A stretch of DNA of 33,049 nucleotides, taken from the NCBI GenBank assembly GCA_026706025.1, contig JAPOZO010000067.1, positions 1-33,049 of the forward strand, given 5' to 3'. Shown here in pieces: positions 1 through 33,049 of this stretch. The position numbers and the translations under genes were made by a program. Position 1 is the first letter of the stretch. The number at the start of each line of letters is the position of its first letter. The notes under the pieces were generated by a model that had not been told where the DNA came from, searched no databases, and saw nothing but the letters and a program-made list of their open reading frames with translations. This DNA is from Candidatus Poribacteria bacterium. GTDB taxonomy: Bacteria > Poribacteria > WGA-4E > WGA-3G.

Positions 1-374
1 TGGTGCAAACCCTCGCTATCTTCGTAGTAGCCCGCAGCGCGCCCATCATTACCAAACGCATAGAAATACGTGTTTTGGGCACCAGGGAAATCGTAGGTCA
101 TAAAAACACCATCAATGAGGGTAAAGGCAACCATTTTTTCGCCATCCGCACTTTTCGTGTAGCCCGCATAATCCTCAAAATCGGAACTCGCCGTCAATGC
201 CAAAAAATCTATGCCCGGAACGTCGATCGTTTCAAATGTATAGTTCTCACTGGCGGATCCGACACCGGGTCCATCGCCAACTTGTGCAGCGGTGTTAATT
301 AGGAAAAGGGAATTGAGACATAAGAACAACGTAAATGTATAAAACAAAAAACTTTTCCTGATATGAGTAAACAT
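1..374 (-). CDS. Secreted HAF-repeat protein, copy A (partial, N-terminus only)
   Basis: This is the first 124 codons of a minus-strand gene that runs off the left edge. It starts with ATG at 372-374, with an AAAGG-type ribosome site just upstream. The product begins MFTHIRKSFLFYTFTLFLCL, a signal peptide ending near NTAAQ. It continues with YTFETIDVPGIDFLALTASS and the first HAF-type repeat, whose DFPG motif marks the repeat boundary. The sequence closely matches the starts of the three paralogues to the right, so the full gene is expected to be about 890 codons. No disruption is visible in the part present. HAF repeats are predicted extracellular propeller-like repeats; the ligand is unknown. 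Confidence 0.85.
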   Translation of the reverse strand, partial: MFTHIRKSFLFYTFTLFLCLNSLFLINTAAQVGDGPGVGSASENYTFETIDVPGIDFLALTASSDFEDYAGYTKSADGEKMVAFTLIDGVFMTYDFPGAQNTYFYAFGNDGRAAGYYEDSEGLH

Positions 375-536
375 AACGCAAACCTTTCTTATAGTATTTT
401 CTCCAAAAATAAAAAATAATGTGTCAAATACCCCTGTCTGAGGACGATGCTTGTTATTGAAGTATCGTACGTTTGCTTTCAGCAATACGTAAAAGAGAGG
501 AGTTAGGTATCCTTGTACATTTTAAAGATGTGAAAA
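375..536 (-). other. Conserved 5' leader of HAF copies A, B and C
   Basis: The roughly 160-base stretch between promoter and start codon of copy A is recognisably the same as the leaders of copy B (3401-3580) and copy C (6530-6694). Shared blocks on the minus strand include ACTTCAA, CCTCAG and an AT-rich stretch before the ribosome site. Copy D does not share it beyond the ribosome site. The leader has no convincing ORF. I could not match it to a known riboswitch. It may simply have been carried along in the duplicated unit, or it may hold a post-transcriptional control element. Confidence 0.55.
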
Positions 537-565
537 AGTATGTAACATTTTCTAAAAAAAGGCAA
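537..565 (-). promoter_or_regulatory. Sigma70-like promoter of HAF copy A
   Basis: Read on the minus strand: -35 TTGCCT (560-565), a 17-base spacer, -10 CATACT (537-542). The same pair with the same 17-base spacing occurs upstream of copies B and C. Transcription would start near 530, giving a leader of about 155 bases. Confidence 0.6.
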
Positions 566-696
566 GGAAAATTTCATCTGTTTTTTGTTTCCTTGGATAG
601 AATATCTAAATTCTAAGGATAAGCAGATTGTCGCTCACAGCAAGGGAGGAAATTCGGCAGGTTGGGTTTACACGTCTTTTTTTATGCTTAAAGAAA

Positions 697-729
697 TGTC
701 ACAGTTACGCCGATGGCATAACTGTGACA
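697..729 (-). terminator. Rho-independent terminator after HAF copy B
   Basis: A perfect 11-bp inverted repeat (TGTCACAGTTA, 11-base loop, TAACTGTGACA) lies just past the stop codon at 740-742. Read on the minus strand it is followed by TTTCTTT. A related but imperfect hairpin follows copy D at 6905-6937. Confidence 0.65.
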
Positions 730-739
730 CTTGTGGGTT

Positions 740-3400
740 CTACTTTACAATGACGAGCCGCCGTGTTTGTTGGAAAACTGGCGTTGTCAACTGATAAAAA
801 TAGATACCACTCGCAACACGTTCCCCAAGCGCATTCCGACCATCCCAATACGCAGCACGATCCCGACTGTTATAGAAGCCTGCGGATTGGAAACCGAGCG
901 AAAGTGTGCGAACCAACCGACCCCTTGTATCGTAAATAGATACTGACACAAGACTGTCTTCGGAAAGTTGATAGGGAATCCACGTCTCAGGGTTAAACGG
1001 ATTCGGGTAGTTCTGCAATAACAGATTCTGTGTGGGTTGACCAATGCTATCAAGGTTGACAGACAAAACGGCGTTTGATAGGTGCTCAGGGGTCACTTTG
1101 ACACTGAGGGTTTGTGATTCAAAGTTTCCATCGGGACCGATGACGCGTACTTCAAGCACGTCTCCAACTTGGACGACGCTCCGTCGCGTCAGATCGGCAG
1201 TTGCAGCAGCGAAGTAATCGCCTTGCACTGGAGCAGTGATCACGCTGTTGGTCCTGAGGTTCCGGACGATGATCTGATACCCGTCAAACGCTGATTTTCC
1301 TTGCAAGTGTCCACTGACAACAAACGCCCATGCTCCGTGTGCCTTGGATATGGCAGGTGCAGCAGCAGCCTCGGTTTGATTTGTCCATTGTGATCCGACG
1401 AAAGCAAAGTTGCGAGTCTGTGGCACATTGACGATATAGCCTTTGCCACCTTCAATTGGAAAACCGTCGTCGGGTGCACTGGGTGTCCACGCGACGAACT
1501 GCTGGTTTGCTGTATCCAGCGTGATGACGGTTGTCGCGCCTGTTATAGCGACCAGGCTCTTGGCAGTCATCGGTGTTGGTGCTGCTAAAGGCAAAGAAAG
1601 CATATTCAACCCTTTAGCCAGCGTGACGTTGAAGACGTTGCCAAATTGATCGCTTACTTCCTGGGTAACGGGTCTTGCGATAAAGCCATGCCTGCGTCCA
1701 TCGGCTGAGTCATAGTGCCCGACGATAGAGCCGTCCTGATTGATATTCCAGCCCTCCGTGCTAACGCTACCCGGATACTGAACTGGATGTAGCCCGTGCT
1801 GGAGTGAACCGACGTGGGTGCGCGGGACATCACCGATCCTCTTGGCTCTGCCAACGAGCGTCCCTACATCGTTGATACCGTGCACAAAAAAGTATTCAAA
1901 TTGTGCTGCGTTTGGAAGATCGAGAGATATAAACTTGCCATTTGCTTGACGCAGGTATGGATGATATAGTCCATCAGCATCTATGTAGCTGCCCACCATA
2001 CGACCGCTCGCATTCACAAAGTCAGCATAAGTTCCCGATGCCTCAGGAGCCTCAACGATTGTATCATCTGAGAAGCCACGGCGCACGCCGGAAGCATCTA
2101 TAAAATTACCGGTCAGTGCGCCGGTTGCGTCACTAATCCCGTATATCTCAGTTTGGACGGAACCGGGAAAATCGTATTGCCGCAATTCGCCATTTTCTAA
2201 GACGACACCATGAAACAGACCGTCGCTGTCTTGGTAGTGACCTGCGGCTTGTCCGTTGTTACCGAGTGCCTAGAAATGCGTTTTCTGTGAGCCGGGGAAA
2301 TCGTAGGTCATAAAAACGCCGTCAATGAGCGTGAAAGCGACTTCTTTTTCACCATCCGCACTCCGTGTGTAACCCGCGTAATCCTCAAAGTCGGAACTCG
2401 CCGTCACCGCTAAAAAGTCTACACTCGGGACATTAATGCTCTCAAAAGTATAGTTGAAGACAGACGGTGTAGCAGCGGGTTCCATATCAGTTTCTGTCGC
2501 GAGTCTGGCGATAAACCCGTGCCTGCGTCCATCGGGTGCGTCATAGTACCCGACAATAGAGCCGTCCTGATTAATATTGTAGCCCTCCGTGCTAACGCTG
2601 CCCGGTACTTCAAATCTCCGTAACCCCTCCTGAAATGTGCCGACAAGTGTTCCTGGGACACTATCCACCCGTTTAGTTCTGGCAACGACAGTTCTTGCAT
2701 CGTTAATACCATGGACAAAAAAGTATTCCAGATCTGCGGCTTGTGGAAGGTCAAGGGATACAAACCTGCCATTCGGGGTACGTATGTATGGATGATATAG
2801 ACCGTCAGCATCTACGTAGCTGCCCACCATACCGCCACTCGAATTCACAAAATCGGCATAAGTCTCCGTTGCGCCAGGTGCCTCAATGATTTCATCCGCT
2901 GAGAATCCACGGCGCACGCCAGAGGCATCTGTAAAATTACCCGTCAGGGCACCCGTGGCATCACTAATCCCATATATCTCGGTTTGGACGGAACCGGGAA
3001 AATCGTATTGGCGGAGCTCGCCGTTTTCCAAAACAATACCGTGAAACAGCCCGTCGCTGTCTTGGTAGTGTCCGGCAGCATTGCCATTATTACCGAGCGC
3101 AAAGAAATACGTGTTCTTTGAATCCGGGAAATCGTATGTCGTAAAAACGCCATCTATAAGTGTAAAGGCGATGTCTTTTTCTCCATCAGCACTTTTCGTG
3201 TAGCCAGCGTAATCCTCAAAGTCGCTACTCGCCGTCACCGCTAAGAACTCTACGTCCGGAACGTCGATCGTCTCGAATGTATAGTTGTCGCTGGCGAATT
3301 CAACAACTTGTGCAGGTGTGTTAATTAGGAAAAAGGAATTGAGGCACAAGAACAACGTGAAAGTGAAAAACAGAAAACTGGTTCTAATCTGAGTGTGCAT
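740..3400 (-). pseudogene. Secreted HAF-repeat protein, copy B, interrupted by one in-frame TAG
   Basis: One 887-codon reading frame starts with ATG at 3400 (ribosome site GAGAGG) and ends with TAG at 740-742. It is broken only by an internal TAG at 2270-2272 (codon 377). Both parts lie in the same frame. At the break, copy D reads YFYALGNNGQ where copy B reads HF-stop-ALGNNGQ, so one codon differs and nothing is missing. Modules in order: signal peptide to about residue 30; six HAF-type repeats; a second six-repeat block in which the stop falls; a domain with KGLNMLSLPLAAPTPMT; and a C-terminal FlgD-Ig or sorting-like module with NYPNPFNPETWIPYQL. The downstream part has no credible start or ribosome site. 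Alternatives are a sequencing error or a truncated 376-residue product. Confidence 0.85.
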
Positions 3401-3580
3401 AACAAAAACCTCTCTTAAAAAAAGTATTTTCTCGAAAAATAAAAATAATATATTAGATACCCCGTCCTGAGGGGTAATGCTTGTTGTTGAAGTCTCGCAG
3501 GTTTGTATTCAGTAACACAATAAAAGCGAGGACTGAAGTATTCTGTGTCCATTTAGAAAGACTATTTCAGAACGGCTTAA

Positions 3581-3609
3581 AGTATGTAATATTATTGAAA
3601 AAAAGGCAA
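3581..3609 (-). promoter_or_regulatory. Sigma70-like promoter of HAF copy B
   Basis: Minus strand -35 TTGCCT (3604-3609), 17-base spacer, -10 CATACT (3581-3586), matching the other copies. The spacer sequence differs from that of copy A (CAATAATATTA in place of AGAAAATGTTA) while both hexamers and the distance are kept. Confidence 0.6.
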
Positions 3610-3677
3610 GGAAAATCTTATCTGTTTTCTTGATTTCTTAGCAAGGGAAGTAATTCGGTGGGTTCGGATTTATACAT

Positions 3678-3840
3678 CTATTATCTATCCCTAATCTATT
3701 ATCTATCCCTAATCGGTAGGTTCGGTTAGGGGATTTAGTCTGGGAATAGACTGGATTTAGTCTGGGGTTAGACTAAATCCGTTCCTTGTATTACATTTCC
3801 ATTCCTTGTATTACATTCCGAACCTACCGGCCCTGGGGAC
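3678..3840. repeat. Nested short-repeat element between copies B and C
   Basis: A compact mosaic of repeats. CTATTATCTATCCCTAAT occurs twice in tandem (3678-3695, 3696-3713). GGTAGGTTCGG (3715-3725) is perfectly complementary to CCGAACCTACC (3818-3828) and brackets the rest. Inside are two copies of GGATTTAGTCT (3731-3741, 3753-3763). The second forms a perfect 11-bp hairpin with AGACTAAATCC (3770-3780). TTCCTTGTATTACATT occurs twice, 20 bases apart (3782-3797, 3802-3817). The outer arms followed by ACCGGCCCTGG resemble repeats near 6844 and 12659. No coding sense is visible. Confidence 0.75.
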
Positions 3841-3869
3841 CCAAGCAGTTATTTTTCTAAAATTGACAC

Positions 3870-6529
3870 CTATTTTACAATGACGAGTCGCCGTGTTTGT
3901 TGGAAGGCGGGGGTCGTCAACTGGTAAAAATAGATGCCACTGGCAACACGTTCCCCAAGCGCATTCCGACCATCCCAATACGCAGCACGACTCCGACTAT
4001 TATAGAAGCCAGCGGCTTGGAAACCGAGCGACAGTGTGCGGACCAACTGACCGGTTGTATCGTAAATGGAGACCGATACCAGACTGTCTTCGGAGAGTTG
4101 ATACGGAATCCACGTCTCAGGGTTAAACGGATTCGGATAGTTCTGCAGCAACAGATTCTGTGTCGGTTGACCGATGCCATCAAGACTGATGGACAAAACG
4201 GCGTTTGCCAAGTTCTCAGGCGTCACTTTGAAACTAAGGGTTTGTGATTCAGCATTCCCCTCCGGACCGATGACGCGTAACTCAATCACATCTCCAACTC
4301 GGACGACGTTCCGCCGCGTCAAATCGGCAGTTGCAGCAGCGAAGTAATCGCCTTGTACTGAGGTGGTTATCGTGCTGTTTGTTCTGAGATTCCGGACGAT
4401 GACTTGGTAGTTTCCGTCAAACGTGGATTTACCTTTCAAATGTCCGCTGACAACGAATGCCCACGCTTCTTGGGCAACCCCGCTGTCCCCCCTTATCAAG
4501 GGGGTAATGGCAGGTGCTGCAGCCGCCTCGGCTGGATTTGTCCAAGGTGCGCCGACGAATGCGAAGTTTCGAGTTTCCGGGACGTTGACGATATAGCCTC
4601 TGCCACCTTCAATAGGAAACCCGTCGTCGGGTGCACTGGGTGTCCAGGCAGTAAACTGTTGGCTTACTGTATCAAGGGTAATGATGGTTGTTGATCCTGT
4701 TATGGCTGCAAGTGACTTGGCAGTCATGGGAACTGGTGATGCCAAAGGCACAGAAATCATGTTTAAACCTTTATCCAACGTGACGGTGTAGGTGTTGCCA
4801 AAATGATCGCCCTCTGCTTTGGGAACGAGTCTGGCGATGAATCCGTGTCTGCGTCCATCTGCTGAGTCATAGTGCCCGACGACAGAGCCGTCCTCATTGA
4901 TATTCCAACCTTCCGTGCTAACAGCACCTGGAAACCGCAATTCTTTTAGATTGAGGGGGCTGCCGACATAGGTGCGCGGGACATCACCCGCCGCTTTCGC
5001 TCGACCAACGACAGTCCTTGCCCTGTTGAGACCGTGCAGAAAAAAGTATTCCAGATTTAGTGCGTTTGGAAGGTCAATGGATAGGAATCTGCCCACCGAA
5101 CTACGCATGTATGCATGATAGACTCCATCAGCATCTCTGTAGCTGCCCACGATATGCTTTGTCCAACTCACAAAATCGGCGTAAGTTTCCGGTGCTCCGG
5201 GAAACTCGACGATTGTCTCCCCTGAAAACCCGCGGCGAACACCAGAGGCATCTACAAAACTACCCGTCAGTGCCCCGTTGAATCACTATACCCATAGATC
5301 TCCGTTTCGACAGAATCAGGGAAATCGTATTGTCGCAACTCGCCATCTTCTAAGATAACCCCGTGAAAAAGACCGTCGCTATCCTTGTAGTGTCCGGCAG
5401 CGATCCCATTATTACCCAGTGCATAGAAATAGGTGCCGTGCGAGCCGGGGAAATCGTGGGTCGCAAAAACGCCATCAATGAGCGTAAAGGCGACATCTTT
5501 TTCACCATCAGGACCCCGCATGTTTCCGGCGTAATCAAAAAAGTCACTACTGGCAGTTACGGCTAAAAAATCTACGCCCGGGACATCAATACTCTCAAAC
5601 GTATAGCTGAGGTCAGGAGGTGGTCGCGGAACAGTCTCCTGTGCGGGTCTTGCGATAAATCCGTGTCTGCGTCCATCCGCTGTGTCGTAGTGTCCGACGA
5701 CAGAACCGTCCTGATTGACATTCCAGCCTTCCGTGCTAACGGCATCCGGAACCTTCAATTCTTGTAGCCTGAGGGGGTTGCCAACAAAGGTGAGCGGGAC
5801 ACCATCCGCCCCTTTCGCTCTGCCGACGGCAACCAGTGCATCGTTGATACCGTGCAGAAAAAAGTATTCCTGATTCGGTATTTCTGGAATATCGAGAGTT
5901 GCGAAACTACCTCCAGGTCCACGCAGGTATGCATGATATGTACCTTCAGCATCTACGTAGCTGCCCACGATATTGCCTAACCCGCTTACAAAATCGGCGT
6001 AAGTTTCCGATGCTCCGGGGAACTCAACGATTGTCTCCCCTGAGAACCCACGACGAATGCCGGACGCATCTGTAAAATTCCCTGTCAGTACCCCGGTTGA
6101 ATCACTATACCCATAGATTTCGGTTTGAACAGAGTTCGGGAAATCATATTGTCGCAACTCACCATTCTTCAAGATGACACCGTGGAAAAGACCGTCGCTA
6201 TCCTCGTAGTGCCCCGCAGCGAGTCCATTATTACCGAGTGCGTAGAAATAGGTGTTTTTCGAGCCGGGGAAATCGTGGGTGGTAAAAACGCCATCAATGA
6301 GGGTAAAGCCGACCATTTTTTCACCATCCGCACTTGGCGTGTTGCCTGCGTAATCCTCAAAGTCGCTACTTGCCGTCACCGCTAAGAAGTCTATACCTGG
6401 AACATCGATCGTCTCAAATGTATAGTTGGAGACCCCTTGTGCAGCGGCGTTCTTTAGGAAAAAGGAATTCAGACATAAAAACAACGTGAACGTGTAAAAC
6501 AAAAAACCTTTCCTGATATGAGTGAACAT
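3870..6529 (-). pseudogene. Secreted HAF-repeat protein, copy C, frameshifted by one base
   Basis: The gene starts with ATG at 6529 and runs open to a stop at 5267. The homology then continues in another frame from about 5280 to TAG at 3870-3872. The span is 2660 bases, exactly one short of the 2661-base copy B. The cause is visible: plus-strand CCCCGTTGAATCAC at 5273-5286 matches CCCCGGTTGAATCAC in the first half of the same gene (near 6091), so one G is missing at 5277. Layout as in copy D: signal peptide MFTHIRKGFLFYTFTLFLCL, two six-repeat HAF blocks, the KGLNMISVPLASPVPMT domain and the NYPNPFNPETWIPYQL end module. The downstream piece has no start of its own. The mutation looks recent because the rest is well conserved; a homopolymer sequencing error is the alternative. 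Confidence 0.85.
4471..4505. repeat. Palindromic insert inside copy C coding sequence
   Basis: The core CCCCCTT-ATC-AAGGGGG (4488-4504) is a perfect 7-bp stem. It sits where copy B has a shorter, unrelated sequence. It adds 24 bases (8 codons) and is read on the minus strand as TPLIRGDSGVAQE, keeping the frame. A near-identical insert lies in copy D. Confidence 0.7.
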
Positions 6530-6694
6530 AACTTAAACCTTTCTTATAGTATTCTCTCAGCAGATAAAAAATAATGGGTTAGATACTACGTCCTGAGGGT
6601 CAATACCTGTATTTGAAGTGTCGCAAGTTCGCGTTCATCAATACGGTAAAACCGAGGACTGTGATTACCTTATGTACATTTAAAAACACTGTAG

Positions 6695-6723
6695 AGTATG
6701 CAACATTTTCGTAAAAAAGGCAA
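6695..6723 (-). promoter_or_regulatory. Sigma70-like promoter of HAF copy C
   Basis: Minus strand -35 TTGCCT (6718-6723), 17-base spacer, -10 CATACT (6695-6700). The T-run after the -35 box is one base shorter than in copies A and B, but an extra base nearby restores 17. This points to selection on spacing. Confidence 0.6.
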
Positions 6724-6846
6724 GGAAAATTTCATCTATTTTCTTGGATTGGATATCTACACGTTGAGGATAAGCAGATTGTCGCTTACAAAAAAGGAGG
6801 GGTTCGGTGGGTTGGGATTTACACGTCTGCTGGCACTAAAAAGGTA

Positions 6847-6867
6847 GGCGCGGTTTGAAACCGCGCC
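6847..6867. repeat. Perfect palindrome GGCGCGGTTT-G-AAACCGCGCC
   Basis: Two 10-base arms around one base, within a GGTAGG...CGCCGG context. It resembles the bracketing repeat at 3715-3840 and the hairpin at 12659-12692. On the minus strand it is followed shortly by TTTTT, so it could also help to end transcription of copy D. Confidence 0.6.
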
Positions 6868-6904
6868 GGATCGTAAACAAAAACTTTTTTAGTCTTAAGA
6901 GGGA

Positions 6905-6937
6905 TATCACAGTTACACCGATAGTACAACTGTAATA
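6905..6937 (-). terminator. Hairpin downstream of HAF copy D
   Basis: Arms TATCACAGTT and AACTGTAATA pair with one mismatch, about 25 bases past the stop codon at 6963. It is clearly related to the perfect terminator hairpin after copy B but has no clean T-tract, so it may be a weakened terminator. Confidence 0.4.
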
Positions 6938-6962
6938 CCTGTCCGTTCTCTACGGATTGATT

Positions 6963-9662
6963 CTACTTTACAATGACAAGTCGCCGTGTCTGCTCGAAAG
7001 CGGGAGTCGTCAACTGGTAAAAATAGACACCACTCGCAACGCGTTCGCCAAGTGCATTGCGTCCGTCCCAATACGCAGCACGCTCGCGGCTATTATAGAA
7101 GCCTGCGGATTGATAACCGAGTGAAAGCGTGCGAACGAGCTCACCGGTTGTATCATAGATGGATACTGATACCGGACTGTCTTGTGCGAGTTGATATGGA
7201 ATCCACGTCTCAGGGTTAAACGGATTCGGGTAGTTCTGCAACAACAGACTCTGCGTCGGTTGACCAATGTCATCAAGCCGGACAGATAACACGGCGTTTG
7301 CTAAGTCCTCAGGAGTCACTTTGACCCTGAGGGTGTGTGATTCAAAGTTTCCATCGGGACCGATGACGCGTAATTCAAGCACATCTCCAACTTGGACAAC
7401 GCTCCGCCGCGTCAAGTCAGCAGTCGCAGCAGCGAAGTAATCGCCTTGCACCGAGGCAGTTATCGTGCTGTTTGTTCTCAGATTCCGGACCATGACTTGG
7501 TAGCCGTCAAATGCGGGTTTGCCTTTCAAGTGTCCGCTGACAACGAATGCCCAGGCTTCTTGGGCAACCCCCCTGTCCCCCCTTATCAAGGGGGTAATGG
7601 TAGGTGCTGCAGCCGCTTGGGTTGGATTTGTCCAAGGTGCGCCGACGAATGCAAAGTTGCGAGTTTCAGGGACGTTGACGATATAGCCTTTTCCGCCTTC
7701 AATTGGGAACCCGTCGTCAGGTGCGCTTGGTGTCCAGGCGATGAACCGCTGGATTGCGGTATCAAGCGTGATGATAGTTGTCGCCCCTGTCATCGCGACA
7801 AGGGACTTGGCAGTCATCGGTGTTGGTGCTGCCAAAGGCACGGACAGCATATTCAAACCTTTAGACAACGTGACGGTGTAGGTGTTGCTAAAATGAGTGC
7901 TCTCTGCCTTGGTAGTGAGTCTGGCGATGAACCCGTGTGTTCGGCCATCCGCTGATTTATAGTTTCCAACGATAGAGCCGTCCTGATTGATATTCCAACC
8001 TTCCGTGCTAACGCTGCCCGGGACCTCCAAGCTTTGTAATCCGTGCTGGAGTGTTCCCACAGCAGAGCGCGGGATATCACCGATCAGTTTGGCTCGCGCC
8101 ACAACATATCCTGCATCGTTAACCCCGGGCACAAAAAAGTATTCAAACAGTGCTGCGTGTGGAAGGTCAAGAGATAGAAACCTGCCATCTGGGTAACGTA
8201 TGTATGGCTTATATACACCTTGGGCATCAATGAAGCTGCCAATGACGGCACCATCCGCGTTCGCAAAATCGGCATAAGTTGCTGATGCCTCGGGATACTC
8301 AATGATTGTGTCCCCTGAGAAGCCGCGGCGCACGCCAGAAGCGTCTATAAAATTACCCGTCAGGGCACCCGTCGCATCACTGATACCGTATATCTCCGTT
8401 TGAACGGCATCCGGGAAATCGTATCGCCGTAACTCGCCATCTTCCAAGATGACACCGTGGTAAAGACCGTTCCTATCCTCGTAGTGTCCGGCAGCTTGTC
8501 CATTGTTGCCAAGCGCATAGAAATAAGTGTTCTTTGAACCTGGGAAATCATGGCGCGTAAAAACGCCATCAATGAGTGTAAAACCGACGATTTTCTCACC
8601 ATCAGCACTCCGGGTGTTCCCTGCGTAATCCTCAAAGTCACTACTTGCGGTCAACTCTAAAAAATCTACGCCGGGGATATCAATAGTTTCAAAAGTATAG
8701 TAGGCGAAGACGGGTGGGACAACGGGTGCATCCTCGATGGGTGCAGCGGTGTCCGTTATGGGTCTTGCGATAAAGCCGTGTCTGCGTCCATCTGCTGTGT
8801 CATAGTGTCCGACGACCGAACCGTCCTGATTGATATTATAGCCTTCCGTGCTAACGCTGCCTGGGAATTTAAGCACTTGTAGTTCCTCCGGGAATAGACC
8901 GACATAAGTGAGTGGAGGTGCATCTACCAGTTTGGCGCGCGCAACGACAACTCTTGCATCGTTGATACCGTGGACAAAAAAGTATTCCTGTTTTGCTCCC
9001 GTTGTAAGTGTAAGAGATACAAAATCACCATCCGCGACGCGCACATAAGCATTGTAGATGCCATCAGCATCTACGTAGCTGCCCACCATACCGCCTTTGG
9101 CGTTCACAAAATCGGCGTAGGTTTCCAATGCGCCAGGGAATTCAACGATTATGTCTCCTGAAAATCCGCGGCGCACGCCAGCAGCGTCTATAAAATTACC
9201 CGTCAGAGCACCCGTTGTATCACTGATACCGTATATCTGCGTTTCGACGGCACCCGGAAAATCGTATTGCCGCAGTTCACCATTTTCCAAAACGACACCG
9301 TGGTAGAGTCCCTCGCTGTCTTGATAGTGCCCGGCAGCGTTGCCATTATTACCGAGCGCAAAGAAATACGTGTTCTGTGAACCCGGGAAATCGTAGGTCG
9401 TAAAAACGCCATCAATGAGTGTAAAGGCGATATCTTTTTCACCATCAGCACTTTTCGTGTAGCCGGCGTAATCCTCAAAATCGCTGCTCGCCGTCACCGC
9501 TAAAAACTCTACACCCGGAACATCAATCGTCTCGAATGTATAGTCGTCGTTAGCGGATGCGGCGTTGTTTTGCGCAGCAGTATCCGTTAGGAAAAAGGAA
9601 TTAAGACACACCAACAACGTGAACGTGTAAAACAAAAAACCGGTTTTAATATGAGTGTGCAT
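6963..9662 (-). CDS. Secreted HAF-repeat protein with C-terminal sorting-like module, copy D (intact)
   Basis: This 899-residue protein is the only complete intact member of the array. Signal peptide: residues 1-31, ending DTAAQ. Residues 41-301 and 321-581 are two homologous blocks. Each has about six repeats of the form G-N-x-x-G-x-x-x-G-x-Y-x-D-x-x-G-x-x-H-G followed by DFPG, which is the HAF repeat style. Residues 592-680 (TYTVTLSKGLNMLSVPL to NFAFVGAPW) form a domain also seen in copies B and C. Residues 690-703 are a palindrome-encoded insert. NYPNPFNPETWIPYQL (810-825) begins the FlgD-Ig or type-A sorting-like end with YWDGRN and SGVYFY. It starts with ATG after GAGAGG and ends with TAG. 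It is probably exported and surface-bound. The ligand is unknown; HAF is a repeat name, not a function. Confidence 0.88.
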   Translation of the reverse strand: MHTHIKTGFLFYTFTLLVCLNSFFLTDTAAQNNAASANDDYTFETIDVPGVEFLAVTASSDFEDYAGYTKSADGEKDIAFTLIDGVFTTYDFPGSQNTYFFALGNNGNAAGHYQDSEGLYHGVVLENGELRQYDFPGAVETQIYGISDTTGALTGNFIDAAGVRRGFSGDIIVEFPGALETYADFVNAKGGMVGSYVDADGIYNAYVRVADGDFVSLTLTTGAKQEYFFVHGINDARVVVARAKLVDAPPLTYVGLFPEELQVLKFPGSVSTEGYNINQDGSVVGHYDTADGRRHGFIARPITDTAAPIEDAPVVPPVFAYYTFETIDIPGVDFLELTASSDFEDYAGNTRSADGEKIVGFTLIDGVFTRHDFPGSKNTYFYALGNNGQAAGHYEDRNGLYHGVILEDGELRRYDFPDAVQTEIYGISDATGALTGNFIDASGVRRGFSGDTIIEYPEASATYADFANADGAVIGSFIDAQGVYKPYIRYPDGRFLSLDLPHAALFEYFFVPGVNDAGYVVARAKLIGDIPRSAVGTLQHGLQSLEVPGSVSTEGWNINQDGSIVGNYKSADGRTHGFIARLTTKAESTHFSNTYTVTLSKGLNMLSVPLAAPTPMTAKSLVAMTGATTIITLDTAIQRFIAWTPSAPDDGFPIEGGKGYIVNVPETRNFAFVGAPWTNPTQAAAAPTITPLIRGDRGVAQEAWAFVVSGHLKGKPAFDGYQVMVRNLRTNSTITASVQGDYFAAATADLTRRSVVQVGDVLELRVIGPDGNFESHTLRVKVTPEDLANAVLSVRLDDIGQPTQSLLLQNYPNPFNPETWIPYQLAQDSPVSVSIYDTTGELVRTLSLGYQSAGFYNSRERAAYWDGRNALGERVASGVYFYQLTTPAFEQTRRLVIVK
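7561..7595. repeat. Palindromic insert inside copy D coding sequence
   Basis: The core CCCCCTT-ATC-AAGGGGG (7578-7594) is read on the minus strand as part of TPLIRGDRGVAQE. It occupies the same site as the insert in copy C, which suggests insertion before copies C and D separated. Copy B lacks it. Confidence 0.7.
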
Positions 9663-9957
9663 AACGAAAACCTCTCTATAGACATGCCGCCCCGCTGGGG
9701 CTTGCCTGCTTTGTATTTAAAATTACGTGAGCTCGTCTTAAAAAAGTAGGTTGGTTTGAACTGAACGGAAAATCATGAAAAGATACGTCTGGGATGACTG
9801 ATTTCAAGTCTATTATAGCACGCAAAACTCCAAAACCCGCATGGAATCCAACGCATTTTTGCGAAGACCAAGTCCACATAAGTATAGAACATTCCAAAAA
9901 AGGGAAAAAAATCTCACCTATTCCCTTTGTTTTCTTTCTTCTACGGTGGTGTGAAAG
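9663..9957. other. Intergenic region upstream of HAF copy D
   Basis: Homology with the other HAF leaders ends about 15 bases upstream of the start codon, near 9678. Beyond it lie a hairpin GCCCC-GCT-GGGGC (9689-9701) and a sequence resembling GTAGGTTGG repeats near 9747. No gene is visible. The next gene to the right (9958) ends here, so any promoter in this stretch serves copy D. Confidence 0.5.
9812..9820 (-). promoter_or_regulatory. Extended -10 promoter candidate for HAF copy D
   Basis: The minus strand reads TGCTATAAT, an extended -10 (TGnTATAAT) with no good -35 box. Transcription would begin near 9805, a leader of about 143 bases, similar in length to the other copies despite an unrelated sequence. 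Confidence 0.4.
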
Positions 9958-10959
9958 TTATTCGCCCCACGGCAATGGAACGCCGAGGCGTTCACTGACC
10001 GCGCGTGCGGATTCCTGTTCCGATTCCCCGTAACGAATGCCTTCACGGCGATGTTGTGCCATCCGCTCCGTTTCTATGGCACCCGGTAGCAACGCCTTGT
10101 CAGTTCCCGGCAACGGTTCATAAGTTTCTCGGACATCATGCACCATCCGATCAACTTCGGCATAGAAAGTATCAAGTGGCACAACGGATGCAATATCTAT
10201 TGCGAGGACCATACCGCCCTGTGGCGGTTGCCATTTTGCGGTGTCTTCTGGTGGCGGTTCGGTAAAACCTGTGAGCCCGCCACCGAGCAGATGTGCTACA
10301 GCGGTATAACCGATGCTCTTGAAGAAAGCAGCAGGGATCATCGAAAGCAGGGCATCGAATTCGGGTCCGCGTTGGTAATCCGCCATAATACAGGTTGCGG
10401 CATCCAGTACAACCGGTGGCTCCTCACCAGAGGAGATGGCGAAACAGATGGGTGGGTTACCGAAATAACCGAGCTGTGGTTTCGGATCTCGGTTTCCGGC
10501 GTTGCCGTGGTTCCGAGATCCCTGTACCGAAAAACCGATACAACCGGCTTCGTTACACATACGCGCGTAGTGGCCTGCGGATCCGTAGTGTCCGATGTAG
10601 CGAACCAATCCCATCCCGATGCCGACTTCTTTCGCTTTGGCGATGGCGTGTTCGGTCGCACGGACCATCGGCAGGTAGCCGAGTGTGCCGTTGCCATCAA
10701 GCACGACGGCAGTTGGGGTTTCATGGATAACACGGATATTCGGGTTCGGATTGAGACCGCCGCTTTCAAAACCTCTACAATATCTGTTAATGGTCTGTGT
10801 GCCGTGGCTTCGGACACCGCGTAAGTCAGAGTTGACGAGTAAACGGCTGATGAGTGCGGCGTGTTCGTGGGTGATACCGGCCTTCTCAAAGCAGGCAGTT
10901 GAGAAGTTGAGAAGCCGTTCCTCATCAACTAAAACGAAATCTTCTGGTGGTCTGTTCAT
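9958..10959 (-). CDS. Ldh2-family NAD(P)-dependent oxidoreductase (malate/L-lactate/ureidoglycolate dehydrogenase family), copy 2
   Basis: This 333-residue protein has the length usual for the family. It shows NSDLRGVRSHG (about residues 48-58), the family signature whose histidine is the expected catalytic residue. It also has VRYIGHYGSAGHYARMCNEA (about 119-138), equivalent to the NHFGxAGxY cofactor region. The family reduces or oxidises 2-hydroxy/2-keto acids with NAD(P). The substrate cannot be told from sequence. The start ATG at 10957-10959 follows AAGGAAAA. It lies 26 bases downstream of a near-identical paralogue on the same strand, so the two are probably co-transcribed and arose by tandem duplication. 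It ends with TAA. Confidence 0.85.
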   Translation of the reverse strand: MNRPPEDFVLVDEERLLNFSTACFEKAGITHEHAALISRLLVNSDLRGVRSHGTQTINRYCRGFESGGLNPNPNIRVIHETPTAVVLDGNGTLGYLPMVRATEHAIAKAKEVGIGMGLVRYIGHYGSAGHYARMCNEAGCIGFSVQGSRNHGNAGNRDPKPQLGYFGNPPICFAISSGEEPPVVLDAATCIMADYQRGPEFDALLSMIPAAFFKSIGYTAVAHLLGGGLTGFTEPPPEDTAKWQPPQGGMVLAIDIASVVPLDTFYAEVDRMVHDVRETYEPLPGTDKALLPGAIETERMAQHRREGIRYGESEQESARAVSERLGVPLPWGE

Positions 10960-10985
10960 GTCTTTTCCTTAAAGTAATGTGGCGA

Positions 10986-11990
10986 CTATTCGTCCCACGG
11001 CAATGGCACGCCTAACCGTTCACTGACCCCGCGTGCGGATTCTTGTTCCATTTCACCGTAACGGATGCCTTCTCGGCGATGGTGTTCTGTGCGTTCTGTC
11101 TCAATCGCACCCGGTAGCAACGCCCTGTCTGTTCCCGGCAACGGTTGATAAGTTTCGCGGACATCGTGTACCATCCGATCGACTTCGGCATTGAAAACAG
11201 CCGTTGGCACAACGGATTCGATATCTATTGCGAGGACCATACCGCCCATTCTACCACCGCTCCATTTTGCGGTATCTTCGGGAGGTGGCTCGGTGAAGCC
11301 AGTCAATGCGCCGCCGAGCAGACTTGCCACGGCAGTATAACCGATACTCTTAAAGAAAGCCGCTGGGATCACTGAAAGGAGGGCATCGAAATCGGGACCA
11401 CGCTGATAGTCTGCCATAATACAGGTTGCTGCGTCGAGTACAACCGGCGGCTCATCACCAGAGGGGATAGCGAAACAGATCGGCGGGTTGCCGTAGTAAC
11501 CGATCTGGGGTTTGGGGTCTTGGTTGCCAGCGTTGCCTTGGTTCTGATATCCTTGGACTGAGAAACCGATACAACCGGCTTCATTACAGATACGCGCATA
11601 GTGTCCGGCGGATCCATAGTGTCCTATATAGCGCACCAGTCCCATCCCGATGCCGACCGCTTTTGCTTTGGCGATAGCGTGTTCCGTGGCACGAACCATC
11701 GGGAGATAACCGAGTGTGCCGTTGCCATCAAGCACGATAGCCGTCGGTGTTTCATGGATGATTCGGATATCGGGATTAGGATTGAAACTCCCGTTTTCAA
11801 AGCCTCCGCAATATCCGTTAACGGTTCGCGTGCCGTGGCTGCGAACCCCTCGCAGGTCGGAATTAACGAGCAGTCGGCTGATGAGTGCGGCGTGCTCCTG
11901 GGTGATACCGGCCTTCTCAAAGCAGGCAGTTGAGAAGTTGAGAAGTCGCTCTTCGTCTACATGGACAAAATCTTCTGGCGGTCGATTCAT
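10986..11990 (-). CDS. Ldh2-family NAD(P)-dependent oxidoreductase, copy 1
   Basis: This 334-residue paralogue of the gene at 9958-10959 is alike over its whole length, including NSDLRGVRSHG and VRYIGHYGSAGHYARICNEA. Differences concentrate near residues 240-265, where SGGRMGGMVL replaces QPPQGGMVL, and in scattered C-terminal positions. The start ATG at 11988-11990 follows AAGGAG at good spacing. It is the first gene of the likely pair. Both copies keep the catalytic-type motifs, so neither looks decayed. They may differ in substrate range or simply raise dosage. It ends with TAG. Confidence 0.85.
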   Translation of the reverse strand: MNRPPEDFVHVDEERLLNFSTACFEKAGITQEHAALISRLLVNSDLRGVRSHGTRTVNGYCGGFENGSFNPNPDIRIIHETPTAIVLDGNGTLGYLPMVRATEHAIAKAKAVGIGMGLVRYIGHYGSAGHYARICNEAGCIGFSVQGYQNQGNAGNQDPKPQIGYYGNPPICFAIPSGDEPPVVLDAATCIMADYQRGPDFDALLSVIPAAFFKSIGYTAVASLLGGALTGFTEPPPEDTAKWSGGRMGGMVLAIDIESVVPTAVFNAEVDRMVHDVRETYQPLPGTDRALLPGAIETERTEHHRREGIRYGEMEQESARGVSERLGVPLPWDE

Positions 11991-12017
11991 GTATTTCTCC
12001 TTCGCATTCCCAAAATG

Positions 12018-12763
12018 ATCGGAGTTTTGTCTATTCGCATCAATTCGCGTTCAATAACTATACCACAAAACTTGTAGGATGTCACGTTTTTTTTGAAAAC
12101 GGGTGGCACTTACAGCCTTTCGGTAGCGCATTGTAGGTTGGGTTGAACGGATGCCATCAAACCGCTGGAAAGCCATCAGGATCGGAAAAATCACAGTTCA
12201 GAAGTCAAAAGTCCCTCCTTTATCCCCCAACCTCCTATATTCCCCTTATCAAGGGTGCAGGGGCAGGTGAGTACACCGCAAAACCGAACCATAGGTGTCA
12301 ATTTAGAGGTTTTCAGTGGGGTTCCTCTTGAAGTCCCGTAGGTTGGGTTGAACGGCGTTGAGGAGTGGACTGTTGACAAGTCAAACACCTCTGAAAGCCA
12401 ATATCCGGCCATATCTATTCCTGAACGTAGTGAAACCCAACTTTACACTGTCAGGGTTCCGGGAACTTCATAGCCAAACGTTGGGTTTCACTCGGTCTCT
12501 GGTGGCGATTGTTTCTCTGGAGAAAGTTGTGCTTTTCTCTGATTTGGCGGGTTTCGGTAGCATCCGTTCAACCTTGGGGAAATCCGCAGAAACACCCTAT
12601 CAATACGCAGAAATACCCAAGCAAAAACACCTACGGGACTGAAAGTTTTCGCGAAGTATCCGGTGCGGTTAGGAAACCGCATCTACCGGCCTGGGGAAGA
12701 TACCGCACCACCGGCCCTGGAGAAAACATAGCATTACAGGATATAGAGGAATCTTGATCTCGG
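12018..12763. repeat. Gene-free island of short interspersed repeats
   Basis: About 745 bases without a credible gene. GTAGGTTGGGTTGAACGG occurs at 12133-12150 and 12338-12355. AGTGAAACCCAAC (12429-12441) is a perfect inverted match to GTTGGGTTTCACT (12480-12492), and GTTCC-G-GGAAC (12455-12465) lies between them. CCCTTATCAAGGG (12243-12255) matches the palindrome found inside HAF copies C and D. GCAGAAAcACCC motifs recur near 12588-12620. The stretch near 12659-12692 is an imperfect hairpin around GGTGCGG and CCGCATC followed by ACCGGCCTGG. This looks like successive insertion of small non-coding repeats. Confidence 0.7.
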
Positions 12764-13921
12764 TTAAAAGGGGTCAATCTGCTTATGGAACTGCTTTTTG
12801 CCGTCTTTGATGGTGAAAATTACCGCGCTTTTGGTTGGATGGCGGTTTTCATCGTAACTGGCAATGGTCGTTGCGCCGATGTAGTTTTCTGTGGCGGCGA
12901 GTTGCTTGCGAATTTCTTCCGGGTCGAGACTACCGGCGCGTTCAACGGCTTGAAAAAGGAGTTTGACAGCGTCGTAACTCACCGCGACACCACCGGTAGG
13001 TATGGATTCATAGATCGATGCGTAAGTGTTGACAAACGCTCTGGCATTTGGTTCATCTGTGTCTGGCGAGAAGTGTCCGCTGAAGAAACTGCCTTCCACT
13101 TCGGCATCTTCGTTATCGAACAGAAGTTGGCTATCCCATGCATCCGCGCCGAGGAAGATTGTCGGTTCTCCATCAGCATTTCGCAATGGGATTGCCCGTG
13201 CCTGCCCCGTTATGAGTGCAACGTCCAGCGTGAAACCGGATATGAAGAGGGCATCGGGCTTCGCGGCGGCAATATTTGTCAGTTGCGCTGTGAAATCTGA
13301 CGGATCGCCTTCGTAAAATTCATTGGCGACGATTTTGCCACCGAGTTTGCTGAAATTAAGTGCGAAGAATTCAGCAATGCCCTCCGTATAGAGATCACCC
13401 TTTCGTGTAATGAGGGCGGCAGTGGTCAGATTGAGGTCTTCTATCGCAAACTGTGCCATCACAGCGCCTTGGAAACTATCTGTGAAAGATGCCATGAAGA
13501 CGAAATCGCCAGCGTTTGTGACGTTTGGGTTGGTTGCGGTTGTGGTAACCATTGGAATTCCATGACGCTGTGCGATTGGACCCACCACAACGGCATGAGA
13601 AGAGCGATTGGGTCCGATGAGCGCGATGATTTCGTCTTCAACAATAAGTCTTTCAGCGATTTGGGCGGAGACTTCCGGTATTGCTTCTGTGTTGATATGT
13701 CCGATCAATTCAACGGGTGTGCCGAGCAGTCCGCCACGCTGGTTAATTTCTGTGACAGCCATCTCTGCGCCGTTTGGATAGGTAACGCGTTCACCAGCGA
13801 CAACGAAACCGATTTTAACAGTTGGCTCTTGTTCCGGTGTGACAACCTTTTGGATGCTGTCGCATCCGATGAATGCCGCTGACAATAGGATTAAACTGGT
13901 TAAAATCAAAAATTTATGCAT
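12764..13921 (-). CDS. Lipoprotein substrate-binding protein of a branched-chain amino-acid-type ABC transporter (copy 2)
   Basis: This 385-residue protein has a lipoprotein signal ending FIGC, with the lipidated cysteine at residue 20. It then follows the LivK-type (periplasmic binding protein type 1) pattern: VKIGFVVAGERVTYPNGAEM, AVTEINQRGGLLG, ALIGPNRSSHAVVVGPIAQR and MVTTTATNP. The family binds amino acids, amides, urea or small aromatics and passes them to an ABC permease. The start ATG at 13919-13921 follows AAGGAAC. No permease or ATPase gene lies in the window, so it is an orphan binding protein here. It may use a distant transporter or serve as a sensor. The ligand is unknown. A close paralogue lies immediately upstream. 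Confidence 0.85.
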   Translation of the reverse strand: MHKFLILTSLILLSAAFIGCDSIQKVVTPEQEPTVKIGFVVAGERVTYPNGAEMAVTEINQRGGLLGTPVELIGHINTEAIPEVSAQIAERLIVEDEIIALIGPNRSSHAVVVGPIAQRHGIPMVTTTATNPNVTNAGDFVFMASFTDSFQGAVMAQFAIEDLNLTTAALITRKGDLYTEGIAEFFALNFSKLGGKIVANEFYEGDPSDFTAQLTNIAAAKPDALFISGFTLDVALITGQARAIPLRNADGEPTIFLGADAWDSQLLFDNEDAEVEGSFFSGHFSPDTDEPNARAFVNTYASIYESIPTGGVAVSYDAVKLLFQAVERAGSLDPEEIRKQLAATENYIGATTIASYDENRHPTKSAVIFTIKDGKKQFHKQIDPF

Positions 13922-14071
13922 TATAATAAGTTCCTTGTAAAAAGTGATTTCCTTTGTTTTGGAATTCCATTAGACCCCAAGTTGTCATCTTTTTATGCAC
14001 ATAGCATTCCGTTGGAGTGCGGGAGTTTGCATAAGCGATTTTCTATAGATATATTGCAGAAACACCCAAGC

Positions 14072-14088
14072 AAAAACCCCTCTGGGGT
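14072..14088 (-). terminator. Rho-independent terminator after binding-protein copy 1
   Basis: The minus strand reads ACCCC-AGA-GGGGT followed by TTTT, about 65 bases past the stop codon at 14153. The flanking sequence GGTTTTTGCTTGGGTGTTTC recurs near 12590 and, in changed form, near 32965, so the terminator may come from a repeat. Confidence 0.55.
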
Positions 14089-14152
14089 GGGGAAAAGACA
14101 AAAAAGTCTCCGAAGTGGGCAAAATCTGTTAGTAGCAACTTGGGTTAGAACA

Positions 14153-15325
14153 TTAAGGATCAATTTGCTTATAGAACTGCTTTTCACCGTTTGTGATGGT
14201 GAAGATGGCCGCACTTTTGATTGGGTGGCGGTTCTCGTCATAACTGGCGATGTCGGTCGCACCGATGTAGTTCTCCGTTGCTGCTATCTGTGCCCGAATA
14301 GCCTCACCGTCAAGACTTCCTGCTCTCTCAATGGCAGTTAGCATTACTTTTGTTGCATCATAACTGACAGCGTGTCCTCCGAGTGGTAACGCCCCGTATT
14401 CAGTTTGGTAGGCTTCTACAAATGCTTTCCCCGTTGGTTTATTGGTTCCAGCAGAAAAATGTCCACTGAAGAAACTCCCTTCAATTTCAGCATCCGCATT
14501 GTCCAATAGAATCGGATTGTCCCATGTATCTGTGCCGAGAAGGCGTATCGGTTCGCCTGCGGCGTTCAGCAGTGGAAACGCTCTCGCTTGTTGTGTGATG
14601 GGCCCGATTTGGTGGACCCACCCTGCAATAAAGAGTGCGTCAGGGGCTGCCGCTGCGATGCGGGTCAATTGTTCAGTGAAATCTGTGTCCACAATTTCAT
14701 AGTACTCTCTGGCAGCAATTGTGCCACCCGCAGCGGTAAAATTGGTAACAAAGAATTCGGAGATACCCTCGGAATAGATTTCACCACTTTGCGTGAGGAG
14801 TGCGACCGAAGTCAGTCCAAGTTCCGTCCTTGCAAACTTTGCCATGACTGCGCCTTGATAGGCGTCTGTGAAGGCTGCCATGAAAACAAAATCGCTTGCG
14901 TCCGTCAGCGTCGGATTCGTTGCTGTTGTGGTAATCATGGGTAAACTGTGTTCTGTTGCGAGTGCCCCTATCGGGATAGCATGGGCGGAGCGGTTGGGCC
15001 CCACAAGTGCGATAACGCCATCGTCAAGGATCATTCTTGCGGCGACTTCAACAGCGGCTTCGGGGGTAGGAATTCCGACTTCGGTTACCAATTCAACAGG
15101 CACACCGAGTAAACCACCCGTTGCATTAATTTCTGCCACGGCTATTTTGGCACCGTTTGGGTAGGTCACCCGGCTCCCCGAGGCGAGGAACCCAATTTTA
15201 ACGGTATCCATGGTCTCTTGCGCAACACCTTTTTCGGGGGTAACCACTTTTGGGATTCTATCACATCCAGTGAATGTCCCTATGAGTGCAAACACCCCAA
15301 CAATAGTTAGCAATATATTTCTCAT
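14153..15325 (-). CDS. Lipoprotein substrate-binding protein of a branched-chain amino-acid-type ABC transporter (copy 1)
   Basis: This 390-residue paralogue of 12764-13921 has a lipobox TFTGC with the cysteine at residue 21. The same order of blocks follows: VKIGFLASGSRVTYPNGAKI, INATGGLLGVPVEL, ALVGPNRSAHAIPIGALA and MITTTATNP. It ends with a nearly identical EKQFYKQIDP. The start ATG at 15323-15325 follows AGGAAAAAG. A gap of 231 bases with a terminator separates it from the second copy, so the two are probably transcribed separately. No ABC permease or ATPase accompanies them. The differences between copies suggest an older duplication than that of the Ldh pair. Confidence 0.85.
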   Translation of the reverse strand: MRNILLTIVGVFALIGTFTGCDRIPKVVTPEKGVAQETMDTVKIGFLASGSRVTYPNGAKIAVAEINATGGLLGVPVELVTEVGIPTPEAAVEVAARMILDDGVIALVGPNRSAHAIPIGALATEHSLPMITTTATNPTLTDASDFVFMAAFTDAYQGAVMAKFARTELGLTSVALLTQSGEIYSEGISEFFVTNFTAAGGTIAAREYYEIVDTDFTEQLTRIAAAAPDALFIAGWVHQIGPITQQARAFPLLNAAGEPIRLLGTDTWDNPILLDNADAEIEGSFFSGHFSAGTNKPTGKAFVEAYQTEYGALPLGGHAVSYDATKVMLTAIERAGSLDGEAIRAQIAATENYIGATDIASYDENRHPIKSAAIFTITNGEKQFYKQIDP

Positions 15326-15514
15326 CTTTTTCCTTTTTGCTTGTATTATTCAGCGGTTTTTGATAAAGTGCATAAAAAATAAAACGTTCCTAATGTATTA
15401 TCTTTTAATTTCGGGAAATAAGCAAGCGATTTTGATGAAATGGCTGTCGGAAACCATCGGTAGTCAGTGAGAGGTCTTTGGTTAAATTAGACCCGCTTTT
15501 TAACGTTGTATAAT

Positions 15515-16273
15515 ATGGAAAATTTGATTACAGTGATTGGGCGCGGTCACTCTGGAACGCGCGCCATTTCGCATACATTATACGCCAGTGGGGTTTTCAT
15601 GGGGAGCCAAATTAACCCTTCCGGCGATAAGATCCCGCCGCATGCGATGTATGATGCCTGCCGAGTCATGGCGCAATATGTCAAATGGGAGGGTGGACTC
15701 TCATGGGATTTTGATCCCTTATTTACGATGCCGATTGATCCAGAGTTTGAGCGACTAATCAATATCTATCTTGAAGATGTCCTGAAGGCTCCTGTTGCGC
15801 ATAAAGGTTGGAAGATACCAGAAACGACGTTAGTTTATCCTTGGATCATCCGGATATTTCCTGAGATAAAGTACATCCACTGGATTCGGGACCCGCGGGA
15901 TTGTATTCGGGGCAGCCACAAAACGGATGACCTTCGGGATTTTGGGGTTGTGTATCCTGAAACGGACGACCTCTATGAGAGACGCGCCATTTCTTGGATC
16001 TATCAATATAAACTCATGCAAGCGACACCGATGCCTAAGCATGTTATCCAAATTCGCTTTGAGGATTTCGTGTTAGATCAGGAACGGACACTCAAGGCAC
16101 TTGAGGCATTCTTAGATATTCCATTGGGTAGGATTATCGTGCGTCCTGACGCAGTAGGACGCTGGAAAAGAGACCTCGCGGAATTGAATCCAGGTGCGTC
16201 GTTACCGCACTACGAGTTTGAGTTTCTAAAAAAAGCAATCGTTGAAAACGGGTATCCGTTAACAGCAACGTAA
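15515..16273 (+). CDS. Sulfotransferase-like protein
   Basis: This 252-residue protein is counted from ATG at 15515. A TTG three codons earlier is possible, but no ribosome site supports either start. GRGHSGTR at residues 9-16 fits the 5'-phosphosulfate loop of PAPS-dependent sulfotransferases. IHWIRDPRDCIRGSH near residues 124-138 fits the 3'-phosphate-binding motif (R-D-P-x-D plus a later S). The C-terminal part (WKRDLAEL) is like the end helices of the family. The family moves sulfate from PAPS to sugars or small molecules. The acceptor cannot be predicted. It lies 19 bases before the oxidoreductase at 16293 on the same strand, probably in one operon. Confidence 0.75.
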   Translation: MENLITVIGRGHSGTRAISHTLYASGVFMGSQINPSGDKIPPHAMYDACRVMAQYVKWEGGLSWDFDPLFTMPIDPEFERLINIYLEDVLKAPVAHKGWKIPETTLVYPWIIRIFPEIKYIHWIRDPRDCIRGSHKTDDLRDFGVVYPETDDLYERRAISWIYQYKLMQATPMPKHVIQIRFEDFVLDQERTLKALEAFLDIPLGRIIVRPDAVGRWKRDLAELNPGASLPHYEFEFLKKAIVENGYPLTAT

Positions 16274-16292
16274 CAGAAGAAAGGAACTATTT

Positions 16293-17318
16293 ATGGCAAC
16301 GAATACTCCTTACCGTGTTGGACTCGTCGGGACCGGGGGAATTGCGAACGCACACGGTAGTGCATGTCAGCAAGCACCGAGTGCTGAATTGGCGGCGATC
16401 TGTGACGTGTCAGAAAATGCCTTAGCCAATTTCGGTGAACGATTTGATGTGGCACCTGAAAACCAGTATCTCTCTCTGGAAGAGATGTTAGATGCTGAAG
16501 ACTTGGACATCGCGGTTATCTGTACGTGGGGTGCCTTCCACGCTGAGGTCGGTATCCAGCTTTCAGAATCCCGCCAAGTCAAAGCGATCCTGTGTGAAAA
16601 GCCGTTTACATCAACGGCAGCGGAGGCGGAAGCGTTTGTCGGAGCGGCCCAAGAGAACGGCGTTATCGTGGCGGAAGCGTTTAAATTTCGGCATCATCCG
16701 ATGCACCTCAAGGCGAAAGAACTCATTGATTCGGGGGCAATCGGCGAGTTTAAGGTGCTTCGTAGCACCTTCTGCACCGGTGGCGGTGGCGGCGGACCAG
16801 AGACACGTAAGCCTGAGGCGAATTGGCGGTTTAATAAAGCGAAGGGTGGCGGTAGTATTTACGATTTGGCGTGTTACAATATCCACCATGCGCGATTTAT
16901 GTTTGGTGCTGAACCGATTCGGGTATCGGGAATGTCTCAAGCCGGATTAGAAGTGGACGACGGTTCCTATCTATTATTAGTATTTCCCGGTGAACGGGTT
17001 GCCCATATTTCTACGGGTTTTAATTGTGCTGGTGGACAGTACGCCGAAATGGCTGGACTCGGTGGGATGCTTAGAATTGATAGAGCCTGGAACAACGAAA
17101 ACTCAGCCGTCAATATTGAGATGACGACACGAGAGGGCAGAGAAGTCATTGATTTTGAACCGTGTTTCCAGTTCGCATTGCAATTGGAGCACATGTGCGA
17201 AGTTTTAGGGACCGGGAAACCGCACCGAATCTCACCGGAAAGTTGTGTGAATCAGATGCGCGTCATTGATGCCGCCTTTGAGGCAATGGCAACCGGACGG
17301 ACGGTCGAGTTAGGATAG
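16293..17318 (+). CDS. Gfo/Idh/MocA-family oxidoreductase
   Basis: This 341-residue protein has the normal length for the family. An N-terminal Rossmann fold carries VGLVGTGGIANAHG (residues 9-22), followed by ICDVSENAL and the CEKPFT motif near residue 100, whose Lys is usual at the active site. The C-terminal domain carries GGGSIYDLACYNIHHARFMF, matching the family's G-G-x-x-x-D-x-x-x-H pattern. These enzymes oxidise or reduce sugars and inositols with NAD(P). The start ATG follows AAAGGAAC at good spacing. The short gap after the sulfotransferase suggests joint transcription, perhaps in modification of a sugar; that link is inference. Confidence 0.88.
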   Translation: MATNTPYRVGLVGTGGIANAHGSACQQAPSAELAAICDVSENALANFGERFDVAPENQYLSLEEMLDAEDLDIAVICTWGAFHAEVGIQLSESRQVKAILCEKPFTSTAAEAEAFVGAAQENGVIVAEAFKFRHHPMHLKAKELIDSGAIGEFKVLRSTFCTGGGGGGPETRKPEANWRFNKAKGGGSIYDLACYNIHHARFMFGAEPIRVSGMSQAGLEVDDGSYLLLVFPGERVAHISTGFNCAGGQYAEMAGLGGMLRIDRAWNNENSAVNIEMTTREGREVIDFEPCFQFALQLEHMCEVLGTGKPHRISPESCVNQMRVIDAAFEAMATGRTVELG

Positions 17319-17329
17319 CAGATTTTAAT

Positions 17330-17427
17330 AGTTATCGGTTGTCGGTTATCAGTTTGTGGCGGTTGTGTTCGTTTCGTCTGCTACAAGCAACTCTTAACCG
17401 ATAACTGAAAACTGATAACTGAAAACT
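17330..17427. repeat. GATAACTG-type repeat cluster between two genes
   Basis: AGTTATCGGTT (17330-17340) matches AACCGATAACT (17396-17406) as an inverted repeat, and GTTATCAGTTT (17345-17355) matches AAACTGATAAC (17409-17419). GATAACTGAAAACT occurs twice directly in tandem (17400-17413, 17414-17427). The pairings cross, so only one hairpin can form at a time. The cluster ends 7 bases before the next start codon, leaving that gene without an obvious ribosome site. Confidence 0.6.
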
Positions 17428-17434
17428 ATTTATT

Positions 17435-18133
17435 ATGGCGAATTTTGCAGCGACAAAAGCACTCACTTTTGACCTGTTCGGTACAATCTTGGATTTAGGC
17501 GGCAGTCTTACGCCGTTCATTAGCGAATCGTTGGATGCCCACGCTGCGGCAGATGTATCTGCGGATGAATTTTGGGCGCAGTGGCGTTACAGACAGCGAA
17601 TTGAGCAGTATCAGGACACAATTATGATGCTTGGGCATAGCGGCTATTTGGAAACGGTGCGGCGCGCGTTGCACTACACGCTGAGACGCAACAATATTGA
17701 TGCCTCATCCGATACAGTGCAAGAATTTATGCGCGGTTGGCAGCAGCTTTCCCCGTTTCCAGAAGTTTTGGCTGCACTCTCGCAGCTGCAATCTCGGTAT
17801 CGGTTGGTGGTCTTATCCAACGGGGATCCGTCGTTTTTGGACTACCTTGTTAGAGAACGCGTTGCGTGGGATTTTGACGATGTGATCTCAGTTACATCGG
17901 TCGGTGCGTTTAAACCGCATCCAGCAGTCTATCGCGCCGCTGCTGGGAAATTGGGTCTTGAAGTCAATGCGTGTCTCATGGTGTCAGCGAATTCGTTTGA
18001 CATCATGGGGGCACGGGCATGCGGTTATAAGGGGGCGTTTGTTAACCGTTACCTACTGCCATACGAAGAGACACCGTACCAACCTGATGTAATGGTAGGA
18101 GATTTTACGGCATTGGCAGATGCGTTGCTGTGA
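17435..18133 (+). CDS. HAD-superfamily hydrolase, haloacid-dehalogenase type II-like
   Basis: This 232-residue protein has a nucleophile motif FDLFGTILD with Asp at residue 13. It then shows VVLSNGD (motif II), KPHPAVYRAA (motif III lysine) and VSANSFDIMGARACGYKGAF (motif IV). The last is typical of type II L-2-haloacid dehalogenases, where SSNxxDxxGA is found. Members remove halide from 2-haloacids, but many relatives are phosphatases, so the substrate is uncertain. The start ATG sits just after a repeat cluster and lacks a ribosome site. It lies 116 bases after the oxidoreductase gene on the same strand. Confidence 0.8.
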   Translation: MANFAATKALTFDLFGTILDLGGSLTPFISESLDAHAAADVSADEFWAQWRYRQRIEQYQDTIMMLGHSGYLETVRRALHYTLRRNNIDASSDTVQEFMRGWQQLSPFPEVLAALSQLQSRYRLVVLSNGDPSFLDYLVRERVAWDFDDVISVTSVGAFKPHPAVYRAAAGKLGLEVNACLMVSANSFDIMGARACGYKGAFVNRYLLPYEETPYQPDVMVGDFTALADALL

Positions 18134-18158
18134 CGGTAGCTAGAGCACATAGGTGCTG

Positions 18159-19508
18159 CTACCGATCTTCTTCAATCCGCGGGCGAAAACTACGTCCTCT
18201 GCTGTCAGTCAAAAGCACATCGGATAATTTGACTGTTATGGGTTTGCCAGCGACGACCTCAAAAGTGACAGTGGCTAGTTTACAATTCACGATACCTGTG
18301 CGTGAAAGCGTGTGCGCGGCGAGTTTCACACGATTTCCAGACACAACGGGTGCAACAAAGACTGCGCCACCCAGTAGATGATCTGTTGTACTGCTGACAT
18401 AGCGGAGAGCCGTAGCATCAAATTTCACGGTTGCTTGATACGCTATTACGCGCCTTTCACCTGAGATGTTAAGGCTAAAAGTTAATTGTTCACCAACTTT
18501 TGCGGATTGGAACGGGGTTGATGAAAAACTGACCAACGTCTGTTTTGCGGGGACGAGCGCCCACAAACCTATCGTACCATCATCGCCAGCACTGGCAAGT
18601 GTGCGTCCATCCGGACTAAAAACGACATATTCAACCAGCGATGTGTGTCCTGTAAAGGTTTTCAAGGGAGCACCGCTTATTGTATCCCACAAGCGAATTG
18701 TTTTATCTGTCTTGCCACCAGCACTTGCGATCATTTTCCCATTCGGGCTGAATGCAACGCTCAGAACATTATGTGTATGCCCTGTGAGTGTTTTCAGGTG
18801 TTTGCCACTGGTCGCGTTCCATAAACGGATAGACCTGTCCCAGCTGCCACTTGCGATTGTCTTTCCATCTGGGCTGAATGCAACACAAGTGACACTTGCT
18901 TTATGCCCTGTGAGTGTTTTCAGGTGTTTGCCATTCGTTGTATTCCATAACCGAATTTGACTATCCTTACCGCTACTTGCGAGAATTTGACTATCCGGAC
19001 TGAACGCCATCCCCCGAATACCGTCCTTGTGTCCTGTGAGTGTTTTTAAAGGTTTACCTGTGGCAGCGTCCCATAGACGGATTGTGGTGTCCCAGCTGCC
19101 ACTTGCGATTGTTTTGCCATCTGGGCTGAATGTAACGTGCCAGACCCTTGCGGTATGTCCTTTGAGGGTTTTCAGTTGCACGCCTGTGGCAGCATCCCAC
19201 AAACGGACGGTATCATCTCCACTACCACTTGCAATCAATTCCCCGTTGGGACTGAAGGAGACGCTATAAATTTTACCTGTATGTCCTGTAAGTGTCCTCG
19301 GTTGGGTGCCTTTGACGAGGTTCCACACCCAAATCATCTTGTCCCACCCGCCACTAACGAGTGTGTTCCCATCTGGACTGAACGCAACGCTCCGTACCCA
19401 AGCCGTGTGCCCGAAAAGGAAGTGTTGGTTTGTAGAATGTTGGCTGAAAGCGCATGGTAGGCACGAGAAGATTGCTACCGCTAAAATGCAAAAAAATGTT
19501 GTTTTCAT
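18159..19508 (-). CDS. Secreted seven-bladed WD40 protein with cohesin-like C-terminus
   Basis: This 449-residue protein has a signal peptide of about 23 residues (ending CAFSQ). Seven WD40 repeats follow from about 34 to 330, each with H-T...VAFSPDG...IASGS...IRLWD. Seven is the number that closes one propeller. From about 335 to 440 comes a cohesin-like beta domain (GEQLTFSLNI, YQATVKFDATALRYVS, KLSDVLLTDSRG). It resembles the larger neighbour at 20253-23150 but stops straight after the cohesin-like module, with no dockerin or sorting-like end. It may therefore be released or may partner another surface protein. No clear ribosome site precedes the ATG at 19506-19508. Confidence 0.85.
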   Translation of the reverse strand: MKTTFFCILAVAIFSCLPCAFSQHSTNQHFLFGHTAWVRSVAFSPDGNTLVSGGWDKMIWVWNLVKGTQPRTLTGHTGKIYSVSFSPNGELIASGSGDDTVRLWDAATGVQLKTLKGHTARVWHVTFSPDGKTIASGSWDTTIRLWDAATGKPLKTLTGHKDGIRGMAFSPDSQILASSGKDSQIRLWNTTNGKHLKTLTGHKASVTCVAFSPDGKTIASGSWDRSIRLWNATSGKHLKTLTGHTHNVLSVAFSPNGKMIASAGGKTDKTIRLWDTISGAPLKTFTGHTSLVEYVVFSPDGRTLASAGDDGTIGLWALVPAKQTLVSFSSTPFQSAKVGEQLTFSLNISGERRVIAYQATVKFDATALRYVSSTTDHLLGGAVFVAPVVSGNRVKLAAHTLSRTGIVNCKLATVTFEVVAGKPITVKLSDVLLTDSRGRSFRPRIEEDR

Positions 19509-19571
19509 GAGTAGGGTATTTTGATTTATTTGATGTTTCTAACGTTCGATTGTCTTTTGTTTGGTTCAATT

Positions 19572-20252
19572 TCAATGCTCCGTCTCGGTTTTCATTTTAC
19601 CCCACGACGTAGTTACAAGTTGTGCCGCGGGAGAGAGAGACAACTGCTTCGGATCAAACCAATTGCCAGAATGGTTACTGCCATCGTCTGTCAGCTGCGT
19701 ACGCTGATGATTCTTCAAATTGATTTTGAAGATTTGTGAGTCGCTTCCAACAACACCTTCAGTGTAAATAAGTTCGTCGCCGGAGGGTCCCCAAGCAGGT
19801 GCATTCGCGATTAATGAGTTAATCCGACTGAAATAACTGCCGTCGCGGTTAATGATGTATACAGACTGTTGTTTTTTTCGGGGACGAAACCAGACAAAAG
19901 CGAACCTATTATCGGTTGGAGACCACGCGGGGTAGAACATTCGGGGGAAATCATTTTGGAGGAGGGTCTCTTGTTTGTGGGTCTCTAAATTGATAAATCG
20001 GATTTGGTGGCTTGCCCAGTGAATCTCATCGGCGACGACAAAGGCAATTTCTGTGCCATCCGATGACCAAGTTGGATCCCCACTGTGAACATTTTTTAAA
20101 TGAACAATATGTTTCACGGATGCCTCATCTGCGCTTACAGTGTGAATATTTATACCGTCCGCGACCCGGTGAGAATAAGCGATTCTTTCACCATCTGGTG
20201 ACCATGACAGATTTTTCTGAAAAATAGCGGATCGGTTGTAGGGTGGTGTTGC
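19572..20252 (-). pseudogene. TolB-like PD40 propeller fragment lacking a proper start
   Basis: The open frame holds PD40/TolB-type repeats: LSWSPDGERIAYS, PTWSSDGTEIAF, PAWSPTDNRFAF and PAWGPSGDELIY. It opens directly after the TAG stop (20253-20255) of the WD40 gene upstream and lies in the same frame as that gene. There is no ATG, signal peptide or ribosome site. The first usable start is GTG at 20115-20117, which would cut off the first repeat (181 residues remain). It is best read as the 3' remnant of a gene whose front was lost when the WD40 gene arrived next to it. A rare readthrough product is possible but would follow a C-terminal sorting-like module, which makes it unlikely. Confidence 0.6.
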
Positions 20253-23150
20253 CTATTTCATAATCACCATTTTCCGAGTTACTGTGAAATCTCCGGTTGT
20301 TAAGGTATAGAAATATACGCCACTTGCAACGGGTTCACCAAGTTCGTTTCTACCATCCCAATATGCCGCATGGCTCCGGTCCTGATAGGTACCCGCAGGT
20401 TGATGTCCGAGTGCTAAAGTGCACACCAGTTTGCCGTGTGCTGCATAGATACGAAGCGTCACGTCCGCGGGTGCTGCCAACTGATACGGTATCCATGTCT
20501 CAGGATTGAAAGGGTTCGGATAGTTTGCGAGAAGTGCCGTCTCTTTCGGCATCAACGCTGCAAGGAGTTGCTGCAGCACTAAAATGCCACGCTGGAAAGC
20601 GGGATCTGATAGTGCAATTTGTTGTGCTTCATGCAGCCATTGTTGGACATCTGCGCTTGTGAGAGCAGCAATTTGAGCGTCATGCCTCCACACTGCTGGT
20701 GCTCCTGCGGTGTTGGTTATTGCCCCTGCCACCAGTGCGAGATCGACAATATTAACAATGCCATCTCCGTTGACATCGGCTAAATTTTCGCCCGTCTGGT
20801 GAAAGTTTGAGGCGACGATGACCAGATCTTGGACGTTCACGACACCGTTGCCGTCCAAGTCGCCTACTGAGAGCAAGGGTTCCGTTATTTGTCCAGTTTT
20901 GACTCGCGCATACGAAATTCTACCAGCACTGTCAGTGAGAAGCACATCAGATAATGTTAGCGTGGAGGCTTTCGGGGCAAGGACCTCAAACGTAATGGTC
21001 GCAAGCGTACCAGAACCGTTGGCTTCTCCACCGAGAGACGTTGCGGCAAGCGTTCCCTTGTTCTCTGCAATGAGAGCAGGGATCACGTACGCGTCCGAGG
21101 GTAGGTAGTCTCCATGGGTGCTTTGAAGAAAACGGAGTGCAGAGGGGTCAAACCGGACGGTTGCCTGATAACCTGCCACGGTGCTTCCGTCTGCAATACT
21201 GAGAGCAAATGTGAGTTGCTCGCCGATAGCGGGTGATTGTACCGGAGATGGCGAAAAACTCACAGTCGCGTACATATTGGTTTGCGGGGTAAAGTTCCAC
21301 AAAAGCACAGTCCCATCTAAACTTGCACTGGCGAGTGTGTTACCATCTGGACTAATCGTAACGCCGAGAACTCCACTTGTATGTCCGCTCAGGGTTTGTA
21401 CATGTGCCCCGGAGATAGTATCCCACAGACGGATGGTGTCATCTAAACTCGCGCTCACGAGGGTGTCGCCATCTGAAGTGTATGCGATGCTAAAGACGTA
21501 ATCTGTGTGTCCAGTTAACGTCTGCTTATGCTCACCGAAAACGGTGTCCCATAGGCGAATGGTGCCATCATCACTTGCACTGGCGAGTGTAGCCCCATCC
21601 GGGCTGAACACAAGGCTTCTGACATAATCCGTATGTCCAGTGAGTGTCTGATGGTGCTGACCGGACGCAACATCCCATAGATAGATAGTCCCGTCCGCCC
21701 TGCCGCTGGCGAGCGTATCCCCATCTGGACTGAAGGTAACACTCAGGATACCCTCAGACTGCCCGATCAGTATCTGCTGGAGTGAACCGGTGGCAGCGTT
21801 CCATAGGCGGATGGTGCTATCGAAACTTGCACTTGCGAGTATAGCCCCATCCGGGCTGAATGCAACACTGCTGACGGCATCTGCATGCCCTGTCAACGTT
21901 TGTTGATGTTCACCGGTGGCAGCGTTCCAAAGACGGATCGTTTCGTCGTCACTTGCACTTGCGAGTGTAGCCCCATCGGGGCTGAACACAGTACTCCCGA
22001 CCCAAGCAGTATGTCCAGTCAGCGTGTGCGTGGATACGCCAGAGTTCGTGTTCCAGAGACGCAGTGTACCGTCCGTGCTACCGCTTGCCAGCACTCCGTC
22101 AGTCGTACTAAATGCGACGCTACTGATATAATTCGTATATCCTGTTAGGGTCTGTCTGTGTCCGCCGAAGACAGCGTCCCAGAATCGGATGGTGCCATCC
22201 GTACTGGCACTCGCAATCGTTCCACCGCTGGTGCTGTATGCGACGCTCAAAACAGCACCCTCATGTCCTACGAGGGTCAAATTATGCTGTCCGGATGCAG
22301 CATTCCACACGCGGATAGTGCCATCACCGCTGCCACTGGCGATTGTGTCTCCATTTGCGCCGAACGCAACACCGAAGACAGCCCCTGTATGCCCAGTTAG
22401 CGGTGCCCGCTGGACCACACCGAAGGTCGTATTCCATAAACGGATAGTGCCATCACCACTGCCACTCGCAAGGTTCCCTCCATTTGGGTTGAAAGCGACA
22501 GTATAGATAGCATCTGTATGGCCTGTTAATGTCCGCTGTTCCTCTCCAGATGCGACATCCCATAAGCGTATAGTGCCGTCCGCGCTGCCACTCGCAACTG
22601 TCGCTCCATTCGTATTGAAAGCGACAGTATAGACAACATCTGTATGGCCTGTTAATGTCCGCTGTTCCTCTCCAGATGCGACATCCCATAAGCGTATAGT
22701 GCCATCGCCACTTCCACTCGCCAATGTAAGGCTATCCGCCCCGAAAGCAGCACTAAAAACGGGTCCTGTATGTCCAGTGAGTGTCCGTTGATGCGCGCCT
22801 GTGGCAGCATCCCACAGACGGATAGTGCCGTCCGTACTACAACTCGCGAGGGTCGCACCGTCCGGGCTGAATGCAACGTCACTGGTACTACTTGTATGCC
22901 CCGTGAGGAGTGCTACTTCCTCATAAGTCTGGGCATTATAGAGCCAAACACCGATAGAACTTGCGACCGCCATGCGCGTGCCGTCTGGCGAATACTGTAA
23001 TTCGTTTATCCTCCCTTTACCGAGACGTGCCTTGGCACCTTCGGGTAAGCTGAATAGGGATGGATCTTGATCTTGGGCAAAGCTGCTGGGTAGATGTGCG
23101 TTTAAAAGGATAAGTAGCGTTAGTAAGATGAAAAATAATATTTTATTCAT
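20253..23150 (-). CDS. Large secreted WD40 protein with cohesin-like, dockerin-like and C-terminal sorting-like modules
   Basis: 965 residues. Signal peptide to about residue 26 (ending SSFAQ). Fourteen WD40 repeats of about 42 residues follow (about 43-635), enough for two seven-bladed propellers; the first is the least typical. A cohesin-like domain (about 640-755) has GEQLTFALSI, YQATVRFDPSALRFL and LSDVLLTDSAG. A dockerin-like pair of calcium loops, DLDGNGVVNVQDL and DVNGDGIVNIVDL, lies at about 764-808. NYPNPFNPETWIPYQL at 876-891 opens the FlgD-Ig or sorting-like end with YWDGRN and SGVYFY. It is probably a surface scaffold. Two adjacent blades share a recent 126-base duplication. A GGAG box lies 14 bases before the ATG, further than usual. 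Confidence 0.88.
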   Translation of the reverse strand: MNKILFFILLTLLILLNAHLPSSFAQDQDPSLFSLPEGAKARLGKGRINELQYSPDGTRMAVASSIGVWLYNAQTYEEVALLTGHTSSTSDVAFSPDGATLASCSTDGTIRLWDAATGAHQRTLTGHTGPVFSAAFGADSLTLASGSGDGTIRLWDVASGEEQRTLTGHTDVVYTVAFNTNGATVASGSADGTIRLWDVASGEEQRTLTGHTDAIYTVAFNPNGGNLASGSGDGTIRLWNTTFGVVQRAPLTGHTGAVFGVAFGANGDTIASGSGDGTIRVWNAASGQHNLTLVGHEGAVLSVAYSTSGGTIASASTDGTIRFWDAVFGGHRQTLTGYTNYISSVAFSTTDGVLASGSTDGTLRLWNTNSGVSTHTLTGHTAWVGSTVFSPDGATLASASDDETIRLWNAATGEHQQTLTGHADAVSSVAFSPDGAILASASFDSTIRLWNAATGSLQQILIGQSEGILSVTFSPDGDTLASGRADGTIYLWDVASGQHHQTLTGHTDYVRSLVFSPDGATLASASDDGTIRLWDTVFGEHKQTLTGHTDYVFSIAYTSDGDTLVSASLDDTIRLWDTISGAHVQTLSGHTSGVLGVTISPDGNTLASASLDGTVLLWNFTPQTNMYATVSFSPSPVQSPAIGEQLTFALSIADGSTVAGYQATVRFDPSALRFLQSTHGDYLPSDAYVIPALIAENKGTLAATSLGGEANGSGTLATITFEVLAPKASTLTLSDVLLTDSAGRISYARVKTGQITEPLLSVGDLDGNGVVNVQDLVIVASNFHQTGENLADVNGDGIVNIVDLALVAGAITNTAGAPAVWRHDAQIAALTSADVQQWLHEAQQIALSDPAFQRGILVLQQLLAALMPKETALLANYPNPFNPETWIPYQLAAPADVTLRIYAAHGKLVCTLALGHQPAGTYQDRSHAAYWDGRNELGEPVASGVYFYTLTTGDFTVTRKMVIMK
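22511..22703 (-). repeat. Recent 126-bp duplication of a WD40 blade
   Basis: A 67-base block at 22511-22577 is identical to 22637-22703, exactly 126 bases (42 codons, one blade) away. The other blades of this gene differ far more at the DNA level, so this is a young internal duplication. Confidence 0.75.
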
Positions 23151-23268
23151 TGTGAGATGAGATTCTCCTTTGGTAGACTACTATAGAATGCCTGCAAACG
23201 AATTTCCAGTGATTTTCTGAGTATGCCACGAAAAAGTGTATTGCGTCAGTTATTGGCGTGAATTAGAC

Positions 23269-24105
23269 TCAGGACCAGACGTATACCTCATTATCTTCTG
23301 GAGAATATCCGATAAAAACCGCCAAAACGATTCGGGCGCGTGTGCCTTGGACGGGCGGTACTTCATGGATGCAGCGGGTATTGAAAAAGTAAAGGTCTCC
23401 CTGCTGCAAATCGACCTGATAGTTCTCTATGCCGTTGTCAAGAGCATATCGATCAAAGGTTTCCTCAGCAATGTATGGTTGAATTTCATCGGACCAGAGG
23501 CATCGATGCAGAATGGCTTGCGTGCCTTTTCCTTTTTCGTCGGCGTTTTGGACGCACAGCACACCTGCAAATTGGTGTTCAAAGCGGTAGACGGCATAAT
23601 CGGTGCGTTGTTCACGGTATTTGACATGATCAATATGAGGCTTGTAACTATGCGTTTCGTAGTGGACCCGGAAAATTGCCGGACCGTAGCGTGCGCCGCT
23701 GGGTTCTCGCGCAACCTTCACTTCTTTACCGGGAGAAAGCACAGTGAGGGAGTTGTAGATGAGGTCCACGGGGTTATCAAATCCGTCAAATAGGAAGTTA
23801 AAGAGGTGTTCTGTTGCTTTCGCGTGTGCCAAGAATTTTGCCTTATCGCCGCCACGATTACCGAGGCTGGTACCGATGTCAATACGGGAGCGTTTGTCAG
23901 GGGAATTGATGTCCGCTTCATCGCGCATCAAGCCCATATTTGTGAACCGATTAATAAGCCCTTGGCACTGTGTCGGTGAATAGGCATTCCGCAGGATGAT
24001 GGCAGGTACTTCGGCTTGGGAAAGTGCGTAAATCGGGTCGCTATAGGCTTGACAAACCGTTTCAAGGTCAGGCTCCGCCGGGAGCCAATTGCTTAGGGTG
24101 TTCAT
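23269..24105 (-). CDS. 2-oxoglutarate/Fe(II)-dependent oxygenase-like protein
   Basis: This 278-residue protein is counted from ATG at 24103-24105, chosen because GGAGG lies 5 bases upstream. A GTG five codons earlier overlaps that site and is less likely. Candidate metal ligands are H157 and D159 in YKPHIDHVKY and H247 in RCIHEVPP; R256 or R258 in TRARIVLAVF would hold 2-oxoglutarate. The H-x-D...H set is complete, so it fits a hydroxylase or related oxygenase rather than a halogenase lacking the Asp. The substrate is unknown. It lies 67 bases downstream of a phytanoyl-CoA-dioxygenase-like gene on the same strand, with a hairpin between them. Confidence 0.7.
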   Translation of the reverse strand: MNTLSNWLPAEPDLETVCQAYSDPIYALSQAEVPAIILRNAYSPTQCQGLINRFTNMGLMRDEADINSPDKRSRIDIGTSLGNRGGDKAKFLAHAKATEHLFNFLFDGFDNPVDLIYNSLTVLSPGKEVKVAREPSGARYGPAIFRVHYETHSYKPHIDHVKYREQRTDYAVYRFEHQFAGVLCVQNADEKGKGTQAILHRCLWSDEIQPYIAEETFDRYALDNGIENYQVDLQQGDLYFFNTRCIHEVPPVQGTRARIVLAVFIGYSPEDNEVYVWS

Positions 24106-24127
24106 GGTAACCTCCGTCACGAATTTC

Positions 24128-24154
24128 GTAGGGACGAGTTTACCTCGCCCCTAC
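24128..24154. repeat. Hairpin GTAGGGACGAG...CTCGCCCCTAC
   Basis: Two 11-base arms with one mismatch and a 5-base loop fill the space between two oxygenase genes. There is no T-tract. It looks like a dispersed intergenic palindrome and could slow or trim the transcript between the two genes. Confidence 0.55.
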
Positions 24155-24172
24155 TGACACCGCTGCATACAT

Positions 24173-25012
24173 TTAGAATCTCGGATTGAAGAGATAATCG
24201 TAATCATCTATTTTTTGTTCAGCGAAGTCAATGAATTCAGCATTATGATCAAGATCACTGTTTTCAAAAGCGGCTTCACACCCAGTTTTATACTTCAGTC
24301 GCCGGTTGGATTTGAGCCAATGGACGCGGTAAATCAATGCTATCATATGGCGCGGCTTGTCAGATGGATTGGGGACACCGCGGTGCCATAGGCGCATGTC
24401 TCGAATCAGCACACTTCCCTTCTTCGCATTTCCACGGATGGGCGGACAGATTTTACGGCGTGCTTCTTCTTGTTCTTCATCTATATGGTGCTCACCCACC
24501 TCAAGATGCGAGCCGGGCCAAATTTCTACACTCCCATTTTCTTCAGTTGTATCCTGTGGTGAAATATTAACGACAACTTCTGTTGTAGGGTGCGCAATTT
24601 TTTGGTCCGGCCACAGATGCGCACCGTCTCTATGGAGCGGTTGTGTTGTGCTACCGGGGCAGTTCGTGTTGCCGTTGTAAAAGTTATTATAAAGTCCTGG
24701 GCCCAGCAGCTCCTGCGTCACTTGCACAACATAAGGATTCGCGACGATGTCTCTAAAGATATATGGCGCGAAAGGCGGCGGTCCCTGTTGGAGGTGCCCT
24801 ATGAGTTTGCCTGCGCCCCCCCATTTCTCGGCTTTAATGAGGGTCTGCGAATCGGCATCCATCCGTTCGCGAAGAATATCCAAGTGGTCATGGCTAACGA
24901 CGTTTTCTAAAACCACGTAGCCATCAACATGGATCGCGTCGAGTGCTTGCTTGACGTGTGCGTCCGAGAGTTTTCCTGCTGCTAATTCTTTCGATTGAAC
25001 TGTTATCTCCAT
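24173..25012 (-). CDS. Phytanoyl-CoA dioxygenase (PhyH) family protein
   Basis: 279 residues, usual for bacterial PhyH-like proteins. QPLHRDGAHLWPDQ gives H127 and D129 of the iron facial triad. RLWHRGVPNPSDKPRHMIAL gives H210 as third ligand and R221 for 2-oxoglutarate. ENGSVEIWPGSHL (158-170) is the conserved family turn. These enzymes hydroxylate varied small molecules using Fe(II), oxygen and 2-oxoglutarate; true phytanoyl-CoA as substrate is not implied. No ribosome site is visible before the ATG at 25010-25012. The gene is probably co-transcribed with the oxygenase downstream, so the two may act on one pathway; this is inference. Confidence 0.85.
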   Translation of the reverse strand: MEITVQSKELAAGKLSDAHVKQALDAIHVDGYVVLENVVSHDHLDILRERMDADSQTLIKAEKWGGAGKLIGHLQQGPPPFAPYIFRDIVANPYVVQVTQELLGPGLYNNFYNGNTNCPGSTTQPLHRDGAHLWPDQKIAHPTTEVVVNISPQDTTEENGSVEIWPGSHLEVGEHHIDEEQEEARRKICPPIRGNAKKGSVLIRDMRLWHRGVPNPSDKPRHMIALIYRVHWLKSNRRLKYKTGCEAAFENSDLDHNAEFIDFAEQKIDDYDYLFNPRF

Positions 25013-25178
25013 TTTTTTAACGATTGAATTTTCGCTCCGTTTTTTCCGTTGTCAAAAACGGGTTTTCGATGCCCATCAACAACATCGGTGATAATTAAAG
25101 GAGTTTGGAAGTGGACAGTTGTTTTAATGAAAGACTGTCCTTGTCCACCCTCTCCAGGCGTTAGTGGTCGTCCGGTTT

Positions 25179-26543
25179 TTAATTTGTTAGAGAATCGAAA
25201 AATTCTTTGTAGAGTGCTTGAACAGCCGTCTCCATGTCTCCAGATTTTATGCCGAACATCATGCTGACTTCGTTGGAACCTTGATTAATCATTTCAATGT
25301 TTACTTCTGCCCCCGCCAATGCCTTCGTGGCGCGCGAAGCAATACCGACAGTGTGACGCATTCCTTCACCCACAACCATAATCAGTGCCAACTCTCGTTC
25401 AACAGAGATGTCTTCAGGTGCAAGCGTTTGCCGAATCTGTTCGATGACCCTTTTTTCTTTCTGTGCCGAGAGGTTTTCTTCACGGATAATGACTGACATG
25501 TTGTCTATACCCGACGGAACGTGTTCAAATGAAATTTCTTCGGCTTCCAATATCTGCAATAACCGCCGCCCGAATCCGATTTGACGGTTCATAAGGTATT
25601 TGCTGAGATATATACAGCAGACACTCTCCATTGCAGCGATCCCAACAACTGGGATGTCTGTTGATTTTCGGTGCGGAACGATCCGGGTGCCATCTGCGTC
25701 TGGATTGTTAGTGTTTCGGATGTTGACGGGTACATGTGCGCGATAGACCGGTTCGAGGGCTTCGTCGTGGAACACAGAGAATCCGGCATAAGAGAGTTCC
25801 CGCATTTCACGATAGGTTAACTCGGCGATTGGTGCCGGGTCTTTAACGATAGACGGGTTCGCTGCGAACACAGAATCAACATCTGTAAAGTTCTCATACA
25901 CTTCCGCCCGCACCGCACTCGCGAGAATAGCACCTGTGATGTCTGAACCGCCGCGCGAAAAAGTGACGATGTTGCCCTGTCTTGAGTAGCCAAAGAAGCC
26001 GGGGAAGATAGTGACTCCCGGGCGTTCGTGTAGATCGCGCAGCCGGTTATACGCTTCCGGTAAGACTTGTGCATTACCGGGTTCGTCGGAGAGCAATAAA
26101 CCTGCGTCCTTCGGATTCACGTAGTGTGCATCTACACCTCGTGCTTGTAGGACTTGTGCGACGAGCCGTGCGCAGTTATCTTCGCCGCCTGCTTTCATTG
26201 TATCCATATAGAGGTCGGCATCGGTTATGCTGTTCTCGAGACGTTCTGTTAGGTCGCGGGCGATGGGTTCAGTGACCTCCGCAGGGAGTCCTAATTCAGA
26301 AGCGATGCGACGGTAACGTTCAATGGCTTCAGCACATTCCGAAGCACCGAGTTTTCCAGCAAGGCGCTGTGATGCCGCAGCAATGAGCAGATCGGTTACT
26401 TTGATGTCTTGGCTGTGTCGTTTTCCGGGTGCAGAGACAACGATAAGGCGGCGTTCCGGGTCAGCGGTGATGATGTCACAAACTTGACGCACTTGCTCCG
26501 CTGAGGCGAGGGAACTCCCGCCGAACTTGGATACTTTTAGCAA
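25179..26543 (-). CDS. lysC: Aspartate kinase
   Basis: 454 residues, a normal length for a single-function aspartokinase. KFGGSSLAS (6-14) is the start of the amino-acid kinase fold. GGEDNCARL and GGSDITGAILASAV supply the aspartate and ATP sites. NFTDVDSVFAANPSIV matches the conserved T-D-x-D-x-x-x-x-x-D/A-P region. The last ~150 residues carry two ACT-type regulatory domains (MSVIIREENLS, LALIMVVGEGM), which normally sense lysine or threonine. The enzyme makes aspartyl phosphate, the first step to lysine, threonine, methionine and diaminopimelate. It starts with TTG at 26541-26543, supported by GGAGG six bases upstream. No pathway partners are adjacent. Confidence 0.9.
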   Translation of the reverse strand: MLKVSKFGGSSLASAEQVRQVCDIITADPERRLIVVSAPGKRHSQDIKVTDLLIAAASQRLAGKLGASECAEAIERYRRIASELGLPAEVTEPIARDLTERLENSITDADLYMDTMKAGGEDNCARLVAQVLQARGVDAHYVNPKDAGLLLSDEPGNAQVLPEAYNRLRDLHERPGVTIFPGFFGYSRQGNIVTFSRGGSDITGAILASAVRAEVYENFTDVDSVFAANPSIVKDPAPIAELTYREMRELSYAGFSVFHDEALEPVYRAHVPVNIRNTNNPDADGTRIVPHRKSTDIPVVGIAAMESVCCIYLSKYLMNRQIGFGRRLLQILEAEEISFEHVPSGIDNMSVIIREENLSAQKEKRVIEQIRQTLAPEDISVERELALIMVVGEGMRHTVGIASRATKALAGAEVNIEMINQGSNEVSMMFGIKSGDMETAVQALYKEFFDSLTN

Positions 26544-26747
26544 TCTGGTCCTCCAATTTCTTCTATTCAGTTATAATGGTCTTGCTGTTGAGGGGTTAAA
26601 GGCATGGGCACATTCTCCTACAAATTGCGTGTCCGTTTCGGATAATGTTTTCGAGTCTGTCTTTTAATTTTATGGTAATTTCTGATATTTGTCAAAGTTT
26701 TTTCTCTATATATGCGGACCGTTTAGTTTTTTGCAGACAGATTCAAT

Positions 26748-26776
26748 GTGACTTTCTGAGAAAAATGTGCTATACT
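26748..26776 (+). promoter_or_regulatory. Promoter candidate for the ThuA-like gene
   Basis: GTGACT (26748-26753), 17-base spacer, TATACT (26771-26776). Transcription would begin near 26783, downstream of the earliest in-frame start (26645). This supports the ATG at 26810, which follows a GGAG box. Confidence 0.45.
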
Positions 26777-26809
26777 TATGCAAAATCTTATTTATGGAGT
26801 TATTTTTTA

Positions 26810-27745
26810 ATGAATAACGAATGGGTTGTTTACGAAGGGAACGAAGGTCCCGGAAAAGGTAAACATATTGTCCTTGTTAGTGGTGATGAAGAGTATCGCT
26901 CTGAAGAGGCGTTGCCAATGTTGGGGAAGGTATTAGCCACACACCACGGCTTTACATGCACGGTGCTGTTTGCGATTAATCCTGAAACAGGTGAAATCGA
27001 TCCGGAGGTGCAGACGAACATTCCGGGACTTCACCATCTACAATCAGCGGATATGATGGTGCTGTTCACACGTTTCCGCGAACTGCCCGATGAGCAGATG
27101 AAGTATGTCGTTGACTATACGAATGCTGGTAAACCCGTGATAGGGCTTCGGACAGCAACGCACGCTTTCAGTTATAGCCGCGATCTTGAGAGTCCGTATG
27201 CAAAGTATAGCTTCAACGCCAAAGATTTTGAAGGCGGCTACGGCAGGCAGGTGCTTGGTGAGACGTGGGTCAACCACCATGGACACCATGGTAAAGAGAG
27301 TGCCCGCGGCGTGATCGACGAAGCGATGCAAGATCATCCGATACTCAAAGGCGTTGACGATGTTTGGGGACCGTCTGATGTCTACGGCATTAATGACTTG
27401 ACAGGTGATTCGCAGGTGCTTATCCACGGACAGGTGCTGGTCGGTATGGATCCGACAGATGTACCAAAATCGGATACTGTCACAATGCCGATGGTGTGGA
27501 TTAAAACCTATACCGGTGATGAAGGGAACACCTCACGCGTCTTGAACACGACGATGGGTGCCTCTGTCGATTTGGAAAGCGAAGGACTCCGTCGTCTTCT
27601 CGTCAATGGCTGCTATTGGTGTATGGGGATGGAGGACGATATTCCTGATAAAAGTGTCGTCGATTATGTCGGCGATTATGAACCGACGTTCTTCGGTTTT
27701 GGCACGTTTACAAAGGGTGTCCGTCCGGAAGACCATGCGCTGTAA
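26810..27745 (+). CDS. ThuA-like domain protein
   Basis: 311 residues. The start ATG at 26810 is chosen over upstream in-frame codons because GGAG lies 10 bases before it and the upstream 55 codons look non-coding and AT-rich. The fold is that of ThuA-like (glutamine-amidotransferase-like) proteins: KHIVLVSGDEEYRSEEALPM near the start, ADMMVLFTRFRELPDEQM, a GKPVIGLRTATHAF turn, and an end with VNGCYWCMGMEDDIP. ThuA homologues are linked to trehalose and other sugar use, often as secreted or cytoplasmic hydrolase-like proteins of unclear activity. No signal peptide is present, so it is probably cytoplasmic. It is a single gene with its own promoter, convergent with the toxin-antitoxin operon. 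Confidence 0.8.
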   Translation: MNNEWVVYEGNEGPGKGKHIVLVSGDEEYRSEEALPMLGKVLATHHGFTCTVLFAINPETGEIDPEVQTNIPGLHHLQSADMMVLFTRFRELPDEQMKYVVDYTNAGKPVIGLRTATHAFSYSRDLESPYAKYSFNAKDFEGGYGRQVLGETWVNHHGHHGKESARGVIDEAMQDHPILKGVDDVWGPSDVYGINDLTGDSQVLIHGQVLVGMDPTDVPKSDTVTMPMVWIKTYTGDEGNTSRVLNTTMGASVDLESEGLRRLLVNGCYWCMGMEDDIPDKSVVDYVGDYEPTFFGFGTFTKGVRPEDHAL

Positions 27746-27760
27746 GGTGAGTAGTTAGTT

Positions 27761-27814
27761 TTGACCAACAACTCGTGCCTTATTAAAAATATCGGTAGGC
27801 GAGTTGTTGGTCAA
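27761..27814. repeat. Perfect 15-bp inverted repeat between convergent genes
   Basis: TTGACCAACAACTCG (27761-27775) and CGAGTTGTTGGTCAA (27800-27814) are exact reverse complements around a 24-base loop. The site lies 15 bases past the ThuA-like stop codon and 66 bases past the antitoxin stop. It could end transcription from both sides, though no T-tract follows, or it may be a small dispersed palindrome. Confidence 0.7.
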
Positions 27815-27880
27815 GGTTCCTGGACACGATGCTTCTTTAACCGACAACTATTTTATTCGGCTGCTTTTGCAAAAAATGTA

Positions 27881-28216
27881 TCAGAACGGAATTGAAATGC
27901 TAATCTCTGCTGCCGGATTGTATGCAGGACTACCTTTAACAACAATTTCAACGTCACAATCCAGCTTTCTGATGAGTAAAAACAAGGATTCAATAGAAAA
28001 GCCATCAAGTCTGCCGTTTAGGAGCGCCGTGATTTCCGGTTTGCTGAGTTCTAAAAGTTTGGCGGCCTCGTCCCATGTAAGTTGGCTTTCGGTTATAATG
28101 CTGTTGATTATTAAGGAAAGACGGGCTTTCGTACGGTATTCTTCTGGATTGACAAAACCTAAATCTTCAAACACATTACCGCTGCTTTTTTCACCTTCAA
28201 TTTTTTCTTCAGTCAT
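27881..28216 (-). CDS. HigA-like antitoxin with XRE-type helix-turn-helix
   Basis: 111 residues. The second half holds the helix-turn-helix: TWDEAAKLLELSKPEITALL (47-66) followed by NGRLDGFSIESLFLLIRKL and DVEIVVKG. This is the usual pattern of XRE-like antitoxins paired with Gp49/HigB toxins. The N-terminal ~30 residues are acidic and probably flexible. Its ATG overlaps the toxin stop codon by four bases, and an AAGGAG box lies seven bases upstream, inside the toxin gene. It should bind and silence the toxin and repress the operon promoter. I avoid a gene symbol because naming varies in this family. Confidence 0.85.
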   Translation of the reverse strand: MTEEKIEGEKSSGNVFEDLGFVNPEEYRTKARLSLIINSIITESQLTWDEAAKLLELSKPEITALLNGRLDGFSIESLFLLIRKLDCDVEIVVKGSPAYNPAAEISISIPF

Positions 28217-28578
28217 TTTTTTTCTCCTTGTGCAAGTCTTTTTGCCGTGTTCAAACGTCTACGGATGAGATCAATTTCCCTTTTGGGAGTCTTTATGCCC
28301 CGTGTCGATTTTTTTTGAAAGCAGTGCAGAACATAAACGAAGTCTCCGAGGTTCACCGCATAAACTGCCCGATAGGTATCCCGGGCGTAATCGCTGACAA
28401 TTTCATACACTCCCGAAAATCCTTTCAAGGGTTTGGTTTTGTGAGGCGTTATGCCTGATTGCACACCTTCCAATGTATAGCCTATTTCTTGCTGTACCCT
28501 GTTCGGAAATTCTAAAAGCCTCTTCTTGGAGTCGCCCACCCAGAAAACGTCTCGCATTCGTTTTTGCTGCATACACAT
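28213..28578 (-). CDS. HigB/Gp49-like toxin of a type II toxin-antitoxin system
   Basis: 121 residues, the size normal for phage-derived Gp49-like (RelE superfamily) toxins. Typical blocks are FWVGDSKKRLLEFPNRVQQE, then VYEIVSDYARDTYRAVYAV, FVYVLHCFQKKSTRGIKTP and a basic tail RRRLNTAKRLAQ. The family cleaves mRNA on ribosomes. Toxin comes before antitoxin, as in HigBA systems. Two ATGs are close together at the start (28578 and 28572); no clear ribosome site favours one. The gene appears intact, with the basic and aromatic residues of the family present. Confidence 0.85.
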   Translation of the reverse strand: MCMQQKRMRDVFWVGDSKKRLLEFPNRVQQEIGYTLEGVQSGITPHKTKPLKGFSGVYEIVSDYARDTYRAVYAVNLGDFVYVLHCFQKKSTRGIKTPKREIDLIRRRLNTAKRLAQGEKK

Positions 28579-28878
28579 ATTTTAGCAAATCAAGAGAGTT
28601 TTTGCTACACTTTCTTCACCAGGAAAAACTCATGGGAACTGACGCACGATTTTAAGTGCTGCGGAAGTCATAGTGAGCATCGCGACTGGAATAGTTGGCT
28701 CGATTCATATATCGGTAATTCTGCCTACTTCGTCTATTTCGCGGATCAAGCATTTTTGATGTCAGAGGAAGAATTTCAGAAGGCAAAGGGATCCCAATCG
28801 CGGACATCGCTAAGTTTTTTACATACTCTACTACTGATGTCCGTTCAACGTTCAAGGCGACGCGTGATGTAATGTCAT
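28579..28878. other. Intergenic stretch with a possible decayed coding remnant
   Basis: About 300 bases between the toxin start and the sigma-fusion stop codon. On the plus strand, 28757-28871 reads as IFDVRGRISEGKGIPIADIA and onward, which looks protein-like, but it has no start codon and stop codons interrupt it upstream. I could not name a family. The toxin promoter should also lie here; no convincing boxes were found. Confidence 0.3.
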
Positions 28879-31848
28879 CTATTCTTCGGCAAGCGCGATG
28901 TGAAATATCCCGTGATCTTTGATAGCACTAAACAGTTTATCGTTAAGGACAGCGAGCGCAGCAGTTTCACCGAGTGCTTCTGAGGAAACCTTTTTCCATT
29001 GATTACGGGTATCCAACCGATAGGCTCCGATATTGCTAACACCATAGATTGTGGGGCCATCCACGGCAAATCTATCTATGATCGGACGCATACCCGCACT
29101 ATCGGTTAGCACGCGCCAGTGTGCGCCGGTCTCTGAACTCAAGACCCCTTCGTCTGTTGCGACATAAACTGTTGAGCCAACAAAGGTTATCTCATTGAAA
29201 TCGTCAAAACGAAGTGGTAGACTTGGCGTAACATCTCTCCAGCTATTCCCTCCATCAAGTGACTGAAACAGCTTACCATCGCGTTTGCCGACGTAGATGG
29301 TTTCTCTCGAAACGGCTAATTTGAGATCCTGGATGTCGTTGTCATAAGACTCTTGGCTCTTGTCTGTTAATCCTGTGTTTGTCCATACCGGATCACCCAG
29401 TTTCCACTTAAAAAGCGTACGTTCCTGCTCAGCATAGAATACATCGTTAGAGACCCCGACTATTCCGGCTCCCGCTTTCTCTTTCTTTATGGGCGGTGGA
29501 ACGATCGAGACAATTACGTGATGCTCTGTTTTAGAATCCGCGGATAAGTGCGTCTCTTTCGCTGCCTCGCTACCTGTTGGTAACTTGCGGCGTAATACTT
29601 CATCATGAGAAGCGGGTATGCTTTGAACGGGACTGCGTATACCGCCATCTGTAGATACGTGGGCAATTTGCAAATTGTTAACTCCAGGTGAAATAAGATA
29701 AAGATTATTGTCATCAACCACCAATTTTGAGTGAAAGGTATTGGAGACACGCGCGCTTTCCGGTTTTGATGAGTCAGTTGTAATTACAATCACCTTTGCA
29801 GCAAAATCCCCAGTAATTGAGATTTTTTTCCAACACACACCTTCGTCAGTGGATTGATACACCGCATAGCCGGTATGCGCGTATAATCTGTTATTGAACG
29901 CAACCAAATCCTTTAGCCTTGTTCCCACCATCCCATCTATAAGTAATCTCCACGATTGCCCGCCATCAGTTGTGCGATGAATCCCAAAGAGACCCGCTTT
30001 GTAAAACGTCGTCTCGTCTATAGCCACAACTGGAAGACTATTGATCATGAACAGGTCCGTATCTCCTGAAAGTTCTGTCCAGGTTTGTCCGCTATCTGTT
30101 GAATGATATTGTTGGCTGGCAGTTGACACTAAAAGCACTTCACCAACAGCCGAAACCGTCATGCCAGAGGGTATCACTCGATCATAATCAGATTTATAAC
30201 TGGGTGTTATTTCTGTCCAAGATGCTCCCAAGTTAGCCGAATGGAAAATTTTGAGGGCATGCGACTCATTTCTTGGTACTTCTTGTTCTACCTCTATTGG
30301 CGTGAGTCCCAACAGATGGGGACCTGTCCCAACATAGAGATTATTATCAGACACTGCCAAGGAATAGATGGCTCTTGATGTCTCTACCGGCAACTTTTGC
30401 CAAGTGCCTGAACCCAGACGATAGAGACCGCGCGCTGTGCCAGCAAACACTGTTGTTCCAACAGCAGCGACTGTAGAAATCCTTTTGTTTGCCAATCCGC
30501 CATTAAATAGGTGCCATTGTGTCCCACCGTCTGTAGATCGATAAATCCCTTCATCTCTAAGCGCAAGATACATCGTAGAACTCTCACCCGTGATAATGAG
30601 ACCAACGGCGTGTCCCTTTGGTCGGGAACCAATCGTCCGCCATGTTTCACCTTTATCATCCGACCTAAATATTTCATCGGTGGATACTATGTAAAGGATG
30701 CCACTATGCTCTGCCATCGGCATTAGCGATTCACCAATTGGAATATCCGTGTTGATGCGTGTCCATGTGGTAGCATCTGCGCCTAATCTGTATATGCCTG
30801 AGGGGGTAACACCATAGACGCTGCCTTCAGATGTAGCGAAGATATCGCGGACGCGCCCGCTTGGTGGTGCGCTTCCCTGCGTCCACTGCGAAGTCGAAAA
30901 CTTGGCGGAGTCCTCCAATGTAACAGATGCTGTGGTCGTTGTAGAGACTTGTGCCCCAGTACCGCTGTTTTTACCTGCGGAAGCTGCCCGACCCACTCGA
31001 TTTTGTATAGCGGGTTTCGCCGCAATATCCAGAATGATAGGTGTGTCAACGATTTCAATGGTAGGTTCAGATTGTGCTTCAAAACTGTACGGCTTCTGAA
31101 AACGAGCAAGGTACGCGTTGCTCACACCGAGCAGCAATATCACCAGAACGGTGGCAGTTCCAACAGCCGCCCACGGTAGCAACGGTTTGCCAACCGGGGG
31201 CGATATCGGTTTCATATTAGCGACTTCCTGCATGATACGCTCAGTTACTTGGGCAGGGAATGGGATACCCCCGAGTGTTTCGCTAACCAATAGTTCTTCC
31301 TGCCGTTCCTGTAAACGCTCGCGTCCGCGGTGAAGTCGACTTTTAACTGTGTTGACTGACACACCTAAGAATTTTCCAATTTCCTTCGCCGTCATTTCTC
31401 CGAGATAAAAGAGTGTCACCACCGTACGTTCGCTCTCCGGCAGCTTTGCCAAAAGTTTTTTGACGAGTTCATGGCGATCCTCAGTGATCTCTGTCTGCCG
31501 TAGGTCAGATAAGTGATGCGTATAAGAGAGTTTCTCAATTTCTTCTATAGGTGTGGCTTCCAATGATTGCATCACAGATTTGTTCTTTTGGTGCCACTTC
31601 TTGCAAAGATTATTCGCGATAACATAAAGCCATCCCCCAAACTGGTTCGGATTTTTCAGCTGTGCGAGGTGCTTGTATACCTTGAGGAAAGTGTCTTGGG
31701 TTATCTCTTCAGCGATGTGAAAGTCACCGACCTTTCGCCACGCCAGCGCATGAATACTCTTTTGATGCTTTTGGACTAAAACACTGAATGCTTCATCGTT
31801 GCCTGATAAAATGCTACGAATCAATTGAACATCGTTTTCTCTTTCCAT
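28879..31848 (-). CDS. ECF sigma factor fused to a membrane segment and an extracytoplasmic Asp-box propeller
   Basis: 989 residues. Residues 8-90 form sigma region 2 (EEITQDTFLKVYKHL, GGWLYVIANNLCKKW). Residues 128-182 form region 4 (LPESERTVVTLFYLGEMTAK, then GVSVNTVKSRLHRGRERL). A linker (183-221) leads to one hydrophobic segment, 222-246 (LLPWAAVGTATVLVILLLGV). A low-complexity stretch (about 260-320) follows, then a propeller region to the end with eight S-x-D-x-G-x-x-W-like Asp boxes near 396, 438, 537, 583, 626, 666, 863 and 905. The sigma part should face the cytoplasm and the propeller the periplasm. The ATG at 31846-31848 follows GGAG. No separate anti-sigma gene adjoins. The link from outside signal to transcription is inference; ECF factors with C-terminal extensions are known. 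Confidence 0.88.
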   Translation of the reverse strand: MERENDVQLIRSILSGNDEAFSVLVQKHQKSIHALAWRKVGDFHIAEEITQDTFLKVYKHLAQLKNPNQFGGWLYVIANNLCKKWHQKNKSVMQSLEATPIEEIEKLSYTHHLSDLRQTEITEDRHELVKKLLAKLPESERTVVTLFYLGEMTAKEIGKFLGVSVNTVKSRLHRGRERLQERQEELLVSETLGGIPFPAQVTERIMQEVANMKPISPPVGKPLLPWAAVGTATVLVILLLGVSNAYLARFQKPYSFEAQSEPTIEIVDTPIILDIAAKPAIQNRVGRAASAGKNSGTGAQVSTTTTASVTLEDSAKFSTSQWTQGSAPPSGRVRDIFATSEGSVYGVTPSGIYRLGADATTWTRINTDIPIGESLMPMAEHSGILYIVSTDEIFRSDDKGETWRTIGSRPKGHAVGLIITGESSTMYLALRDEGIYRSTDGGTQWHLFNGGLANKRISTVAAVGTTVFAGTARGLYRLGSGTWQKLPVETSRAIYSLAVSDNNLYVGTGPHLLGLTPIEVEQEVPRNESHALKIFHSANLGASWTEITPSYKSDYDRVIPSGMTVSAVGEVLLVSTASQQYHSTDSGQTWTELSGDTDLFMINSLPVVAIDETTFYKAGLFGIHRTTDGGQSWRLLIDGMVGTRLKDLVAFNNRLYAHTGYAVYQSTDEGVCWKKISITGDFAAKVIVITTDSSKPESARVSNTFHSKLVVDDNNLYLISPGVNNLQIAHVSTDGGIRSPVQSIPASHDEVLRRKLPTGSEAAKETHLSADSKTEHHVIVSIVPPPIKKEKAGAGIVGVSNDVFYAEQERTLFKWKLGDPVWTNTGLTDKSQESYDNDIQDLKLAVSRETIYVGKRDGKLFQSLDGGNSWRDVTPSLPLRFDDFNEITFVGSTVYVATDEGVLSSETGAHWRVLTDSAGMRPIIDRFAVDGPTIYGVSNIGAYRLDTRNQWKKVSSEALGETAALAVLNDKLFSAIKDHGIFHIALAEE

Positions 31849-31924
31849 CAGAATACTCCGTGATTATGATCCGCCGATTTTGGACAGATACAGCGGTGGA
31901 TAGACAAGTTATCTCAATATCAAG

Positions 31925-32086
31925 TCACTTTCCTATTGGTAAAGTATACCAAACACGACAGTAAAATGAAACCCATAAATGTGAAACATTATTTCGTCCG
32001 TCTATAATTACAAAGGTTTCCACAAACCTCCCTGCCCAGACAAAGAAGAAAAGAAAAAGGATTGCTATAATATTCACACATTTCAT
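31925..32086 (-). CDS. Small signal-peptide ORF, probable remnant of a neighbour-like gene
   Basis: 53 codons from ATG at 32084-32086 to TGA at 31925-31927. A strong AAAGGAG box lies eight bases upstream. The product opens with a hydrophobic signal-like segment (MKCVNIIAILFLFFFVWA) and continues GRFVETF, which resembles SAGTFIETF just after the signal peptide of the adjacent lectin-like protein. The resemblance then stops, so it is likely the head of a second copy that was cut short. A functional small secreted peptide cannot be excluded. It lies between the lectin-like gene and the sigma fusion, all on one strand. Confidence 0.45.
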   Translation of the reverse strand: MKCVNIIAILFLFFFVWAGRFVETFVIIDGRNNVSHLWVSFYCRVWYTLPIGK

Positions 32087-32120
32087 AGAGATTCTCCTTT
32101 CAATGTGATTTCTGTTGAGA

Positions 32121-32873
32121 TTAAAACCGCTTCAAGTTCCCCCATGTTGTCGCGAGTTTGCCTTGGAATGTTACGGCGAATCCACCGCCGTTTGGAATAC
32201 TCTCGCCGGTCACAGTAATGTTATCAAAGCGCGCCGTATAATTCGAGAGACCGAAGCCTATGCCACCTGTCAGGAAGTCTGGAAAACCATCAAAGGCTTG
32301 AACCCCTGCAAGAATTAGAAGTTTCGTAGGTTTCACAACCTGCTTCCCATCAATCCAGAAAGTGACGATATTTCCTTGAACGCTTAACTTTAGATGCGCC
32401 CACTTATCCAATCTTAGAAGCGGATGCGCTGCCCTGTGAAGGCTTATAAACTCTACCCCGCGCCAATCACCATAGTCACAACTTATGCGTGTGCCAGGAA
32501 CAGCTTTGCCGTCAATTAACTCCACCCGATCGTCAATGTTGCAGGAAACCACCCAGGCGCCGCTAACCCGTGCAGCAATCACTATAGTTCCAACACCGTG
32601 TTTTGTAAGCGGTTTGACATCAAATTCAATAGTATAGTTTTCCCATGTATTATCTCCGGTTATGAGTAGACGCCGAAATGTTTCACGGCTTACGGCGTGA
32701 AGTTCATTATTGATAACCTCCCAAGAACCAGGGGCTTTATTCAAGTGGACGAGTTCCTTCCACACTTCCAGATTTTTGTCATCAAATGTTTCGATAAATG
32801 TCCCTGCCGAGACAGAGAAAGACAAGAAACAAAGTAGCGTTACAGTTACAATTACAATACGTGTGAATCTCAC
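32121..32873 (-). CDS. Secreted concanavalin A-like lectin/glucanase-fold protein (3-keto-disaccharide hydrolase/LamG type)
   Basis: 250 residues from GTG at 32871-32873, chosen because AAAGGAG lies seven bases upstream and a signal peptide then begins at once (RFTRIVIVTVTLLCFLSFSV, ending SAG). A longer frame to 32984 has no such support. The mature part starts FIETFDDKNLEVWKEL. It follows the jelly-roll pattern with NYTIEFDVKPLTKHGVGTIV, a HLKLSVQGNIVTFWIDGKQV strand pair and GGIGFGLSNYTARFDNITVT. Such domains bind or cleave polysaccharides. No catalytic pair can be assigned with confidence, so a binding role is as likely as hydrolysis. Confidence 0.7.
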   Translation of the reverse strand: MRFTRIVIVTVTLLCFLSFSVSAGTFIETFDDKNLEVWKELVHLNKAPGSWEVINNELHAVSRETFRRLLITGDNTWENYTIEFDVKPLTKHGVGTIVIAARVSGAWVVSCNIDDRVELIDGKAVPGTRISCDYGDWRGVEFISLHRAAHPLLRLDKWAHLKLSVQGNIVTFWIDGKQVVKPTKLLILAGVQAFDGFPDFLTGGIGFGLSNYTARFDNITVTGESIPNGGGFAVTFQGKLATTWGNLKRF

Positions 32874-32939
32874 CGAAAAACTCCTTTCATCTTTGCTGGG
32901 CAAGGTTTGAACAAGTTTCAATATTAAATTTGCACATCT

Positions 32940-32995
32940 CCGATCAATGTCGGGCGGGGAAACCCTGAAGAAACACCCCAGCAAAAACCCCCTAA
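32940..32995. repeat. Repeat related to the 14072 terminator flank
   Basis: The minus strand reads GGGGGTTTTTGCTGGGGTG then TTTCTTCAGGGTTTCCCC. The shared core TTTTTGCTnGGGTGTTTCT also occurs near 14057-14076 and, altered, near 12590-12612. Here it lies upstream of the lectin-like gene rather than after a gene. Confidence 0.5.
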
Positions 32996-33049
32996 TGAAG
33001 TTTAAGAAATAAATTGGGTAATTGTTTAGAGTCTGTTATGCTGTTTGCT

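Follow-up and report, generated by a model that had tools for sequence, protein, structure and literature searches.

In cellulosomes, the two ends of known adaptors attach to different partners. In CipA of Clostridium thermocellum many cohesins are present per chain and an X module lies between cohesin and dockerin; the CipA C-terminus seen in PDB entries 3kcp and 4fl4 comprises cohesin, X module and type II dockerin, and CipA is not known to carry a T9SS tail. For freshwater Planctomycetes (Nemodlikiaceae), a hypothetical non-cellulosomal network, the 'planctosome', has been described, which consists of a cohesin anchor, an adaptor with dockerin and cohesin, and dockerin-bearing enzymes, i.e., the same three roles that are proposed below (PMC6461901). 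Its adaptor is listed in the order dockerin, hyaline repeat, cohesin, with a lamin-tail domain anchor and peptidase clients (PMC6461901), whereas in the poribacterial protein presented here the cohesin stands directly before the dockerin, and a T9SS tail is found on 15 of the 20 cohesin-dockerin frames of the genome. The cellulosome-like complex of Ca. Stygibacter (Cloacimonadota) is similar in that its enzymes have C-terminal dockerins and its cohesin protein a conserved C-terminal surface-attachment domain, but it is organised around a single large scaffoldin that bears CBMs and tandem cohesins, and the excerpted text does not mention cohesin-dockerin units (PMC8542988). In ANME archaea, non-cellulosomal proteins combine a single dockerin with as many as five cohesins, the implications of which were called unclear; clients there are commonly ABC-transporter binding proteins and, unlike the tailed poribacterial proteins, they are not linked to T9SS in the parts of the article at hand (PMC9012536).

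Poribacteria are abundant in WD40 proteins with T9SS-like tails, the function and export route of which were left open in the available portion of Kamke et al. 2014. A literature search, mostly confined to papers outside subscription, found no publication joining Poribacteria with dockerin, with or without cohesin, and neither module appears in the main text of PMC8163846 as far as it was accessible. Compared with the known non-cellulosomal cohesin-dockerin systems, the poribacterial set would represent a new variant.

The window, i.e., the entire stretch of 33,049 nucleotides that was analysed, is from Candidatus Poribacteria and contains the following features.

20253..23150, (-): whole protein of 965 aa with signal peptide, WD40 propellers, cohesin, dockerin, linker and T9SS type A tail (open frame from ATG, domain searches)
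23073..23150, (-): start resembling a Sec signal peptide, MNKILFFILLTLLILLNAHLPSSFAQ (read from the translation)
21273..23003, (-): WD40 repeats, about residues 50-626 (13 PF00400 stretches)
20877..21272, (-): cohesin module, Pfam core 20934-21239 (profile score, AlphaFold2 model, structural matches)
20721..20864, (-): dockerin type I module with two calcium-loop repeats (Dockerin_1 profile; solved dockerins matched by profile)
20826..20861, (-): calcium loop 1, DLDGNGVVNVQD (sequence; end Asp invariant in 106/106)
20742..20777, (-): calcium loop 2, DVNGDGIVNIVD (sequence; end Asp invariant in 106/106)
20523..20720, (-): conserved linker joining dockerin to tail (alignment of 15 proteins of the source genome)
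20262..20522, (-): T9SS type A sorting domain, LLANYPNPFNPETWIPY... (TIGR04183, 39.0 bits; NCBIfam residues 877-963)
18159..19508, (-): neighbouring WD40 protein with C-terminal cohesin (18204-18506), no dockerin and no detected tail (Pfam and TIGR04183 searches)

We give an even chance to what we consider the likeliest reading, in which the 965-residue protein serves as an adaptor that is anchored at the surface and belongs to a non-cellulosomal cohesin-dockerin network. Its modules are recognized by profile searches of the genome, i.e., Cohesin (PF00963) at 39.9 bits (cut-off 24.1, E 2.0e-9) and Dockerin_1 (PF00404) at 31.9 bits (cut-off 22.9, E 1.1e-6), and TIGR04183 scores well above its cut-off of 23 and ends two residues from the end of the chain. 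The 13 WD40 stretches have an E value of 4.5e-153 in Pfam, and the best 25 of the 68 families matched in the Pfam scan are all propeller or WD40 families. The proposal made from the sequence alone, that cohesin-like and dockerin-like modules share one propeller chain with a sorting-like end, is thus borne out. Judged from repeat count and length, the WD40 region would fit two seven-bladed propellers, and the linker between dockerin and tail is probably helical. A signal-peptide-like start was found by a rule-of-thumb scan in 14 of the 15 source-genome frames that combine cohesin, dockerin and tail.

The cohesin-dockerin unit was modeled with AlphaFold2 at pLDDT 92.4 and pTM 0.77, and solved cohesins match the cohesin part of the model at Z 12.4-17.4 in structural alignments, in which entries no more than 1 Z apart are regarded as tied. 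The best match is 2xdh (E 1.4e-10; Z 17.4, rmsd 2.5, 127 aligned residues), a non-cellulosomal cohesin from Archaeoglobus fulgidus that is archaeal and only 15% identical; the window cohesin is accordingly modeled with the cohesin β-sandwich fold. The structural alignments mainly span residues 1-142, where the cohesin lies, so that the dockerin is assigned on the strength of sequence profiles, and the dockerin profile also gives weak calmodulin matches (about 1e-4), as EF-hand proteins do. CipA shares with the model the presence of cohesin and dockerin in one chain, and 187 of 191 model residues align, but the overall arrangement is unlike that of the model, with rmsd values of 15.1 (3kcp) and 15.6 (4fl4).

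The sequence-only reading was to be abandoned if the modules lacked the cohesin-dockerin interface or the calcium loops did not bind calcium; at the level of sequence, the usual ligands are intact in DLDGNGVVNVQD and DVNGDGIVNIVD, and the loop-end aspartates D138, D149, D166 and D177 are invariant in all 106 aligned sequences, that of the window included (16 of 122 cohesin-dockerin pairs having been removed at 85% identity). At helix-facing positions, picked on the basis of known dockerin structures, the two dockerin repeats are more alike within a molecule (0.641) than between molecules (0.492; 0 of 1000 permutations) for 62 of the 75 dockerins of the genome, the other 13 being left out where the pattern did not give two loops. 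Such likeness is expected for a two-fold symmetric binding surface, which the dockerin would then possess. The cohesin side is less favorable: with the exception of G34 and Q36, the exposed positions inspected in the 106-sequence alignment are variable, which counts against the adaptor reading.

Cohesin and dockerin are tightly associated in the genome. For 20 of the 25 cohesins a dockerin is directly next in the same frame, and two more reach one through a second cohesin (22/25); as random placement would yield 0.03 of 25, the order is not due to chance, and the cohesin comes first in all 20 frames containing both. Six further genomes gave 72 cohesin matches, a few of which are fragments of a single domain (70 Pfam hits in the same genomes); 55 have a dockerin immediately after them, 7 have a second cohesin in between, and the other 10 comprise 6 copies of a conserved cohesin-only protein and 4 others. 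These counts and those of the source genome are used in place of a set of 80 loci (47/57), which is biased because the query already contained both modules. Measured between lineage-profile ends, the gap between cohesin and dockerin is 19-26 residues in 102 of 116 unique pairs (mode 22; outliers from -80 to 135), these pairs superseding an earlier set of 126 that contained duplicates, though Pfam ends in the source genome give 8 to 44.

This fairly constant spacing would also suit a purely structural spacer, in which the cohesin fold would be no more than an Ig-like stalk and the dockerin would form a calcium-stiffened joint ahead of the tail, neither of them binding a partner. The fairly defined arrangement in the model of the single unit (pTM 0.77) and the evolution of cohesin, dockerin and linker as a single cassette point the same way. 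Evolutionary distances correlate between cohesin and dockerin (r 0.625) and also between cohesin and the non-adjacent linker (0.703), after removal of 7 of 101 units as duplicates; as the correlation with the linker is no lower, it reflects co-inheritance and is no proof of contact, and co-evolution was rejected as evidence for pairing. Against a spacer stand the retained calcium ligands and internal two-fold symmetry of the dockerin, and the conserved cohesin-only protein, which carries its lone cohesin straight after the signal peptide. Taken with the dockerin-only frames described below, these observations make a spacer role unlikely, although it is the strongest of the competing explanations.

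The short and rather constant linker, together with the partly defined relative orientation in the unit model, would similarly be compatible with an intramolecular clasp, in which the dockerin folds onto the cohesin of the same chain and is set free by calcium, export or a client. This we consider very improbable, given that distances correlate beyond the cohesin-dockerin pair as well and that AlphaFold2 predicted no confident fixed arrangement, and hence no confident docking, for a natural cohesin-cohesin-dockerin chain (pTM 0.50, a weak test from a single-chain run). The latter result counts against the adaptor reading, too.

Earlier, head-to-tail linking of the propeller proteins had been suggested, each copy's dockerin binding the cohesin of the next copy. 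The two modules do share one chain with a short linker between them, and the lack of confident self-docking in the cohesin-cohesin-dockerin relative suggests that the dockerin may be free. By Pfam profiles, the genome has 75 dockerins versus 25 cohesins, so that many other dockerins would compete; a tail on every copy would tether it to the membrane and so curb the growth of chains, and known adaptors take different partners at their two ends. Propeller chains of this kind are therefore improbable. Their proposed cap, the neighbour at 18159..19508, is itself doubtful, though not rejected in view of the good score of the rest of its cohesin. It does bear a cohesin-like module (29.6 bits in Pfam; 111.0 bits with a lineage profile that had included this very sequence) and has no dockerin match, as had been stated. 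The cohesin retains 9 of the 12 best-conserved positions, but the other three, all of them glycines, are altered (G34 to A, G86 to V, G88 to C), and no tail is detected. The frame stops 25 bases from the next one, and no remnants of a dockerin or tail were found near it among the Dockerin_1 and TIGR04183 matches of the window. The conserved cohesin-only protein is a better candidate: it is present in 7 of 7 genomes, with a tail seen in 6, the copy of the source genome being truncated by the contig end.

The imbalance between the modules extends across the phylum. Cohesins are found in 77 and dockerins in all 78 of the genomes sampled, which together hold 962 matches to cohesin and no fewer than 2953 to dockerin, and dockerins outnumber cohesins in 71 of the 78, dockerin counts being lower bounds because no more than 71 candidates were scored per genome. 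The two counts correlate over the 78 genomes (Spearman 0.44) and more so in 36 genomes of the same genus (0.67, falling to 0.38 once genome size is removed), which lends only mild support to pairing. In the source genome, frames have at most two Pfam cohesin hits each, and one and the same genome holds cohesin-only, cohesin-plus-dockerin and dockerin-only proteins, to which anchor, adaptor and client roles, respectively, may be assigned.

Candidate clients are numerous. In the source genome, 34 dockerin frames have neither a cohesin nor a detected tail, i.e., no TIGR04183 match, which weaker tails would escape, and 28 of the 74 tail matches in the genome fell outside the stretches compared with frames. 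The dockerin lies within 10 aa of the C-terminus in 30 of the 34, where a spacer ahead of a tail would be pointless (among the 34, 4 frames match only half a dockerin), and 28 of 33 appear Sec-exported, one frame being too short. Among the 20 of these proteins that were scanned, GHL15 ('hypothetical glycosyl hydrolase') was matched in 7, 6 of them above cut-off, and DUF6259 in 3, 2 of them above cut-off; no cellulase-named family is among the matches listed for these 20. With 75 dockerins to 25 cohesins and 34 such solo frames, docking of other clients is favored over pure self-chaining. Another 21 dockerins without cohesin precede a tail, which suits a spacer equally well and thus counts against the adaptor reading.

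According to the adaptor reading, Sec would deliver the protein to the periplasm, where the type IX secretion system would read the C-terminal tail, so that the protein crosses the outer membrane and is fixed on the surface with its WD40 propellers pointing outwards as a binding or display part. The cohesin would act as a receptor for dockerin-bearing clients, chiefly the Sec-exported, dockerin-ended, tail-less proteins, and the dockerin, held by the short linker, would plug into another cohesin, for instance in the conserved cohesin-only protein or in a further adaptor. Binding, partners, surface location and propeller ligands are all putative in this scheme. Homologues of the export machinery are indicated by sequence: SprA-like, PorU-like and PorV-family genes are present in 7 of 7 genomes, the PorV family above cut-off in all of them. 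The SprA-like (162 bits, cut-off 200) and PorU-like (401.7 bits, cut-off 420) proteins score below the curated cut-offs, and in 14 control genomes the PorU model matches 2, below cut-off, and the PorV model 1, both of which would weigh against the adaptor reading.

That reading also demands some exit route from the periplasm for tail-less clients, which counts against it. A route that we regard as having a low probability is hitch-hiking, whereby dockerin-ended, Sec-exported enzymes would dock, while in the periplasm, onto the cohesin of a partner that has a tail, and the two would cross the wide type IX translocon together as a folded pair. Other proteins of the source genome bear a T9SS tail at the place where dockerin-only enzymes bear the dockerin. 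If hitch-hiking were true, a single cohesin protein with a tail would serve for the export and anchoring of many clients, each interchangeable with the others, and the same logic would suit Cloacimonadota, where, in the excerpted account, enzymes have C-terminal dockerins and the scaffoldin a C-terminal attachment domain (PMC8542988).

The presence of the set in nearly all genomes sampled, and of T9SS-like genes in 7 of 7, provides a concrete, testable answer to the question raised by Kamke et al. 2014, and the large number of cohesin and dockerin matches constitutes a reservoir for specificity studies. For a widespread uncultivated sponge symbiont we thus propose a plug-and-socket surface, on which Poribacteria may join proteins in a manner resembling that of cellulose-degrading bacteria.

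The protein encoded at 20253-23150 of the window carries a cohesin, a dockerin, WD40 repeats and a sorting tail in one chain, as the sequence-only reading had proposed, and this composition is confirmed by profile searches in which cohesin, dockerin and T9SS tail all score above the curated cut-offs.

Modules of the window protein, in order from the N-terminus
Whole protein: 20253-23150, minus strand, open reading frame of 965 aa
N-terminus: minus strand, signal-peptide-like segment of reading frame 20253-23150
WD40 repeats: minus strand, after the signal-peptide-like segment, 13 Pfam stretches
Cohesin: minus strand, downstream of the WD40 repeats, 39.9 bits (profile search)
Dockerin: minus strand, behind the cohesin, 31.9 bits (profile search)
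Linker: minus strand, between dockerin and tail, about 65 residues, conserved (alignment)
T9SS type A tail: minus strand, C-terminal end, 39.0 bits (profile search)

Three further T9SS tails, at 749-1009, 3879-4139 and 6972-7232 (all minus strand; profile search), belong to other window proteins.

The architecture of the window protein is a recurring one. Among the best 80 of 572 relatives, 79 loci are titled Poribacteria and one Rhodothermaceae, the top relative sharing 79% identity. The source genome (6.27 Mb assembly, 103 contigs) holds 75 dockerins, 25 cohesins and 74 tails according to profile searches, and 20 of its 25 cohesins are followed directly by a dockerin, against 0.03 expected under random placement, with two more reaching one via a second cohesin. 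Counted by frame, a dockerin is present in 20 of 23 cohesin frames, 15 of which also have a tail; the three lacking a dockerin are the neighbour at 18159-19508, one frame of contig C32 and, on contig C74, a cohesin-only protein. At the C32 locus (stretch L062, G000:C32:18000-24000, ~2849-3858) the cohesin frame stops and dockerin-like sequence and a tail run on in another frame, which marks either a disrupted member or a fault in the assembly. In six additional Poribacteria genomes, what follows the 72 cohesin matches is a dockerin (55), a second cohesin (7), a tail (2) or nothing (8), and across 78 genomes drawn from the phylum cohesins occur in 77 and dockerins in all, with medians per genome of 11 cohesins and at least 35 dockerins. 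One stretch of genome G002 (L177, G002:C2:1413500-1427500) contains a cluster of three cohesin-dockerin frames that extend 364 to 639 residues past the cohesin, with no tail detected.

The window cohesin-dockerin unit, modelled from an alignment of 106 sequences, is predicted with a mean pLDDT of 92.4 and a pTM of 0.77. Its cohesin part resembles solved cohesins. The best match is a non-cellulosomal A. fulgidus cohesin, at E 1.4e-10 and, in structural comparison, with Z 17.4 and an rmsd of 2.5 across 127 residues. By sequence profile, type II cohesins and the dockerin of Bacteroides cellulosolvens come closest among solved structures. The gap between the modules measures 8 to 44 residues between Pfam ends in the source genome; by a lineage profile it is rather constant, 19-26 residues in 102 of 116 unique pairs (mode 22, outliers -80 to 135), and the two modules therefore look like one semi-rigid unit in most copies. 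In a natural cohesin-cohesin-dockerin relative (pLDDT 89.4, pTM 0.50) the modules are modelled well and their mutual positions are not fixed; because no self-docking is predicted with confidence in this model, the dockerin might be free to bind another chain.

The aspartates at the loop ends (138, 149, 166 and 177) are invariant in all 106 aligned sequences. On the cohesin, G34 (100/106) and Q36 (94/106) of strand 3 are almost fixed, and the remaining exposed positions examined in the alignment are variable. In the 62 of 75 source-genome dockerins usable for comparison, the two halves are more alike at helix-facing positions within a molecule than across molecules (0.641 versus 0.492; 0 of 1000 permutations), the pattern that retention of a binding surface with two-fold symmetry would give; recent internal duplication could also produce this likeness. 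Over 94 cohesin-dockerin-tail units, cohesin distances correlate with those of dockerin (r 0.625) and linker (0.703), and tail distances scarcely correlate with cohesin or dockerin (0.122 and 0.132), so that cohesin, dockerin and linker form one cassette whose history is distinct from that of the tail; the independent variation of the tail behind the cassette suggests tail swapping or homogenisation. The main rival to a binding function, namely that cohesin and dockerin serve as a non-binding spacer, we consider unlikely.

We put the chances at about even that the window protein is an adaptor in a cohesin-dockerin network, in which the propellers would form an outward binding module, the cohesin a socket, the dockerin a plug and the tail an anchor. 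Pure head-to-tail chaining of its copies, as first envisaged from the sequence, is improbable, fitting poorly with a tail on every copy and with the surplus of other dockerins. That surplus includes 34 source-genome dockerin frames with neither cohesin nor detected tail (4 are half-dockerin matches), in which the dockerin is the last element in 30 of 34 and a rule-of-thumb scan finds a Sec-export-like start in 28 of 33. A domain scan covering 20 of the 34, with some proteins counted in several classes, found GHL15 in seven (six above cut-off), DUF6259, which we take to be glycosidase-like, in three (two above cut-off), leucine-rich repeats in four, WD40 in three, and FG-GAP, a copper monooxygenase domain and a bacterial Ig-like domain in one each; in three the dockerin was the sole domain found. 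These frames are possible partners for the window cohesin.

The neighbour, proposed earlier as a chain cap, does have a cohesin and, by profile searches, neither dockerin nor tail; a capping role is doubtful, since three otherwise conserved glycines are changed, though the remaining cohesin scores well, and no tail is detected. The strongest cohesin-only candidate, ahead of the neighbour, is a conserved protein present in 7 of 7 Poribacteria genomes (L210-L216). Behind its signal peptide it has a cohesin, then acidic low-complexity linkers that differ greatly in length (in L210, 272 consecutive residues are D, T or A), in most copies a Spondin_N-like region, a further conserved domain and a tail. 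The source-genome copy is cut by the contig end, so that its tail is not seen. The G005 copy lacks the Spondin_N-like part, and among five copies scanned only L210 and L061 reach the Spondin_N Pfam cut-off; a second cohesin-only protein in G005 (L217) has WD40 repeats and a tail. Spondin_N-like regions occur in 53 of 78 Poribacteria genomes, and at 30 loci inspected a cohesin lies upstream in 21, with no dockerin nearby in the stretches covered.

As to the export route, Kamke et al. 2014 noted the tails in Poribacteria single-cell genomes and reported that Por secretion genes were not seen. Candidate components were located in the source genome as follows.

Candidate T9SS genes of the source genome (profile searches)
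L264 (G000:C63:136000-144500), 1049-7702, minus strand: SprA-like giant protein
L265 (G000:C63:92500-101500): adjacent PorU-like and PorV-family gene pair

SprA-like frames of 2162-2309 aa, matched in several collinear pieces, occur in 7 of 7 Poribacteria genomes and 0 of 14 control genomes, the source-genome whole protein scoring 162 bits, below the cut-off of 200. PorU-like C25 proteases are likewise found in 7 of 7 (401.7 bits in the source genome, below the cut-off of 420; weak matches in 2 of 14 controls), as are PorV-family proteins above cut-off (one below-cut-off match among the 14 controls), and a PorV-family match directly adjoins the PorU-like match in all seven, that in G002 being below cut-off at 71.8 bits. 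Together these genes and the PorU-PorV adjacency support, and do not prove, a functioning T9SS in Poribacteria.

Non-cellulosomal cohesin-dockerin systems are already known: the excerpts of the respective papers describe them in archaea (PMC9012536), as a hypothetical 'planctosome' of anchor, adaptor and clients in Planctomycetes (PMC6461901), and with a surface-attached scaffoldin in Cloacimonadota (PMC8542988). Compared with the three systems as these excerpts present them, the poribacterial form differs in cassette number (20 frames of one genome), in that the cassette is coupled to modules such as WD40 and LRR together with a T9SS tail, and in its spread through nearly all genomes sampled from one phylum. 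Given these differences, and since no paper naming both Poribacteria and dockerin was found within the limited literature collection searched, the poribacterial set is a new variant of known systems.
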